A stretch of 61,404 bases of DNA, from contig NZ_LMIW01000013.1 of NCBI RefSeq assembly GCF_001429185.1, positions 1 to 61,404 of the forward strand. Direction: 5' to 3'. Positions within the stretch are counted from its first letter, which is position 1. Every line of letters starts with the position of its first letter. This DNA is from Terrabacter sp. Root85 (lineage in GTDB: Bacteria > Actinomycetota > Actinomycetes > Actinomycetales > Dermatophilaceae). The notes beneath the pieces are model-generated. The model searched no databases. It saw only the letters and a program-made list of their open reading frames with translations, and was not told where the DNA came from. A program made the position numbers and the translations under genes. Of the stretch, positions 1-61,404 are shown piece by piece.

Positions 1-98
1 GGGAAACGCCCGGCTCCATTCCGAACCCGGAAGCTAAGCCCTTCAGCGCCGATGGTACTGCACTGGTGACGGTGTGGGAGAGTAGGACGCAGCCGGAC
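1..98 (+). rRNA. rrf: 5S ribosomal RNA, 3' part
   Basis: The first bases carry the conserved 5S core (ccgaacccggaagctaagcc) and the typical 3' end (gtgggagagtaggacgc). The 5' end lies outside the window. This places the window just downstream of an rRNA operon. The exact 3' end is estimated from the usual 5S length and from pairing with the missing 5' end. Confidence 0.93.
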
Positions 99-107
99 AA
101 CCATTCA

Positions 108-142
108 CGACAACCCCGCCAACACCGTTGGCGGGGTTGTCG
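108..142 (+). terminator. Terminator of the rRNA operon
   Basis: A perfect 16-bp stem (108-123 with 127-142) closes a 3-nt loop ten bases after the 5S rRNA. No long T run follows directly, which is common in high-GC actinobacteria. Its position right behind the 5S end makes rRNA operon termination the likely role. Confidence 0.85.
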
Positions 143-247
143 CATTTCCATGCCCCTTTTGACGGTGTGGCTCTGCCGTTCCGACACCGGTCCGATCCCC
201 GTCGGGCCGCTCACCGTCAGGGGATGGGGCGTCCAAGTCGGAGGGAC

Positions 248-253
248 TAGGGT
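248..253 (+). promoter_or_regulatory. -10 box of cupin-add operon (TAGGGT)
   Basis: TAGGGT lies 6 nt before the GTG at 260, the spacing expected for a leaderless transcript. No Shine-Dalgarno sequence precedes the start. No convincing -35 box is seen. Confidence 0.6.
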
Positions 254-259
254 TGGTCC

Positions 260-655
260 GTGCCTGAACTCATCCCCTCCCCGACCCGCATCCCCGTTCC
301 CGGTGGCAAGGTCATCGACGAGCACATCGGTGCCGTCAACACTCCTGACGCCCGTCTGCAGGGCTCGGTCTCGGTCGCTCGCATGGTGGCGCCGGCCGGA
401 TGGTCCGAGCCCTTCCAGGCCCCCGAGTTCGACGAGATCACGCTCGTTCTCGCCGGCACGGTGCTCATCGACCACGACGGCGGCACGCTCGAGGTGGGCG
501 CAGGCCAGTCGGTGATCACGCGCGGCGGTGAGCGCATCCGCTACTCGTGCGGTCCCGAGGGCGCGGAGTACGTCGCCGTCTGCCTGCCGGCCTTCAGCCC
601 GGACTCGGTCCATCGCGAGGAGGACGCCGACACGGCGGCCGGGGACGCGTCGTGA
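260..655 (+). CDS. Cupin domain protein (EutQ-like)
   Basis: This 131-residue protein has one small beta-barrel domain of the cupin_2 type. The central part (about residues 45-95) alternates short strands with Gly-rich turns and resembles the ethanolamine-utilisation EutQ C-terminal cupin family, though no eut genes lie nearby. Canonical metal-binding His pairs are sparse, so an enzymatic role is uncertain. The GTG start sits 6 nt after a TAGGGT -10 box, suggesting a leaderless mRNA. Its stop overlaps the GTG start of the adenosine deaminase gene, so the two are probably translationally coupled. A role in nucleoside metabolism is inferred from that coupling only. Confidence 0.8.
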
Positions 656-1809
656 GCTCGGACGACGTGCTGCGCGCTCCCAAGGTCCTGCTCCACGATC
701 ATCTCGACGGCGGCCTGCGCCCCCAGTCGATCATCGAGCTGGCCGCGGACGTCGGCTACGACGCCCTGCCCGAGACCGAGGCGGCCGCCCTCGGCACGTG
801 GTTCCGTGAGAGCGCCGACTCGGGGTCGCTCCCGCGCTACCTCGAGACCTTCGACCACACCCTGGCCGTCATGCAGACGCGCGAGGGCCTGTTCCGGGTC
901 GCGAGCGAGTGCGCCCAGGACCTGGCTTCCGACGGCGTGGTCTACGCCGAGAGCCGCTATGCGCCGGAGCAGCACCTGACCCGGGGTCTGACGCTCGAGG
1001 GAGTCGTCGAGGCCGTCAACGCCGGTCTGCGCGACGGAGAGGCCAAGGCGGCGGCCGCCGGTCACCCGATCCGGGTCACCTCGCTGCTCACGGCGATGCG
1101 CCACGCGGCGAAGTCGACCGAGATCGCGGAGCTCGCGATCCGCTACCGCGACGAGGGCGTGTCCGGCTTCGACATCGCCGGCGCAGAGGCCGGCTATCCG
1201 CCCACCCGTCACCTCGACGCGTTCGAGTACCTCCGCCGCGAGAACTTCCACTTCACGATCCACGCCGGGGAGGCTTTCGGTCTGCCGTCGATCTGGGAGG
1301 CGATCCAGTGGTGCGGCGCGGACCGTCTCGGTCACGGTGTCCGCATCGTCGACGACATCACCATCGACGGCGCACCCTTCGCGCAGTGGGTCGAGGGGAA
1401 CAAGGACGAGGCCGACGCGCTGACGTCGCTCGAGCTGGACCGCGTGCGTCTGGGGCGCCTGTCGGCCTACGTGCGCGACAAGCGCATCCCCCTCGAGATG
1501 TGCCCGAGCAGCAACCTGCAGACCTCCGCGGCGCCGTCGATCGCGCTGCACCCGATCACGCTGCTGCGTCGCCTGCGCTTCCGCGTCACGCTCAACACCG
1601 ACAACCGGCTCATGAGCGACACGTCGATGAGCAAGGAGGCGGCCCTGCTGCGCGACGAGGCCGGCTGGACCCTCGAGGACCTGCGTTGGGTGACGATCAA
1701 CGCCATGAAGTCGGCCTTCATCCCCTTCGACGAGCGTCTGGCACTCATCGACGACGTCATCAAGCCAGGCTACGCAGCCCTCGGCTACCAGGCCCCGCCC
1801 ATCGCCTGA
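652..1809 (+). CDS. add: Adenosine deaminase
   Basis: It hydrolyses (deoxy)adenosine to (deoxy)inosine plus ammonia in the cytoplasm, feeding inosine to the purine nucleoside phosphorylase encoded further downstream. The zinc site is visible as the HDHLDGG motif (His15 and His17), the HAGE motif at 204-207 with catalytic Glu207, the HG pair at His228, and Asp317 in the NTDN motif. Length (385 residues) fits the family. The GTG at 652 is chosen because it overlaps the cupin stop (GTGA) and puts the zinc motif at the usual distance from the N-terminus; longer in-frame extensions have no ribosome binding site. The gene is convergent with the racemase gene. Confidence 0.95.
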
Positions 1810-1826
1810 GAGCGTCCGTACCTCGC

Positions 1827-1880
1827 CCGGTCCGAGGTGACCGTGACGCCCGCTGGGGGCGCGCGATCACCTCGAACCGG
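1827..1880. terminator. Possible bidirectional terminator, add / racemase
   Basis: An imperfect inverted repeat (14 positions per arm, one mismatch; arms 1827-1840 and 1867-1880) lies between the two convergent stop codons. The loop is long (26 nt) and itself GC-rich, so the structure is less certain than the other hairpins. Confidence 0.45.
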
Positions 1881-1905
1881 CCGTGTGGCGTGAGGGACAG
1901 AGAGG

Positions 1906-2601
1906 TCAGTCGTCCGCGAGCGCGGCGTCGACGGCGGCCTCGACGTGCAGGCGCGTCGTCGGGAAGACCGGCACGTCCGCGTCGGACTGGTCGACGAGCA
2001 GCTCGATCTCGGTGCAGCCGAGGATGACACCCTCGGCGCCGGCAGCGACGAGCCGCGCGATGACGTCGCGGTAGGCCTGCCGGGACTCCTCGGTCACGAC
2101 GCCGAGGCACAGCTCCTCGTAGATGATGCGGTGGACCACCGCGCGGTCGCCGCCGTCGGGCACGAGCACGGTGAGCCCGTGACCAGCGAGACGCTCGCGC
2201 AGGAAGTCCTGTTCCATCGTGTAGGAGGTGGCGAGCAGACCGACTCGTTCGAGGCCCGCAGCGCGCACTGCCCGCGCGGTCACGTCGCCGATGTGCAGCA
2301 GGGGGATCGAGACGGCAGCCTCGATGGCGGGAGCCACCTTGTGCATGGTGTTGGTGCACAGCACGAGCAGCTCGGCCCCGCCGGCCTCCAGTCCCGCGGC
2401 CGCCGTCGCGAGCAGCGCGCCGGCCTCGTCCCAGCGGTCCTCCGCCTGGAGCCGCTCGACCTCGGCGAAGTCGACGGAGTGCAGGAGCAGTCGCGCCGAG
2501 GCCAGGCCGCCGACCCGCTCACGGACCATCTCGTTGGCGAGGCGGTAGTACTCCGCGCTCGACTCCCAGCTCATGCCTCCGAGCAGACCGACGAGCCTCA
2601 C
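1906..2601 (-). CDS. Aspartate/glutamate racemase family protein
   Basis: The 231-residue protein starts with the GLLGGMSWESSAEYYR-type motif characteristic of the YgeA/aspartate racemase family. Both catalytic cysteines are present: Cys82 in LCTNTM and Cys196 in GCTEIE, so it should be an active cofactor-independent racemase; the amino acid substrate cannot be read from sequence. The GTG at 2601 is favoured because it overlaps the upstream kinase stop by 4 bp (GTGA) and starts right at the family N-terminus; further upstream extension runs through the kinase gene in another frame. It is the last gene of the deoC-aldehyde dehydrogenase-kinase run. Confidence 0.88.
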   Translation of the reverse strand: MRLVGLLGGMSWESSAEYYRLANEMVRERVGGLASARLLLHSVDFAEVERLQAEDRWDEAGALLATAAAGLEAGGAELLVLCTNTMHKVAPAIEAAVSIPLLHIGDVTARAVRAAGLERVGLLATSYTMEQDFLRERLAGHGLTVLVPDGGDRAVVHRIIYEELCLGVVTEESRQAYRDVIARLVAAGAEGVILGCTEIELLVDQSDADVPVFPTTRLHVEAAVDAALADD

Positions 2602-3314
2602 GTCGAGGCACCGACCCCGAGGAGGGTGCCGAGCTCGGACTCCGCCTGTCGGGGATGCAGGCAGCGGGCGCCGTCTGCGCGTGCCTGTGCGACGACCCGG
2701 GGCTCGTCGCGCCACAGGGCGAGCCCACGGCGCACGAGGATGTGAGGCGGCTTGCGACGCTCTGAGAGGTCACGCACGAAGCGGCGCAGGGCCGTCAGGC
2801 TGCGGTTCTGGCGCACGCACAGGGCATCGGCGAGCAGTCCCTCCCGGCGCAGCGGCTCGACGAGACGTCCCGCGAAGAGCCCCTCGGCGAGGACGAAGTC
2901 GGTGGGGCGGGCCTCCACGACGTGCCGACCCGTCACCGCAGAGGCGCCGATGTCGTAGACGGGCACCTCGACGCGGCCGTCGTCGACCAGCTTCCGCAGC
3001 GCCTCGACCGCGGCCTGGGCGTCCCACGAGTCGGCGTGGTCCCAGTCGGGGATGCCCAGGGGGGAGCGGGGCAGCTGCGGGTCGCTCGCCTCGCGGTAGA
3101 AGTCGTCGAGCCGCACGACCGGCCACCCGTGGGTGGTGCTGAGGCGTGCCGAGAGCCGGCTCTTGCCGGCTCCGCTCGGTCCGGTCAGGAGGATGACGCG
3201 GCGGCGGTCACGGCCGGTCCCGCCGGTCGCCGGCGCACCGGCGGGGTCGGTGCCGGTCCGACCCGCGGGCTGCTCGCCCGCGGTGTCGCCCGAGCGGTGG
3301 TCGACCGACGCCAC
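2598..3314 (-). CDS. Uridine kinase-like P-loop kinase
   Basis: A P-loop (GPSGAGKS, residues 45-52) is followed by an RLDDFY motif, the usual signature of the uridine kinase/phosphoribulokinase family, so it probably phosphorylates a nucleoside or related small molecule with ATP. At 238 residues it is near family length, with a 40-residue N-terminal tail rich in Gly, Thr and Pro. The GTG at 3314 is chosen because a strong purine-rich ribosome binding site (ggaggagg) lies a few bases upstream. The gene lies 32 bp after the short aldehyde dehydrogenase and overlaps the racemase by 4 bp. Its company (deoC, add, PNP) supports nucleoside salvage, but the exact substrate is unknown. Confidence 0.8.
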   Translation of the reverse strand: MASVDHRSGDTAGEQPAGRTGTDPAGAPATGGTGRDRRRVILLTGPSGAGKSRLSARLSTTHGWPVVRLDDFYREASDPQLPRSPLGIPDWDHADSWDAQAAVEALRKLVDDGRVEVPVYDIGASAVTGRHVVEARPTDFVLAEGLFAGRLVEPLRREGLLADALCVRQNRSLTALRRFVRDLSERRKPPHILVRRGLALWRDEPRVVAQARADGARCLHPRQAESELGTLLGVGAST

Positions 3315-3346
3315 CTCGCCCTCCTCCACCAGGTCCAGGGACCGGG

Positions 3347-4234
3347 TCAGAGACCCTTGGGGTGCCAGACGGTCTTCGTCTCGACGAAGGCCCGGATGCG
3401 ACCGAGACCGGGGTCGGCGTTCCAGTCGGGCTCGACGGGAGCGCCGTCGGCCAGAGCCGGTCGGTAGACGCGCTTGAGGTTGCCGGCGGCCTCCGCCTCG
3501 AGCGCGGCCCAGTCGACGCCCTCGGCGCCGGCGACACCGGTGAGGTCGATGGCGTTGACGTCGCGGTGCGCCGCGAGCCACGTGGCGACCTCGGCGGTCT
3601 GTGCCGTGACGATGTTGACGACGCCACCGGGCACGTCGGACGTCGCGAGCACCTCGCTGAAGGTCACCGCCGGCAGCGGACGAGCGGCCGACGACACGAC
3701 GACGGCCGTGTTGCCCGACGCGATGACCGGGGCCACGACGGACACGAGCCCGAGCAGCGAGGAGGCTTGCGGCGCAAGCACTCCCACGACACCCGTCGGC
3801 TCGGGAGCCGACACGTTGAAGAACGGTCCGGCGACCGGGTTGAGGTTGCCGAGCACCTGGGCGATCTTGTCGGTCCACCCGGAGTACCAGACGACACGGT
3901 CGATCGCGGCGTCGACGACGGCACCCGCCGCGCGAGCCGTCAGGCCCTCGCTCGCGGCGACCTCCTCGACGAACTGGGCGCGGCGACCCTCGAGCACCTC
4001 GGCGACGCGGTAGAGCACCTGCCCGCGGTTGTAGGCGGTGGCACCCGACCAGCCGGGCAGGGCGGCACGCGCGGCGACGACCGCGTCGCGGACGTCCTTG
4101 CGCGAGCCCATGGCCGCGTTGGCGAGGAACTCGCCCGAGGCCGAGACGACCTCGTAGGAGCGCCCGGACTCGCTGCGCGGGAACTTGCCCCCGATGTAGA
4201 GCTTGTAGGTCTTGCGCACGTCGAGGCGGCTCAT
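3347..4234 (-). CDS. Short aldehyde dehydrogenase-like protein, no catalytic residues
   Basis: The 295-residue product aligns in plan with only the N-terminal, cofactor-binding part of an aldehyde dehydrogenase (family length about 480). It has the N-terminal oligomerisation strand, the helical region and a degenerate Rossmann segment (GVVGVLAPQASS), but it has no counterpart of the LELGGK glutamate or of the catalytic cysteine, and it then ends in a family-like TVWHPKG tail. It is therefore probably not an active dehydrogenase but a partner of the full-length enzyme. The ATG overlaps the stop of that gene (ATGA), implying coupled, stoichiometric expression. No frameshift or remnant of a lost C-terminal domain is visible, so this looks like a maintained short form. 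Confidence 0.85.
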   Translation of the reverse strand: MSRLDVRKTYKLYIGGKFPRSESGRSYEVVSASGEFLANAAMGSRKDVRDAVVAARAALPGWSGATAYNRGQVLYRVAEVLEGRRAQFVEEVAASEGLTARAAGAVVDAAIDRVVWYSGWTDKIAQVLGNLNPVAGPFFNVSAPEPTGVVGVLAPQASSLLGLVSVVAPVIASGNTAVVVSSAARPLPAVTFSEVLATSDVPGGVVNIVTAQTAEVATWLAAHRDVNAIDLTGVAGAEGVDWAALEAEAAGNLKRVYRPALADGAPVEPDWNADPGLGRIRAFVETKTVWHPKGL

Positions 4235-5703
4235 CGGGCGGCTCCCGTCAGGGTCGAAGGGGCGGTGGTGACATAGGCCTCGAGGCCGTGGCGACCGCCC
4301 TCGCGGCCGTAGCCCGACTCCTTGTAGCCGCCGAACGGCGAGCTGGGGTCGAAGCGGTTGAAGGTGTTGGCCCAGACGACGCCGGCCTTGAGCTGGTCAG
4401 CCATCCAGAGGATGCGCGAGCCCTTCTCGGTCCAGACACCGGCGGAGAGGCCGTAGGCGGAGTTGTTGGCCTTCGCCACCGCCTCCTGGGGCGTGCGGAA
4501 GGTCAGAACGGTCAGGACCGGGCCGAAGATCTCCTCGGTCGCGACGCGGTGCGTCTGCGAGACGCCGGTCAGCAGCGTGGGCGGGTACCAGAAGCCCTTG
4601 GTGGGCAACGTGCATGCCGGGCTCCAGCGTTCGGCACCCTCGGCGACCCCCGCGTCGACGAGCATCGTGATGCGGTCGAGCTGCTCGCGCGAGTTGATCG
4701 CGCCGAGGTCGCTGTTCTTGTCGAGGGGGTCGCCGACGCGCAGCGTCTGCAGGCGCCGCTTGAGCTTGGCGATGACCTGGTCGTGGATGTTCTCCTGGAC
4801 GAGCAGGCGCGAGCCGGCGCAGCAGACCTGGCCCTGGTTGAAGAAGATGCCACCGACGATGCCCTCGACGGCCTGCTCGATGGGCGCGTCGTCGAAGATG
4901 ATGTTGGCGGCCTTGCCACCGAGCTCGAGGGTGGCCTTTTTGGCGGTCCCGGCGATCGACCGGGCGATGATCTTGCCGACCTCGGTCGAGCCGGTGAAGG
5001 CGATCTTGTCGACGTCAGGGTGCTCGACGAGCGCCTGACCGGTGCGGCCGTCACCCGTGACGATGTTGACGACTCCGGCGGGCAGGTCGGCCTGCTGGCA
5101 CACCTCGGCGAAGAGCAGCGCACTGAGCGGAGTGGTCTCGGCGGGCTTGAGCACCACCGTGTTGCCGGTGGCCAGCGCCGGCGCCACCTTCCACGCGAGC
5201 ATGAGCAGCGGGAAGTTCCACGGGACGATCTGTGCGACGACACCGTGCGCGCGGGCCGGCGCGTCCCCGGGAGCACCCAGCCCGGCATACTCCAGCTTGT
5301 CGGCCCAGCCTGCGTGGTAGAAGAAGTGCGCGGCGGCGGTCGGCACGTCGAAGTCGCGGGTCTCCTTGATCGGCTTGCCGTTGTCGAGCGACTCGAGGAC
5401 GGCGAACTCGCGGGCGCGCTCCTGCAGGATGCGGGCGATGCGGAAGAGGTACTTGCCGCGCTCGGCGCCGCTCATCCGGCCCCAGACGCCCTCGTAGGCG
5501 CGGCGGGCCGCGGCGACGGCCTTGTCGACGTCCTTGGGGCCGGCCTGGCTCACCTCGGCGAGGACCGTCTCGTCGGCGGGGTTGACGGTGGGGAAGGTCG
5601 CCTTGGGACGCGTGAACGCACCGTCGATGAAGAGACCGTAGGACTTCTCGATCGTGACGATGGCGCGCGACTCCGGCGCTGGGGCGTACTCGAACTTCGG
5701 CAT
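4231..5703 (-). CDS. Aldehyde dehydrogenase (NAD(P)+)
   Basis: A full-length 490-residue aldehyde dehydrogenase. The general base Glu260 is in LELGGK and the nucleophile is one of the paired cysteines Cys294/Cys295 in GQVCCAG. The Rossmann segment includes VPWNFPLLM. It lies 60 bp after deoC on the same strand; since deoxyribose-phosphate aldolase releases acetaldehyde, the likely job is oxidising acetaldehyde to acetate. That substrate is inferred from context. The next gene is a truncated homologue that overlaps the stop by 4 bp. The ATG has a weak purine-rich stretch (gaaaga) upstream. Confidence 0.93.
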   Translation of the reverse strand: MPKFEYAPAPESRAIVTIEKSYGLFIDGAFTRPKATFPTVNPADETVLAEVSQAGPKDVDKAVAAARRAYEGVWGRMSGAERGKYLFRIARILQERAREFAVLESLDNGKPIKETRDFDVPTAAAHFFYHAGWADKLEYAGLGAPGDAPARAHGVVAQIVPWNFPLLMLAWKVAPALATGNTVVLKPAETTPLSALLFAEVCQQADLPAGVVNIVTGDGRTGQALVEHPDVDKIAFTGSTEVGKIIARSIAGTAKKATLELGGKAANIIFDDAPIEQAVEGIVGGIFFNQGQVCCAGSRLLVQENIHDQVIAKLKRRLQTLRVGDPLDKNSDLGAINSREQLDRITMLVDAGVAEGAERWSPACTLPTKGFWYPPTLLTGVSQTHRVATEEIFGPVLTVLTFRTPQEAVAKANNSAYGLSAGVWTEKGSRILWMADQLKAGVVWANTFNRFDPSSPFGGYKESGYGREGGRHGLEAYVTTAPSTLTGAAR

Positions 5704-5763
5704 CAGGGTGTCTTTCGTGGGCGCTGTCGTGTGAGGCGCGGTCGGTCAGTCAGGCAGTCACAG

Positions 5764-6750
5764 TCAGTCGATCGTCACGTAGTCGGCGCCGGAGTAGGCA
5801 CCCGTGGCGAGCTTCTGACGCTGGAGGATGAGGTCGTTGAGCAGGCTCGAGGCACCGAAGCGGAACCACTCGGGCGAGAGCCAGTCGTCGCCGGCGATCT
5901 CGCTGACCATGACGAGGTACTTGATGGCGTCCTTGGTCGTCTTGATGCCACCGGCCGGCTTGACGCCGACCTGGCTGCCGGTGAGGTCGCGCCAGTCGCG
6001 CACGGCCTCGAGCATGATGAGCGTGACGGGCAGGGTGGCGGCGGGCTGCACCTTGCCCGTGGAGGTCTTGATGAAGTCACCGCCCGCGAGCATCGAGAGG
6101 TACGAGGCGCGGCGGACGTTGTCGTAGGTGACGAGCTCGCCGGTCTCCATGATGACCTTGAGGTGCGCCGTGCCGCAGGCCTGCTTGACCTCGGTGATCT
6201 GGTTGAAGACGGTGAGGTAGTCACCCGAGAGGAACGCACCGCGGTCGATGACCATGTCGATCTCGTCGGCGCCGGCCTCGACGGCGTCGCGGGTGTCGGC
6301 CAGCTTGACCGGCATGCTCGCGCGACCGGACGGGAAGGCCGTCGCCACCGCGGCGACGTGGATGCCGCTATCGGCGAGCGCGGCCTTCGCGGTCGCGACC
6401 ATGTCGCCGTAGACGCAGATGGCGGCGGGACGCGGCGTCGTGGGGTCGAGCGGGTCGGGCACGAGGGCCTTGGCGCACAGGGACCGGACCTTGCCGACCG
6501 TGTCGGAGCCCTCGAGGGTGGTCAGGTCGATCATCCCGATGGCGGTGTCGATCGCCCAGGCCTTGCTCGTCGTCTTGATCGAGCGGGTGCCGAGGGACGC
6601 GGCCCGCGCCTCGCAGCCGACCTGGTCGACTCCGGGCAGGCCGTGCAGCCAGGAGGTGAGGGCATGGTTCGTCAGGCGCGACACCCCGAGGACGTCCCGC
6701 GCCTGCGCGGTGAGGTCCTGCGCGGTGCGCGTCGTGGTGCTAACTGTCAC
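5764..6750 (-). CDS. deoC: Deoxyribose-phosphate aldolase
   Basis: It cleaves 2-deoxyribose 5-phosphate into glyceraldehyde 3-phosphate and acetaldehyde. The Schiff-base lysine is Lys228 in GGDFIKTSTGK and the second active-site lysine is Lys198 in HLKVIMETGEL; AGADEIDMV is also conserved. At 328 residues it is the longer DeoC type with an N-terminal extension of about 60-80 residues. Two tandem GTG codons are possible; the one at 6750 lies 6 nt after a TAGACT -10 box, favouring a leaderless start there over 6753. It is the first gene of an apparent operon with two aldehyde dehydrogenase genes. Confidence 0.95.
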   Translation of the reverse strand: MTVSTTTRTAQDLTAQARDVLGVSRLTNHALTSWLHGLPGVDQVGCEARAASLGTRSIKTTSKAWAIDTAIGMIDLTTLEGSDTVGKVRSLCAKALVPDPLDPTTPRPAAICVYGDMVATAKAALADSGIHVAAVATAFPSGRASMPVKLADTRDAVEAGADEIDMVIDRGAFLSGDYLTVFNQITEVKQACGTAHLKVIMETGELVTYDNVRRASYLSMLAGGDFIKTSTGKVQPAATLPVTLIMLEAVRDWRDLTGSQVGVKPAGGIKTTKDAIKYLVMVSEIAGDDWLSPEWFRFGASSLLNDLILQRQKLATGAYSGADYVTID

Positions 6751-6756
6751 CACGGG

Positions 6757-6762
6757 AGTCTA
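6757..6762 (-). promoter_or_regulatory. -10 box of deoC operon (TAGACT)
   Basis: TAGACT on the minus strand ends 6 nt before the GTG at 6750, giving a leaderless arrangement. The divergent gene at 6806 starts only 55 bp away. Confidence 0.55.
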
Positions 6763-6805
6763 TCCACCTATCGAGACGGCCCGTGACGCGTGAGAGAGTC
6801 TGTCC

Positions 6806-7459
6806 GTGAGCCCCGACGTGTCCCCGCTGCCCTCCGACTCACCCGCCGAGGAGCATCCCGAGCGCGTCGCCCTGCGCGATGCCCGCACGCTCCGGCCCGG
6901 CTCGTCGGTCACCGTCGGCGTCATCGGCGCGGCGGCCGGCGTCGCCCTGCTCGTCCCCGGAGTGCTGACCGAGCCGCGCAGCTGGACGCTCATCTCGACC
7001 GTGGTGCTCGCACTCGTGCTCCTGTGGCTCTTCGTCGTGCGCCCCTGCGTCGTCATCCACGCCGAGGGGATCCGACTCGTCAACCCGCTGCGGGTCGTCG
7101 ACGTCACGTGGCCGGCCATCAGCGAGGTCAGGTCACGCTGGGCGCTCGAGGTCGTGGCGGACGGCCGCCGCTACACCGCGTGGGGGGTGCCGGCCGACCC
7201 CGGTCGTCCGAGGTACGGCCGCGGCATGCTGACCGTGGGCGCCAACAAAGTGCGGGGCAAGGGGACCACCGAGGAGCCGGCGAAGTCGAAGGTCGAGGCG
7301 CAGGCCGTCGCGGCCGAGGTCGAGGCCCGGATGAGCGCCGACCGCAAGCGCAAGGACGGTCGGACGCCACGCATCGCGCACCAGGTCTGGGACCCGGCGT
7401 CCGTCGGCCTGCTCCTCGTCGGCCTCGCGTTCTTCGTCATCGGCACGTTCGTCGTCTGA
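6806..7459 (+). CDS. Membrane protein with PH-like (bPH) domain
   Basis: The 217-residue protein has two membrane segments near residues 32-52 and 59-78, then a short beta-rich region with the IHAEGIRLVNPLR pattern typical of bacterial PH (bPH6-type) domains, a charged Ala/Lys/Glu-rich helix, and a final hydrophobic segment at 198-217. Actinobacteria encode many such small proteins of unknown function. It is divergent from deoC; the GTG start follows a poor -10 (gagagt). A 15-nt sequence that includes the stop codon is tandemly duplicated right at the gene end (7456-7470 and 7471-7485). Confidence 0.8.
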   Translation: MSPDVSPLPSDSPAEEHPERVALRDARTLRPGSSVTVGVIGAAAGVALLVPGVLTEPRSWTLISTVVLALVLLWLFVVRPCVVIHAEGIRLVNPLRVVDVTWPAISEVRSRWALEVVADGRRYTAWGVPADPGRPRYGRGMLTVGANKVRGKGTTEEPAKSKVEAQAVAAEVEARMSADRKRKDGRTPRIAHQVWDPASVGLLLVGLAFFVIGTFVV

Positions 7460-7485
7460 CGGGGCCCGCTCTGACGGGGCCCGCT
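7456..7485 (+). repeat. Tandem 15-nt duplication over a stop codon
   Basis: ctgacggggcccgct occurs twice head to tail. The first copy contains the stop codon of the PH-like gene. It is probably a recent slippage duplication without coding effect. Confidence 0.8.
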
Positions 7486-7509
7486 CCGACGGGCCAGGGT
7501 GACCCGGCC

Positions 7510-7541
7510 CCACGCGTACGCCGTCGATGGCGTACGCGTGG
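7510..7541. terminator. Bidirectional terminator between convergent genes
   Basis: A perfect 13-bp stem with a 6-nt loop lies between the stop of the PH-like gene and the stop of the phosphohexomutase gene, well placed to end transcription from both sides. Confidence 0.75.
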
Positions 7542-7548
7542 AGCGGCG

Positions 7549-9234
7549 TCACAGGGACGTGAGGCGTTCCAGGTCGGCCCGGACCCGGGCGAGGCGCGTC
7601 TCGGCGACCGCACGGGACTCCCCGAGCGACGCCGGACCGGCCACCGGCTCGATGACCTCGAGGTAGACCTTCACCTTGGGCTCGGTGCCGCTCGGGCGGA
7701 CGACGACCCGCGAGCGGTCGGCGAGGTGGTAGCGCAGTCCCTCGGTCGGCGGCAGCCCACCGTCGCCCTCCGCGAGGTCGTCGACGCGGGCGACGTCGAC
7801 GCCGGCCACGGTGGTGGGTGGCTCGGCGCGCAGGCGGCCCATGAGGGTGTCGGTCTGGGCGAGGTCCGAGACGCGCACCGCAAACGAGTCGGTCGCGTGG
7901 ACGCCGTGCTCGATCGCGAGGTCGTCGAGCAGGTCGATGAGGGTGCGACCCTGCGCCTTGAGGCCGGCCGCGAGCTCGGCGAGCAGGAGGGCGGCGCTGA
8001 CGCCGTCCTTGTCGCGGACGAGCTGCGGGGCGACGCAGTAGCCGAGCGCCTCCTCATAGCCGTAGCGCAGCCGGTCGACGCGGGAGATCCACTTGAAGCC
8101 GGTCAGCGTCTCCTCGTGGGCGAGCCCGGCCGCCTTGGCGATCGACGCGAGCAGGCGCGAGGACACGATGGAGTTGGCGAAGACGTCGCGGCGCGAGACA
8201 CCTCGCTGCACGATGTGCGCGCCGAGCAGTGCCCCCACCTCGTCGCCGCGCAGCATCCGCCAGTCGCCGAGCGCCGGATCGAGCACGGCGGCGGCGCAGC
8301 GGTCGGCATCGGGGTCGTTGGCGATGACGAGGTCGCAGCCGACGGCGCGCGCACGGGCGAGCGCGAGGTCGATCGCACCCTTCTCCTCGGGGTTCGGGAA
8401 GGCGACGGTCGGGAAGTCCGGGTCCGGCACGGCCTGCTCGTCGACGACGACCGGGGCCGCGAAGCCCGCCTGGACGAAGGCCGTGTGCACCGTGCCGTGG
8501 CCGACGCCGTGCAGGCTCGTGTGGACGATGCGCAGGTCGCGCGGTGAGTGCGGGTCGACGACGCTGACGACGGCGTCGACGTAGTCCTCGAGGAGGTTGT
8601 CGCCCAGCGTTTCCCAGCCCTCCGACACGCGGGGCACGTCGGCCACCCGTTCGACGCGACCGATGTGGGCGGCGATCTGGGCGTCGGCCGGCGGCACGAT
8701 CTGGCTGCCATCGCCGAGGTAGACCTTGTAGCCGTTGTCCTGAGGCGGGTTGTGGCTCGCCGTCACCATGACGCCGGCATCGGCGCCGAGGTGGCGGATC
8801 GCGAACGCGAGGACCGGCGTCGGAAGGGGCTGGGGCAGCAGCAGCGCCCGACCGCCGGCCGCGACGACGACCGCGGCCGTGTCGCGGGCGAAGACGTCGG
8901 AGTTGTAGCGCGCGTCGAAGCCGACGACGACGGTCGGCGCCTCGCCGGCGCGCCCCTCGTCCTTGAGGTATGCCGTGAGGCCGGCTGCCGCGCGGATGAC
9001 GACGCTGCGGTTCATCCGGTTGGGGCCGGCGCCGAGGGCCCCGCGCAGGCCCGCGGTCCCGAACTCGAGCAGGCCCGCCATGCGGTCGGCGAGGTCGGCG
9101 GCGGCCTCCGCGTCTCCCGCGGCGGCCCGCCCGAGGACGGCATCGAGCTCGTCACGCGTCGTCGGGTCGGGGTCGTCGTCGCGCCACGCGCGCGCCGCGG
9201 CATACAACGTCTCGGTCGTGTCGACGGTCGTCAT
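7549..9234 (-). CDS. pmmB: Phosphohexomutase (phosphomannomutase/phosphoglucomutase, PGM2-like)
   Basis: An alpha-D-phosphohexomutase of 561 residues. The phosphoserine loop is TASHNPP (Ser160), the Mg2+ loop is NDPDADR (306-312), and the RPSGTEPK phosphate-binding loop lies near residue 515, so all catalytic elements are present. The length and the linkage to purine nucleoside phosphorylase match the pmmB-deoD pair of Mycobacterium tuberculosis. PGM2-type members act on ribose and deoxyribose phosphates, so conversion of (deoxy)ribose 1-phosphate to the 5-phosphate is a sensible guess in this context; it would link PNP to DeoC. The ATG at 9234 overlaps the PNP stop by 1 bp (TGATG). Confidence 0.93.
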   Translation of the reverse strand: MTTVDTTETLYAAARAWRDDDPDPTTRDELDAVLGRAAAGDAEAAADLADRMAGLLEFGTAGLRGALGAGPNRMNRSVVIRAAAGLTAYLKDEGRAGEAPTVVVGFDARYNSDVFARDTAAVVVAAGGRALLLPQPLPTPVLAFAIRHLGADAGVMVTASHNPPQDNGYKVYLGDGSQIVPPADAQIAAHIGRVERVADVPRVSEGWETLGDNLLEDYVDAVVSVVDPHSPRDLRIVHTSLHGVGHGTVHTAFVQAGFAAPVVVDEQAVPDPDFPTVAFPNPEEKGAIDLALARARAVGCDLVIANDPDADRCAAAVLDPALGDWRMLRGDEVGALLGAHIVQRGVSRRDVFANSIVSSRLLASIAKAAGLAHEETLTGFKWISRVDRLRYGYEEALGYCVAPQLVRDKDGVSAALLLAELAAGLKAQGRTLIDLLDDLAIEHGVHATDSFAVRVSDLAQTDTLMGRLRAEPPTTVAGVDVARVDDLAEGDGGLPPTEGLRYHLADRSRVVVRPSGTEPKVKVYLEVIEPVAGPASLGESRAVAETRLARVRADLERLTSL

Positions 9235-10067
9235 CAGAGACGCCCCACGACTGCTGCGAGCAGGCGACCGCACCGTTCGGCGGCGGCCTGGCCGGCCTCG
9301 AGCACCTCCGCGTGGCTCAGCGGCTGGTCCGAGATGCCCGCGGCGAGGTTGGTGACGAGCGAGATGCCGAGGACGTCGAGCCCGGCCTGACGCGCGGCGA
9401 TCGCCTCGAGGCTCGTCGACATGCCGACGAGGTCGCCGCCGATGACCTTGGCCATCTGCACCTCGGCCGGGGTCTCGTAGTGTGGGCCGCGGAACTGGAC
9501 GTAGACGCCCTCGTCGAGGTCGGGGTCGACCTCGCGGGCGAGGTCGCGCAGCCGCGGGGTGTAGAGGTCGGTGAGGTCGACGAAGTTCGCACCCTCGATG
9601 GGGGAGTGCGCGGTGAGGTTGATGTGGTCGCGGATGAGGACCGGGGTGCCGGGCGCCCAGGCCGGGTTGAGGCCGCCGCACCCGTTGGTCAGGACGACCG
9701 TCGAGCAGCCCGCGGCCTTCGCGGTGCGCACACCGTGGACGACCGCCCGCACGCCGCGTCCCTCGTAGAAGTGGGTGCGGGTGCCGAAGACGAGGGCCCG
9801 GCGGCCGGTGTCGCCGATGGCGACCGAGCGCATGCTGCCGGAGTGGCCGGCGACGGCGGCCTTGTGGAAGCCGGGGACGTCGGCGTTGTCGACGGTCGCG
9901 AGCGTCTCACCGATGAGGTCGGCGGTCTGGCTCCAGCCCGAGCCGAGCACGAGCGCGACGTCGTGGTGGTCGACGCCGGTGCGCTCGGCGATGACGGCGG
10001 CGGCGTCGGCGGCGACGTCGAAGGGGTCGGTGGAGGGGTCGCTGAGATCGCGGTGGGAACTGGTCAC
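9234..10067 (-). CDS. deoD: Purine nucleoside phosphorylase
   Basis: A 277-residue member of the trimeric, high-molecular-weight-substrate PNP family (M. tuberculosis DeoD type). It splits (deoxy)inosine and (deoxy)guanosine with phosphate. The phosphate loop LGSGWS is near residue 42, HYEGRG-type and FRGPHYETPAEVQM segments carry the catalytic and base-binding residues, and LVTNLAAG carries the base-contacting Asn. It precedes the phosphohexomutase gene with a 1-bp overlap. The GTG start lies 7 nt after a TAGAGT box, indicating a leaderless mRNA. Confidence 0.95.
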   Translation of the reverse strand: MTSSHRDLSDPSTDPFDVAADAAAVIAERTGVDHHDVALVLGSGWSQTADLIGETLATVDNADVPGFHKAAVAGHSGSMRSVAIGDTGRRALVFGTRTHFYEGRGVRAVVHGVRTAKAAGCSTVVLTNGCGGLNPAWAPGTPVLIRDHINLTAHSPIEGANFVDLTDLYTPRLRDLAREVDPDLDEGVYVQFRGPHYETPAEVQMAKVIGGDLVGMSTSLEAIAARQAGLDVLGISLVTNLAAGISDQPLSHAEVLEAGQAAAERCGRLLAAVVGRL

Positions 10068-10074
10068 GCTCAGG

Positions 10075-10080
10075 ACTCTA
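10075..10080 (-). promoter_or_regulatory. -10 box of PNP operon (TAGAGT)
   Basis: TAGAGT on the minus strand sits 7 nt before the GTG at 10067. The same hexamer and spacing precede accA and accD in this window. Confidence 0.65.
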
Positions 10081-10168
10081 GCGAGGTCGTCGCGGCGCAG
10101 GAACCGCTCCCCGGGCGGCGGCTCGGGGGCCGGCCGGGCCTCGGCGCGGGGGATGGTTGGATGGTCCC

Positions 10169-11572
10169 GTGATCACGCGCGAGACATCCGTTGTCATCAT
10201 CGGCGGCGGCCCCGGCGGCTACGAGGCGGCCCTCGTCGCGGCCCAGCTCGGGGCGCGGGTCGCGATCGTCGAGAAGGACGGCCTCGGCGGCGCGGCGGTC
10301 CTCACGGACTGCGTGCCGAGCAAGGCCCTCATCGCGACCGCCGACTACATGTCCGACTTCGAGACGGCCTCGCGCCTCGGCGTGCGTCTGCAGGACGACG
10401 ACGGTGACGAGGTGTCCGACGCCGTCGCCCAGGCGCACACCGTCAACGACCGGATCCTCGAGCTCGCGGCCGCCCAGAGCGCTGACATCCAGGGCAGCCT
10501 CGAGCAGGTCGGTGTCACGGTCCTGCGCGGCACCGCCCGGCTCGCCGGTCGCGAGCGCGTCGTCGCCGAGCTCGCCGACGGCACGACGCGGGAGCTCACC
10601 GCCCACGTCGTCCTCGTCGCCACGGGCGCTGCGCCCCGCGTCATGGACACGATGCGGCCCGACGGCGAGCGCATCCTCACCTGGCAGCAGATCTACTCCC
10701 TCGAGGAGCTGCCCGAGCGCATCATCGTCATCGGCTCCGGTGTCACCGGCGCCGAGCTCGCCCAGGCCTACCTCGGCCTCGGCTCCCAGGTCGTCCTCGT
10801 CTCCTCCCGTGACCGGGTGCTGCCCGGCGAGGACGCCGACGCCGCCACCGTCATCGAGGACGTCTTCCGCAAGCGCGGCATGGAGGTCCTCAACAAGTCG
10901 CGTGCGGCCTCGGTCGAGCGCACCGCCGACGGCGTCGTCGTGACCCTCGTCGACGGCCGCACGGTCGAGGGCTCGCACGCGCTGCTCGCCGTCGGGTCCG
11001 TGCCCAACACTGCGGGCCTCGGCCTCGAGGAGGCCGGCGTCGAGCTCAGCCCCTCCGGACACGTCCAGGTCGACCGCGTCTCGCGCACCAGTGCCGGCGG
11101 CGTCTACGCGGCGGGCGACTGCACCGGGGTGCTGCCCCTCGCGTCGGTCGCGGCCATGCAGGGCCGCATCGCCATGTGGCACGCGCTCGGCGACGCCGTG
11201 TCGCCGCTCAACGTCCGGGGGGTCGCCGCCAACATCTTCACCGAGCCCGAGATCGCGACGGTCGGCATCAGCCAGAACGCCGCCGACGAGTCACCCGAGG
11301 TCGAGTCGGTCACCCTGCCGCTCGCCCGCAACCCGCGCGCCAAGATGCAGGGCATCAGCGACGGCTTCGTCAAGCTCTTCTGCCGCAAGGGCTACGGCAC
11401 GGTGCTCGGCGGCGTCGTCGTCGCGCCGAAGGCCTCAGAGCTGATCTACCCCGTGGCGCTGGCCGTGCAGAACCGGCTCAGCGTCGACCAGGTGTCGAGC
11501 ACCATCACGGTCTATCCCTCGCTCGCCGGCTCGATCGCCGAGGCGGCGCGCCAGCTGCACCAGTCCGACTGA
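10169..11572 (+). CDS. lpdA: LpdA-type NAD(P)H quinone reductase
   Basis: A 467-residue pyridine nucleotide-disulfide oxidoreductase with FAD-binding GGGPGGYEA at residues 12-20, NAD(P)-binding GSGVTGAE near 190, and the second FAD motif YAAGDCTG. The redox motif is GLGGAAVLTDCVPSK: Cys48 is present but the partner position is Ala43, so there is no disulfide. This, together with long shared stretches such as PLASVAAMQGRIAM, matches M. tuberculosis LpdA (Rv3303c), an NAD(P)H:quinone reductase and not a lipoamide dehydrogenase. In M. tuberculosis lpdA also lies near deoD and pmmB. GTG at 10169 is preferred over an upstream TTG because it matches the LpdA N-terminus. Confidence 0.9.
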   Translation: MITRETSVVIIGGGPGGYEAALVAAQLGARVAIVEKDGLGGAAVLTDCVPSKALIATADYMSDFETASRLGVRLQDDDGDEVSDAVAQAHTVNDRILELAAAQSADIQGSLEQVGVTVLRGTARLAGRERVVAELADGTTRELTAHVVLVATGAAPRVMDTMRPDGERILTWQQIYSLEELPERIIVIGSGVTGAELAQAYLGLGSQVVLVSSRDRVLPGEDADAATVIEDVFRKRGMEVLNKSRAASVERTADGVVVTLVDGRTVEGSHALLAVGSVPNTAGLGLEEAGVELSPSGHVQVDRVSRTSAGGVYAAGDCTGVLPLASVAAMQGRIAMWHALGDAVSPLNVRGVAANIFTEPEIATVGISQNAADESPEVESVTLPLARNPRAKMQGISDGFVKLFCRKGYGTVLGGVVVAPKASELIYPVALAVQNRLSVDQVSSTITVYPSLAGSIAEAARQLHQSD

Positions 11573-11580
11573 CACCCGCG

Positions 11581-11610
11581 CGGGACGACGCGGGACGACG
11601 CGGGACGAGG
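11581..11610 (+). repeat. Three 10-nt tandem repeats
   Basis: The unit cgggacgacg is repeated three times (the last copy ends in agg) just after the lpdA stop codon. No function is apparent. Confidence 0.7.
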
Positions 11611-11663
11611 CGCAGGCCAGCGTCGCCGCGGGACTCGGGCGGACGGCATACGCCGTCGGTGGC

Positions 11664-11885
11664 TCAGGGCTGCTCGTCGCCCGGCGCCGGCCGGTCTGCC
11701 GGACCGCGCTCGAGGTCTGCGCGCCGGTCCTCCTCGGCCCACCGCTCGCGTCGGCGGCGCGAGACCACCTGGCGCAGCTTCTTCTGGAGCGGGTAGAGGA
11801 TCGCCGCCACGACGATGAGGATGACGAGGTTCGCCACGGAGAAGACGGGCTGCTCGGCCGTGGCAGTGGTGAGGGTCGCAAACAC
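11664..11885 (-). CDS. Small single-span membrane protein, unknown
   Basis: A 73-residue reading frame has an N-terminal hydrophobic segment (about residues 17-33) followed by a strongly basic stretch (QKKLRQVVSRRRRER) and an acidic/Pro tail. This plan, with positive charges on the cytoplasmic side, looks like a real small membrane protein, but I do not recognise a family. GTG start; no clear ribosome binding site. It is convergent with lpdA and divergent from the antitoxin-like gene. A six-bp hairpin at 11642-11657 lies behind its stop. Confidence 0.5.
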   Translation of the reverse strand: MFATLTTATAEQPVFSVANLVILIVVAAILYPLQKKLRQVVSRRRRERWAEEDRRADLERGPADRPAPGDEQP

Positions 11886-12005
11886 ACGTGCAGTGTGCCA
11901 GAGGCGTAGCGTCGGGACGGTGGCGGCGTCGTCGCCACGTCAGGGAGGTCGCCCGGGCCGCGGGTCGGACGTTCCTGGGCAGGTCGGACCGTGGAGGCAC
12001 ACGCA

Positions 12006-12548
12006 GTGAGCGACTGGATCCAGAAGGCCAAGGACTTCGTCAAGGGTCACCCCGAGCAGGCCGAGCAGGGTCTCGACAAGGCCGAGGAGCTCATCAACGA
12101 GCGCACCGGCGGCAAGTACGCAGACCAGGTCGACCAGGGCACCGACACGCTCAAGGAGAGCCTCGGGCTGCCAGCCGACGCGGAGGGCACTCAGCCGCCC
12201 GGCGCCCCTGAGCCGCCGCCCCCGCCCGCGCCGGCGCCGAGCCCCGCCCCGGCTCCGACGCCCGAGCCGGCTCCGACCCCGGCGCCTGCGCCCACACCGG
12301 AACCCGTGCCCACCCCGACCCCGACCCCGGCGCCCGCTCCGGGACCCACCGAGCCGAGGCCCCCGGTCGACCCGACCGACCCGGCCCCCGTCGACCCCCA
12401 CCTGCCCGGTGGACCAGGACCATCGGAGATCCCGCCAGCCGGCGAGCCCGCGGGTGAGCAGGACCTGCCCGGCGTCCCCGACCCCAACCTGCCCGGATCG
12501 GGCGAGGGTGACATCACCCTCGGCGACCCGCCAGCCAGGCAGGGCTGA
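12006..12548 (+). CDS. MT0933-type antitoxin-like protein with proline-rich tail
   Basis: The first 50 residues (VSDWIQKAKDF, GLDKAEELINERTGGKYADQVDQG) match the small MT0933-like antitoxin family (Rv0909 type), a helical domain of about 50 residues. The remaining 130 residues are almost entirely Pro, Ala, Thr, Glu and Gly with repeated PAPTPEP-like units, far longer than the usual family member. No toxin gene is beside it; the neighbours are a tiny membrane protein and accA. The GTG at 12006 is chosen because GGAGG lies 8 nt upstream. Total length 180 residues. Whether it acts as an antitoxin is unproven. Confidence 0.75.
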   Translation: MSDWIQKAKDFVKGHPEQAEQGLDKAEELINERTGGKYADQVDQGTDTLKESLGLPADAEGTQPPGAPEPPPPPAPAPSPAPAPTPEPAPTPAPAPTPEPVPTPTPTPAPAPGPTEPRPPVDPTDPAPVDPHLPGGPGPSEIPPAGEPAGEQDLPGVPDPNLPGSGEGDITLGDPPARQG

Positions 12549-12578
12549 CGCGAGCGCCGCTCACCCGGAGGCGCACGC

Positions 12579-12616
12579 ACGAGGGCCGACCTGCCTCGCG
12601 GCAGGTCGGCCCTCGT
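12579..12616. terminator. Strong bidirectional terminator
   Basis: A perfect 17-bp stem with a tetraloop (tcgc) lies between the convergent antitoxin-like and accA genes. It ends 21 bp before the accA stop codon. Confidence 0.85.
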
Positions 12617-12636
12617 CGTTGTCCGTTCTGCGTCGT

Positions 12637-14421
12637 TCAGGCCTCGACGACGTCCGCGATCTCGGCGAGCACGGCGCCCGACGTGACGGTCTCGCCGACC
12701 TTCGCGGTCAGGCCCGAGACGACACCGGCCTTGTGGGCCGTGATCGGCTGCTCCATCTTCATCGCCTCGAGGACGATGACGAGGTCGCCCGCCGCGACGG
12801 TCGCACCCTCCTCGACGGCGATCTTGACGATGGTGCCCTGCATCGGGGCCGTGAGGGAGTCGCCGGAGGCGGCGCCACCGGACTTGCCACCGCCAGACCG
12901 CTTGGGCGCCTTCTTCTTCGCCGCGGAGGCGCCCCCGCCACCACCGAGCGAGAGGCCGCCCGGGAGCGAGACCTCGAGGCGCTTGCCGCCGACCTCGACG
13001 ACGACGGTCTGGCGCTCCTCCGCCTCGGCCGTGTCGGCCGCCGGGCCGGCATACGCCTCGATGGTGTTGTCGAACTCCGTCTCGATCCAGCGGGTGTGGA
13101 TCGTGAACGGCGCGCCGTCGGCCGGTGCGAAGGCCGGGTCGGCGACGACCGCGCGGTGGAAGGGGACGACCGTCGGCATGCCCTCGATGGTCAGCTCAGC
13201 CAGCGCCCGACGGGAGCGCTCGATGGCCTGCTCGCGGGTGCGGCCGGTGATGACGAGCTTGGCGATCATGGAGTCGAACGCGCCGGCGACCGTGTCGCCT
13301 TCGACGATGCCGGCATCCCAGCGCACGCCGGGGCCCTGCGGCACGACCATGCGGCTCACGGTGCCCGGGGCCGGGAGGAAGCCCCGGCCGGCGTCCTCGC
13401 CGTTGATCCGGAACTCGATCGAGTGGGCGTGGGGCTCGGGGTCGCCGTAGTCGAGGGACTCGCCGTTCGCGATGCGGAACTGCTCGCGCACGAGGTCGAT
13501 GCCGGTGACCTCCTCGGTCACGGGGTGCTCGACCTGCAGGCGCGTGTTGACCTCGAGGAAGCTGATGTCGCCGGCCGGCCCGACGAGGAACTCGCACGTC
13601 CCGGCGCCGACGTAGCCGGCCTCCTTGAGGATCGCCTTGCTCGCGCGGAGCAGCTCGGTGTGCTGCTCCTCGGTGAGGAAGGGCGCGGGGGCCTCCTCGA
13701 CGAGCTTCTGGTTGCGGCGCTGGAGCGAGCAGTCGCGGGTCGAGACGACGACGACGTTGCCGTGCTGGTCGGCGAGGCACTGGGTCTCGACGTGGCGTGG
13801 GTGGTCGAGGAAGCGCTCGACGAAGCACTCGCCACGGCCGAACGCCGTCACGGCCTCGCGGACGGCCGAGTCGTAGAGGTCGGGGATCTCCTCCATCGCG
13901 CGGGCGACCTTGAGGCCGCGTCCGCCGCCGCCGTAGGCCGCCTTGATCGCCACGGGCAGGCCGTGCTCCTTGGCGAACTCGACGACCTCGTCGGCCCCGG
14001 AGACGGGATCCTTCGTGCCGGGCACGAGCGGTGCGCCGGCCTTCGTGGCGATGTGGCGCGCCTTGACCTTGTCGCCCAGCGAGTCGATGGCCTGCGGTCC
14101 GGGGCCGATCCAGACCAGCCCGGCGTCGATGACGGCCTGGGCGAACGACGCGTTCTCGGCGAGGAAGCCGTAGCCGGGGTGGACCGCGTCCGCCCCGGCC
14201 TGACGGGCGACGTCGAGCAGCTTCTCCTGGACGAGGTAGCTCTCACCGGGGGTCGAGCCCCCGAGGGCGTACGCCTCGTCGGCGACCTTGACGTGCAGGG
14301 CATCCCGGTCCGGGTCGGCGTAGACCGCGACCGAGGCGATCCCACTGTCCGCGCACGCCCGCGCGATGCGGACGGCGATCTCACCACGGTTTGCGATCAG
14401 TACCTTGCTGATGGGTGCCAT
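12637..14421 (-). CDS. accA: Acyl-CoA carboxylase alpha subunit (biotin carboxylase + BCCP)
   Basis: A 594-residue fusion: biotin carboxylase domain (residues 1 to about 450, with [10 protein letters not shown] at the start, ATP-grasp Gly-rich loop GGGGRGLK, and [14 protein letters not shown]), a Lys/Ala/Gly-rich linker near 490-515, and a C-terminal biotinyl domain with EAMKMEQP (biotinylated Lys555). It carboxylates biotin using ATP and bicarbonate. In actinobacteria one such subunit serves several carboxyltransferases; two candidates lie in this window (21094 and 31065), as does the biotin ligase. The ATG lies 7 nt after TAGAGT, a leaderless start. Confidence 0.95.
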
Positions 14422-14428
14422 GGATCGG

Positions 14429-14434
14429 ACTCTA
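14429..14434 (-). promoter_or_regulatory. -10 box of accA (TAGAGT)
   Basis: TAGAGT lies 7 nt before the accA ATG. A palindromic tgacgtca and a TTGACG stretch lie just upstream (14441-14454), though the distance from TTGACG to the -10 is shorter than usual. Confidence 0.6.
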
Positions 14435-14526
14435 TCGGGCTGACGTCACGTCAATTCGGCGTCATCCGGCGTATTCCCGGTCGTCTCGGAGTGAGGTCGC
14501 GCACACCGCCTCGGTCCGCCTCGACC

Positions 14527-14532
14527 TAGCGT
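14527..14532 (+). promoter_or_regulatory. -10 box of aldo/keto reductase gene (TAGCGT)
   Basis: TAGCGT sits 7 nt before the ATG at 14540, consistent with a leaderless transcript. Confidence 0.55.
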
Positions 14533-14539
14533 GGACGGC

Positions 14540-15382
14540 ATGACGACACACGAGTCCGCCCCGACCCTCGACCTCGGCCACGCCTCCACCCCCGGCCTGG
14601 CCATCCCGCAGATCGGCTTCGGCGTCTGGGAGGTCCCGGACCGTGCCGTCGACGCCGCCTTCGGGCAGGCCCTCGACGACGGCTACCGCCACATCGACAC
14701 CGCCCGGATCTACGGCAACGAGGAGGGCGTCGGCCGGGTCCTCGCCCGCGAGGACGTCGACCGCGACGGCGTCTTCGTCACGACGAAGGTCTGGAACGAC
14801 GACCACACGAACGTCGCCGCCGCCTTCGACGCGTCGATGCAGCGCCTCGGCATCGAGGTCCTCGACCTCTACCTCATCCACTGGCCGGCGCCCCAGCAGA
14901 ACGCCTACGTCGACGCGTGGCGGGCGATGCTCGAGCTCCAGGGCGAGGGCCGGGTCCGCTCGGTCGGTGTCTGCAACTTCCAGGTGCCCCACCTCCAGCG
15001 CCTGCTCGACGAGACCGGAGTCCTGCCGTCGGTCAACCAGGTCGAGCTGAGCCCCTACCTCCAGCAGCGTGAGCTGCGCGGCTTCCATGCCGAGCACGGC
15101 ATCGTCACCGAGGCCTGGAGCCCGCTCGCCGTGCGCGCCGGCCTGCTCGACGACCCGGTCGTCCGCGACCTCGCCGCCAAGCACTCGGTCACGCCGGCCC
15201 AGCTCGTGCTGCGCTGGCACGTCGAGCTCGGCAACGTCGTGCTGACGCGGTCGGTGACCCCGGCCCGCATCGCGGAGAACGTCGAGATCTTCGGTTTCCG
15301 CCTCGGGGACGACGACCTCGAGGCCCTCGCGGGCCTCGACCGGGGCACGCGCACCGGCCCCGACCCGGACACCTTCGGCTGA
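14540..15382 (+). CDS. Aldo/keto reductase
   Basis: A 280-residue NADPH-dependent oxidoreductase of the 2,5-diketo-gluconate reductase/AKR5 type. The catalytic tetrad is complete: Asp53 and Tyr58 in DTARIYGNE, Lys83 in TTKVWN, His114 in LIHWP. The C-terminal cofactor segment (TRSVTPARIAENVEIFGF) is typical. The physiological carbonyl substrate is unknown. It stands alone, divergent from accA. Confidence 0.92.
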   Translation: MTTHESAPTLDLGHASTPGLAIPQIGFGVWEVPDRAVDAAFGQALDDGYRHIDTARIYGNEEGVGRVLAREDVDRDGVFVTTKVWNDDHTNVAAAFDASMQRLGIEVLDLYLIHWPAPQQNAYVDAWRAMLELQGEGRVRSVGVCNFQVPHLQRLLDETGVLPSVNQVELSPYLQQRELRGFHAEHGIVTEAWSPLAVRAGLLDDPVVRDLAAKHSVTPAQLVLRWHVELGNVVLTRSVTPARIAENVEIFGFRLGDDDLEALAGLDRGTRTGPDPDTFG

Positions 15383-15408
15383 CCTGACCCGGGGTGGGCC
15401 CGAGCCAC

Positions 15409-15414
15409 TAGATT
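15409..15414 (+). promoter_or_regulatory. -10 box of DUF3806-like gene (TAGATT)
   Basis: TAGATT is 7 nt before the ATG at 15422; leaderless pattern. Confidence 0.55.
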
Positions 15415-15421
15415 GGCGGGC

Positions 15422-15934
15422 ATGGGACTGTTCTCGCGCAAGGGCAAGGACGACACCGACGAGCCCGCGGGCCTGGAGCCCGACGTCGGCGAGGACCCGG
15501 ACGACGCGCTCGGCCCCGACGTCTCCGGGCGCCCGGTCGCGGTGCCGCTCGGTGACGAGGAGCGGGACCGCATCGCCTCGGCGCTCGAGCACGCCGCCGC
15601 TGAAGGGGTGGACGTCGACGACCTCGCGTCGATCGGCGCCCACTACGACACGGCCTACCGCCGCTGGGCCGACGAGGGTGGCTCGGGAGAGGGGCCGGAC
15701 GTCGTCGTCGAGACGTATGCCGTGGCCATCGGCGAGCACCTCGCGCGCCACAGCGCGCGGGACTGGGCCGTCGTCACCGACGTCTTCGGCACCGACCTCG
15801 GCCTCGTGGCGGCACGTGCCGACACGGTGGTCGTGCCGCACAACCTCGTCGGTGCGCGGTGGATGCGCGGCGAGACCGGCTGGGTGCCGGGCGTCGTGTC
15901 CCACCTCGTCAGCATCCGTCCGCGGTCGCGCTGA
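15422..15934 (+). CDS. DUF3806-like protein
   Basis: A 170-residue soluble protein: a charged, probably disordered N-terminus (MGLFSRKGKDDTD), then a helix and a domain ending DWAVVTDVFGTDLGLVA with VVPHNLVGARW, the pattern seen in DUF3806-type proteins of actinobacteria. Function unknown. The ATG is favoured because of the -10 box 7 nt upstream and because MGLFSRK is a common opening for this type of protein. kynA follows after 22 bp with its own -10 box. Confidence 0.7.
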   Translation: MGLFSRKGKDDTDEPAGLEPDVGEDPDDALGPDVSGRPVAVPLGDEERDRIASALEHAAAEGVDVDDLASIGAHYDTAYRRWADEGGSGEGPDVVVETYAVAIGEHLARHSARDWAVVTDVFGTDLGLVAARADTVVVPHNLVGARWMRGETGWVPGVVSHLVSIRPRSR

Positions 15935-15943
15935 CCCCACCCC

Positions 15944-15949
15944 TAAGAT
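15944..15949 (+). promoter_or_regulatory. -10 box of kynA (TAAGAT)
   Basis: TAAGAT lies 7 nt before the kynA ATG in the short gap after the previous stop codon, so kynA can be transcribed on its own without a leader. Confidence 0.6.
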
Positions 15950-15956
15950 CGCCGGC

Positions 15957-16832
15957 ATGGACAGTGCCGCCCCGGGAGGGCCCGACCGACGCAGCAAGCG
16001 CGACCTGGAGGAGGGGATCCAGCGCGACTTCACGCGCAAGATGTCCTACGGCGACTACCTGCGGCTGGACACCCTCCTCAGCGCGCAGCAGCCGCTGAGC
16101 GAGCCGCCCCAGCACGACGAGCTGCTCTTCATCATCCAGCACCAGACGTCGGAGCTGTGGCTCAAGCTCCTCATCCACGAGCTCCGTTCTGCCAGAAGCC
16201 TGCTCAGGGACGACGAGCTGGCGCCGGCGCTCAAGAGGCTCGCCCGCGTCAAGCACATCCAGCACACACTGACGGACCAGTGGTCGGTGCTCGCGACGCT
16301 GACGCCGAGCGAGTACGCGCAGATCCGCCCCTTCCTCGCCGCGAGCTCGGGCTTCCAGTCGGCGCAGTACCGCGAGGTCGAGTTCCTCCTCGGCAACAAG
16401 AACGCCGACATGGTGGCCGTGTTCTCGCACGACGAGGGCGCCCGCTCGGCGCTCGACGCGCTGCTGCACGAGCCCAGCCTCTACGACGAGTTCCTCGCCT
16501 ACCTCGGTCGACGTGGGTATGCCGTCCCGGCAGGCCTGCTCGACCGCGACTGGACCCAGCCCTACCGCCACGACGAGGGGCTCGTCGACGTCTTCGCGGC
16601 CGTCTACGCCGAGCCGAACGAGCACTGGGGCGTCTACGAGACGTGCGAGGAGCTCGTCGACCTCGAGGACAACTTCCAGCAGTGGCGCTTCCGCCACCTC
16701 CAGGTCGTGCAGCGCACGATCGGGCAGAAGACCGGCACCGGCGGCTCGACGGGAGTCGACTTCCTGCGCCGCGCCCTCGACCTGACCTTCTTCCCCGAGC
16801 TCTACGAGGTGCGCACCCGCATCGGGGGTTGA
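15957..16832 (+). CDS. kynA: Tryptophan 2,3-dioxygenase
   Basis: A heme enzyme of 291 residues that opens the indole ring of L-tryptophan to N-formylkynurenine, the first step of the kynurenine pathway. Recognisable stretches are SYGDYLRLD, the QHQTSELW segment, and FRHLQVVQRTIGQKTGTGGSTG-like C-terminal region, where His247 should be the proximal heme ligand and the Gly/Thr loop closes over substrate. No kynB or kynU lies beside it; the rest of the pathway must be elsewhere or absent. It ends 97 bp before the stop of a convergent regulator gene. Confidence 0.95.
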   Translation: MDSAAPGGPDRRSKRDLEEGIQRDFTRKMSYGDYLRLDTLLSAQQPLSEPPQHDELLFIIQHQTSELWLKLLIHELRSARSLLRDDELAPALKRLARVKHIQHTLTDQWSVLATLTPSEYAQIRPFLAASSGFQSAQYREVEFLLGNKNADMVAVFSHDEGARSALDALLHEPSLYDEFLAYLGRRGYAVPAGLLDRDWTQPYRHDEGLVDVFAAVYAEPNEHWGVYETCEELVDLEDNFQQWRFRHLQVVQRTIGQKTGTGGSTGVDFLRRALDLTFFPELYEVRTRIGG

Positions 16833-16929
16833 CCCACGTGTCGTCCGTTGCTCCCGCGCTCTGGTGTTGCGTGAGGGGGTCGGTGTGCCCGAGCGCCGCC
16901 AGACACCGTGGGCGACGATCATCCGAGCA

Positions 16930-17658
16930 CTACACGATGGGCGGCGTAGTGCCGAGGCGCCCCGCCGGGCCCAGGCGCGCGTCGTCGCCTTCGTCTTCGC
17001 CGGGGAGCGCGAGGCGTCTGCGGACCCTGAGGCCGCGCGGCTCGCACTGGCAGGGACATGCAGCGGTGCACAGCTCCTCGAAGCAGACGTCGAGGCACGC
17101 GCACTCGACGTCGGCCATCGGTGGTGCGTCGATACGAGGCTGCCGCCCTCGCATGAGGCGATGGCGCAGCGTGAGCGCCGCCTCAGTCGGATGGTCGGTC
17201 GGGCGTCCTCTGAGGGGTGCGGCCTCGGCCAGCTCGTCCCGGGCGGCCCGGTGGCGGAACCAGCCCCGAGCCTCGGGCCGGTCGTAGCGCGGGAAAGCCC
17301 AGCGTTCGAAGGGCACCTCGTCCGGAGGGGCGACGTCGAGGTGGGCAGGGAACCGTCGCCCCTGGTTGTCCCGCACGGTGTCGACCGGCACGGGCATCAC
17401 CTCGTTCCCGTCACCGTCGACGACGGCGAGGTGGAGCCCCGCGAGCGCGAGGATCTCCGCGAAGATGCCGAAGCCAGGCGCCACGGAGCCGGTCTCGTAG
17501 CGACCCACGGTGCTCGACGAGACTCCCACCCGTGCTGCGAGCTCGCGCTGGCTGAGGTCGGCGAGTCGGCGTGCCCGCACGACGTAACGCGCAACCACGT
17601 CCTCTGCCTGCATCCGTTCCGGGCTCATGGTCGTGATCATCGGCGTCGGTGCCGACAC
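16930..17658 (-). CDS. HTH (XRE) regulator with cysteine-rich C-terminal tail
   Basis: An XRE-type helix-turn-helix occupies about residues 25-80 (RRLADLSQRELAARVGVSSSTVGRYE). The middle part (to about 160) contains a WAFPRYDRPEARGW segment of unknown fold. Near the end seven cysteines fall within 20 residues (186, 188, 192, 197, 201, 203, 205: pattern CxC-x3-C-x4-C-x3-CxCxC), suggesting a metal or redox site. The GTG at 17658 is uncertain; ATG codons at residues 7, 11 and 16 are alternatives. It lies just downstream of a cluster of repeated hairpins. Target genes are not evident. Confidence 0.7.
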   Translation of the reverse strand: MSAPTPMITTMSPERMQAEDVVARYVVRARRLADLSQRELAARVGVSSSTVGRYETGSVAPGFGIFAEILALAGLHLAVVDGDGNEVMPVPVDTVRDNQGRRFPAHLDVAPPDEVPFERWAFPRYDRPEARGWFRHRAARDELAEAAPLRGRPTDHPTEAALTLRHRLMRGRQPRIDAPPMADVECACLDVCFEELCTAACPCQCEPRGLRVRRRLALPGEDEGDDARLGPAGRLGTTPPIV

Positions 17659-17725
17659 TGCAGCGAGGTCGTACGTTCACGATCCACAGGCGAGCGACAC
17701 GTCCGGGGGGTGTGGACAGATCGCC

Positions 17726-17758
17726 ACGTCACTGCCCCGCCCCGTGGGGCAGTGACGT
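17726..17758. repeat. Hairpin repeat, copy 1
   Basis: Perfect 13-bp arms (acgtcactgcccc and its complement) with a 7-nt loop. It belongs to a family of three similar hairpins in the 361-bp gap between the HTH regulator and sufE. Confidence 0.85.
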
Positions 17759-17759
17759 A

Positions 17760-17839
17760 GCGAGCGCGGGTGGTTGCCCAGCAGGTGGCCGGGCTCGGCG
17801 GCTACGTCAGTGCCCCGCTGGGTGGGGCAGTGACGTAGC
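17760..17839. repeat. Repeat unit with hairpin, copy 2
   Basis: The unit starts with a 20-nt sequence (gcgagcgcgggtggttgccc), found again at 17923-17942, and ends in a hairpin (arms 17801-17816 and 17824-17839, 15 of 16 positions paired, one G-G mismatch). The loop gctgggt is identical to copy 3. Confidence 0.85.
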
Positions 17840-17922
17840 CGATGCCCTCGCAGCCCTCGATGGCCCACACCCGCTCGCACTGTCCGCGGCAGACATCCCA
17901 GGTTCTGTTGCTGTCAAGCAGC

Positions 17923-18001
17923 GCGAGCGCGGGTGGTTGCCCGGCGGGCGGCGGGGGTTGGCGGCTATGTCAGTGCCCCGCTGGGTGGGGCACTGACATA
18001 G
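17923..18001. repeat. Repeat unit with hairpin, copy 3
   Basis: Begins with the same 20-nt leader as copy 2 (17923-17942) and ends in a perfect 15-bp hairpin (17965-17979 with 17987-18001). Two bases in one arm differ from copies 1 and 2, and both are matched by compensating changes in the other arm, so the pairing itself seems to be kept. It ends 18 bp after the sufE stop and could also act as its terminator. Confidence 0.85.
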
Positions 18002-18019
18002 GCGCGGTGAGTGGCGGGG

Positions 18020-18475
18020 TCAGACGGCGGTCTTGGCGCGTACCTGGCGCTTGATGCGGCCGAGCATGGCCACCATCCCGCGCATGCGCAGGGGTGACAC
18101 GGCCTCGGCGAGACCGAAGCGCATCGGGGCGTCGTCGGGGACGCCCAGCACCTCGGCGGCCGAGAGGCCGTCGAGACCCTCGTGCAGGATGCCGGCGAAG
18201 CCGCGGGTCGTCGGGGCCTCAGCGGGTGCGTCGAAGAAGAGGCTGACGACCCGGTCCTCGAGCGAGGGGCCGTCGGCGACCTCGACCGTGAGGAAGAGCG
18301 GCGACTGGCACTCGTCGACACGTTCGAGCTGGTCGAGGTGGCCGGCATAACGCTCGGGCAGTCCCGGTAGCTCGTCGCTGAACTCCAGCAGGAGCTGCAG
18401 CTTGAGGTCGTTGCTCGCCGAGCGGAAGTCCTCGGCGATCTCGGCCAGGGAGGCCGGCAGCGGGGTGTCGCTCAC
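18020..18475 (-). CDS. sufE: SufE-like cysteine desulfuration protein
   Basis: A 151-residue SufE family protein. It accepts persulfide sulfur from a cysteine desulfurase on Cys56 (DECQSP) and passes it on for Fe-S cluster assembly. Other family features are the LLLEFSDELPGLPERY opening and the GFAGIL segment. It follows a sulfurtransferase gene by 25 bp on the same strand; this sseA-sufE pair is common in actinobacteria and suggests joint sulfur handling. No suf operon is in the window. Confidence 0.93.
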   Translation of the reverse strand: MSDTPLPASLAEIAEDFRSASNDLKLQLLLEFSDELPGLPERYAGHLDQLERVDECQSPLFLTVEVADGPSLEDRVVSLFFDAPAEAPTTRGFAGILHEGLDGLSAAEVLGVPDDAPMRFGLAEAVSPLRMRGMVAMLGRIKRQVRAKTAV

Positions 18476-18500
18476 GAGGGGCTCCTGTCTCGCGTCGGGG

Positions 18501-19379
18501 TCACTTCTCGATGGGCACGCGCACGGCGTTGCCCCACTCGGTCCACGAGCCGTCGTAGTTGCGCACGGCCTCGAAGCCGAGCAGGTGGGTCAGGACGAAC
18601 CACGTGTGCGACGAGCGCTCGCCGATGCGGCAGTACGCGACGACGTCGTCGGACGGCGTCAGGCCCTGCTCCTCGAGGTAGATCGCCTCGAGGTCCTCGC
18701 GCGACTTGAACGAGCCGTCCTCGTCGGCAGCGCGCGCCCACGGCACCGACTTCGCGCCGGGGATGTGTCCGCCGCGCATCGCCCCCTCCTGGGGGTAGTC
18801 GGGCATGTGGAGCAGCTCACCGGAGTACTCGCCGGGGGAGCGGACGTCGACGAGGGGCTTGCCGAGGTGCGCGAGGACGTCGTCCTTGAACGCGCGGATC
18901 GGGGCGTCGTCACGCTCGGCGACGGGGTAGTCCACGGCCGTCGGGGACGCCACCTCGCGAGTCAGCTCGCGGCCCTCCGCGACCCACTTCGCCCGGCCGC
19001 CGTCGAGCAGCCGGACGTCATCGTGGCCGAAGAGGCTGAAGACCCAGAGGGCGTAGGCCGCCCACCAGTTGCTCTTGTCGCCGTAGATGACGACGGTCGT
19101 GTCGCGGCTGATGCCGCGCTGACCCATCACCTCGGCGAACCGGGCGCCGTCGACGTAGTCGCGCGTCACGGGGTCGTTGAGGTCGACGTGCCAGTCGATC
19201 TTGAGCGCGCCGGGGATGTGACCGGTCTCGTAGAGCAGGACGTCCTCGTCGGACTCGAGCAGCACGATCCCGTCCGGGCCGCCGATGCCGCCGGCCGAGA
19301 CCTGCTCCGCGAGCCACTCGGTCGTGACGAGCCGCTCGGGGTGGGCGTAGGCGGAGATCTTCGTGTCTTCAGCGCTCAT
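18501..19379 (-). CDS. sseA: Thiosulfate/3-mercaptopyruvate sulfurtransferase (rhodanese)
   Basis: A 292-residue protein with two tandem rhodanese domains. The N-terminal one (residues 15-145, containing [11 protein letters not shown]) lacks a catalytic cysteine, while the C-terminal one has Cys250 in the loop YCRIGERSS, the active-site persulfide carrier. It probably transfers sulfur from thiosulfate or mercaptopyruvate to an acceptor, possibly the SufE protein encoded next. A CACGAT sequence 6 nt before the ATG could be a weak -10 for a leaderless mRNA. Confidence 0.93.
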
Positions 19380-19410
19380 GTCCCCATCGTGTCACGCGGG
19401 GCCCGGCCCC

Positions 19411-19833
19411 TCACACGTGGTCGAGGCGCCCGAGGTCGTCGCGACAGCGGCGCTCGAACTCGCCGAGCTCGGCGATGGCGTCCTGCACGTCCCGCAGCCG
19501 CTGCTCGAGGTCGGTGCGGCGCTCGTCGATCTGGTCCAGGACGTACTCGAGCTGGGTGCGACGACCGCGCGGGGCGTCGAAGAGGTCGATGATCGTGCGG
19601 ATCTCCTCGAGCGGGAAACCGAGCCGCTTGCCGCGCAGGATCAGGCCGAGGCGCGTGCGGTCGCGGCGGTGGTAGACGCGCTGCGTGCCGCGACGCTCGG
19701 GGGAGATGAGCCCGAGGTCCTCGTAGTGGCGCACCGTCCGGTGGGTGACGTCGAACGCCTCGGCCACCTGGGCGATGGTCCACGTCTCGCCGGTCCGCGA
19801 GGACCGGTGCGTGGTCGAGGTGTCACTTGTCAT
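19411..19833 (-). CDS. MerR-family regulator (LiuR-like)
   Basis: A 140-residue MerR-family regulator: winged HTH at residues 17-85 (WTIAQVAEAFDVTHRTVRHYEDLGLISPERRG) and a C-terminal coiled-coil helix for dimerisation. There is no metal-binding cysteine set. It is divergent from an acyl-CoA dehydrogenase/carboxyltransferase operon, and a 22-bp dyad between them resembles operators of LiuR, the MerR-type regulator of branched-chain amino acid and fatty acid breakdown in proteobacteria. It likely controls that operon and itself; the effector would be an acyl-CoA intermediate (inference). Confidence 0.88.
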   Translation of the reverse strand: MTSDTSTTHRSSRTGETWTIAQVAEAFDVTHRTVRHYEDLGLISPERRGTQRVYHRRDRTRLGLILRGKRLGFPLEEIRTIIDLFDAPRGRRTQLEYVLDQIDERRTDLEQRLRDVQDAIAELGEFERRCRDDLGRLDHV

Positions 19834-19847
19834 GGGGTCGATAGTGC

Positions 19848-19869
19848 TTTACGTTTACGTCAACGTCAA
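19848..19869. promoter_or_regulatory. Operator dyad between merR-type gene and acyl-CoA operon
   Basis: tttacgtttacgtcaacgtcaa is palindromic at 18 of 22 positions with three ACGT cores. It overlaps a good plus-strand promoter (TTGTCA 19827-19832, 17-nt spacer, TACGTT 19850-19855) and, on the minus strand, a TTGACG box (19864-19869) 17 nt from CACTAT, which lies 7 nt before the regulator ATG. Binding here could act on both promoters. Confidence 0.75.
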
Positions 19870-19918
19870 GCACGCGTCACGAGCGCGTGATGGCCGCCAC
19901 CCCTTCAGGAGAACAGCG

Positions 19919-21097
19919 ATGTTCGAGCTCAGCCAGGACCACGAGGACTTCCGGATGGTCGTCCGCGACTTCGCCGAGAAGGAGGTCGCGCCCCACATCG
20001 CCAAGTGGGACGCCGCCGCCTACTTCCCGGCCGACCTCGTGCCGAAGATGGGTGACCTCGGGCTGTTCGGCCTCGTCGTGCCGGAGGAGTACGGCGGCGC
20101 AGGGGAGTCCGGCGACTTCACCAGCCTCTGCGTCGCCATCGAGGAGCTGGGCCGCGTCGACCAGTCGATCGGCATCACGCTGTCCGCGGGCGTGGGGCTC
20201 GGCATCAACCCGATCCTCACCTACGGGACCGAGGAGCAGAAGCAGCGCTTCCTGCCCGACCTCGTCGCCGGCCGCGCCCTCGCCGGCTTCGGCCTCACCG
20301 AGCCCGAGGCCGGCTCCGATGCCGGTGCGACCCGCACGCGAGCCGTCCGCGACGGCGACGAGTGGGTCGTCAACGGCGCCAAGGCCTTCATCACGAACTC
20401 CGGCACCGACATCACTTCCGTCGTCACCGTGACCGCGCGCACCGGCACGAACGAGGACGGCTCGCCGCAGATCTCGGCGATCATGGTGCCCGCCGGCACC
20501 CGGGGCTTCGTCGTCGAGCCGGCGTACCACAAGCTCGGCTGGCACGTCTCCGACACCCACGGCCTCACGTTCGAGGACTGCCGCGTCCCCGCCGACCACC
20601 TCCTCGGCGCGGAGGTGGAGGGCTTCAAGCAGTTCCTCAAGACCCTCGACGACGGCCGCATCGCCATCTCGGCACTCGCCGTCGGCTGCGCCCAGGCCTG
20701 CCTCGAGCTCGCCACCGACTACGCGAAGACCCGCGTCGCCTTCGGCCGCCCGATCGGCGTCAACCAGGGCGTCTCGTTCCAGCTGGCCGACCTCGCGGTC
20801 ATGGTCGAGGGCGCCCGGCTGCTGACCTACAAGGCGGCGTGGCTCAAGGACGAGCTCCACGCCGGCAAGCGCTCCGTCAAGGAGGTCAAGCAGGCTGCCG
20901 CCATCGCCAAGCTCTACTCGACCGAGGCCGCCGTCACGGCCACCCGGATCGCGACGCAGGTCTTCGGCGGCAACGGCTTCATGGAGGAGTACCCCGTGGC
21001 CCGCTTCTACCGCGACGCCAAGATCCTCGAGATCGGCGAGGGCACGTCCGAGGTCCAGCGCATGCTCATCGCCCGCGGGATGGGTCTGCCGGCATGA
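19919..21097 (+). CDS. Acyl-CoA dehydrogenase
   Basis: A 392-residue FAD enzyme that makes the alpha-beta double bond in an acyl-CoA. Conserved parts are GLTEPEAGSDAG, the WVVNGAKAFITNSG flavin region, FGRPIGVNQ and the C-terminal RDAKILEIGEGTSEVQR, where Glu374 is the predicted catalytic base. The ATG is preceded by AGGAGA. It overlaps the carboxyltransferase start by 4 bp, an arrangement resembling the FadE19-AccD1 module for leucine breakdown, so isovaleryl-CoA or another short branched acyl-CoA is a reasonable substrate guess. Confidence 0.93.
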   Translation: MFELSQDHEDFRMVVRDFAEKEVAPHIAKWDAAAYFPADLVPKMGDLGLFGLVVPEEYGGAGESGDFTSLCVAIEELGRVDQSIGITLSAGVGLGINPILTYGTEEQKQRFLPDLVAGRALAGFGLTEPEAGSDAGATRTRAVRDGDEWVVNGAKAFITNSGTDITSVVTVTARTGTNEDGSPQISAIMVPAGTRGFVVEPAYHKLGWHVSDTHGLTFEDCRVPADHLLGAEVEGFKQFLKTLDDGRIAISALAVGCAQACLELATDYAKTRVAFGRPIGVNQGVSFQLADLAVMVEGARLLTYKAAWLKDELHAGKRSVKEVKQAAAIAKLYSTEAAVTATRIATQVFGGNGFMEEYPVARFYRDAKILEIGEGTSEVQRMLIARGMGLPA

Positions 21098-22701
21098 CCG
21101 GGACCGCACCGAGCACCACCCCCGGCACCACGCCGAGCCCTGACCCGCACGGCGACCCGCACGGCGACCCGCGCGTCGCCGACGTCCGGACCCGTCTCGC
21201 GGCCGCCCACACGGCGTCCGCCAGCGCGCCGGAGAAGGCCCAGGCCAAGCTCGACGCGCAGGGCAAGATCTACGTCCGCGACCGCATCGCGCTGCTCTTC
21301 GACGAGGGCTCGTTCGTCGAGGACGGCCGCTACGCCAACGCCCTGGCGCCGGGTCTCCCGGCCGACGGCGTCGTCACGGGACGCGGCACCGTCGACGGAC
21401 GAGCGGCGATCGTCATCGCCAACGACCCGACCGTCAAGGCCGGCTCCTGGGGCGCCCGGACCGTCGAGAAGATCGTCCGCGCCACCGAGATGGCACTGCG
21501 TGAGGAGCTGCCGGTCTTCTGGTTCGTCGACTCGGCAGGCGCCCGCATCACCGACCAGGTCGAGATGTTCCCCGGCCGCCGCGGCGCCGGGCGCATCTTC
21601 CACAACCAGGTGGCGCTCTCGGGCAAGGTGCCGCAGATCTGCTGCCTCTTCGGTCCGAGTGCCGCGGGCGGCGCCTACATCCCCAGCTTCTGCGACCTCA
21701 TCATCATGGTCGAGGGCAATGCGTCGATGTACCTCGGAAGCCCGCGCATGGCCGAGATGGTCGTCGGCGAGAAGGTCTCCCTCGAGGAGATGGGCGGCGC
21801 CCGGATGCACTGCACGGTCTCCGGTGTCGGTGACCTGCTCGCCCACGACGACGCCGAGGCCATCGAGCTGGCCAAGCTCTACTTCTCCTACGTCCCCGGC
21901 AGCTGGCGCGACCACCCGCCCACGTATGCCGCCGAGGAGCCCGCGACGCCGCTGACCCGTGCGACCGTGCCCGAGCGGGAGTCGGTGCCCTTCGACGTCC
22001 ACGAGGTCATCGACGGGCTCGTCGACGACGACTCCTTCTTCGAGCTCAAGCCCCTCTGGGCCGGCGAGCTCGTCATCGGCTTCGGCCGTCTCGAGGGCCA
22101 GACCGTCGGCATCGTCGCCAACAACTCGATGGTCAAGGGCGGCGTGCTCTTCACCGACAGCGCCGACAAGGCCGCGCGCTTCATCTGGCTGTGCGACGCC
22201 TTCAACATCCCGCTCGTCTACCTCGCCGACGTGCCCGGCTTCATGATCGGCTCCGAGGTCGAGCGCGGCGGCATCATCCGTCACGGCGCCAAGATGGTCA
22301 GCGCCGTCTCGTCCGCGACCGTGCCGCAGTTCTGCGTCGTCGTCCGCAAGGCCTACGGGGCGGGGCTCTACGCCATGGGCGGACCCGGTTTCGGACCTGA
22401 CGCCACGATCGCGCTGCCGACCGCGCGCATCGCGGTGATGGGGCCGGAGGCTGCCGTCAACGCCGTCTACGCGAACAAGATCGCCGAGATCGCCGACCCG
22501 GACGAACAGGCACGATTCGTGGCAGACCGGCGGCGGGAGTACGAGGAGGACGTCGACATCGAGCGTCTCGCGGCCGATCTGGTCCTCGACTCCATCATCG
22601 AGGCGGATGAGCTGCGCTCGGACCTGGTGCGCCGACTGGCTTATGCTTCCCGGCGTGACCGTCACTTCAGCGAGCGCCGACGCTCCGTCCCGCCGGTCTG
22701 A
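21094..22701 (+). CDS. Acyl-CoA carboxylase beta subunit (carboxyltransferase)
   Basis: A 535-residue carboxyltransferase with two crotonase-like halves: the N-terminal half has FGPSAAGGAYIPSFCD, the C-terminal half has DVPGFMIGSEVERGGIIRHGAK and the oxyanion loop around KAYGAGLYAMGGPG. It transfers carboxyl from biotin of an alpha subunit to an acyl-CoA; coupling with an acyl-CoA dehydrogenase (ATGA overlap) and a LiuR-like regulator suggests methylcrotonyl-CoA, as for AccD1/LiuB. No dedicated alpha subunit follows, so it may use the AccA at 12637 or one elsewhere. The last 16 codons overlap the next gene, whose promoter lies inside it. Confidence 0.92.
   Translation: MTGTAPSTTPGTTPSPDPHGDPHGDPRVADVRTRLAAAHTASASAPEKAQAKLDAQGKIYVRDRIALLFDEGSFVEDGRYANALAPGLPADGVVTGRGTVDGRAAIVIANDPTVKAGSWGARTVEKIVRATEMALREELPVFWFVDSAGARITDQVEMFPGRRGAGRIFHNQVALSGKVPQICCLFGPSAAGGAYIPSFCDLIIMVEGNASMYLGSPRMAEMVVGEKVSLEEMGGARMHCTVSGVGDLLAHDDAEAIELAKLYFSYVPGSWRDHPPTYAAEEPATPLTRATVPERESVPFDVHEVIDGLVDDDSFFELKPLWAGELVIGFGRLEGQTVGIVANNSMVKGGVLFTDSADKAARFIWLCDAFNIPLVYLADVPGFMIGSEVERGGIIRHGAKMVSAVSSATVPQFCVVVRKAYGAGLYAMGGPGFGPDATIALPTARIAVMGPEAAVNAVYANKIAEIADPDEQARFVADRRREYEEDVDIERLAADLVLDSIIEADELRSDLVRRLAYASRRDRHFSERRRSVPPV
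22642..22647 (+). promoter_or_regulatory. -10 box of PIG-V-like gene (TATGCT), inside the previous gene
   Basis: TATGCT lies 7 nt before the GTG at 22655, within the 3' end of the carboxyltransferase gene. It would allow separate leaderless transcription of the membrane protein gene. Confidence 0.5.
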
Positions 22702-23962
22702 GCCGCGCCTCGGTCACAGGCTCGAGCACCCCGACCGGGACCTCGAGCGGAAGCAGCCGTTCTGGCGCCGCTTCCCGGTCTGGTTCCCGTTCGCGGTCTT
22801 CGCCGTCTCGCGTCTCTTCGTCTGGGTCGCCGCGACCTACCTCTCGCGCTACCAGATCCCGCTGCCCATCGGCACGGCCAACATCCGCATCTTCTACCCC
22901 TCGCCCGCCGACCCCGGCTACGCCGCGGTCATGACGGGCTGGGACGGCCAGTGGTACCGCGTCATCGCCGAGCAGGGCTACCCCGCGGTGCTGCCCCGGG
23001 TCGGCTGGGGCGGCATCGACATGAACCCGTGGGCCTTCTTCCCGGTGTTCCCGATGACCGCCGGACTCATCATGAAGGTCACCGGCCTGCCCTTCGCCGT
23101 CGTCGCGCCGACGCTGTCGATCGTCATCGGCTTCGCCGCGATGCACGTCCTCTTCAAGCTCGTCGACCAGGCCGTCGGTCGCTGGGAGGCGATCGTCGCC
23201 GTCGTCGCCACGTGCTTCTTCATCGCGTCGCCGGCCTTCTCGGCCTCCTACACCGAGTCGACGGCCCTGCTGGGCGTCGTCACCGTCCTGTGGCTGCTCC
23301 GCAAGCGGCAGTACTGGTGGGTGGCTCTGGCGCTCCTCGTCCTGTCCCTGAGCCGCAACGTCGTCATCGCGATGGTGCCGGTCATCATCGCCCACGCGGT
23401 CGTCCGGTGGCGGCAGGGTGACGAGGGCGAGCACCCGGTGCGTCTGCGCGTCGGGTTGGCGGCGCTCGCCGCATACGCGGGGGCCCTGACCTTCCTCTGG
23501 CCGACGATCGTCACGATCGCGACCGACACGCCCAACGCGTACAACGACACGATGCTCGCCTGGAACATCGAGACGAAGATCAAGCTCTACCTGTGGTGGA
23601 ACCTCCTCTACGACTACTGGGGGGTCGTCGGGCAGGTCGCGGGAGTGTTGGGCATCGCCGCGTTCACGTGGTTCATGCTGACGAAGAACTCGTGGCGCTG
23701 GGGCCCGGAGATCTGGGGCTGGGCGGGCGCCTATCCGGCGTACATCATCCTCGTGACGAGCACGACGCCGAGCCGCGTGCGCTACGCCCTGCTCGCGTTC
23801 CCGATGACGCTCGTCATCGCGTGGTTCCTCAAGCTGCGCTGGTGGCGGCGCTACCGCTACTGGCTGCTCGGGCTGATCGTCGTCATCGGCGCGGCCCAGA
23901 TGTGGTGGTGGACCGAGCACTACCTCGTCATCGAGAACCTCACCGACGACCTCTACCCCTGA
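22655..23962 (+). CDS. PIG-V-like membrane glycosyltransferase
   Basis: A 435-residue polytopic membrane protein with about ten hydrophobic segments. After the first membrane helix comes an extracytoplasmic loop with WDGQWYRVIAEQGYP and then NPWAFFPVFPM, the signature of the GPI mannosyltransferase II (PIG-V) family, GT-C fold enzymes using polyprenyl-phosphate mannose. The Asp in the WDGQWY loop is the likely catalytic residue. Bacterial members are thought to mannosylate surface lipids or proteins; the acceptor is unknown. The GTG start overlaps the previous gene by 47 bp and follows a TATGCT box by 7 nt. Its 3' end overlaps maf on the other strand by 10 bp. Confidence 0.85.
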   Translation: MTVTSASADAPSRRSEPRLGHRLEHPDRDLERKQPFWRRFPVWFPFAVFAVSRLFVWVAATYLSRYQIPLPIGTANIRIFYPSPADPGYAAVMTGWDGQWYRVIAEQGYPAVLPRVGWGGIDMNPWAFFPVFPMTAGLIMKVTGLPFAVVAPTLSIVIGFAAMHVLFKLVDQAVGRWEAIVAVVATCFFIASPAFSASYTESTALLGVVTVLWLLRKRQYWWVALALLVLSLSRNVVIAMVPVIIAHAVVRWRQGDEGEHPVRLRVGLAALAAYAGALTFLWPTIVTIATDTPNAYNDTMLAWNIETKIKLYLWWNLLYDYWGVVGQVAGVLGIAAFTWFMLTKNSWRWGPEIWGWAGAYPAYIILVTSTTPSRVRYALLAFPMTLVIAWFLKLRWWRRYRYWLLGLIVVIGAAQMWWWTEHYLVIENLTDDLYP

Positions 23963-24630
23963 CCGTCGCCCCTCGCGACCCCGCCGACGACGTCGAACCA
24001 CTCGACCCCGGCATCGGCCAGGAGGTCGCGCAGCAGCGGCAGGGACAGGCCGACGACGTTGTGGTGGTCGCCCTCGACAGCCGTGACGAACGCGCCGCCG
24101 AGACCGTCGATGGTGAAGGCCCCGGCCACGGTGAGCGGCTCGCCCGTGGCGACGTAGGCCTCGATCTCCTCCTCGGAGAGCTTCGCGAAGTGGACGGTCG
24201 TGGACGCCGTCGCGCCCAGCGTGGCGCCGCCGCTGCCGCGCTCGTCGACGAGCCAGTGGCCCGTGTGCAGCACCCCTGACCGGCCTCGCATCCGGCGCCA
24301 CCGGGACACGGCCTCCGCGGCGTCACCCGGCTTGCCGTGGACCTCCCCGTCGAGCTCGAGCACCGAGTCGCAGCCGAGCACGACGACGCCCGCGTCGACG
24401 CGGGCCGCGACGTCCTCGGCCTTGGCGCGGGCCAGCAGCAGCGAGATGTCGGCCGGCTCGAGCGGGCCGTAGCGATCCGTCGCCTCGGCGACGGTCAGGT
24501 CCTCGTCGACCTCGCTCACGACGACGACCGGCTCGACGCCGGCGGAGCGGAGGGTCGCCCGTCGAGCCGGGGAGGCGGAGGCGAGGACGAGCTGGACGGC
24601 GGGCACGTCGGGGAGGGGACTCGGCGGCAT
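23953..24630 (-). CDS. maf: Maf-like nucleotide pyrophosphatase
   Basis: A 225-residue Maf/Ham1-superfamily protein that hydrolyses non-canonical or specific NTPs (dTTP/UTP type) to the monophosphate plus pyrophosphate. Motifs are LASASPARR at residues 16-24, catalytic Asp88 in GCDSVLE, and EGDHHNVVGLSL near the C-terminus. The ATG at 24630 is chosen because it gives the standard Maf N-terminus and lies 6 nt after TACCAT. It is convergent with, and overlaps, the PIG-V-like gene by 10 bp. Confidence 0.93.
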   Translation of the reverse strand: MPPSPLPDVPAVQLVLASASPARRATLRSAGVEPVVVVSEVDEDLTVAEATDRYGPLEPADISLLLARAKAEDVAARVDAGVVVLGCDSVLELDGEVHGKPGDAAEAVSRWRRMRGRSGVLHTGHWLVDERGSGGATLGATASTTVHFAKLSEEEIEAYVATGEPLTVAGAFTIDGLGGAFVTAVEGDHHNVVGLSLPLLRDLLADAGVEWFDVVGGVARGDGQG

Positions 24631-24636
24631 GACGCC

Positions 24637-24642
24637 ATGGTA
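24637..24642 (-). promoter_or_regulatory. -10 box of maf (TACCAT)
   Basis: TACCAT on the minus strand ends 6 nt before the maf ATG; leaderless pattern. Confidence 0.5.
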
Positions 24643-24667
24643 GGCGGCGCGGTCGCTGTCGGGAACG

Positions 24668-24703
24668 CCGACGGCGCCGCCCCCGGGGAGGCAGCGCCGT
24701 CGG
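24668..24703 (-). terminator. Terminator of the Ig-repeat protein gene
   Basis: An inverted repeat with 13 of 14 positions paired and an 8-nt loop starts 21 bp beyond the stop codon of the secreted protein gene and lies just upstream of the maf promoter. Confidence 0.65.
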
Positions 24704-24724
24704 TCGCCCACGTGGGACCGAGCG

Positions 24725-27181
24725 TCAGCCGATGGCTGCCGTCTGCGTCGAGTAGACGGACCTCGTGAGGTAGCCGGACTTCGCGCCGATGACGCGGACC
24801 TTGACGTACGTGCCCTTGTCGGTGCTCGTGAGCTTGTACGTCTTCGCGGTGGCCCCCGAGATCGCCGCGCCCGACCGGTACCACTGGTAGGTCATGGTCG
24901 TCGGGGCCGGGCTCCACGTGCCGAGGTTGGCCGTCAGGGTGTAGCCGACCCGCTGCGTGCCTGACAGGGTCGGGGTGGGCGCCGTGAACGAGCCGAGCAC
25001 CGCGGTCGTCGCCGCAGACGTACGGGCGACCGTCGTGTAGCCGGGCTTCGTGCCCGTCACCTTGACGGTCATCGCCTTGGTCTGGTCGGTCGCCGTCAGC
25101 TTGTACGTGCTCGCCGTGGCGCCGGAGATCGCGACGCCCGAGCGGTACCACTGGTAGGCCAGCGTGACCGGCGCCGGGCCCCACGTCCCGGGGACCGCCG
25201 TGAGGGTGTAGCCGACGGCCTTGGTGCCGCTGATCGTCGGCGTCGGGGCGGTGAGCGTGCCCGCGGCGACGGCCGTCGTGGCCGCAGACGTCTTCGACGT
25301 CGAGGCGTAGCTCGCCTTGGAGCCGGTGACCTTGACGGTCATCGCCTTCCCCAGGTCGCTGGCGGTCAACGCATACGTGGTCGCCGTGGCACCCGAGATC
25401 GCGACGCCCGAGCCGTACCACTGGTACGCGAGGGTGACCGGAGTCGGGCCCCACGTGCCCGCGGCCGCGGTGAGGGTGCTGCCGACCTTCGCCGTGCCCG
25501 TGACCGTCGGTGTCGTGCCGGAGACGGTGCCGGCCAGCACGACCGGACCGGTGGCGTTCACCTGCAGCGTCGCGCCGTCGAGGTAGGCGCTCATCCGCAG
25601 CGTGATGCGCTGGCCCACCATGGCGCTCGTCAGGGCCAAGGGGGACAGGCCGCCCCACATGGTGTCCTGCGGCACGCCCCCCACGACCCAGGTGTAGCTC
25701 GGCGACCAGTCGCCGGCAGGCGAGATGGCGCCGTGCGAGGCGTTGAGCGACGTGCCCGCGACGCCCGATCCGGTGATCGTCAACGGGCTCGCCAGCGTCG
25801 GCGCCGTCGACCGGATCTCGACGCCGTTGGAGTAGTACTGGGCGCTGCGGTAGCCGCTCAGCGTCCCGGTGACCCGGGCGAGGACGTACGTCCCCAGCAG
25901 GTCGCTGGTCACGGTGAACGTGCGACCGGTCGCACCCGGGATCGCGACGAAGCCGGTGCCGGCGCCGTTCGGCTTCATCCACTCGTAGGTGAGAGCCACG
26001 CCGGAGGGGGCCCACGTGCCCGGGTCGACGGTGAGGGTGCTGCCGACGGTGGGGGTGCCGCTGACGAAGGGCTCACGGGCGGTGAGGCCCTTGCCGGCGA
26101 CGGGGAGGACGATCGTGAGATCGCGTCGCCGTGTCTCGGTCGTCACGGTGAACGGGGTGGCCGTGGCCTCCGTCGTCGCCCCGTCCCAGCAACGGTCCTG
26201 GTACCGGGTCGTGGGTGCCCAGTTGTCGTACCACGTGTCCGAGACGCAGAACTTGTACGTCGTGCCGACCTCGGTGCCCACGGCGACGGTGCCGCCTGCG
26301 GAGGTGAGCTTGGGGCCGTACTGCTGGCCCAACCAGTCGCCCTCGGCGGGACGGTACTCGAGCAGGTCCCAGTTGATGTTCTGCAGGGGGTTGCCCGCGG
26401 AGTCGGTGACCTTGACGACGACGCCGGTCCACGGGTCGAGGACGAAGTTCACGCCGGTGACCGTCACGCCCGCGGGCACCGACCAGTCGACGTAGTCGGG
26501 CGTGCTTGCGGTGCCGTTCCAGGACTCGTTCTCGTAGAGGTTCTGGCCCGAGGTGTCCTCGGCCATGAGGTTGCTCGGACCGGCCTCGACGCCGGTCAGC
26601 GTGAAGGTGCCGTCGGCTGCGGGCCTGGCCGTGACGAGGTTGCCCCCGGTCGACTTCGAGATGCTGATCTCGGAGGCCGTGATCGGCTGCCCCGAAGTGT
26701 TCTTCACCGTGCCCTTGATCGTCGAACGGCGGTCGAGCCGGATGTCGGCGACCGTCGCGGTGGTGCCGGCCGTGACGGGTGTGGCGCTGCCGAAGGCGCC
26801 CTGGTTCGCGTACCACTCGATGCCCCACTGGGTGGCGCACGTCATCGTGCCCCAGCAGCCGGCCTGGATGCGGTACGGCCCCGGCGCCGAGAAGGTCGCG
26901 GTGTAGGTGCCGTCCGACGCGTAGGCGATGGTGCCGGCGTCGTCGTAGTTGGCGTCGTAGACCCAGACGCCTGCGTCAGGCACCCCGACGACGGTGCCGG
27001 TCGAGCTGAGTCCGGTGACTCGACCCTTGATGGTGTAGGTGGCGGCGCTGGCGGACGGGGCTGCCAGTGGCAGCACCCCGAGCGCGACGGTGGCGGCGGT
27101 CAGCACGGTCAGGAGGCGGCGCGCAGCACGGCGCGCGATCGTCCCCCGGGCCCGGCCGACCGCAAGGCGGTGGCTGAACAC
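24725..27181 (-). CDS. Secreted protein with tandem Ig-like repeats
   Basis: An 818-residue exported protein. The GTG at 27181 follows a good ribosome binding site (ggggaga) and gives a long twin-basic signal peptide (RRAARRLL, hydrophobic core, cleavage after APSASA near residue 46). Residues 47-380 hold Thr/Ser/Gly-rich beta domains with carboxypeptidase-regulatory-like (KGRVTGL, IKGTVKNTSG) segments. From about 380 to the end are five Ig-like repeats of 85-90 residues; the last three are very alike (TYQWYRSG-x-AISGATA, GTWGPAPVTLAYQW). Such repeats are typical of actinobacterial cell-surface or extracellular proteins. There is no LPXTG or membrane anchor, so it is probably released or bound non-covalently. 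Function unknown. Confidence 0.85.
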   Translation of the reverse strand: MFSHRLAVGRARGTIARRAARRLLTVLTAATVALGVLPLAAPSASAATYTIKGRVTGLSSTGTVVGVPDAGVWVYDANYDDAGTIAYASDGTYTATFSAPGPYRIQAGCWGTMTCATQWGIEWYANQGAFGSATPVTAGTTATVADIRLDRRSTIKGTVKNTSGQPITASEISISKSTGGNLVTARPAADGTFTLTGVEAGPSNLMAEDTSGQNLYENESWNGTASTPDYVDWSVPAGVTVTGVNFVLDPWTGVVVKVTDSAGNPLQNINWDLLEYRPAEGDWLGQQYGPKLTSAGGTVAVGTEVGTTYKFCVSDTWYDNWAPTTRYQDRCWDGATTEATATPFTVTTETRRRDLTIVLPVAGKGLTAREPFVSGTPTVGSTLTVDPGTWAPSGVALTYEWMKPNGAGTGFVAIPGATGRTFTVTSDLLGTYVLARVTGTLSGYRSAQYYSNGVEIRSTAPTLASPLTITGSGVAGTSLNASHGAISPAGDWSPSYTWVVGGVPQDTMWGGLSPLALTSAMVGQRITLRMSAYLDGATLQVNATGPVVLAGTVSGTTPTVTGTAKVGSTLTAAAGTWGPTPVTLAYQWYGSGVAISGATATTYALTASDLGKAMTVKVTGSKASYASTSKTSAATTAVAAGTLTAPTPTISGTKAVGYTLTAVPGTWGPAPVTLAYQWYRSGVAISGATASTYKLTATDQTKAMTVKVTGTKPGYTTVARTSAATTAVLGSFTAPTPTLSGTQRVGYTLTANLGTWSPAPTTMTYQWYRSGAAISGATAKTYKLTSTDKGTYVKVRVIGAKSGYLTRSVYSTQTAAIG
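24728..25520 (-). repeat. Three near-identical in-gene tandem repeats (about 265 bp each)
   Basis: The last three Ig-like repeats of the secreted protein are highly similar at both protein and DNA level, each about 87-89 codons. They could expand or contract by recombination. Boundaries are approximate. Confidence 0.7.
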
Positions 27182-27289
27182 TGTTGTCTCCCCTGTATGA
27201 GCTGTGTCGGCGTCCGCGCTCTCGTCGGACGCGACGTCAGCATAGGTGCGCGCCGACGCGGTGACCATGGGGAGCGGTGCCCGGGACGG

Positions 27290-27324
27290 AGGAGGCCCCC
27301 GACCGCTGGGGTCGGGGGCCTCCT
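27290..27324 (-). terminator. Terminator of the DUF885 gene
   Basis: A perfect 15-bp stem (27290-27304 with 27310-27324) and 5-nt loop lies 8 bp after the DUF885 stop. It also insulates the secreted protein gene further along the same strand. Confidence 0.8.
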
Positions 27325-27331
27325 GAGTCCA

Positions 27332-29026
27332 TCAGATCTCCTGCAGAACCGCGCCGCGCAGGGTGTCGAGACCCACGCCGCCGATGTCGAGGGCACGGCG
27401 GTGGAAGGCCTTGAGGTCGAACGCGTCCCCCTCGCGCTGCTTGACCTCGTCGCGCAGCTGCAGCCACAGGCGCTCGCCGATCTTGTAGCTGGGCGCCTGG
27501 CCCGGCCAGCCGAGGTAGCGGTTGAGCTCGAAGCGCAGGATCTTCTCGTCCATGAAGCCGTAGCGGGTCAGGTAGGTCCACGCCTTGTCGTAGTCCCACG
27601 CGCCGCCACCGACCTCCTCGGGGGCGTCGAACCCGCAGTGCACGCCGATGTCGATGACGACGCGCGCGGCCCGAAGGGACTGTCCCGCAAGCCAGCCCAT
27701 TCGGTTGCCCGGGTCGTCCATGTAGCCGAGCTCGGCCATGAGCCGCTCGGCGTAGAGGGCCCAGCCCTCACCGTGGCCGGACGTCCACGCCTCGAGGCGA
27801 CGCCACTTGTTGAGCAGCTCGGAACGGTAGACCGTCTGCGCGACCTGCAGGTGGTGGCCCGGAACGCCCTCGTGGTAGACGGTCGTCAGCTCGTTCCACG
27901 TCCGGAACTCGGTGTTGCCCTTGGGCACCGACCACCACATGCGGCCGGGCCGGCTGAAGTCGTCGGACGGGCCGGTGTAGTAGATGCCACCGGTCTGCGT
28001 CGGGGCGATCATGCACTCGATGCGCTGGACCGGCTCGGGGATGTCGAAGTGGACGTCCGTCAGGTCGGCGATGACCTCGTCAGCCCGCTCCTGCATCCAG
28101 GCCTTGAGCGCGTCGGTGCCGTGCAGGGCGTAGCGGTCGTCGGCGTCGAGGATCTCGACCCCTCGCTGCACGCTCGCCCCGGCCTCGAGGCCCTCGGCGA
28201 TCTCACTCATCTGGGCGTGCAGGCTCGCCACCTCCTGCTGGCCCCAGCGGTAGGTCTCCTCGAGGTCGACCGTGGCGCCGAGGAAGTAGCGCGACTCGAG
28301 CCGGTAGCGCTCGATGCCGCAGGCGTCGGCCTCGGGGGCGTGCGGCAGCAGCTCGCGCTCCAGCCAGTCGGCGATGTCGGCGTAGGCCGCCGCGGCCACC
28401 TTCGCGCCCTCCGCGAGCTGGTCCCTGACCTCGCCCGCGAGCGGCGTGTCACCCACGGTCGCGTCGGCCACGACCTTGGCGAAGTAGCCGTCGTCCGCCA
28501 CGAGGTCGCGCGACTGCTCGGCGCAGGCCTCGACCTGGCGGCGCGGAGAGACCTGTCCGCGCTCGCGGGCGAGGAGCAGCGACTCCTGGTACCCCTCGAG
28601 CGCGGCCGGGATCTTCGTGAGGCGGACGGCGAACGTGCGCCAGTGGTCCTCGGTCTCCTGCGGCATGAGGTCGAAGACGTCGCGGACGGCCTGGAGCGGG
28701 GACGCGAGGACGTTGAGGGACATCTCGTCGAGCCCGGCGGCATACCGGTCCTCGGAGAGCCGGAGGCGCTCGGTCATGGCGTCGACGGTGACCCGGTCGA
28801 CGTCGTCGGTCGGGCTCGCGGCGGCGAGCCGGGCCAGCGTCGTCCGGCGCAGCTCCGAGGCGGCGGCGTTTCCGGCGGGGGAGAGGTCGTCGAGCTCCTC
28901 CTCGGCGCCGGGGACGCCGAGGAAGGTCGCGTTGATGGGGCTGAGGGCGACGGACGCGTCGAAGTAGGTCTCCGCGATGCGGTCGACGTCGGTCTGGGGT
29001 CGCGCGGTCTGGGTGTTGGCGGTCAC
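27332..29026 (-). CDS. DUF885 family metallohydrolase
   Basis: A 564-residue DUF885 protein. The zinc motif is YHEGVPGHHLQ: His385-Glu386 with His391 or His392, and a second Glu in SGHGEGWALYAE. No signal peptide is seen, so it is probably cytoplasmic. DUF885 members are regarded as peptidase-like hydrolases, but the substrate is unknown. GTG start 6 nt after TACGTT. The PASTA kinase gene lies 74 bp upstream on the same strand. Confidence 0.9.
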   Translation of the reverse strand: MTANTQTARPQTDVDRIAETYFDASVALSPINATFLGVPGAEEELDDLSPAGNAAASELRRTTLARLAAASPTDDVDRVTVDAMTERLRLSEDRYAAGLDEMSLNVLASPLQAVRDVFDLMPQETEDHWRTFAVRLTKIPAALEGYQESLLLARERGQVSPRRQVEACAEQSRDLVADDGYFAKVVADATVGDTPLAGEVRDQLAEGAKVAAAAYADIADWLERELLPHAPEADACGIERYRLESRYFLGATVDLEETYRWGQQEVASLHAQMSEIAEGLEAGASVQRGVEILDADDRYALHGTDALKAWMQERADEVIADLTDVHFDIPEPVQRIECMIAPTQTGGIYYTGPSDDFSRPGRMWWSVPKGNTEFRTWNELTTVYHEGVPGHHLQVAQTVYRSELLNKWRRLEAWTSGHGEGWALYAERLMAELGYMDDPGNRMGWLAGQSLRAARVVIDIGVHCGFDAPEEVGGGAWDYDKAWTYLTRYGFMDEKILRFELNRYLGWPGQAPSYKIGERLWLQLRDEVKQREGDAFDLKAFHRRALDIGGVGLDTLRGAVLQEI

Positions 29027-29032
29027 CCGGCG

Positions 29033-29038
29033 AACGTA
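29033..29038 (-). promoter_or_regulatory. -10 box of DUF885 gene (TACGTT)
   Basis: TACGTT lies 6 nt before the GTG at 29026; leaderless pattern. Confidence 0.5.
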
Positions 29039-29100
29039 ATCCAGCCCGCGGTCACGTGCCAGTGCATTGTGGGCGCCGGTTCGCGACCCCGGCCGGTGGC

Positions 29101-30786
29101 TCAGCCGTCGCCGTCGGACGAGCCGCCCTTGGCATCGCCCGACACGACGAGCACGACGATCCCGTCGGCGGTCTGGGCGCCCGCCGACGGCCAGGTCGCG
29201 AGGACCTGACCGCTGTCGCCGTCGGACGGGACGGTGAGCCGTGTGACGCGGACGTCCTCGCCGCCGAGGGACTTCTCCGCGTCCTTGGCGCTCGTGCCGA
29301 CGAGACCGTCGGGCACGACGAAGGAGGAGTTGACCCGGTCAGGGGCGTGTCCGCGGCTGACGACGAGCGCGACGGTCTGCCCCTTCGCCATGGGCTGCCC
29401 CTCGGCGGGGTAGCTGCCCATGACCGCGCCGTCCGGCTGCGTCGAGCGCACGAGCACCCAGCGCACGTTGACACCGAGCCCGATCAGCTCGTTGACCGCG
29501 GCGTCGCGCTGCTGGCCGACGAGGCCGCCGGGGACGGTGCTGCCGTCGGACGGCGGGGCGGTCGTGGACGGTGCGGGCGTCGGCTTCTGGGAGGTCGCCG
29601 ACGGGCGCGTGCCGGGAGCGGCGGACGTCGGCGCGTCCGAACCCGACAGCAGGACGTAGCCGAGGATCCCGACGAGTGCCACGACGGCGACGAGGAGCAC
29701 CCAGACGACGGGGCTCGGGCCGGACCGGCGGCGGCTCGCCGCGTTCGAGCGTCGGGTGACGGCCGGCCCGCGAGGGACGGGCCGGGCCGAGGCCGTGGCA
29801 TCGGCGTACGCCGTGGGCGCCGGGTGGACGGCGGTGCGCTCGCCGCCCGCGAGGACACCGACGGTCGGCATCATCGCCGTGCTGGCGCCGCCGGCGCCGA
29901 GGTCGAGCACCGAGGTCGCCTCGCCGGCCGGCAGGGCCCGGGTGGCGGCGTCGGCGCGCATCTCGTGACCGACCAGCGCGGCAGCCATGGCGTCGGCATC
30001 GGCGTAGCGGTCGGCCGGTGACTTGGCCGTGGCGCGGACGACGACCTCGTCGAGGTTCGCGGGCAGGTCGGCGACGCGCGAGCTGGGCAGCGGCACCGGC
30101 TCGTCGAGGTGGCGCATCGCGATCGCGACCGGGGTGTCGCCGTCGAAGGGCACCGAGCCGGTCAGCATCTGGAAGAGCAGGATGCCGAGCGAGTAGAGGT
30201 CGGACGACGGCGTCGTGGCCTCGCCCCGGGCCTGTTCGGGAGCGACGTAGGCGGCCGTCCCCATCACGGTGCCGGTATCGGTGAGCGACGCCTGCCCGAG
30301 CGCCCGGGCGATACCGAAGTCGGTCACCTTGACGGTGCCGTCGGGACGGATGATGACGTTGCCGGGCTTGACGTCACGGTGGACGACACCGGCGCGGTGG
30401 GCGGCGCCGAGCGCTGCGCAGACCTGCTCGGCGACGCGGACCGCGTCGCCGGGGGTGAGCCGGCCGTGCTCCCGGATCACGTGGGCGAGGTCCTGGCCCT
30501 CGGCATACTCCATGACGATGAAGTGGGAGTCGCCGTCGACGCCGTAGTCGTAGACCTGGGCGATGTTCGGGTGGGAGAGCGCGGCGGCCGTCAGGGCCTC
30601 ACGGCGGAAGCGCTCGACGAAGTCGGGGGAGTCAGCGAACCCAGCGGCGAGCACCTTGACGGCGACGAGCCGGCCCAGGCGGTCGTCGGTCGCGAGGTGC
30701 ACCTCACCCATGCCGCCGACGGCGATGCGCTCACGCAGGGAGTAGCGCTCGGCGATCCGGACGGTGGGGCTCGACTCGACAGACAT
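29101..30786 (-). CDS. Ser/Thr protein kinase with PASTA domains
   Basis: A 561-residue membrane kinase. The catalytic domain (residues 15-280) has the Gly-rich loop GGMGEVH, invariant Lys44 in VAVK, HRDVKPGN with catalytic Asp138, the DFG triad and an activation loop rich in Thr (SLTDTGTVMGT). A Pro/Thr/Ala-rich juxtamembrane region leads to one membrane helix (about 359-379), then an extracellular Thr/Pro linker and two PASTA-type repeats (from about 410 and 480). It resembles PknB-like kinases that sense cell-wall fragments, but it is not in the usual pbpA-rodA-fha cluster. The ATG at 30786 is chosen because TACGCT lies 8 nt upstream and it gives a normal N-terminus. Confidence 0.92.
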   Translation of the reverse strand: MSVESSPTVRIAERYSLRERIAVGGMGEVHLATDDRLGRLVAVKVLAAGFADSPDFVERFRREALTAAALSHPNIAQVYDYGVDGDSHFIVMEYAEGQDLAHVIREHGRLTPGDAVRVAEQVCAALGAAHRAGVVHRDVKPGNVIIRPDGTVKVTDFGIARALGQASLTDTGTVMGTAAYVAPEQARGEATTPSSDLYSLGILLFQMLTGSVPFDGDTPVAIAMRHLDEPVPLPSSRVADLPANLDEVVVRATAKSPADRYADADAMAAALVGHEMRADAATRALPAGEATSVLDLGAGGASTAMMPTVGVLAGGERTAVHPAPTAYADATASARPVPRGPAVTRRSNAASRRRSGPSPVVWVLLVAVVALVGILGYVLLSGSDAPTSAAPGTRPSATSQKPTPAPSTTAPPSDGSTVPGGLVGQQRDAAVNELIGLGVNVRWVLVRSTQPDGAVMGSYPAEGQPMAKGQTVALVVSRGHAPDRVNSSFVVPDGLVGTSAKDAEKSLGGEDVRVTRLTVPSDGDSGQVLATWPSAGAQTADGIVVLVVSGDAKGGSSDGDG

Positions 30787-30794
30787 GGGCAACG

Positions 30795-30800
30795 AGCGTA
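30795..30800 (-). promoter_or_regulatory. -10 box of PASTA kinase gene (TACGCT)
   Basis: TACGCT lies 8 nt before the kinase ATG in the 54-bp gap after the carboxylase epsilon gene. Confidence 0.5.
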
Positions 30801-30840
30801 GGGCAGCAGGCCGGGTGACGGCCAACCGAAGCGTCTCGCG

Positions 30841-31068
30841 TCAGCGCGGCAGACCGGTGCGGCGCCACCCGCCGTGGCGTGCCGAGGGCCCGACGAGCCG
30901 CCATGACGGGTCGGACCACGCCGAGCGGGCGTGCTCGGGTGCGGGCTCGTCCCCACCGAGGGCGGACAGCACGGCGACGAGCGCCGCGACCTCCTCGGGG
31001 GTCGGGTGACCCGAGATGCGGATCGTGGGCGCGACGTCGGCGGCCTCGGGGGTCGTGGGATCGGTCAC
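30841..31068 (-). CDS. accE: Acyl-CoA carboxylase epsilon subunit
   Basis: A 75-residue protein with the epsilon-family core: [22 protein letters not shown] in the middle and a Trp-rich C-terminus ([12 protein letters not shown]). Epsilon subunits bind and activate actinobacterial propionyl/acetyl-CoA carboxylases. The GTG start overlaps the beta-subunit stop (GTGA), giving tight coupling. Confidence 0.9.
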
Positions 31069-32729
31069 AGCGGGATGTTCCCGTGCTTCTTGGGCGGGAG
31101 CGTCTCGCGCTTGTTCTGCAGGGCCCGCAGGGCGCGCGTGACGTTCATCCGCGTGTTGGAGGGGCTGATGACGGTGTCGATGTAGCCGCGCTCGGCCGCG
31201 ACGTACGGGTTGGCGAGCGTCTCCTCGTAGTGGGCGATGAGCTCCTGGCGCTGGGCGTCGACGTCGCCGCCCCGCTCCGCGGTGTGCTTGAGCTCCTTGC
31301 GGTAGAGGATGTTGACGGCGCCCTGCGCGCCCATGACGGCGATCTGCCCGGTCGGCCACGCGAGGTTGATGTCGGCGCCCAGGTGCTTGGAGCCCATGAC
31401 GTCGTAGGCGCCGCCGTAGGCCTTGCGCGTGATGACGGTGATCTTGGGGACCGTGGCCTCGGCGTATGCGTAGATGAGCTTCGCGCCGCGGCGGATGATG
31501 CCGTCCCACTCCTGGCTCGTGCCGGGCAGGAAGCCCGGCACGTCGACGAGCGTCAGGACCGGGACGTTGAAGCAGTCGCACGTGCGCACGAACCGCGCGG
31601 CCTTCTCCGACGCGTGGATGTCGAGGCACCCCGCGAACTGGAGCGGCTGGTTGGCCACGATGCCGACCGACATCCCGTCGATGCGGGCGAAGCCGGTGAG
31701 GATGTTGGGCGCGAAGAGGGGCTGGACCTCGAGGAACTCGCCGTCGTCGACGAGGTGCTCGATGACCTGCTTCATGTCGTAGGGGACGTTCGGCGAGTCC
31801 GGGATGCACGTGTCGAGCCAGCGGTCGTCGTCGGTGACCGACAGGTCGGCCTCGCCCTCGCCGTACGAGGGCGGGGTCTCGAGGTTGTTGCTCGGCAGGT
31901 AGGACAGGAGGGCCTTGACGTAGTCGATGGCGTCCTGCTCGTCGGTGCCCATGTAGTGCGCGACGCCCGACTTGCTGTTGTGCGTCAGCGCGCCGCCGAG
32001 CTCCTCGAAGCCGACGTCCTCGCCGGTCACGGTCTTGATGACGTCGGGGCCGGTGATGAACATGTGCGAGGTCTGGTCGACCATGACGGTGAAGTCGGTG
32101 ATGGCGGGGGAGTAGACCGCCCCGCCCGCGCACGGGCCCATGACGAGGGAGATCTGGGGGATGACGCCGGAGGCGCGGACGTTGCGGAAGAAGATCTCGC
32201 CGTAGAGGCCGAGCGAGACGACGCCCTCCTGGATGCGGGCGCCGCCGGAGTCGTTGAGGCCGACGACGGGGCAGCCGATCTTCATGGCGAAGTCCATGAC
32301 CTTGACGATCTTCTCGCCGAAGACCTCGCCGAGCGATCCGCCGAAGACGGTGAAGTCCTGGGCGAAGACCGCCACCTGGCGGCCGTCGACCATGCCGTAG
32401 CCGGTGACGACGCCGTCGCCGTAGGGGCGGTTCTTGTCCTGGCCGAAGTTGTTGCTGCGGTGCCGGGCGTACTTGTCGAGCTCGATGAAGGTCCCCTCGT
32501 CGAGGAGCATCTCGATGCGCTCGCGGGCGGTCTTCTTGCCGCGGGCGTGCTGCTTCTCGACCGCGCGCTCCGAACCGGCGTTGGCGACCTCGGCGACGCG
32601 CCGCTTGAGATCGGCGAGCTTGCCGGCGGTGGTCGTGAGGTCGGGCCCCGGGGCCGCCTCCGCCTGTGGTGTGGCGCTCTCCGGCGACGTGCTGGTCGGC
32701 TGTTCTGCGACGGCGTGATCGGTGGCCAT
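31065..32729 (-). CDS. accD: Propionyl-/acetyl-CoA carboxylase beta subunit
   Basis: A 554-residue carboxyltransferase of the AccD5/PccB type. Key parts are the first oxyanion loop [13 protein letters not shown], the [13 protein letters not shown] loop and the second oxyanion region [13 protein letters not shown]. After an Ala/Pro/Thr-rich N-terminal tail of about 35 residues it follows the family to the usual C-terminal [10 protein letters not shown]. With the epsilon subunit downstream it should form propionyl-CoA/acetyl-CoA carboxylase with an AccA-type subunit (probably 12637), making methylmalonyl-CoA or malonyl-CoA. It is divergent from birA, which attaches biotin to AccA. ATG 7 nt after TAGAGT. 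Confidence 0.95.
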
Positions 32730-32736
32730 GCTCGGC

Positions 32737-32742
32737 ACTCTA
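32737..32742 (-). promoter_or_regulatory. -10 box of accD (TAGAGT)
   Basis: TAGAGT lies 7 nt before the accD ATG and shares two bases with the plus-strand -10 of birA. Confidence 0.65.
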
Positions 32743-32746
32743 GCCT
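32741..32746 (+). promoter_or_regulatory. -10 box of birA (TAGCCT)
   Basis: TAGCCT lies 7 nt before the GTG at 32754. It overlaps the accD -10 on the other strand by two bases, so the two promoters are likely to exclude each other. Confidence 0.6.
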
Positions 32747-32753
32747 TGTGGAC

Positions 32754-33644
32754 GTGCGCGATTCGCTCGACATCGAGACTGTGAGTGCGGCCTTGGTCAC
32801 GTCCGGACGGCCGTGGCGCGAGGTGGAGTTCCACCCGGCCCTGGGGTCGACGAACACCCGGCTGCGGGAGCTGCTGACCGGGACGGCGGAGCAGACGGGG
32901 GCGTATGCCGCCGCGCGGGCTCTCGAGGACCGCGGACTGTGGTGGGTCGTCCTCACCGACCACCAGACCGGAGGACGCGGCCGCCTCGGCCGGGCCTGGA
33001 CGGTGCCAGACCGGGCCTCGCTCGCCGTCAGCGTCGCGGTACCGGTCGCCGACCCTGCCCAGGCGGGTTGGATGCCGCTGCTCGCCGGGCTCGCGCTGTC
33101 GCGAGCGGTGCGCCGGGTGACCGAGGCGACCGGCGCCGCGCTGACGGCCCGGCTCAAGTGGCCCAACGACGTGCTCCTCGTCGAGGACGGCGACCGCAAG
33201 CTGAGCGGCATCCTCTGCGAGCTCGTCACCGTCGGCTCCGGTCAGGCGGTCGTCGTCGGGACCGGCGTCAACATCGACCAGACCCGGGAGGAGCTGCCCG
33301 TCGACACGGCCACGTCCCTGGCGCTCGCCGGCGCCCGGGTGAGCCGGGAGGACCTCCTCGTCGCCTACCTCGACGAGCTCACGGCCGTGCTGGCCGGAGC
33401 CGGAGTCGGCACCGACGCGGCGGGTGCGTCCGGCGCAGCGGAGGTGCGAACGGCATACCGCGCGGCCTGCTCGACCATCGGGCTGACGGTGCGGGTGCAC
33501 CTGCCGACGGGTGACGCGGTCGAGGGAACCGCTGTCGGCGTCGACGACGACGGCGCCCTCGTCGTGCGCACCGACCACGGCGTTCGGACCTTTGCGGCCG
33601 GTGACGTCGTCCACGTCCGGCCCGCGGCCGGTGGACTGGCATGA
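32754..33644 (+). CDS. birA: Biotin-[acyl-CoA carboxylase] ligase
   Basis: A 296-residue biotin protein ligase, class I: catalytic domain first, with the biotin/ATP loop [10 protein letters not shown] at 73-82, the KWPNDVLL motif near 135 and GTGVNI; then the small C-terminal SH3-like domain. There is no N-terminal DNA-binding domain, so it is not a repressor of the BirA class II type. It biotinylates AccA. GTG at 32754 is preferred over 32748 because of the 7-nt spacing from TAGCCT. The gene is divergent from accD, which makes functional sense. Confidence 0.93.
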
Positions 33645-33651
33645 TCGGGCC

Positions 33652-34800
33652 ATGACCGAGCCGGGCACCCGAGGCACCCAGGGCGCCGACGGCCCCGAGC
33701 CCGTCGCGCGGGTGAGCGAGGACTACACGGAGCGGCTGCTGGGGCGTCCGCTCGAGCTGCGCCGCCGCGAGGTGAGCCGCGGCGCCGAGGTCTCCCTGCT
33801 GTCCGCACGCAAGTTCTGGCACGCGCTGGGCTTCCCCGTCGTCGACACCGACGACGAGCTGTTCACCGAGGCCGACCAGAAGGCGCTCGCCGCCGTCGCG
33901 GGCATCGTCCGGGACGGGCTGCTCGACGAGCCGACGGCGCTCGCGATGACCCGCGCCTTCGCCCGGTCGGCCGACCGTCTCGCAGGCTGGCAGTCGCAGC
34001 TCATCGCCGAGGCCGTCGAGAACCACATGAGCGCGGTCCTCGCCGACGAGGCCGACGACGACGAGCACGAGTCCCGCTCGGTGCCGAGCCTCGAGACCGC
34101 CACCGAGACGGCGAAGCGCCTCGCGGTCCTCACCGACCGCCTCGAGCCGCTCCTCGTCTACGCCTGGCGCCGGCACCTGTCGGCCACCGTCGCGCGCATG
34201 CTCGCCGACGCCGACCCCGAGTCCTACGGCATGACGAAGATGCGCTCGGTGGGCTTCGCCGACCTCGTCAACTTCACGGCCCTCGTCCGGCGGATGTCCG
34301 AGCGCGACCTCGCCCGGCTCGTGTCCCGCTTCGAGGCGCTCTCGGCCGACGTCATCACCGCGCACGGTGGCCGGCTCATCAAGACCGTCGGTGACGAGGT
34401 GCTCTTCACGACGATGGGCGCCGCGCCCGCAGCGGCCATCGCGCTCGACCTCGTCGACACGATGACCGACGACGACGTGCTGCCCGACGTGCGGTGCGGG
34501 ATGGCGCGCGGACCGATCATCTCCCGCCTCGGCGACGTCTTCGGCACCACGGTCAACCGCGCCTCGCGCCTGACCGCCGTGGCCCAGGCCGGGAGCGTCC
34601 TCGTCGACGCGACGATGGCGCGCGAGCTCGCGAGCCTCTCCGGCTTCGAGCTGACCGGCCAGCGCCGCCGCATCCTGCGCGGTGTCGGCCCCGTGACCCC
34701 CTCGCTGCTGCGCCGGGCGACGTCCGCCGGCCGCCGCTCCGTCTCGGGCGAGCCGCTCCCCGACACCTCCCACCGAGCCCCGTCGCGCACCGACGCGTGA
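33652..34800 (+). CDS. Adenylate cyclase with Rv1264-type N-terminal regulatory domain
   Basis: A 382-residue soluble class III adenylate cyclase. The N-terminal 180 residues are helical, with the [18 protein letters not shown] and FWHALGFP segments found in the autoinhibitory domain of the pH-sensing enzyme Rv1264. The catalytic domain keeps metal Asp204 (GFADLVNFT) and Asp248, substrate Lys244 (KTVGDEVLF), Asp295, Asn302 and Arg306, so it should be active as a homodimer making cAMP. ATG start 7 bp after the birA stop; an enoyl-CoA hydratase gene follows. Confidence 0.92.
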
Positions 34801-34820
34801 CCCCCGAAGGAGACCTTCGT

Positions 34821-35666
34821 ATGCCGTCAACGCCGACCGCAGCCGACGCCACCGCGAGCGCGGGGCCGGGTGAGCCCACCCTCGTGCGCGTCGAGCGCTT
34901 CGAGGACCCGGACCTCGCGCACGTCGCCGAGATCGTCCTCGACCGGCCCGAGGCGATGAACGCCGTGTCGACGGCGATGGCCCGCGCCATCGCTGCGGCC
35001 ACGGCCCGGGTCGCGGCGGACGAGTCGGTGCGCTGCGTCGTGCTGACCTCGAGCCACGCGAAGGCGTTCTGCGTCGGCGCCGACCTCAAGGAGCGCAACG
35101 GCTTCTCGGACGCGGACCTCATGGAGCAGCGCCCGATCGCCCGGGCGGCCTACACCGGCGTCCTCGACCTGCCGGTGCCGGCCATCGCCGCCGTCGACGG
35201 CTTCGCGCTCGGGGGCGGCTTCGAGCTGGCCCTGTCGTGCGACCTCGTCGTCGCGGGAGAGGGCGCCGTCGTCGGCCTGCCGGAGGTGAGCGTCGGGGTC
35301 ATCCCTGGTGGGGGCGGCACCCAGCTGCTCGTGCGCCGGGTCGGGTGGTCGCGGGCGGCCAGGGCCATCTTCACGGCCGCGCGTCTCCCGGCCCGCGAGG
35401 CCCTCGAGCTGGGCGCCGTCGACGAGGTCGTCGCTGCCGGGACGGCACGTGAGCGGGCCCTGGAGCTGGCCCGGACGATCGCGGCCAACTCGCCCGTCGG
35501 GCTGCGGAACGCCAAGCGCGCCATGCGTCTCGGCGCCGACGTGGGTCTCGATGCGGGCCTGGAGATCGAGGACGGCTGCTGGCGCGCGACGGCCTTCTCG
35601 GGCGACCGCCGCGAGGGTGTGGCCGCCTTCGCGGAGAAGCGGCGCCCGGTCTGGCCCGGTCGCTGA
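34821..35666 (+). CDS. Enoyl-CoA hydratase
   Basis: A 281-residue crotonase-family protein. The oxyanion hole region is FCVGADLKER, and both catalytic glutamates are present (Glu135 in GGGFELAL and Glu155 in GLPEVSVG), so true hydratase activity is likely. A tail of about 25 residues precedes the fold. The ATG follows a good ribosome binding site (gaaggaga). It may hydrate 2-enoyl-CoAs in beta-oxidation or branched amino acid breakdown. It lies 20 bp after the cyclase gene. Confidence 0.92.
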   Translation: MPSTPTAADATASAGPGEPTLVRVERFEDPDLAHVAEIVLDRPEAMNAVSTAMARAIAAATARVAADESVRCVVLTSSHAKAFCVGADLKERNGFSDADLMEQRPIARAAYTGVLDLPVPAIAAVDGFALGGGFELALSCDLVVAGEGAVVGLPEVSVGVIPGGGGTQLLVRRVGWSRAARAIFTAARLPAREALELGAVDEVVAAGTARERALELARTIAANSPVGLRNAKRAMRLGADVGLDAGLEIEDGCWRATAFSGDRREGVAAFAEKRRPVWPGR

Positions 35667-35774
35667 GGCCCCATCTGCCGTGTCGCAGGGGCGTCAGGGT
35701 GCAAAACGGGTGGTTGTCGATAGGCTCACGACGGTCGGTGCACCCCCGGGCCGGCAGATCCTGAGGACGGTGAC

Positions 35775-36452
35775 ATGACCCGAGTGCTCCTGGCGGAGGA
35801 CGACCCAGCCATCTCCGAACCGTTGGCGCGTGCGCTGCGGCGAGAAGGCTACGACGTCGACGTGCGCGAGGACGGTGTCGCTGCGCTCGACGGTGCCAAG
35901 GAGAACCCCGACCTCGTGCTCCTCGACCTCGGCCTGCCGAAGATCGACGGGCTCGAGGTGTGTCGCCGCATCCGGGCCGAGGGCCGCGCCATCCCCGTCC
36001 TCATCCTCACGGCCCGCGCCGACGAGGTCGACACGGTCGTGGGGCTCGACGCCGGCGCCGACGACTACGTCACCAAGCCGTTCCGCCTCGCCGAGCTGCT
36101 CGCACGGGTGCGGGCCCTGCTGCGGCGCACCCCCACCGAGGCCGTCCCGTCCGGTGAGCTGGTCCGCATCGACTCCGACGGCCGTCGCGCCTGGTTCAAG
36201 GGCGAGGAGCTGCAGCTGACGGCCAAGGAGTTCGACCTGCTGCGGGTGCTCGTGCGCGAGCAGGGCAAGGTCGTCTCGCGCGAGCAACTGATGCGCGAGA
36301 TCTGGGACACCGCGTGGTTCGGGTCGACGAAGACCCTCGACATGCACATCTCGGTGCTGCGCCGGAAGCTCGGCGACGACGCGACGTCCCCGCAGTACAT
36401 CGCCACCGTCCGTGGCGTCGGCTTCCGCTTCGAGCGCCCCCAGGTCGACTGA
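35775..36452 (+). CDS. Two-component response regulator (OmpR/PhoB family)
   Basis: A 225-residue regulator: receiver domain (residues 1-120) with acidic pair Glu8/Asp9-Asp10, phosphoacceptor Asp51 (LVLLDLGLP), the ILTAR switch Thr and DDYVTKPF Lys; then a winged-helix DNA-binding domain (130-222) with LTAKEFDLLRVLV and TVRGVGFRFE. The kinase gene starts 2 bp after its stop. A TAGGCT sequence at 35722-35727 may be part of its promoter. The stimulus is unknown. Confidence 0.95.
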   Translation: MTRVLLAEDDPAISEPLARALRREGYDVDVREDGVAALDGAKENPDLVLLDLGLPKIDGLEVCRRIRAEGRAIPVLILTARADEVDTVVGLDAGADDYVTKPFRLAELLARVRALLRRTPTEAVPSGELVRIDSDGRRAWFKGEELQLTAKEFDLLRVLVREQGKVVSREQLMREIWDTAWFGSTKTLDMHISVLRRKLGDDATSPQYIATVRGVGFRFERPQVD

Positions 36453-36454
36453 CC

Positions 36455-37483
36455 GTGCGCCGGGTGCTCGACCGGATGGCGCTCGTCGTGGCCGTCGTGT
36501 GCGCCGGGCTCGTCGTGCTGCTGTCGACGGCGGTCGTCGCCTGGGCCGTGACGCAGCAACCCGGCACCGTCACCGCCTGGATCGCCTCCGACCCGTCCGT
36601 GGGGATCGCCCGGTTCGGGGCCGTCATGCTCGGGATCGGCGCGCTGAGCGGTGGCGCGGCCTACGTCGCAACCCTGGGCACCCGGGCGCACGTCGAGCAG
36701 TCCTCCCAGGAGCTCGTCCACCTCGCCACCCGCTTCGCCGCGGGGGAGGCGCGCCTGACGCCGGTGCACTCGGACATCGACGAGATCGACCACGTGTCGG
36801 GCGTCATGACCCGTCGGGCCCACGACATGACGAAGTCGCTCGCGGCCGAGCGCGACTTCGCCGCGGACGCCTCGCACCAGCTGCGCACCCCGCTCACGGC
36901 CCTGCTCATGCGGCTCGAGGAGATCTCCGAGACCGACGACGCCGAGGTCGTCAAGGAGGAGGCGACGATCGCGATCGCCCAGGTCGAGCGGCTGACCCGC
37001 GTCGTCGACGACCTGCTCGGTCGCACCCGCGGCTCCGGTGGGCCGTCGCCGGCCGTGTCGCTGGACTCCGTCATCGCCGCCCTCCAGCGGGAGTGGCAGC
37101 CCGCCTTCGAGCAGGCCCGCCGCTCGGTGCGGGTCCGTGGCGAGCGCGGCCTCTTCGTCCGGTCGACGCCGGTCGCGCTCTCGCAGGTGCTCTCGACGCT
37201 CCTCGAGAACTCCCTCGTCCACGGACGGGGCACCGTCGACGTGCATGCACGTCGTTCGGGCCCGTCGGTCATCGTCGAGGTCAGCGACCAGGGCGACGGC
37301 GTGCCCGCCGCCATGGCCCCGCACATCTTCGAGCGCTCGGTCAGCAGCGGAGCCGGGGGCAGCACCGGACTCGGGCTGGCCCTCGCCCGCGACCTCGCGG
37401 AGTCCAACGGTGGTCGCCTCGACCTCGTCCAGGCCCAGCCGGCGCGCTTCGCCCTCTTCCTCTCCGAGGCCGAGACCGACTGA
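36455..37483 (+). CDS. Sensor histidine kinase
   Basis: A 342-residue membrane kinase. Two membrane helices (about 10-32 and 50-70) enclose a very short extracytoplasmic loop of under 20 residues, so the signal is probably sensed in or at the membrane. A HAMP-like linker is followed by the HisKA domain with His141 in ASHQLRTPL and the ATPase domain with ENSLVHG (N box), DQGDGVP (G1) and GGSTGLGLALA (G2). It is partnered with the response regulator 2 bp upstream. Confidence 0.93.
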   Translation: MRRVLDRMALVVAVVCAGLVVLLSTAVVAWAVTQQPGTVTAWIASDPSVGIARFGAVMLGIGALSGGAAYVATLGTRAHVEQSSQELVHLATRFAAGEARLTPVHSDIDEIDHVSGVMTRRAHDMTKSLAAERDFAADASHQLRTPLTALLMRLEEISETDDAEVVKEEATIAIAQVERLTRVVDDLLGRTRGSGGPSPAVSLDSVIAALQREWQPAFEQARRSVRVRGERGLFVRSTPVALSQVLSTLLENSLVHGRGTVDVHARRSGPSVIVEVSDQGDGVPAAMAPHIFERSVSSGAGGSTGLGLALARDLAESNGGRLDLVQAQPARFALFLSEAETD

Positions 37484-37512
37484 ACGCCGACGGGACCCCC
37501 TGTCTGCCGGGG

Positions 37513-37518
37513 TAGGGT
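37513..37518 (+). promoter_or_regulatory. -10 box of GtrA gene (TAGGGT)
   Basis: TAGGGT lies 6 nt before the GTG at 37525, so this gene can be transcribed separately from the two-component system. Confidence 0.6.
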
Positions 37519-37524
37519 GCCCCG

Positions 37525-38178
37525 GTGAGGCGCCTGCATGAGTTCCTGTTCGTGCGCCACCGGCACAACTGGCTGCTGCTGCTCCGGTTCGCGGCCGTGG
37601 GCGTCTCGGGCGTGCTCGTCAACCTCCTCACCCTCGTCGTCGTCAAGAAGCTCGGGCCGAGCTTCGACCAGGCGATCGTCGGCGTCCCGGGCACGGAGTT
37701 CAACGTCCGCTGGTACCACGTCTACTCGACCATCGCCTTCCTCGTCGCGAACCTCTGGAACTTCCAGCTCAACCGCACGTGGACCTTCCGCACGACCAAG
37801 CACGCCCGCTGGTGGCACGAGTACTGGCCGTTCCTCGCCGTGGGCCTGCTCGGTCAGGTCATCGGCCTCGTGCTGCTGACGCTCCTCATGCACCTCGACT
37901 CACCGATCCACCTCTCGCCGACGGTCTTCGACGACTCCACGGGCTTCCGCACCCGGCTCTACTGGGCGCAGCTCATCGTCATCGCCGTCGTCACGCCCGT
38001 GTCGTTCGTGCTCAACAAGCTGTGGACCTTCGCGGCCGTGCGTGCCCACCACCCCGACCTCGCCGACCCCAGCCACGTCGAGGCGGTGCTCTCCGACGAG
38101 GGGGACGAGGCCGCCGGCTCGAGCGACGCGGACCGGCGCGCCGGAGCGGTCCCGGGGCGCCACGACCCGCTCCGCTGA
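37525..38178 (+). CDS. GtrA family membrane protein
   Basis: A 217-residue GtrA-like protein with four membrane helices (about residues 18-40, 70-88, 98-118 and 150-170), including the family motif NFQLNRTWTFR at the end of helix two and FVLNKLWTF at the end of helix four. GtrA proteins are thought to help move polyprenyl-linked sugars across the membrane. A charged tail of about 45 residues follows. It sits between a two-component system and purK with no obvious pathway link. Confidence 0.88.
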   Translation: MRRLHEFLFVRHRHNWLLLLRFAAVGVSGVLVNLLTLVVVKKLGPSFDQAIVGVPGTEFNVRWYHVYSTIAFLVANLWNFQLNRTWTFRTTKHARWWHEYWPFLAVGLLGQVIGLVLLTLLMHLDSPIHLSPTVFDDSTGFRTRLYWAQLIVIAVVTPVSFVLNKLWTFAAVRAHHPDLADPSHVEAVLSDEGDEAAGSSDADRRAGAVPGRHDPLR

Positions 38179-38185
38179 CGGCGAC

Positions 38186-38191
38186 TACGCT
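38186..38191 (+). promoter_or_regulatory. -10 box of purKE (TACGCT)
   Basis: TACGCT lies 8 nt before the purK GTG, in the 21-bp gap after the GtrA gene. Confidence 0.5.
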
Positions 38192-38199
38192 TAGGCGTC

Positions 38200-39396
38200 G
38201 TGACCCAGCCGAAGCGCGCCCCCGGAGGATTCCCCGTCGTCGGCGTCGTCGGCGGCGGACAGCTGGCCCGCATGATGCAGGGCCCCGCCGTCGAGCTGGG
38301 CGTCCAGCTGTCGGTGCTTGCCGAGAGCGACACCGCGGCAGCGGCCCTCGTCGTGCCGAGCTCACCGGTCGGTGAGCACACCGACCTCGAGACGGTCCGC
38401 GCCTTCGCGCAGCACTGCGACGTCGTCACCTTCGACCACGAGCACGTGCCGCCGGCCGTCCTCGAGGCGCTCGAGGCCGACGGGGTGGCCATCCACCCCA
38501 CGCGCGCCGCCCTCAACTTCGCCCAGGACAAGCTCGCGATGCGCGAGCGCCTCACCGCCCTCGGGATCGCGTGCCCCCGGTGGGCGCGTGCCACCTCCGC
38601 CGAGGAGGTCACCGCCTTCGGTGACGACGTCGGCTGGCCGATCGTCGCCAAGACCCCGCGCGGCGGCTACGACGGCAAGGGCGTGGCGGTCGCCTCCTCG
38701 GCCGACGACCTCGCGGACTGGATCTCGCGGATCGGCGAGCCCGGCCCGCTCGAGCACGGCCTGCTCCTCGAGGAGAAGGTCGACTTCGTGCGGGAGCTCG
38801 CCGTCCTCATCGCCCGCAGCCCGTCCGGCCAGGCCGCGGCGTGGCCCGTCGTCGAGACGGTCCAGACCGACGGCGTCTGCACCGAGGTGCTCGCCCCCGC
38901 CCCGGCGATCGACCCGGACCTCGCGTCGGTGGCCACCGAGGCCGCACTGCGCATCGCCGGCGAGCTCGGCGTCACGGGCGTGCTCGCCGTCGAGATGTTC
39001 GAGGTGCGCCCCGGCACGGGCGGCACGTCGGCCTACGTCGTCAACGAGCTGGCGATGCGTCCGCACAACAGCGGTCACTGGTCGATGGACGGAGCCGTCA
39101 CCGGACAGTTCGAGCAGCACCTGCGTGCCGTGCTCGACCTGCCCCTCGGCGACCCGCGCCCCCGGGCGCCGTGGACCGTCATGGCCAACGTCCTCGGCGG
39201 CGACTACGAGCACCTCTACCCCGCGTACCGCCACATCATGGCCCGCGACCCCGGCGCCAAGGTGCACGTCTACGGCAAGGGCGTGCGGCCCGGCCGCAAG
39301 ATCGGGCACGTCAACGTCAGTGGAGCCGACCTGGACGACGCCCGCGAGCGCGCCGGGCACGCGGCCGACTACCTCAGAGGAGTGATCACCGAATGA
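38200..39396 (+). CDS. purK: N5-carboxyaminoimidazole ribonucleotide synthetase
   Basis: A 398-residue ATP-grasp enzyme that carboxylates aminoimidazole ribonucleotide in purine synthesis. It shows the N-terminal [10 protein letters not shown] nucleotide motif, the glycine loop [14 protein letters not shown] and [12 protein letters not shown] at the active site. The GTG start follows a TACGCT box. It overlaps purE by 4 bp (ATGA), so the product passes straight to PurE. Confidence 0.95.
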
Positions 39397-39926
39397 CCGA
39401 GAGCACCGAGCCCGTCGTCGGCATCGTCATGGGCAGCGACAGCGACTGGCCCGTCATGCGCGAGGCAGCCCGTGCGCTCGAGGAGTTCGGGATCCCCTAC
39501 GAGGCCGACGTCGTGTCGGCCCACCGGATGCCCGACGAGATGATCGCCTACGGCCAGGACGCCGCCCGGCGCGGCCTCCGCGTCGTCGTCGCCGGCGCCG
39601 GGGGAGCGGCGCACCTGCCCGGGATGCTCGCGTCGGTGACGCCGCTCCCGGTCGTCGGGGTGCCGGTGCCCCTGAAGTACCTCGACGGCATGGACTCGCT
39701 GCTCTCGATCGTCCAGATGCCGGCCGGCGTGCCGGTCGCGACCGTCTCGATCGGCGGCGCCCGCAACGCGGGCCTGCTGGCGGCGCGCATCGTCGGCACC
39801 GGCTCCGACGAGCTCGCCGCCGACGTCCGCGAGCGCATGATCGCCTTCCAAGCCGACCTGCGCGACGAGGCGCACGCCAAGGGAGCGTCGCTGCGCGAGC
39901 AGGTCGCCCGCGGCCTCACCGACTGA
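39393..39926 (+). CDS. purE: N5-carboxyaminoimidazole ribonucleotide mutase
   Basis: A 177-residue class I PurE that moves the carboxyl group from N5 to C4 of the imidazole. It shows the phosphate-binding GSDSDWPVM near the start, His44 in SAHRMPDEM, and the [10 protein letters not shown] active-site loop. Start codon overlaps the purK stop. Confidence 0.95.
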
Positions 39927-39981
39927 GCCGGCGCCGCTCCCACGGGCGACCAGGGACCGGGCAGACGGCAGACGCCCTCGG

Positions 39982-40659
39982 TCAGCCCGGCGGCGCGAGG
40001 AAGCCGCGCACGGCCGCCGTGAACACGACGGGCTGGTGGGCGTGGACGAGGTGCCCCGCGTCGATGCGCACGAGGCGACCGTCGGCGACGGTCTCGGCCA
40101 TCTCGGCGACGTGCTCGGCCGGCATGGGGCTGCTCGGGCCGCCCCAGACGACGAGGGTCGGGGCGGTGACAGCGGCGACGACCTGCGGCCACCCCGGGTC
40201 GGGCTCGTCGATCTGCGCGCGCACCTGGAGCACCGCCTCCCAGTCGACGGCGAGGTCGCCGTCGGGGCGCTCCGGCGGGCGGGGGTCGCGAGGGTGGGGG
40301 ACCGGCACGTCCTCGAGGACGAGGCGCCGGACGAGGTCGGGGCGACCGCTCGCGAGGACGCAGGCGACGAGGCCTCCCAGCGAGTGGCCGACGACGTCGA
40401 CCGGACGGCCCTGCTCGGCCGCCACGGAGTCGGCCACCATGACGACGTCCTCGGCCAGCTCGGCCAGCGCATAGCTGCCGGGCCAGGGGCTCTCGCCGTG
40501 CCCGCGCAGGTCGACGGCCACGACGAGGCGGTCGACGGCGAGACCGGCCGCCACGTCGGCCCAGTCCGCCGACGTGTCGCCCGTGGCGTGCACGAGCAGG
40601 ACGGAGGGCAGCCCGCTCGGCACGCCCCAGCGCTGCTCGTGGAGGACGACCGCCGCCAT
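39982..40659 (-). CDS. Alpha/beta hydrolase
   Basis: A 225-residue alpha/beta-hydrolase with the nucleophile elbow GHSLGG (Ser93), the oxyanion strand LLVHATGD and a C-terminal DAGHLVH that supplies the catalytic His. The DLRGHGES motif after strand 4 is typical of esterase/lactonase/peroxidase relatives. Substrate unknown. It lies 7 bp after the CoA-binding protein gene on the same strand and is convergent with purE. Confidence 0.9.
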   Translation of the reverse strand: MAAVVLHEQRWGVPSGLPSVLLVHATGDTSADWADVAAGLAVDRLVVAVDLRGHGESPWPGSYALAELAEDVVMVADSVAAEQGRPVDVVGHSLGGLVACVLASGRPDLVRRLVLEDVPVPHPRDPRPPERPDGDLAVDWEAVLQVRAQIDEPDPGWPQVVAAVTAPTLVVWGGPSSPMPAEHVAEMAETVADGRLVRIDAGHLVHAHQPVVFTAAVRGFLAPPG

Positions 40660-40666
40660 CGTGGCG

Positions 40667-41131
40667 TCAGTCGGTGACGGCCGAGGCGCCGTCACCCGGC
40701 TGGATGCGGGGGTACTCGATCTTGGGGCAGGTGTCCATGACGACCGCGAGTCCGGCCGCCTCCGCGCGAGCGGCGGCCTCGTCGTCGATGACCCCGAGCT
40801 GCAGCCACAGCGCCTCGATGCCGAGCCGCTCCCGCTCGGCGATCGCCTCGTCGACGACCTGCCCGACGCGGCCGCTGTTGACGAAGCAGTCGACGACCTT
40901 GACGACGGTGCCGTCCGGGATGTCGGCCAGCGTCGCGTAACCCGTCGCGCCGTGCACCGTCGCCGCGCTCGGGTGCACAGGCACGAGGCGGATGCCGAGC
41001 TCGCGCTGGAGCCACAGGGACACGCGGTAGGCGGTGCGGTCGGGGTTGTCACCGAGACCGACGACGGCCCACGTGGCCGGGGTGTGGAGCAGGTCCCGGA
41101 TGACGTCGGGGTCGTTGTGGTGCGGACTCAT
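40667..41131 (-). CDS. CoA-binding domain protein (YccU-like)
   Basis: A 154-residue single-domain CoA-binding Rossmann protein. It has the TWAVVGLGDNPDRTAYRV opening, VPVHPS, and the WLQLGVIDDEA segment characteristic of the YccU family (the CoA_binding_2 domain also found in succinyl-CoA synthetase relatives). The biological role is unknown. A GAAGAT sequence 6 nt before the ATG is a weak -10 candidate. Confidence 0.9.
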   Translation of the reverse strand: MSPHHNDPDVIRDLLHTPATWAVVGLGDNPDRTAYRVSLWLQRELGIRLVPVHPSAATVHGATGYATLADIPDGTVVKVVDCFVNSGRVGQVVDEAIAERERLGIEALWLQLGVIDDEAAARAEAAGLAVVMDTCPKIEYPRIQPGDGASAVTD

Positions 41132-41205
41132 CCCGTCATCTTCACACGTCTGCGTGCCGGGATCGCGCCCCGACGGGGTCCAGCCGACCGTGGTTGGATG
41201 GCGGG

Positions 41206-42225
41206 ATGCGATTCGGAATGTTCGTTCCCCAGGGCTGGCGTATGGACCTCGTCGGCATCGAGCCGGCCCAGCAGTGGGAAGCCATGGTCAACCTCGCCAA
41301 GCACGCCGACGACGGAGACGTCTTCGAGTCCATCTGGGTCTATGACCACTTCCACACCGTGCCGCAGCCCTCGAGCGAGGCCACGCACGAGGCGTGGTCG
41401 CTCATGGCGGGCTTCGGCGCCGCCACGAGCCGGGTGCGGCTCGGGCAGATGTGCACGTGCATGGCCTACCGCAACCCCGCCTACCTCGCCAAGGTCGCCG
41501 CGACCGTCGACGTCATCTCCGGCGGCCGCACCGAGATGGGCATCGGCGCCGGCTGGTACGAGCACGAGTGGCGCGCCTACGGCTACGGCTTCCCCAAGGC
41601 GGGCGACCGCCTCGGCGCGCTCCGCGAAGGCGTCCAGGTCTTCCGCGACATGTGGACGAAGGGCTCGGCGACGCTCGACGGGAAGTACTACCAGGTCCAC
41701 GGCGCCCTCTGCGCGCCCCGTCCCCTGCAGGGCACGAGCCACCCTGGCAGCGCACTCAACGGCATCCCGATGTGGATCGCCGGCGGCGGCGAAAAGGTGA
41801 CGCTGAAGATCGCGGCGGAGTACGCCGACTACACGAACTTCGACGGCAGCCCCGAGGGCTTCGACCACAAGAGCGCGATCCTCAAGGGCCACTGCGACGA
41901 CCGCGGTCGCGACTTCGGCGAGATCGTTCGCTCGGCCAACTACAACGTCGTCATCGGCGAGACCGACGCCGACGTCGAGGACCGCCTCCAGTTCTACGGC
42001 GAGCTGCTCCGCAAGGGCGGCGTGGCCGACGACAAGGCCGCCGCTGCCGTCGAGGACCTCCGCAAGCAGCCCGCCGTGGGGACGCCCGACAAGATCGTCA
42101 CGATGCTCAAGGACATGGAGGCCCGCGGGATGACGTATGCCATCACCTACTTCGCGGAGGCCGCCTACGACCGCTCGGGCATCGAGCTCTTCGAGCAGAC
42201 CGTCGCTCCCGAGCTCACGGCCTGA
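41206..42225 (+). CDS. LLM-class F420-dependent oxidoreductase
   Basis: A 339-residue luciferase-like TIM-barrel protein. It shows the early VYDHFHTVP segment, the RLGQMCTCMAYRNPAYLAK segment, and GGRTEMGIGAGWYEHEWRAYG, typical of F420-dependent members. The family uses reduced F420 (or FMN) to reduce diverse substrates; the substrate cannot be told. The ATG at 41206 is preferred because the family N-terminus MRFGMFVPQG starts there. Confidence 0.92.
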   Translation: MRFGMFVPQGWRMDLVGIEPAQQWEAMVNLAKHADDGDVFESIWVYDHFHTVPQPSSEATHEAWSLMAGFGAATSRVRLGQMCTCMAYRNPAYLAKVAATVDVISGGRTEMGIGAGWYEHEWRAYGYGFPKAGDRLGALREGVQVFRDMWTKGSATLDGKYYQVHGALCAPRPLQGTSHPGSALNGIPMWIAGGGEKVTLKIAAEYADYTNFDGSPEGFDHKSAILKGHCDDRGRDFGEIVRSANYNVVIGETDADVEDRLQFYGELLRKGGVADDKAAAAVEDLRKQPAVGTPDKIVTMLKDMEARGMTYAITYFAEAAYDRSGIELFEQTVAPELTA

Positions 42226-42250
42226 CGCTCCCGCTCCGAACCCGCCGTTC

Positions 42251-42290
42251 GAGGTGATGCCGGCACCCACGTGGGTGCCGGCATCACCTC
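42251..42290. terminator. Strong bidirectional terminator
   Basis: A perfect 40-bp palindrome (20-bp arms, about 18 bp of stem in practice) lies between the convergent LLM gene and the legionaminic acid operon. Confidence 0.85.
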
Positions 42291-42311
42291 GATCCGGGAC
42301 GGAAGGGTGGC

Positions 42312-43100
42312 CTACCAGGCGGTCCAGCCACCGTCGACGGCGACGACCTGACCGGTGACGTAGGCGGACGCGTCCGAGGCGAGCCACGTGACGACGCCGC
42401 GGAAGTCGTCCTCGGTGCCCATCCGGCCCAGCGGCGTGAGCTGCTCGTAGCGCTCGACGAACGACTCGTCCTGGCCGCGCGCGATGCCCCCGGGGGCGAA
42501 GGCGTTGACCCGCACGTCGGGCGCGAGCACCGTCGAGAGGTAGCGCGTCAGCTGGGCGATGCCTCCCTTGCTCGCCGCGTAGGCCGCGGGGTTGCCCATC
42601 CGGGTGCCCTCGTAGAGACCCATGTTGGGCCCGACGAGACCGTAGATGCTCGACACGTTGACGACGCTCCCGTGACCTGAGGCGGCAAGGAGGGGCGCGA
42701 GCTGCCGGGTCAGCGAGAAGGGTGCCGTGAGGTTGAGGGCCAGCGCCATCGCGAAGGCGTCGTCGGTCTGCTCCTCGAAGGGAACGGCATACCCGGGGAC
42801 TCCGGAGGTGCCGGTGAACGCGGCGTTGTTGACGAGGACGTCGCAGGCGCCGAGTCCACGGACGACGTCGACGACGCGCGAGATCCCTTGCGGGTCAAGA
42901 AGGTCGGCGCCGACGGGGACATGGTCGCTGCCGGGGAGCGCAGCGGCGGCTGCCGCGCAGCTCTCCTCGTCGAGGTCGACGACGACGACGCGGGCACCCG
43001 CCCTCGCCAGGGCGTCGGCGAGCACGCGGCCGAGCGGTCCGGCGCCCCCGGTCACGACGGCCGTGCGTCCGGTGAGCGCCGTCGTGGGCGTGGTCGTCAT
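42312..43100 (-). CDS. ptmA: Short-chain dehydrogenase (PtmA-like)
   Basis: A 262-residue SDR: NAD(P) motif TGGAGPLGR (17-25), NNAA, active Ser150/151 in NVSSIYG and the Tyr174-x3-Lys178 pair, ending VTGQVVAVDGGWT. It is the last gene of the PtmF-PtmB-PtmA run and overlaps the CMP-sugar synthetase by 4 bp, the same order as Cj1330-Cj1332 of Campylobacter jejuni. There PtmA belongs to the legionaminic acid pathway, with a proposed but not firmly defined early step. The assignment rests on gene order plus family. Confidence 0.85.
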   Translation of the reverse strand: MTTTPTTALTGRTAVVTGGAGPLGRVLADALARAGARVVVVDLDEESCAAAAAALPGSDHVPVGADLLDPQGISRVVDVVRGLGACDVLVNNAAFTGTSGVPGYAVPFEEQTDDAFAMALALNLTAPFSLTRQLAPLLAASGHGSVVNVSSIYGLVGPNMGLYEGTRMGNPAAYAASKGGIAQLTRYLSTVLAPDVRVNAFAPGGIARGQDESFVERYEQLTPLGRMGTEDDFRGVVTWLASDASAYVTGQVVAVDGGWTAW

Positions 43101-43882
43101 CGTGGGTCCTCCGTCTGGGCGATCGGGGCGGCGACGTCGAGCCACGGCAGCGTGATGAGCCCGGCGCCGATGAGGGCCTCGATGAGCCGGAACTCGTACT
43201 CGTCGTCGATGGAGAAGGCCTGGGCCTCGGGGATCTCGAGCCCTTCGTGGGTGCCCTCGTCGAACCACGAGCTCTCGAGGCGGCGCACGAAGTCGGCCCG
43301 CCAGAGGTAGAAGTTGCCGTTGATCCGCAGGAACCTGCCGACGTCCTGCCGTCGGGTGACGCCCGTGCCCGCCTCGAAGTAGCGGGAGAGCGCGCCGTCG
43401 CGGGACCCGTCGGGGCGCACGCCCACCCACACCGGGTTGAAGGTGGGTTCGGAGACGCTGATGACGCCGTCGAGGGCGGGCGTCGTGGCGAGGCGTCGGA
43501 CGGCCTCGGCCAGCTGGGACGGCACCCGGGAGGGACTCGTCGGGTCGAGGAGGAGCACCGCGTCGTAGGAGCCGCCCTCGTCGCTCTCGACCCACTCGAG
43601 GGCATGACGCACGACCGGAGCCATGGGGGTGTCGTCGGCCGCGAGCTCGGCCGGGCGCAGGAACGGGGCTTCTCCACCGTGGGCGCGCACGACCTCGGCG
43701 ATCTCGGCCGAGTCGGTCGTCACGACGCAGCGGGTGACCTCCGGCGTCATCGCCGCAGCACGGATGCTGTGGGCGATGAGGGGCAGGCCCCACATCGGAC
43801 GGATGTTCTTGCCGGGCAGGCCTTTCGAGCCGCCACGTGCCGGGATGACCGCGAGGACGCGGGGCGGGGTGTGGTCGGTCAC
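43097..43882 (-). CDS. legF: CMP-nonulosonate cytidylyltransferase (LegF/PtmB-like)
   Basis: A 261-residue CMP-sialic-acid-synthetase-type enzyme. It has the CTP-binding IPARGGSKGLPGKN loop (13-26), LIAHSIRAA, and the LLLDPTSPSR motif. It activates the free nonulosonic acid with CTP to CMP-sugar, normally the last cytoplasmic step before transfer. The C-terminal half contains NGNFYLWR. The GTG start overlaps the stop of the Gfo/Idh gene (GTGA), and the stop overlaps the SDR start. Specificity for legionaminic acid is inferred from the complete pathway next to it. Confidence 0.88.
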   Translation of the reverse strand: MTDHTPPRVLAVIPARGGSKGLPGKNIRPMWGLPLIAHSIRAAAMTPEVTRCVVTTDSAEIAEVVRAHGGEAPFLRPAELAADDTPMAPVVRHALEWVESDEGGSYDAVLLLDPTSPSRVPSQLAEAVRRLATTPALDGVISVSEPTFNPVWVGVRPDGSRDGALSRYFEAGTGVTRRQDVGRFLRINGNFYLWRADFVRRLESSWFDEGTHEGLEIPEAQAFSIDDEYEFRLIEALIGAGLITLPWLDVAAPIAQTEDPR

Positions 43883-44919
43883 GAGCCGTCCTCGGTGTCG
43901 GGGTCGGGGTGGGGGCCCTGCGACGCCAAGGCCCTGGCCTCGTCGCAGAGACGGACGGCGTCGATGCCGTCGCCCAGGGTGGCCGGCGCTCCCCGGGCGA
44001 TCCGCTGAGCCGCGGGGGACCACGGCTTGAGGTCGAGGGCCGCCCGCGCCTGGGTGCCCATGACGATGTCGCGGTCCAGGTCGTGCTCGAAGACCTGCTC
44101 GCTCACCTCGCCGTCGGAGGTCGTGTGCCGAACCATCGCGCGCGTGACGTCCCACTCGAGGATGCCGTCCGAGGTGTGGATGACGACCCCGCGCGACGTC
44201 GGGCGGGTGACGTAGTCGAGCCGCGCGGTCACGGTGAAGCGGTCGCGGGTGGTCCAGAGCAGCGTGGCGGCCTGCTCGGCCTCGATGTCGAGCGGACCGC
44301 TCGTCTCGAGGAACGAGCCGACGAGGTCGGGGCGGCCGAAGAGCACGCCGGCGTAGTCGATCTCGTGGACCATGTCGCGCAGCACACCGCCCTCGTCGCC
44401 ACGGGCGGAGTAGGACTCGCGGTAGTCGCGGTCGGGCCGCCAGTCCGGCAGCCACGACTGCGAGCGCACGTGGGCCGAGGCCGGTCCGTCGATGCGGCCG
44501 ACGAGCCGGCGCAGGTGGCGGAAGGCCTCGTGCGCCCGGAGCGGCGCGGCGACCCAGATGTCCTGGGCTCGCGGGTGGGCGCGGAGCACGGCCGCGTCGC
44601 GGGCCGACCCGGCGACGGGCTTCTCGACGAGGACCGACGCCGCACCGGCGTCGAGTGCCAGGACGGTGTCACTGACGTGCCGGGCGGTGTCGGTCGCGAC
44701 GACGACGAGCGCGCCCGGCAGGGCGCCCGGGCCCGTCGCGTCGTCGAGCAGGCGCGCGCCGGTGACGTCGTCGACGGCGCCCGACCCGAGCCCGCGGTCG
44801 CGGACCGGCCAGAGCGCGACGTCGGCGCCCTCCTGCCGGAAGACCCGCGCGTGCCGCTGCCCGATGGAGCCGGAGCCGCGCACGACCACGGGCATCGACG
44901 ACGGAGACGGGCTGGGCAC
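43879..44919 (-). CDS. ptmF: Gfo/Idh/MocA-family oxidoreductase (PtmF-like)
   Basis: A 346-residue protein with an N-terminal NAD(P) domain (GSGSIGQRHARVF, 15-27; VEKPVAGS) and a C-terminal alpha/beta domain with DMVHEIDYAGVLFG. It matches the family and position of Campylobacter PtmF in the legionaminic acid locus. The exact reaction is unknown; an early step supplying amino sugar phosphate has been proposed there. It is the first gene of the minus-strand operon, with GTG 6 nt after TAGCCT, and is divergent from the flippase gene. Confidence 0.82.
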   Translation of the reverse strand: MPSPSPSSMPVVVRGSGSIGQRHARVFRQEGADVALWPVRDRGLGSGAVDDVTGARLLDDATGPGALPGALVVVATDTARHVSDTVLALDAGAASVLVEKPVAGSARDAAVLRAHPRAQDIWVAAPLRAHEAFRHLRRLVGRIDGPASAHVRSQSWLPDWRPDRDYRESYSARGDEGGVLRDMVHEIDYAGVLFGRPDLVGSFLETSGPLDIEAEQAATLLWTTRDRFTVTARLDYVTRPTSRGVVIHTSDGILEWDVTRAMVRHTTSDGEVSEQVFEHDLDRDIVMGTQARAALDLKPWSPAAQRIARGAPATLGDGIDAVRLCDEARALASQGPHPDPDTEDGS

Positions 44920-44925
44920 ACCTGC

Positions 44926-44931
44926 AGGCTA
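44926..44931 (-). promoter_or_regulatory. -10 box of ptmF-legF-ptmA operon (TAGCCT)
   Basis: TAGCCT lies 6 nt before the GTG at 44919. It is about 75 bp from the -10 of the divergent flippase operon. Confidence 0.6.
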
Positions 44932-45006
44932 GAGGACGGCGCCGCGCACCGCTCAGGTCGCCGGGCACGACGCGGGTGGCTGAGCGGTGGGCCGGCCCCG
45001 CACCGG

Positions 45007-45012
45007 TACCTT
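45007..45012 (+). promoter_or_regulatory. -10 box of flippase gene (TACCTT)
   Basis: TACCTT lies 7 nt before the GTG at 45020; leaderless pattern. The 100-bp gap is the divergent control region of the whole nonulosonic acid locus. Confidence 0.55.
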
Positions 45013-45019
45013 CGAGCCT

Positions 45020-46456
45020 GTGACGAGCACGCCCGAAGGCACCGCGCCCACCGCCGCCCCCGCGAGCGGCTCGCTCGGAGCGCACTCGGTGGTCTACCTC
45101 GTCGGCACGGCGCTGCAGGGCCTCGGCGTGCTCCTCGTCCTGCCCTTCGCCACCCGGGTGCTCGGCGCCGTCGAGTTCGGTCGCGTCGCAACAGGTCTCG
45201 TCGTCGTGCAGATGGTCGGCACCATCGCCGCCGCCGGACTGCCGCAGGTCGTGCTCCGCGAGCACCACCGCGGTGCCGAGGGCCCACGGGTCGCGCGGGC
45301 CCTGGCCGGGACGATGGTGCTGCTGGCCCTCGGGCTCGGTGTCGTCGGCCTCGCGCTGGCACTGCTCCTCTCCGCCACCGGGCACGCGGACCTCCGACAG
45401 TGGGTGCCGCTCGTCGTCGCCGCGGTGGCACTGACGACGGTCGTGGCCGGCCAGACGCTGATGCGGGCGCGCCTCCAGCCCTGGGGCTTCCTCGCCCTCG
45501 CCGTGCTCGCCACCGTCGGGGCACAGCTCGCGGGACTCCTGGCGGCGCGGGGCGAGCCGACCGCGGGGACGTACCTCACGGCATACGTCGTCGTCGTCGT
45601 GCTGGCTGCCGTCCTCGCCCTCGTCCTCGGCCGTCCGCTGCCGCCCACGGTCGAGCGCGAGCGGGTCCGGGCGGGCATCCGCCTGGCCACGCCCCTCCTG
45701 CCGCAGGCGGCCGCGATGCTCGGCCTGCTCTCCGGGGACGTGCTGCTGGCCAGGGTGCTCGTCGGCGAGGCCGGGGCGGGCAGCTACCAGGTGGCGCTGC
45801 AGCTCGGGAACATGCCGTTCGTGCTCGCCGTCGCCCTCTTCAACGCGTGGGGGCCGCTCGTGCTCTCGCACCCCATCGACCGCCGCTGGGCGTGGACGGC
45901 CCGCACGGGCACCGCCCTGACGACCGTGGTCGCGGCGGGCGCGGCGGGGGTGGCGCTGCTCGGGCCGTGGCTCGTCGCCGTCATGGCCGACCCCGGCTTC
46001 GACCACGTCGCCATGGTCGGCGCGCTCGGGATCATCTGCACCGTGTCGGTGTCGTACATGCTCTACCAGGGCTCGTCGCTCGCCGTGCTCGACGCCGAGC
46101 GCACCGGCCGGCTCGCCTGGGCCGCGCTCATCGCGCTCGCGGTCGTCGTCCTCGTCGCGCTCTGGCTCGCGCCGCGGTCGGGCGCGACGGGTGGGGTCGT
46201 CGGCGTCGCGATCGCCAAGGCCGTGGGCTACGTCGTGCTCATGGCCCTGACGACGTGGTTCGCGCGGACCCACTCGCCGATGCGCTGGCCGCCGCGGGTG
46301 GCCGTCGTGGCGCTCGCCGGTGTCGCGCTCGCCCTCGTGGGTGCGGTGCTGCCGCTGGAGGGGCCGGCTGCGTGGGTGCGCGTCGCACTCGCCGCCCTCG
46401 TCGGGGCGGGCGCCGTGGCCGTCGCGCCGCGGATCCTGCGCGTGCTGCGCGGATAG
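45020..46456 (+). CDS. Polysaccharide flippase (Wzx/MOP superfamily)
   Basis: A 478-residue membrane protein with 12 to 14 hydrophobic segments and few charged loops. It shows MOP-superfamily features (the first helix with LVLPFATRVLGAVEFGR and the TPLLPQAAAMLGLLSGD segment opening the second half). It probably flips a lipid-linked glycan unit across the membrane. Its place at the head of the nonulosonic acid operon suggests the cargo carries that sugar. GTG at 45020 is chosen by spacing to TACCTT and because the first membrane helix follows a short Ala/Pro tail. Confidence 0.85.
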   Translation: MTSTPEGTAPTAAPASGSLGAHSVVYLVGTALQGLGVLLVLPFATRVLGAVEFGRVATGLVVVQMVGTIAAAGLPQVVLREHHRGAEGPRVARALAGTMVLLALGLGVVGLALALLLSATGHADLRQWVPLVVAAVALTTVVAGQTLMRARLQPWGFLALAVLATVGAQLAGLLAARGEPTAGTYLTAYVVVVVLAAVLALVLGRPLPPTVERERVRAGIRLATPLLPQAAAMLGLLSGDVLLARVLVGEAGAGSYQVALQLGNMPFVLAVALFNAWGPLVLSHPIDRRWAWTARTGTALTTVVAAGAAGVALLGPWLVAVMADPGFDHVAMVGALGIICTVSVSYMLYQGSSLAVLDAERTGRLAWAALIALAVVVLVALWLAPRSGATGGVVGVAIAKAVGYVVLMALTTWFARTHSPMRWPPRVAVVALAGVALALVGAVLPLEGPAAWVRVALAALVGAGAVAVAPRILRVLRG

Positions 46457-46519
46457 GATGAGGCGCTCGCCCGGCTCGCCTCGATCCGGCACGCACCGAC
46501 ACGCAGGAGAGACGCTTTC

Positions 46520-47941
46520 GTGGTGACACCGCTCGTCCACATGGGGTTGGGCTACGACGACCTCCTCGTCCCGGCCCTCGTGCACGCGGGTTTCGAGACG
46601 AAGGACCTCATCCTCGTCGTCCGCACGGACGCCAACCTCGCGTGGGTGCGCCGGCACGCGCCGCGCGCCACGACCGTCCGGCTGCCGTATGCCGCCGCGC
46701 GCAAGGCCAACGTCGTCAGTGGCCTCGCGCCCCACGCCGCCCTCAAACGGGCCTGCGCCGGGGTGGGTCTCGACCCCCTCGACCTGCTCGTGTCCGAGCG
46801 GGCGTTGCGCCGCAACCGGGTCGACACCGCGATGAACTTCCTCAACCTCGCCGCCGAGGAGCTCGAGGCGGCCATCGAGGGTCGCGGCCCCCTCCTGGCC
46901 CTCGTCGAGTTCACCGTGACGTCCGAGCTGCTCACGGCCGGCCTCGTGACCCACCACGGTGGCCTCGCGACCTGGCCGCGCGGCATACGCCTCCCGTCCG
47001 ACCGCTTCGGCCTCATCGGCGCGCCCAAGGGGATCACCCTGTGGGAGCGGCAGGTCGAGGACCCGTCGGCCCTCGCCGCCGGTCAGGCCTTCATCGACAC
47101 GTGGCGGGCCGAGCACGGCCGGCCGATGGGCTTCGCCCGCAACCTCGAGGTCGAGACCGGCCAGGAGATCTGGCGGCTCGCGAGCGACCGCATCAAGGAG
47201 TTCGCCGTCGACCGGGGTGCGAACCTCCAGCTTCCCCGGCCCTCGGACTACGCCCGGCTCCCGTGGCTCAACCCCGTCAAGGCGCGGCTCAACCTGCGCG
47301 AGTACCAGGACCGTCGCTGGGACCCGGTGCCCGAGAAGTTCGTCTTCCTGCCGCTGCAGGTGCAGCCCGAGTCGAGCGCCGACGTCATGGGCCAGGAGTG
47401 GCGCGACCAGGCCTACACCGCCCGCGTGCTCGCCGAGGCGCTCGCACCACTCGACATCGGGGTCGCCGTCAAGGAGCACGCGCACTTCATGTGGCGCCGC
47501 GACCCCGACTACTGGCCGCAGTTCGACGCGCACCCCAACATCGCCACGATCGACCCCTTCGCCGACTCGCGCGAGCTGATGAAGCAGGCGGTCTTCACCG
47601 TCACCGCCACCGGCACGGTCGGCCTCGAGGCGGGGCTCCTCGGCCTGCCCGTCGTCACGGGCGCCGAGATGCCGTGGAGCGGCCTGGGCAACGTCGCGCA
47701 GCTCGAGTCGCCCGACGACCTGACCCGGTTCGTCGCCGACCGCGGCTGGGAGTCGCTGCGGGCCGACCAGGCCTCGATCGACGAGTGGTTCGTCCACGAC
47801 TACGTGCGCAACTCGTGGGAGGGCCTCGTGCTCGACCCGCCGCGAGTGCCCGCCGTGCTCGAGCCCGACAACATCCGCAAGGTCGGCGGCGCGCTCGGCG
47901 AGGCCGCGGCCTCGCTCGGCCACCGGGGCGGACCCGCATGA
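46520..47941 (+). CDS. Surface carbohydrate biosynthesis protein, putative transferase
   Basis: A 473-residue soluble protein I cannot place with certainty. The segment PEKFVFLPLQVQPES, followed by KEHAHFMWRR and VTATGTVGLEAGLLGLPVV, resembles capsule polysaccharide (KpsS/KpsC-like) and other GT-B proteins of surface glycan loci, in which the Gly-rich and Glu-containing C-terminal part binds the nucleotide sugar. The position between the flippase and the CMP-sugar genes makes it the best candidate for the nonulosonic acid transferase. The GTG has AGGAGA upstream. It overlaps the acetyltransferase gene by 4 bp. Confidence 0.7.
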   Translation: MVTPLVHMGLGYDDLLVPALVHAGFETKDLILVVRTDANLAWVRRHAPRATTVRLPYAAARKANVVSGLAPHAALKRACAGVGLDPLDLLVSERALRRNRVDTAMNFLNLAAEELEAAIEGRGPLLALVEFTVTSELLTAGLVTHHGGLATWPRGIRLPSDRFGLIGAPKGITLWERQVEDPSALAAGQAFIDTWRAEHGRPMGFARNLEVETGQEIWRLASDRIKEFAVDRGANLQLPRPSDYARLPWLNPVKARLNLREYQDRRWDPVPEKFVFLPLQVQPESSADVMGQEWRDQAYTARVLAEALAPLDIGVAVKEHAHFMWRRDPDYWPQFDAHPNIATIDPFADSRELMKQAVFTVTATGTVGLEAGLLGLPVVTGAEMPWSGLGNVAQLESPDDLTRFVADRGWESLRADQASIDEWFVHDYVRNSWEGLVLDPPRVPAVLEPDNIRKVGGALGEAAASLGHRGGPA

Positions 47942-48582
47942 CGGGCGACGGCACCGGCTGGGTCGTCCTCGGCGCCGGCGGCCACGCGCGCTCGGTCGTC
48001 GACGTCCTCGAGCGCGCCGGTCACGCCGTCGTCGCGGTCTCGGGCGCCGTCCCGGCAGGCGCGTCCTGGCACGTCGACGTGCTCGTCGACGACCGTCAGG
48101 CCTTCGAGCTCCTCGCGGCGCAGGGACTCCACGCGGTCGTCGCCATCGGTGTCAACCGGGCTCGCGCGCGGCTCGTGCGAGAGCTCGTGGCACGCGGGAT
48201 CTCGGTCCCGCCCGTCGTCGCCGCGACCGCGACGGTCTCTCCCCGCAGCGTCCTCGGGGCCGGTTGCGTCGTGCTCGAGCACGCGCACGTCGGACCCTCG
48301 AGCACCCTCGGTGAGGCAGTGGTCGTCAACACCGCGGCGGTCGTCGAGCACGACTGCACCGTCGGCGTCGGCACCCACGTCGCGCCCGGGGCGGTGCTCC
48401 TCGGTGCCGCGTCCGTGGGCGAGCTGACCCTCGTCGGCAGCGGCGCACGCGTCCTTCCCGGCGTCACGGTCGGGTCGGGCGTCACCGTCGGGGCCGGCGC
48501 CGTCGTCACCACACCCGTCGCGGACGGCGAGACCGTCGTCGGCGTCCCCGCAGCCACGCGCCCCACCGGAGGCACCGCATGA
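47938..48582 (+). CDS. legH: NeuD/PglD-type sugar acetyltransferase (LegH candidate)
   Basis: A 214-residue trimeric acetyltransferase: N-terminal Rossmann part with LGAGGHARSVVDVL (11-24), then a left-handed beta-helix built from hexapeptide repeats (about 95-200), with His138 in VVEHDC as predicted base. PglD/NeuD family members N- or O-acetylate amino sugars or sialic acids. Between the transferase-like and LegI genes (4-bp overlaps on both sides), the best fit is N-acetylation of the 4-amino sugar made by LegC. O-acetylation of the final acid is the alternative. Confidence 0.8.
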   Translation: MTGDGTGWVVLGAGGHARSVVDVLERAGHAVVAVSGAVPAGASWHVDVLVDDRQAFELLAAQGLHAVVAIGVNRARARLVRELVARGISVPPVVAATATVSPRSVLGAGCVVLEHAHVGPSSTLGEAVVVNTAAVVEHDCTVGVGTHVAPGAVLLGAASVGELTLVGSGARVLPGVTVGSGVTVGAGAVVTTPVADGETVVGVPAATRPTGGTA

Positions 48583-49637
48583 GCGACCACCTGAACGCCG
48601 TCCACCCGGTCGCGATCGGCGATGTCGAGGTCCCGACCCCCGGTGACGTCTACGTCATCGCCGAGGCCGGGGTGAACCACAACGGCGACATCGAGCTGGC
48701 CCACCGCCTCGTCGACATCGCGGTCGCGTCCGGCGCGGATGCGGTGAAGTTCCAGACGTTCTCACCCGACAAGCTCGTCTCGTCTGCGGCCGCGACGACG
48801 CCCTACCAGCGTGACCGCGGGGGTAGCGCCGACCAGCGCAGCCTGCTCGAGGCCCTGACCCTGCCCAAGGAGGCGTGGGTCGAGCTGCGCGACCACGCGA
48901 CCGAGGCGGGGACGACCTTCCTGTCGACGCCCTTCGACCTCGACAGCGCCGAGATGCTCGTCGATCTCGGGCTGCCCGCGCTCAAGGTCAGCTCTGGAGA
49001 GCTGACGAACCTGCCCTACCTGCGTGAGATGTCCCGACTCGGGGTCGTCCTGCTCGTCTCGACGGGCATGGGCACCCAGGACGAGGTCGAGGCGGCCGTC
49101 GAGGCCTGCGCCGACGCGCCGGGCCTCGTCCTCTTCCACTGCGTGTCGGCCTACCCGGCACCGGTGGAGGAGTGCAACCTGCGGGTCATCCCGCGCCTGA
49201 CCGAGCTGCACGGCATACCCGTGGGGTGGTCCGACCACACGCCCGGGCTGACGACGGCGCTCGGCGCCGTGGCGCTCGGGGCGCCGATCCTCGAGAAGCA
49301 CTTCACGAGCGACCGCACCCTCCCCGGCCCCGACCACCTCGCCAGCCTCGAGCCGGACGCGCTCACCGACTACGTCGCGACGACGAAGCAGCTCGCGCTG
49401 GCGCTCGGCGACGGCGTCAAGGTGCGCATGCCGTCGGAGGAGGAGAACGCCGTCCTCGTCCGGCGGTCGTGGCACGCGGCGCACGCGATACCGGCCGGCA
49501 CGGAGCTCGCGGGCACCGACCTGCACCTGCTGCGCCCCGAGGGCGGCGTCAGCCCCGCCGTCGACATCCGCGGACGCGTCCTGGCCCGCGCGGTCGAGGC
49601 CGGAGCCCCGGTCACCGACGCCGACCTCGTCGGCTGA
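48579..49637 (+). CDS. legI: N-acetylneuraminate/legionaminate synthase (NeuB family)
   Basis: A 352-residue NeuB-type enzyme that condenses phosphoenolpyruvate with a 6-carbon amino sugar to a nine-carbon acid. The TIM barrel opens with IAEAGVNHNGD and contains AVKFQTF, LKVSSGELTNLPYL, FHCVSAYPAP and the GWSDHTPG loop; EKHFTSDR and the C-terminal SAF (antifreeze-like) domain follow from about residue 290. Overlaps the acetyltransferase stop by 4 bp. The epimerase, dehydratase and aminotransferase genes that follow favour legionaminate over sialate. Confidence 0.9.
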   Translation: MSDHLNAVHPVAIGDVEVPTPGDVYVIAEAGVNHNGDIELAHRLVDIAVASGADAVKFQTFSPDKLVSSAAATTPYQRDRGGSADQRSLLEALTLPKEAWVELRDHATEAGTTFLSTPFDLDSAEMLVDLGLPALKVSSGELTNLPYLREMSRLGVVLLVSTGMGTQDEVEAAVEACADAPGLVLFHCVSAYPAPVEECNLRVIPRLTELHGIPVGWSDHTPGLTTALGAVALGAPILEKHFTSDRTLPGPDHLASLEPDALTDYVATTKQLALALGDGVKVRMPSEEENAVLVRRSWHAAHAIPAGTELAGTDLHLLRPEGGVSPAVDIRGRVLARAVEAGAPVTDADLVG

Positions 49638-49640
49638 CCC

Positions 49641-50861
49641 GTGGCCCCCACGCACACGGTCGCCGTCTTCGTCGGGACCCGCGCCGACCTCGGACCGCTG
49701 TCGCCGGTGCTCGAGGCCCTGCAGTCGGCGAACGACGTGACCCTGCGCGTCCTGACCGGGGTGATGTATGCCGCCGACGACCTCGTCGCGGCCCTGCCCT
49801 CGAGCGTCACGGCGGACGAGTGGCGCGGGGCCGTCGTGCCGCTCGCCGAGCCGATGACGGCCGTGACGGTGGACGCCCAGCTCGAGCAGGGTGCGCTGCT
49901 GGCGCGCGCCTGCGGACGGGCGCTCCGGGACGAGCACGTCGACGTCCTCGTCGTGCTCGGTGACCGCTGGGAGCTGCTCTACGTCGTGCCTCCCGCCGTC
50001 CTGCTCGGGGTGCCGGTCGTGCACCTGCACGGGGGAGAGGTGACCGAGGGGGCGCTCGACGAACGGGTCCGCCACGCCGTCACCAAGCTCGCCGACCAGC
50101 ACTGCGTCGCATCCGAGGACGCCGCGGCGCGGGTGCGCCAGCTCGGCGAGCCGGCCGACCGCGTCCACGTGACCGGCGCGCCCGGCCTCGACCGGCTCGC
50201 GACCGCGTCGCCGATCGCGGACGCCGACCTCGGCGAGCTGCTCGGCACGACCGTCGAGCGACCGCTCGGCCTCTTCACCTACCACCCGCCGACCGCCCAG
50301 CCCGATGCCCCGGTCGGGCAGTGGGCGCGCGAGGCCGCCGAGGCTGCGCTCGCCGCGTGCGGCACCGTCGTCGCCACCCACCCGGGCATGGACGAGGGGC
50401 GCGACGAGATCCTCTCGGCGCTGACCGGCCTCGCGGCACGCGAGCCCCGCCTCCGGCTCGTCGCCGCCCTCGGCCGTGACTACCCGCGCGTCCTCGCGGC
50501 CGCCGACGTCGTCGTCGGCAACTCGAGCTCGGGCGTCATCGAGGCCGCGACCCTGCACGTGCCGGCCGTCGACATCGGCGAGCGTCAGCGCGGTCGGCTG
50601 CGGGGCGACAACGTCGTCCACGCGGCCGAGGGCCGGGAGGCCGTCGAGGCCGCGCTGCGCACCGCCCTCAGCCTCCGCTGGCGGGAGCACTCGGCGCACG
50701 TCGCCAACCCCTACGGCACGGGTACGGCCAGCGCCGCCATCCTCGATATCGTTCGGACAGCGGCGCTCGCCCCACGGGCCAAGCACTTCGTGGACCTGCA
50801 CCCGGCACGGGTGGTGGGCCGGCAACGGGCGCGCCGCACGAACGAGGAGGAAGAGGAGTGA
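49641..50861 (+). CDS. legG: Hydrolysing nucleotide-sugar 2-epimerase (NeuC/LegG family)
   Basis: A 406-residue GT-B-fold enzyme of the hydrolysing UDP-GlcNAc 2-epimerase family. It has VGTRADLGPLSPV at the start, VLGDRWELL, HLHGGEVTEGALDE, and the nucleotide-binding GNSSSGVIEA motif. In the legionaminic route it removes the nucleotide and inverts C2 of the diamino sugar. That it belongs to the NeuC family, and not PseG, is one reason to call the product legionaminic and not pseudaminic acid. GTG start 3 bp after legI; the stop overlaps the next start. The C-terminus ends in a run of Glu. Confidence 0.9.
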   Translation: MAPTHTVAVFVGTRADLGPLSPVLEALQSANDVTLRVLTGVMYAADDLVAALPSSVTADEWRGAVVPLAEPMTAVTVDAQLEQGALLARACGRALRDEHVDVLVVLGDRWELLYVVPPAVLLGVPVVHLHGGEVTEGALDERVRHAVTKLADQHCVASEDAAARVRQLGEPADRVHVTGAPGLDRLATASPIADADLGELLGTTVERPLGLFTYHPPTAQPDAPVGQWAREAAEAALAACGTVVATHPGMDEGRDEILSALTGLAAREPRLRLVAALGRDYPRVLAAADVVVGNSSSGVIEAATLHVPAVDIGERQRGRLRGDNVVHAAEGREAVEAALRTALSLRWREHSAHVANPYGTGTASAAILDIVRTAALAPRAKHFVDLHPARVVGRQRARRTNEEEEE

Positions 50862-51913
50862 CAGCGCGAGACCTGCGCGCGGCGTGCGCGCCGACCACCG
50901 CGACGATCCGCGACGCCCTCGAGGTCGTGGACCGCAGCGGCAACCTCGTGTGCCTGCTCGTCGACGACGAGAACCGCCTCGCCGGGCTGCTCACCGACGG
51001 CGACCTGCGCAGAGCCTTCCTCAAGGGCACGAGCCTCGACGACGCCGCCCTCGACCACGCCACCCGGACGCCGCACTTCGTCGCCGCCGGGTCACCGCGG
51101 GCGCTCGTCCTCGACCTCATGCAGGCCCTGCGCATCTCTGCCGTGCCCGAGCTCGCCGACGACCGCACCCTCGTCGGCCTGCACACCCTGTCGGACGTCG
51201 TCGGTTCAGCGCCGCTGCCCAACGTCGCCGTCGTCATGGCCGGTGGTCGCGGCACGCGCCTCGGCGACCTGACCAAGGACACCCCGAAGCCGCTCATGAC
51301 CGTCGCGGGCCGCTCGATCCTCGAGTGGATCGTCCTCGGTCTCGTCGGTGACGGCATCCGCGAGATCTACGTCAGCGTCAACTACCTCGCCGAGCAGATC
51401 GAGGAGCACCTCGGGGACGGTTCCCGCCTCGGGTGCACGGTCCGCTACCTCCGGGAGGACCCGGAGCGACCGCTCGGCACGGCCGGCTCCCTGACGCTCC
51501 TGCGCGACGAGCGGCCCGACCTCGAGCACGCCGTGCTCGTCATGAACGGCGACCTCATGGTCGAGTTCGACGCGAGCGACCTGCTCGACGCCCACCGGCG
51601 GACGGGCGCCGCCGTCACCGTCGCGACCCGCACCTACCAGCACGAGGTGCCGTTCGGCGTCGTCGAGAGCACCGACGGGCGCGTCACCGGCGTCTCGGAG
51701 AAGCCGACGCTGAGCTTCGACATCAACGCCGCCGTGTATGCCGTCGAGCCGCGGGCGCTCGCCTGGCTGCCCAGCGGGCGCGCCAGCACGATGCCGGGCC
51801 TCGTCGAGACGTGTCTCGCGCGCGACGAGCCGGTGACGGCGTGGCCGATCCAGAGCGACTGGATCGATGTCGGCACCCCGAAGGACCTGGCCCGCGCGAA
51901 GGGCGAGTCGTGA
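50858..51913 (+). CDS. ptmE: CBS-domain sugar nucleotidyltransferase (PtmE-like)
   Basis: A 351-residue fusion. The first 120 residues contain a CBS pair (LVDDENRLAGLLTDGDLRRAF; a second degenerate copy ending LVGLHTLSDVVG). The rest is a nucleotidyltransferase with VVMAGGRGTRLGDLTKDTPKPL (from about 126), a metal-binding NGDL and DWIDVGTP at the end. This CBS-transferase order is that of Campylobacter PtmE, the glucosamine-1-phosphate guanylyltransferase that makes the GDP-linked precursor of legionaminic acid. The GTG overlaps the legG stop; the stop overlaps the legB start. Confidence 0.87.
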   Translation: MTARDLRAACAPTTATIRDALEVVDRSGNLVCLLVDDENRLAGLLTDGDLRRAFLKGTSLDDAALDHATRTPHFVAAGSPRALVLDLMQALRISAVPELADDRTLVGLHTLSDVVGSAPLPNVAVVMAGGRGTRLGDLTKDTPKPLMTVAGRSILEWIVLGLVGDGIREIYVSVNYLAEQIEEHLGDGSRLGCTVRYLREDPERPLGTAGSLTLLRDERPDLEHAVLVMNGDLMVEFDASDLLDAHRRTGAAVTVATRTYQHEVPFGVVESTDGRVTGVSEKPTLSFDINAAVYAVEPRALAWLPSGRASTMPGLVETCLARDEPVTAWPIQSDWIDVGTPKDLARAKGES

Positions 51914-53079
51914 GCGCCCGCGCGAGCGACGACGTGACCGCCACGGTCACTGCTGACGTGGCAGACGGCATACGAGCACCCATGGACGACGAAAAGGCAG
52001 CTGTGACAACACTTTCCGCTCAGAGCACGACCGGTGAGATCCCCGACATCGAGCTGACCGCGCGACCTGTCGAGGGCTCGGTCGCCGGCAAGACCGTCCT
52101 CGTCACGGGCTCCGACGGCTTCATCGGGTCGCACGTCGTCGAGCGGCTGCTCGCCGACGGGGCGCACGTGCGCGCCTTCTGCCTCTACAACTCCAACGGC
52201 TCGACGGGGTGGCTCGACGAGTCCGACACCTTCCGGGCCGCGGTCCGCGACGGCCAGGCCGAGGTCGTCCTCGGCGACATCCGCGACCCCGAGCACGTCA
52301 TGGCGACGACCGAGGGCGTCGACGTCGTGCTCCACCTCGCGGCGCTCATCGCGATCCCCTTCTCCTACGTGGCTCCCCGCTCCTACGTCGAGACCAATGT
52401 CATCGGCACGCTCAACGTGCTCGAGGCCGTCCGTCGCCACGGCACGCCGCGGATGGTCAACACGTCGACCTCCGAGGTCTACGGCACGCCCGAGTCGGTG
52501 CCGATCACCGAGGCGCACCCGCTGCGCGGCCAGTCGCCCTACTCGGCGACGAAGATCTCGGCCGACAAGATGTGCGAGTCGTACGCACTGTCCTTCGAGA
52601 CGCCGGTGACGACGCTGCGCCCGTTCAACACGTTCGGGCCCCGCCAGTCGACGCGCGCCGTCATCCCGACCGTCCTGTCGCAGCTGCTCGCCGGTGCGAG
52701 CCAGGTCAAGCTCGGCGACGTCACGCCGAAGCGCGACTTCACCTTCGTCGCCGACACGGCCGACGGCTTCGTCCGCGCGGCTCTGGCCGACGTCGCGCCC
52801 GGCACGACGATCCAGCTCGGCACCGGGCGCACCGTCTCCGTCGGCGACGTCGTCGAGCTGTGCCGCAAGGTCACCGGCAGCGACGCCGAGATCGTCACCG
52901 AGAGCGATCGCATCCGGCCCGAGGGGTCCGAGGTGCAGATCCTGCTGTCCGACCCGTCGCTCGCCAACGAGGTGCTCGGCTGGGCGCCCACCGTGTCGCT
53001 CGAGGAGGGCCTCGCCGCCACCGCCGAGTGGCTGCGGCCGCGCGTCGACCCCGAGACGGCCGGCCGGTACCACCGGTGA
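51910..53079 (+). CDS. legB: Nucleotide-sugar 4,6-dehydratase (LegB-like)
   Basis: An NAD-dependent extended SDR with TGSDGFIGSH (66-75 counting from GTG 51910), the NTSTSEVYGTPE segment, and the catalytic Tyr211-x3-Lys215 (YSATK). It makes the 4-keto-6-deoxy amino sugar. The start is doubtful: the GTG at 51910 overlaps the previous stop, like every neighbouring junction, but gives a 60-residue tail not typical of LegB. ATG 51982 and GTG 52003 (with aaaagg upstream) lie in a locally AT-richer stretch and would give more normal lengths (365 or 358 residues). It overlaps legC by 4 bp. Confidence 0.87.
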   Translation: MSARASDDVTATVTADVADGIRAPMDDEKAAVTTLSAQSTTGEIPDIELTARPVEGSVAGKTVLVTGSDGFIGSHVVERLLADGAHVRAFCLYNSNGSTGWLDESDTFRAAVRDGQAEVVLGDIRDPEHVMATTEGVDVVLHLAALIAIPFSYVAPRSYVETNVIGTLNVLEAVRRHGTPRMVNTSTSEVYGTPESVPITEAHPLRGQSPYSATKISADKMCESYALSFETPVTTLRPFNTFGPRQSTRAVIPTVLSQLLAGASQVKLGDVTPKRDFTFVADTADGFVRAALADVAPGTTIQLGTGRTVSVGDVVELCRKVTGSDAEIVTESDRIRPEGSEVQILLSDPSLANEVLGWAPTVSLEEGLAATAEWLRPRVDPETAGRYHR

Positions 53080-54257
53080 CCACGACCGGCGAGGCGCACG
53101 CGCCCGGAGCGCGCGGGCCCGAGGGCACGATCCCGCTCGCGGTCCCCAACATCGGCGAGCTCGAGCGCCGCTACGTCCTCGAGGCCGTCGAGTCGGGCTT
53201 CGTCTCGTCCGTCGGACCCTTCGTCTCGGAGTTCGAGCGGCGCTTCGCCGAGCGGGTCGGGTCGAAGCACGCCATCGCGTGCGCGACCGGCACGGCCGCG
53301 ATCCACATCGGCCTGCTCCTGCTCGGGGTCGGTCGCGACGACGACGTCGTCTGCTCCGACTTCACGTTCGTCGGCTCGGTCAACCCGATCGCCTACTGCG
53401 GCGCGCGGCCCGTCCTCGTCGACGCCGAGTGGACGACGTGGAACATCGACCCTGCCCTGCTCGCGGCCGAGCTCGACCGCCGCGCTGCCGCGGGGGAGGC
53501 GCAGCCCAAGGTCGTCGAGATCGTCCACGTGCTGGGGCAGCCCGCCGACATGGGACCGCTCATGGACGCCTGCGACCGGCACGGCATACCCGTGCTCGAA
53601 GACGCCGCGGAGTCGCTCGGAGCGACGTGGACGTCCGGTCCCTACGCCGGGCGGCACACCGGCACCGTCGGCCGCATCGGCTGCTTCTCGTTCAACGGCA
53701 ACAAGATCGCGACGACCGGCGGTGGCGGCATGATCGTCACCGACGACGACGACCTCGCCGCGCGCGCCCGTCACCTCACGACCCAGGCGAAGGTGCCCGA
53801 CGTCGGCTACCTCCACGACGAGGTCGGCTACAACTACCGGCTCACCAACATCGCTGCCGGGCTCGGGCTCGCCCAGCTCGAGCGGCTCGACGAGTTCGTC
53901 TCCGCCAAGCACCGCATCGCGGCCCGCTACGACGCGGCCTTCGCCGACCTCCCGCTCGTCCTGCCGCCGCGGGTCGAGGGCCTCGACGCGACGTACTGGC
54001 TCTACTCGGTCCTCGTGCCCGAGGCCGACGGGCGCGGTCGTGACGAGTTCCTCGACCACCTCAACAGGCTCGGGGTCGGGGCGCGCGCGCTGTGGCGGCC
54101 GCTGCACGACCAGCCGCCGTTCCTGTCGGCGCCCCTCGTGGGTGGCGCTGTCGGTGACGGCCTCTTCGCCCGAGGCCTCTCGCTGCCCTGCGCGACCGAG
54201 CTGACCGACGCCGACCAGGACCGCGTCATCGCGGCGGTGCGCTCCTTCTTCGTCTAG
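53076..54257 (+). CDS. legC: PLP-dependent sugar aminotransferase (LegC-like)
   Basis: A 393-residue DegT/DnrJ/EryC1-type aminotransferase. The cofactor lysine is Lys210 in FNGNKIATTGGGG, with EDAAESLGA upstream binding PLP. It adds the 4-amino group to the keto sugar from LegB. The sequence opens IPLAVPNIGELERRYV and keeps SDFTFVGSVNPI, typical of the LegC/PseC-like group. Last gene of the plus-strand operon, GTG overlapping the legB stop. No clear terminator follows in the 62-bp gap. Confidence 0.9.
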   Translation: MTTTGEAHAPGARGPEGTIPLAVPNIGELERRYVLEAVESGFVSSVGPFVSEFERRFAERVGSKHAIACATGTAAIHIGLLLLGVGRDDDVVCSDFTFVGSVNPIAYCGARPVLVDAEWTTWNIDPALLAAELDRRAAAGEAQPKVVEIVHVLGQPADMGPLMDACDRHGIPVLEDAAESLGATWTSGPYAGRHTGTVGRIGCFSFNGNKIATTGGGGMIVTDDDDLAARARHLTTQAKVPDVGYLHDEVGYNYRLTNIAAGLGLAQLERLDEFVSAKHRIAARYDAAFADLPLVLPPRVEGLDATYWLYSVLVPEADGRGRDEFLDHLNRLGVGARALWRPLHDQPPFLSAPLVGGAVGDGLFARGLSLPCATELTDADQDRVIAAVRSFFV

Positions 54258-54319
54258 GCCTGCTTCGCCCGGGCCGGACGGCCGACGCACCGCGCCACGG
54301 GGTGGGGCAGGATGTCGTC

Positions 54320-56206
54320 GTGGAGATCGCCATCGGGCTGCTCGCGATCGCAGCCACCGTCCTCGGGGGGTCCTGGCTCGCCGACCGCTTCGACCTGCCG
54401 CCGCCGCTCGTCCTCATCGTCATCGGCATCCTCGGGTCCTACCTGCCGTTCGTGCCCGAGGTGGCCCTGAGCCCCGAGGTCGTGCTGCTCGGCATCCTCC
54501 CGCCCCTGCTGTACGCCGCCGCGATCCAGACGTCGCTCGTGGACTTCCGCAACAACCGGGGCGTCATCCTCAGCCTGTCCGTCGGGCTCGTGCTGTTCAC
54601 GGCCCTCGGGGTGGCGCTCTTCCTGCAGTGGGTGCTCGGCCTCGAGTTCGGGGTCGCCTTCGCCATCGGCGCCGTCGTCGCTCCGCCCGACGCGGTCGCG
54701 GCCACGGCCGTGGGCCGCCGCATCGGGCTCCCACGCCGGCTCGTGTCCATCCTCGAGGGGGAGTCGCTCGTCAACGACGCCACGGCCCTCGTCTCCCTCC
54801 GGACGGCGCTGGCCGCGGCGGGTCTTGCGTCGGGGGTCTCGTCCGGCGGGGTGTCCTTCGGTGGCGTCGTGCTCGACTTCGCCTGGGCGTCGGTCGGGGG
54901 CATCGCGATTGGCGTCGTCGTCGCGCTCGTCGTGTCGGTGCTGCGCCGGCACTTCTCGACCGAGCCCGCCTTCGACACGGTGCTGTCGTTCATGGTGCCG
55001 TTCGCGGCCTACGTCCCGGCGGAGGAGCTGCACGCCTCAGGCGTCATCGCCGTCGTGACGGCCGGTCTCGTCCTCGGCCACAAGTCGCCGCGCACCCAGA
55101 CCGGCGCCTCACGCCTCAGCGAGCGCATCAACTGGACCTCGATCCAGTTCCTCCTCGAGAACGCCGTCTTCCTCCTCATCGGGCTGCAGGTCTTCTACGT
55201 CATCGCCGACGTCCGCACCTCGAGCCTGTCCGCCGGGCAGATCACGCTGGCCGCGGTCGGCACGCTCGTCGCCGTGCTCGTCCTGCGGCCGCTCTGGATC
55301 GTGCCGTTCCGCTTCCTCAGCACGCGGGTGTTCCGCATCGAGGCCCACGCTCCGTGGACGCACACCGTCGTCCTGTCGTGGGCCGGCATGCGAGGCGTGG
55401 TGACGCTCGCGGCCGCCCTGCTGCTGCCCCCGGAGACTCCGCACCAGAAGGTCCTCGTCCTCATCGCGGTCGTCGTCACGATCGGCACGCTGCTCATCCA
55501 GGGCACGACGCTGCCGGCCTTGGCCCGATGGCTCGACGTGCGCGGGCCCGACCCGCGCGAGGACGCGCTCCAGGCGGCCACCGTGCTGCAGGCCGCGACC
55601 CGGTCCGGCCTCGATGAGCTCGACCGGATGGAGGGCGTCGACGACGCGACGCGGGAGACGCTGCGGTCGCGGTCCGAGGACCGGCTCAACCAGATGTGGG
55701 AGCGGCTCGGGCCCCGCAGCGGCAACGACGACGAGACGCCGAGCGTCCGCTACCGACGCGCCCGGATGCAGATGCTGCAGGCGGAGCGCGACGAGGTGCT
55801 CCGGCTGCGCGACGAGGGGCGGGCCGACCACGTCGTGCTGCGCGTCGTCCTCAGCACGCTGGACCTCGAGGAGACCATGCTCGACCGCATCGACGACCAG
55901 GAGAGCCGCCTGGCAGAGAGTGAGATGTTGCCCGTGGACACGATCGAGGCGCCCTGCGAGCACCTCCAGGACACTGACTCGTGCGTCGAACCGCGCACGC
56001 CCGAGGGCTGCGAGGAGTGCCTGCGCGACGGCACGACGTGGGTGCACCTGCGCCTGTGCCTCCAGTGCGGGCACGTCGGCTGCTGCGACTCCTCCGAGAT
56101 GAAGCACGCCACCGCGCACTTCCACGAGACGCAGCACCCCGTGATGCGCTCCATCGAGCCGGGTGAGGCCTGGCGCTGGTGCTTCGTCGACGAGGTCGTC
56201 GGCTGA
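54320..56206 (+). CDS. Na+/H+ antiporter with C-terminal UBP-type zinc finger
   Basis: A 628-residue protein. Residues 1 to about 410 are a CPA1/NhaP-type antiporter with 11-12 membrane helices, including GAVVAPPDAVAATA and the ESLVNDATALV segment whose Asp-Asn residues carry the ions. A cytoplasmic helical part rich in Glu/Arg follows (430-545). The last 75 residues form a UBP-type zinc finger with Cys/His pairs (CEH, GCEECL, CLQCGHVGCCDS, HATAHFHETQHPV), a fold known for ubiquitin binding in eukaryotes. Start at GTG 54320 is preferred over 54302 by its ribosome binding site (cagga). It may adjust Na+/pH balance; what the finger binds is unknown. Confidence 0.9.
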   Translation: MEIAIGLLAIAATVLGGSWLADRFDLPPPLVLIVIGILGSYLPFVPEVALSPEVVLLGILPPLLYAAAIQTSLVDFRNNRGVILSLSVGLVLFTALGVALFLQWVLGLEFGVAFAIGAVVAPPDAVAATAVGRRIGLPRRLVSILEGESLVNDATALVSLRTALAAAGLASGVSSGGVSFGGVVLDFAWASVGGIAIGVVVALVVSVLRRHFSTEPAFDTVLSFMVPFAAYVPAEELHASGVIAVVTAGLVLGHKSPRTQTGASRLSERINWTSIQFLLENAVFLLIGLQVFYVIADVRTSSLSAGQITLAAVGTLVAVLVLRPLWIVPFRFLSTRVFRIEAHAPWTHTVVLSWAGMRGVVTLAAALLLPPETPHQKVLVLIAVVVTIGTLLIQGTTLPALARWLDVRGPDPREDALQAATVLQAATRSGLDELDRMEGVDDATRETLRSRSEDRLNQMWERLGPRSGNDDETPSVRYRRARMQMLQAERDEVLRLRDEGRADHVVLRVVLSTLDLEETMLDRIDDQESRLAESEMLPVDTIEAPCEHLQDTDSCVEPRTPEGCEECLRDGTTWVHLRLCLQCGHVGCCDSSEMKHATAHFHETQHPVMRSIEPGEAWRWCFVDEVVG

Positions 56207-56219
56207 GGCCGAGGATCGT

Positions 56220-58175
<1,956 letters not shown>

Positions 58176-58210
58176 GACCCGGCGAGCGTACCTGCCACCG
58201 CCGACCGGCC

Positions 58211-59257
58211 TCAGGCGAGCCGCTGCGTGACCGTGTGGGTGTCGCCGTCGTGGACGACCGTCGTCATGGCGCCCTGCACGAGCGCGAGGAACGGCGCGAC
58301 GTGGCCGCACTCGACGTCGGCGACGATCGGCACGCCGAGCATCCCCAGGGCCTCGACGACGGCTGCGTGCTGCGTGAAGCCGTGCGGCTCTGGCGCGCTG
58401 GTCCGGGACACGAGGATGCCGTTCGCGGCGTCGAACCAACCACGCAGGCGCATCGCGTGCAGGGCACGGCAGATGTCGTAGGAGTTCCACTCGGCGATGT
58501 CGAGGAGCACGACGGTGCCGTCGGGCGCGTGGTCGCGCGCGAAGGCACCGATGTCCGCGAAGCGGCCGCCCGCGAGGAAGCTCACCGTCTCGACGCACCC
58601 CGCGACGAGCCTCCCGGAGAACGTGACGGGTGCGTCCTCGTGGCCCGGATCGATGCGGGTCCACGTCCCTCGGCCCTCGAGGGTCATCTCGGACACCGTC
58701 GGGTTGCCGGCGTAGTCGTCCCAGCCGCCGGCACGGTGCCGCCCGGGGGAGTGCTGCCGCAGCTCGTCCCCGGCCGCGGCGCCCGCCACGTCGACCCAGT
58801 GGAGTATGCCGTCCGGCACGGCATACGGGGTGTCCATGAGGTTCTGCCCGTGGATCGTCGCGATGCCGGTCGTGAGGGTGAGGGGGGTCAGCCACGTCGA
58901 GGTGTCGGAGAAGCCGACGCACCACGTCGGCTCGGCAGCGGCGACCGCATCGAGATCGAGCAGGTCGAGCAGGTCGATGCCCGTCTCGCCGCCCCACGGC
59001 GGGACGACCGCCCGGATGCTCGCGTCGAGGAGCATCTCCATGAGCTCGGCCGCGCGGGCCTCGCGAGGCCCGCTCACGTGGCTCGGCGCGTGGTTGAGCT
59101 CACCCACGACGACGTCGAAGCCACGGTCGCGGAGGCACTGGACGGCATACGCGAACCGTCGCCAGAGCTCGTCGGAGACGCCGGAGCTCGGCGAGGTCAC
59201 GCCGATCCGGTCGCCGGGGCGCAGTGGGGCGGGGTAGCGGATCGGCATGGCTGCCAT
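58211..59257 (-). CDS. S66-family LD-carboxypeptidase-like peptidase
   Basis: A 348-residue peptidase S66 protein (LD-carboxypeptidase or MccF-like). Features are the opening [12 protein letters not shown], the nucleophile loop with GFSDTSTW, and the later Glu and His of the Ser-Glu-His triad near ETVSFLAGG and CGHVAPF. It may trim peptidoglycan tetrapeptides or cleave acyl-adenylate toxins. No signal peptide, so cytoplasmic. Start is uncertain: ATG codons at 59269, 59257 and 59248 all fall in an 18-bp inverted repeat; 59257 is a compromise. It follows metY on the same strand. Confidence 0.85.
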
Positions 59258-59280
59258 CGTGCCAGCCATGCCGATCCGCT
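59236..59280 (-). terminator. Hairpin overlapping a start codon (metY terminator or translational control)
   Basis: A perfect 18-bp inverted repeat (59236-59253 with 59263-59280, 9-nt loop) begins 33 bp after the metY stop. It contains all three candidate ATGs of the S66 gene. It may end metY transcription, or hide the S66 start in read-through RNA. Confidence 0.7.
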
Positions 59281-59313
59281 TCAGCCCGGTTTCGGGCGGG
59301 TCGGTCGGTGGCG

Positions 59314-60630
59314 TCAGGCCTTGGCGGCCGTGAAGCCCTGCTCGAGGTCGGCGACGATGTCGTCGATGTGCTCGATGCCGACCGAGAGGCGCACGAGGCC
59401 CGGCGTCACGCCGGCAGCGAGGCGGTCCTCGTCGGGGCCCTGGGAGTGCGTCGTCGAGGCCGGGTGGATGACGAGCGAGCGGACGTCGCCGATGTTCGCG
59501 ACGTGGCTGTGCAGGGTCAGCGCCTCGACGAACCTCTTGCCCGCCTCGAGGCCACCGGCGATCTCGAACGAGAGCACGGCGCCGGCGCCACGCGGCGTGT
59601 ACTTCTGCGCGAGAGCGTGGAACGGGCTGTCCGGCAAGGACGCCCACACGACCTTCTCGACCTGGTCGTGACCCTGGAGAAAGGCAGCGACCTGGTGGGC
59701 GTTCTCGAGGTGGCGCTCGATGCGCAGCGACAGCGTCTCGATGCCCTGGGCGATGAGGAACGCGTTGAAGGGCGACGCGGCCGGGCCGAGGTCGCGCAGC
59801 AGCTGGACGCGGGCCTTGAGGATGAAGGCGAGGTTGGCTCCGAGCGGGCTGCCGACGCCGAGGTCGCGGGCGAAGACGAGCCCGTGGTAGCTCTCCTCGG
59901 GCGTGTTGTAGTTGGGGAACTTCTCCGGGTCGGCGCCGAAGTCGAAGTTGCCGGCGTCGACGATGACGCCGGCGATCGAGGTGCCGTGACCGCCGAGGTA
60001 CTTCGTCGCCGAGTGAACGACGATGTCGGCGCCCCACTCGATCGGGCGGATGAGGTAGGGCGTCGCGACGGTGTTGTCGACGACGAGCGGCACGCCGTGC
60101 TCGTGCGCGAGGGCCGCGACGGCCTCGATGTCGAGGATCTCGCTCTTGGGGTTGGCGATGGTCTCGCCGAAGAGGAGCTTGGTGTTGGGGCGGATCGCCG
60201 CGCGCCACGAGTCGATCGACGTCGGGTCCTCGACGAAGCCGACCTCGATGCCGAACTTCGGCAGCGTGTGCTTGAAGAGGTTGAACGTCCCGCCGTAGAG
60301 GCTGGGGGAGACGACGACGTGGTCGCCCGCCTCGGCGATGTTGAGCACGGCGAGCGTCTCGGCGGCCTGGCCCGAGGCCACGAGGAGGGCGCCGACGCCC
60401 CCCTCGAGTGCCGCGATCCGCTGCTCGACGACGTCGGTCGTCGGGTTCATCAGACGGGTGTAGATGTTGCCGAACTCCTTGAGCCCGAAGAGGTTCGCGG
60501 CGTGGTCGGTGTCGTTGAAGACGTAGCTCGTCGTCTGGTAGATCGGCAGCGCGCGGGCTCCCGTGGCGCTGTCGGGGGCCTGGCCGGCGTGGATCTGCTT
60601 GGTCTCGAAGGACCAGTTGGGCTCGGTCAT
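59314..60630 (-). CDS. metY: O-acetylhomoserine sulfhydrylase
   Basis: A 438-residue PLP enzyme of the Cys/Met metabolism family. It forms homocysteine from O-acetyl-L-homoserine and sulfide. The cofactor lysine is Lys210 in HSATKYLGGHG; YTRLMNPTTDVVE and NTVATPY are further family marks. Length and the internal FDFGADPEKFPNYN insertion match the MetY/MetC (Rv3340) type. A SAM-IV riboswitch upstream shows control by S-adenosylmethionine. The ATG follows aggaagagcagga. Confidence 0.95.
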   Translation of the reverse strand: MTEPNWSFETKQIHAGQAPDSATGARALPIYQTTSYVFNDTDHAANLFGLKEFGNIYTRLMNPTTDVVEQRIAALEGGVGALLVASGQAAETLAVLNIAEAGDHVVVSPSLYGGTFNLFKHTLPKFGIEVGFVEDPTSIDSWRAAIRPNTKLLFGETIANPKSEILDIEAVAALAHEHGVPLVVDNTVATPYLIRPIEWGADIVVHSATKYLGGHGTSIAGVIVDAGNFDFGADPEKFPNYNTPEESYHGLVFARDLGVGSPLGANLAFILKARVQLLRDLGPAASPFNAFLIAQGIETLSLRIERHLENAHQVAAFLQGHDQVEKVVWASLPDSPFHALAQKYTPRGAGAVLSFEIAGGLEAGKRFVEALTLHSHVANIGDVRSLVIHPASTTHSQGPDEDRLAAGVTPGLVRLSVGIEHIDDIVADLEQGFTAAKA

Positions 60631-60690
60631 CGGTCGTCCTGCTCTTCCTGGGTCGTGTCGCTGACCGGGTCCCGTGTCACCGGGCCCCGT

Positions 60691-60708
60691 GCACCGACGG
60701 GTCGGTGC
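60691..60708 (-). promoter_or_regulatory. Hairpin between riboswitch and metY
   Basis: A 7-bp stem with a 4-nt loop lies just after the SAM-IV aptamer on the metY transcript, 61 nt before the ATG. It may belong to the expression platform. There is no U run behind it, so control could also be at translation. Confidence 0.5.
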
Positions 60709-60721
60709 GGGAGAGAGGCTC

Positions 60722-60840
60722 TCCGCGCTTGCCCGAGCGCCGGGTGGCGTCGACGGGCCAGGTCTTCACCCGGGGCACCCCACCGCGGTTGGAGGGTTGC
60801 CGGCCAGCGAGCCGGGGCTTGTCGCTGGCGCTCATGACCT
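60722..60840 (-). ncRNA. SAM-IV riboswitch
   Basis: Read on the minus strand, the region holds the SAM-IV consensus parts in order: ggtcatgagcgccagcg, caagccccggct, ctggccggcaaccctccaac, cgcggtggggtgccccggg, tgaagacc closing P1, and the 3' conserved ggcaagcgcgg pseudoknot partner. SAM-IV aptamers occur upstream of metY-type genes in actinomycetes and turn them off when S-adenosylmethionine is plentiful. The aptamer ends about 90 nt before the metY ATG. Confidence 0.9.
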
Positions 60841-61015
60841 ACCGGCGAGTGTACGTATGCGTGTCCGCCACGTGGGAGGGCGTGTCCTCATCGTGGACGG
60901 GCCCTTTCCGACGAGGGCCTCAGACCGGCGTAGGGCCGGGTCGAATCAGACGGGATGGCTTGCAGGGCAGAGCGGTTCGTTGTCCACAGGGGATCGTCCA
61001 CCTCTTGAAAGTCGT

Positions 61016-61031
61016 TCGAACACCTGTTCTA
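61016..61031 (+). promoter_or_regulatory. LexA (SOS) box
   Basis: TCGAACACCTGTTCTA matches the actinobacterial LexA site TCGAAC-N4-GTTCGA at all but one of its defined positions. It lies 38 nt before the GTG of the gene at the right end, well placed for repression. The 170 bp before it (60841-61015) show nothing I can identify. Confidence 0.75.
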
Positions 61032-61068
61032 CTCGATGCATCGAAGCATCACCGAGAGGAGGCTCACC

Positions 61069-61404
61069 GTGCCGTACACGCCGTCACCGGTGGAGTCCTC
61101 CGGTGTGCCGGCGGGTGGGTGCTGGACGACTCTGCGGGTCGCGTGGACGGGCGATCGCCGCCGTCTGGCCCGGTCCCTGGAGCCGGTGCTGGAGCGCTGG
61201 CGCGCGGATGCCGCACTCACCTGTGTTCCCGGTGCTGCGGTGGCCTGCGGGACGGGGCGCACCGGTGATGCTGCCCGGGTGACGGCCGGTGAGCGTGCGG
61301 CTGCAGCGGTGGCGTTGGAGGGGTTGGCGCGGGCCGGGGAGCGGGTGCTGGCCGAGATCGAGGCGCTCGAGGTCGCCAAGGCGCGCCTCGAGGCCGACCT
61401 GCTC
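61069..61404 (+). CDS. N-terminal part of a DUF222/13E12-like (HNH endonuclease) protein
   Basis: An open frame of 112 codons runs off the window edge. The GTG at 61069 is preceded by aggaggctcacc, an excellent ribosome binding site. The protein begins VPYTPSPVESSGVPAGG and continues as an Ala/Arg/Leu-rich helix (EVAKARLEADLL at the edge), which resembles the N-terminal DUF222 region of actinobacterial HNH endonuclease/13E12-repeat proteins. In M. tuberculosis several 13E12 genes are LexA-regulated, and a LexA box stands upstream here too. The HNH motif, if any, lies outside the window, so the family call is tentative. Confidence 0.6.
   Translation, partial: MPYTPSPVESSGVPAGGCWTTLRVAWTGDRRRLARSLEPVLERWRADAALTCVPGAAVACGTGRTGDAARVTAGERAAAAVALEGLARAGERVLAEIEALEVAKARLEADLL

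Follow-up and report, generated by a model that had tools for sequence, protein, structure and literature searches.

A predicted legionaminic acid locus of Terrabacter encloses a candidate legionaminyltransferase next to a Wzx-type flippase

A complete set of nine legionaminic acid (Leg) biosynthesis genes was found by HMM profile scans at positions 42312-54257 of the window, a 61,404-nucleotide stretch of DNA from the soil actinobacterium Terrabacter sp. Root85. Legionaminic acid is a bacterial cousin of sialic acid, and the locus probably makes CMP-legionaminic acid that is used for a cell-surface glycan. Between the two Leg arms lie two genes missing from the list of the first-pass annotation, a Wzx-type flippase and a gene, here called X, whose product we propose as a candidate legionaminyltransferase. 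What the sequence itself shows is which genes are there, how they are ordered and conserved, and that X has remote kin among known transferases. The genes are as follows.

42312..43100, minus strand: PtmA-like short-chain dehydrogenase (SDR); PF13561/PF00106
43097..43882, minus strand: LegF, predicted CMP-legionaminate synthetase (cytidylyltransferase), GTG start; PF02348 68.7 bits, TIGR03584 PseF 112.9 bits
43879..44919, minus strand: PtmF-like Gfo/Idh/MocA oxidoreductase; PF01408 and PF22725 over cut-off
44987..46456, plus strand: Wzx-type oligosaccharide flippase; PF01943 (Polysacc_synt) 39.1 bits
46520..47941, plus strand: X, candidate legionaminyltransferase, remote relative of KpsS1 (GT118), KpsC (GT107) and WbbB (GT99)
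47938..48582, plus strand: LegH, NeuD/PglD-type N-acyltransferase; TIGR03570 175.3 bits, PF17836
48579..49637, plus strand: LegI, predicted legionaminic acid synthase (NeuB family); PF03102 258.7 bits, NeuB 345.5 bits
49641..50861, plus strand: LegG, hydrolysing NDP-sugar 2-epimerase (NeuC family); TIGR03568 277.8 bits
50858..51913, plus strand: PtmE, CBS-domain nucleotidyltransferase, probable GDP-GlcNAc synthesis; PF00571 and PF00483
51910..53079, plus strand: LegB, predicted NDP-GlcNAc 4,6-dehydratase; TIGR04180 416.1 bits
53076..54257, plus strand: LegC, PLP aminotransferase; TIGR04181 382.8 bits, PF01041

All nine families named in the first-pass annotation were recovered in place by the scans, with intact frames. 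The LegB start at 51910 is a GTG, if correct, and an ATG alternative is found at 51982. The 4-bp overlaps previously claimed for most junctions were seen at both junctions of the minus-strand run (PtmF, LegF, PtmA) and at four of the five in the plus-strand run LegH-LegI-LegG-PtmE-LegB-LegC, where LegI and LegG are separated by a 3-bp gap. Purifying selection was apparent in all 11 genes (dN/dS 0.055-0.435 in four pairwise comparisons).

The scores of the HMM matches of the Leg set are far beyond chance. LegG scored above the NeuC cut-off (277.8 vs. 235.9 bits, TIGR03568), and the PglD/NeuD-type protein suggested earlier as a LegH candidate scored above that of NeuD (cut-off 160.8 bits). LegB and LegC fell below the NCBIfam equivalog cut-offs of 475 and 420 bits, respectively, as did LegI with the NeuB profile (cut-off 400); the best NCBIfam match of LegF was PseF, also below its cut-off of 205.7 bits. 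LegB, LegC, LegH, LegG, LegI and LegF co-occur at the Terrabacter locus, and PtmE, PtmA and PtmF are present too, arranged as in named Leg loci. LegI favoured the NeuB profile over that of PseI (229.1 bits). In a tree from which Neu5Ac synthases were left out, it clustered with synthases of Leg loci and was split from six PseI sequences with support of 100/100. Judged by profile and tree, LegI is a Leg/Neu-type synthase and not a Pse-type one.

The view of the locus as a Campylobacter-type Leg pathway held up, as all nine families are also grouped in three plasmid Leg loci, those of Azospirillum, Rhizobium and a member of the Sphingomonadaceae, and in Plesiomonas, where PtmA adjoins LegF according to the relevant part of PMC4481668. 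The minus-strand order PtmF, LegF, PtmA, likewise pointed out before, recurs in the three alphaproteobacterial loci and in Plesiomonas; the gene after the cytidylyltransferase in the plasmid loci is an SDR in Azospirillum and Rhizobium and an 'oxidoreductase' in the Sphingomonadaceae. A nucleotidyltransferase adjoins PtmF in all three plasmid loci examined, the CBS domain being scored only in Terrabacter PtmE. Relatives of PtmF occur in 10 plasmid records, and the regions examined among them (3/3) were Leg loci. The earlier statement that such a set is unusual in an actinomycete was right in that it is uncommon (full set in at least 4 of the 396 genomes of the phylum sample), but it was overstated, since the full set was present in 8/8 same-genus regions examined (the Terrabacter stretch and seven others; a ninth genome, G002, with a contig of 6 kb there, was left out of the count) and other Gram-positives with Leg are known. 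Leg is described on B. subtilis spores in part of PMC7439481, and it is reported on the flagella of C. botulinum and in a glycan of E. faecium.

On the reactions, the exact acyl group, the donor and acceptor of X and the final carrier, we infer from the genes as follows. PtmE would supply NDP-GlcNAc, probably GDP-GlcNAc by analogy with Campylobacter, which LegB would dehydrate and LegC would aminate at C4. LegH would acylate the C4 amine and LegG would carry out hydrolysis and epimerisation, after which LegI would condense the LegG product with pyruvate and LegF would activate the resulting sugar with CMP; PtmA and PtmF may have a role in the precursor segment. X would then move Leg from CMP-Leg onto a lipid-linked acceptor of other origin, and Wzx would flip the product outwards.

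By the scans used, X belonged to no Pfam or NCBIfam family at an E value of 0.001. Its match to Capsule_synth (PF05159) was 11 bits (E 0.28), under the gathering threshold of 20, and a PF05159 search of the whole Terrabacter genome gave no match; the threshold was passed by four of the five X-like relatives scanned (L115, L143, L144 and L125:6504-8093, not L123). X could be aligned with a KpsS1-like frame of A. baumannii over 168 C-terminal residues (of 473) at 24% identity (E 3e-11), the reference being an unannotated frame picked because it lies close to pseI and has Tyr-Glu132. KpsS1 of A. baumannii is reportedly a GT118 Pse transferase in which Glu132 (YE) is the proposed catalytic general base. 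Glu130 of X shares the alignment column of this Glu132, preceded by Val in X and by Tyr in KpsS1, and is missing from 4 of the 12 aligned X-family members. With a broad profile built with distant relatives (A5), the best solved-structure matches were KpsC, structure 6mgc, at E 3e-12 and WbbB, structure 5fa0; the narrow profile (A3) reached KpsC only at E 0.38 and did not find WbbB. By these comparisons, X appears to be distantly related to the nonulosonate and Kdo transferases KpsS1, KpsC and WbbB. The genome scan for X returned 17 loci, 16 of which were used; L142 (Marinimicrobia) was an unrelated frame, a proline dehydrogenase by its look, and was dropped from all counts. An Azospirillum 'surface carbohydrate biosynthesis protein' beside neuB (L146:12453-13940) was also rejected as an X relative, most conserved motifs being missing; it had no Capsule_synth match and was left out of A5.

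Wzx adjoins X in all 16 named relatives, and the whole Leg set is kept in 13 of them. X-like genes were near nonulosonate genes in most cases checked, across two phyla; those of S. sojae (12 kb on each side) and G477 had no NeuB in the stretch examined. A nonulosonic acid (NulO) synthase in an X carrier is weak evidence by itself, since 24 of the 34 genomes of the same family have one. The association of X with Leg is not strict, because Wzx-X lacks adjoining Leg genes in 4 of 17 loci (the 16 named and G034). It is nevertheless a tenable, tentatively held reading that X transfers legionaminic acid and represents a new GT family within the KpsS1/KpsC/WbbB superfamily, and that Wzx-X is a transfer-and-flip module whose nonulosonate supply varies among relatives. 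If so, the supply would be Leg in Terrabacter, Intrasporangium and Humibacillus xanthopallidus and Pse in Arsenicicoccus, Humibacillus DSM 29435 and others, and the X orthologues, with 72-98% identity, would be a natural set for finding the determinants of Leg vs. Pse donor choice.

It is rather doubtful that X is instead part of an older Wzx-X glycan system around which the Leg genes merely settled. In G024 (Humibacillus DSM 29435) and G034 the pair does have the same flanking genes while the Leg genes are missing there. The X tree separates Leg from Leg-less carriers once (support 85/95), so that one change of Leg presence suffices, in keeping with the Leg arms having been acquired later in a single event. 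The suggestion that X followed Leg content in conflict with the species tree was dropped: the flanking LLM gene is compatible with that split (p-AU 0.47), and no discordance is claimed. However, Pse genes are within 30 kb in three of the four Leg-less carriers, 25-29 kb from Wzx-X in G024 and G034 and a few kb upstream in Arsenicicoccus, the fourth (L141) being an 11-kb contig. Furthermore, the X homologues of Pseudomonadota and of another actinobacterial class are mostly in NulO loci, and X is the sole glycosyltransferase candidate recognised in the Terrabacter locus. As for the sugar itself, the locus is unlikely to yield, in place of Leg5Ac7Ac, a different nonulosonic acid of this type (an isomer of Leg or a derivative with another 7-N-acyl group). 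The acyl group is not readable from the sequence of a NeuD-type LegH, and related modules in A. baumannii clusters are linked to Leg5Ac7R, 8-epi-Leg and acinetaminic acids in part of PMC9676051. However, no extra epimerase module was seen among the genes of the locus, and loci with annotated LegB and LegC have the same nine genes. Pse is disfavoured by the LegI tree and by LegB in place of PseB.

The earlier description of the cell as non-flagellar was borne out for this genome. Flagellin_N, FHIPEP (FlhA) and MptE-like, which we take to be the Maf domain, had no match in the genome, whose estimated completeness is 100%; the MptE-like control search was positive only in archaea. Use of Leg in a surface glycan is therefore likely, and the position of Wzx next to a transferase candidate suggests lipid-linked assembly. 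Attachment to flagellin or pilin in the Campylobacter fashion is highly improbable, although Campylobacter glycosylates its flagella with the same set of pathway genes and some Terrabacter strains are motile according to part of a taxonomic paper (PMC6113628). A teichulosonic-type wall polymer with Leg as a backbone unit has a somewhat small chance of being the carrier. Teichulosonic acids occur in Kribbella walls (same source), a teichoic-like exporter cluster that includes TagF-like, CDP-alcohol and TagD-like genes lies 3 kb past the window, and Pse genes of relatives are located at such a cluster. Against this, the Leg locus of Terrabacter has Wzx and not an ABC exporter, and neither a polymerase nor a phosphotransferase was recognised within it.

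A literature search that covered Terrabacter in part and mostly lay outside subscription journals found neither a publication about Leg in these genera nor a wall-sugar analysis of Terrabacter. Information on legionaminic acid transferases "is very limited in general", Maf4 being a putative one, according to part of a 2024 paper (PMC11356810). With such enzymes hardly known, X is a concrete, conserved and testable candidate, and its orthologues seem to have encountered either Leg or Pse. The locus also adds an actinobacterial lineage to the genome-predicted Leg producers.

The Campylobacter CMP-Leg pathway is reportedly GDP-linked (work ascribed to Schoenhofen, 2009). Campylobacter and Plesiomonas use the same PtmA, LegF, PtmF, PtmE, LegH, LegI, LegG, LegC and LegB, with PtmA, LegF and PtmF adjacent and ordered as in Terrabacter (PMC4481668, in part). 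In contrast, Terrabacter has a differently ordered plus arm, Wzx and X between the arms, and no flagellar or Maf match. The sps pathway of B. subtilis likewise belongs to a Gram-positive Leg maker, but it is UDP-linked, begins with SpsM instead of LegB and is a spore-crust pathway, unlike a Wzx-linked locus (PMC7439481). KpsS1 resembles X in having nonulosonate genes nearby, and its Glu132 aligns with Glu130 of X, whereas the identity of about 24% extends along 168 residues only and X accompanies Leg genes in most carriers. The beta-Kdo transferases KpsC and WbbB use CMP-ulosonate donors, as X is proposed to, but their donor sugar is Kdo. Finally, the Pse loci of T. aerolatus and Arsenicicoccus, in the same family, concern the same kind of sugar and some are near the same Wzx-X pair, but PseB, PseC and PseI replace LegB, LegC and LegI.

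The legionaminic acid (Leg) locus at 42312-54257 contains eleven genes, three leftward and eight rightward:

42312-43100, minus, PtmA-like SDR
43097-43882, minus, LegF cytidylyltransferase
43879-44919, minus, PtmF-like Gfo/Idh oxidoreductase
44987-46456, plus, Wzx-type flippase
46520-47941, plus, X, candidate legionaminyltransferase
47938-48582, plus, LegH
48579-49637, plus, LegI
49641-50861, plus, LegG
50858-51913, plus, PtmE
51910-53079, plus, LegB
53076-54257, plus, LegC

The leftward genes, PtmF-LegF-PtmA, overlap by 4 bp at each junction. The locus is flanked on the left by a luciferase-like oxidoreductase and on the right by a sodium/proton exchanger, a relative of which adjoins the locus end in 13 of the 16 named X-bearing relatives. 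The exchanger in the window (54302-56206) has a C-terminal zf-UBP zinc finger, an odd domain pair. We read the frame beyond it as a RecQ-like helicase.

All nine Leg families proposed in the first-pass annotation were found by family-model matches and gene order. The NeuC and NeuD families (LegG and LegH) scored above their own NCBIfam cut-offs, and the LegB (416 bits) and LegC (383 bits) models, each the best NCBIfam match of its protein, were both below the strict cut-offs. The synthase is of the Leg/Neu rather than the pseudaminic acid (Pse) type: LegI scored 346 bits against the NeuB model vs. 229 bits against the PseI model, and a tree of 14 synthases placed it with those of Leg loci, six PseI proteins being separate at 100/100. 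The Mariluticola synthase, from a pse locus and on a long branch, fell outside the group of six. A tblastn search with PtmF returned 10 plasmid records; the three regions read all contained LegB, LegC, NeuC, NeuB, an acetyltransferase and a nucleotidyltransferase, and shared the order PtmF, cytidylyltransferase, SDR or 'oxidoreductase'. An amidino derivative of the sugar appears unlikely because no match to the WbuX amidotransferase was found in the window's genome, in a search whose control matched four genomes, none above the cut-off.

Scanning genomes with the X alignment gave 17 loci, 16 of them real. The Leg set was complete in 13 of the 16 named relatives: seven records from the window's own group (Terrabacter Ter38, Root181, aerolatus, tumescens and MAHUQ-38, Terracoccus sp. 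273MFTsu3.1 and Intrasporangiaceae URHB0013), two Humibacillus xanthopallidus and four Intrasporangium. Humibacillus DSM 29435, a Humibacillus MAG and Arsenicicoccus piscis carry X without the set. Among 58 genomes searched, which share members with the named records, X occurred in 13, the window's counted, and in 9/9 within the genus; the Leg set was present in 10 of 12 X regions read (window's counted) and absent in two genomes, G024 and G034.

Of 396 genomes sampled across the phylum, the window's counted, 21 had a LegB match of at least 390 bits (a line of our own choice, drawn where the scores show a gap), and four passed the curated LegB cut-off. Twenty regions, some on very short contigs, were fetched from 19 of the other 20 LegB-positive genomes (G158 was omitted). 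LegB, PtmE, LegC, LegG and LegI occurred together in G280, which also has PtmA and PtmF, in G333 and in G340, where LegC is cut by the contig end; with the window's genome, this combination is found in at least 4/396. The earlier view that such a locus is unusual in an actinomycete is overstated: the set is uncommon in the phylum sample but has precedents, and Leg is known in other Gram-positives. In twelve stretches (L095, L098-L103, L105-L109) a LegB-class dehydratase was seen with neither LegI nor LegC in the part read; nine of the twelve also have a PtmE-like nucleotidyltransferase close by, which might reflect another role for these two enzymes.

At E 0.001, X fell into none of the Pfam or NCBIfam families. 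A permissive scan gave LpxB (E 0.015) and Capsule_synth (E 0.28), and a PF05159 search of the window's genome gave no match. The X profile matched two of the 396 phylum genomes, the window's and G325, whose homologue (E 2.9e-20, 24% identity) lies within a Pse cluster that also encodes PseI, a flippase and PseF-, PseC- and PseB-like proteins. X-like genes were present in 4/246 genomes of G325's class; a NeuB-family gene lay in the stretch read in G325 and G531 (both PseI) and in G110 (with PseB- and PseC-like genes), and none was found in the stretch read around the G477 gene. Capsule_synth was passed by four of five X-like relatives scanned. Against solved structures, a broad profile built with distant relatives matched KpsC (E 3e-12) and then WbbB (E 3e-4), taking the 5fa0 and 8cs entries to be WbbB; a narrow profile did not reach significance. 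In another class of the phylum, a tandem pair of X-like proteins (L125:6504-9661) adjoins PseI-, PseG/H- and LegB-like genes.

A tblastn search of 72,556 plasmid records with X gave two matches, both in pse loci, one immediately behind pseI. The X relative of locus L144 matched eight records, L144 counted, and seven had a NeuB/PseI gene within 4 kb, or 5/6 by genus, as there are two near-duplicate pairs (Klebsiella, Acinetobacter); the S. sojae gene had no NeuB/PseI gene within 12 kb. The A. baumannii X-like frame that was read lies 1.2 kb behind a PseI gene, where the Pse transferase KpsS1 is expected, and has Tyr-Glu at residue 132. X matched this frame at E 3e-11, with Glu130 in the column of Glu132, a position at which Glu occurs in 8 of the 12 proteins aligned. 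KpsS1 is described with Tyr-Glu at 132 in the available text of PMC12887879. Two records catalogued as A. baumannii plasmids, NZ_CP077849.1 and NZ_CP104448.1 (3.7 and 4.1 Mb), are of chromosome-like size.

We read Wzx-X as a putative transfer-and-flip pair that could be supplied with either Leg or Pse. The main rival is that the pair is unrelated to both sugars. In G024 and G034, Wzx-X sits between its usual neighbours without Leg genes; both genomes have a PseI gene 25-29 kb away (81 and 83% identity to the T. aerolatus gene), and Arsenicicoccus has PseB, PseC and PseI within a few kb on the upstream side. The fourth Leg-less X carrier sits on an 11-kb contig. Nonulosonic acid synthases are common in the family (24/34 genomes), and a second NeuB gene, absent from the window's genome, occurred in four of ten Leg-bearing genomes searched; identity to the T. 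aerolatus PseI (63-95%) or HMM assigns all four to the Pse type. In G024, a PMT_2-like membrane protein (L025:4950-6461; E 0.00024, below the cut-off) adjoins Wzx-X in the place of the Leg minus arm of other genomes.

A teichoic-like export cluster lies 3.1-11.3 kb past the right end of the window (L015:3109-11273), with a GT2, a TagF-like protein, an ABC-2 permease and ATPase, two CDP-alcohol transferases, a GT and a TagD-like cytidylyltransferase. A comparable ABC exporter stands next to Pse genes instead in G005 (T. aerolatus), G008 and G029. An unannotated protein (VHHANHFYGHAHIMARY...) of the Pse loci, at L060:9157-10290, has look-alikes in L057, L058 and L061; the L060 copy had no Pfam match, and the protein may be an additional Pse transferase.

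Flagellin_N, FHIPEP and the MptE-like domain, which we take to be Maf-type, had no match in the window's genome. The first two controls were positive in E. coli, B. subtilis and others, and the MptE-like control only in archaea. The lack of Flagellin_N and FHIPEP agrees with the non-flagellar cell proposed at first and differs from Plesiomonas, which, according to the accessible part of PMC4481668, has the same Leg gene set and carries Leg on its flagella. Leg is also recorded, in sources seen in excerpt, for the Gram-positives B. subtilis, C. botulinum and E. faecium; the pathway type itself is already known and the present lineage is an added member. Leg transferases are barely known, as far as the excerpt of PMC11356810 goes, and X, a testable candidate for one, would thus be the part worth testing.
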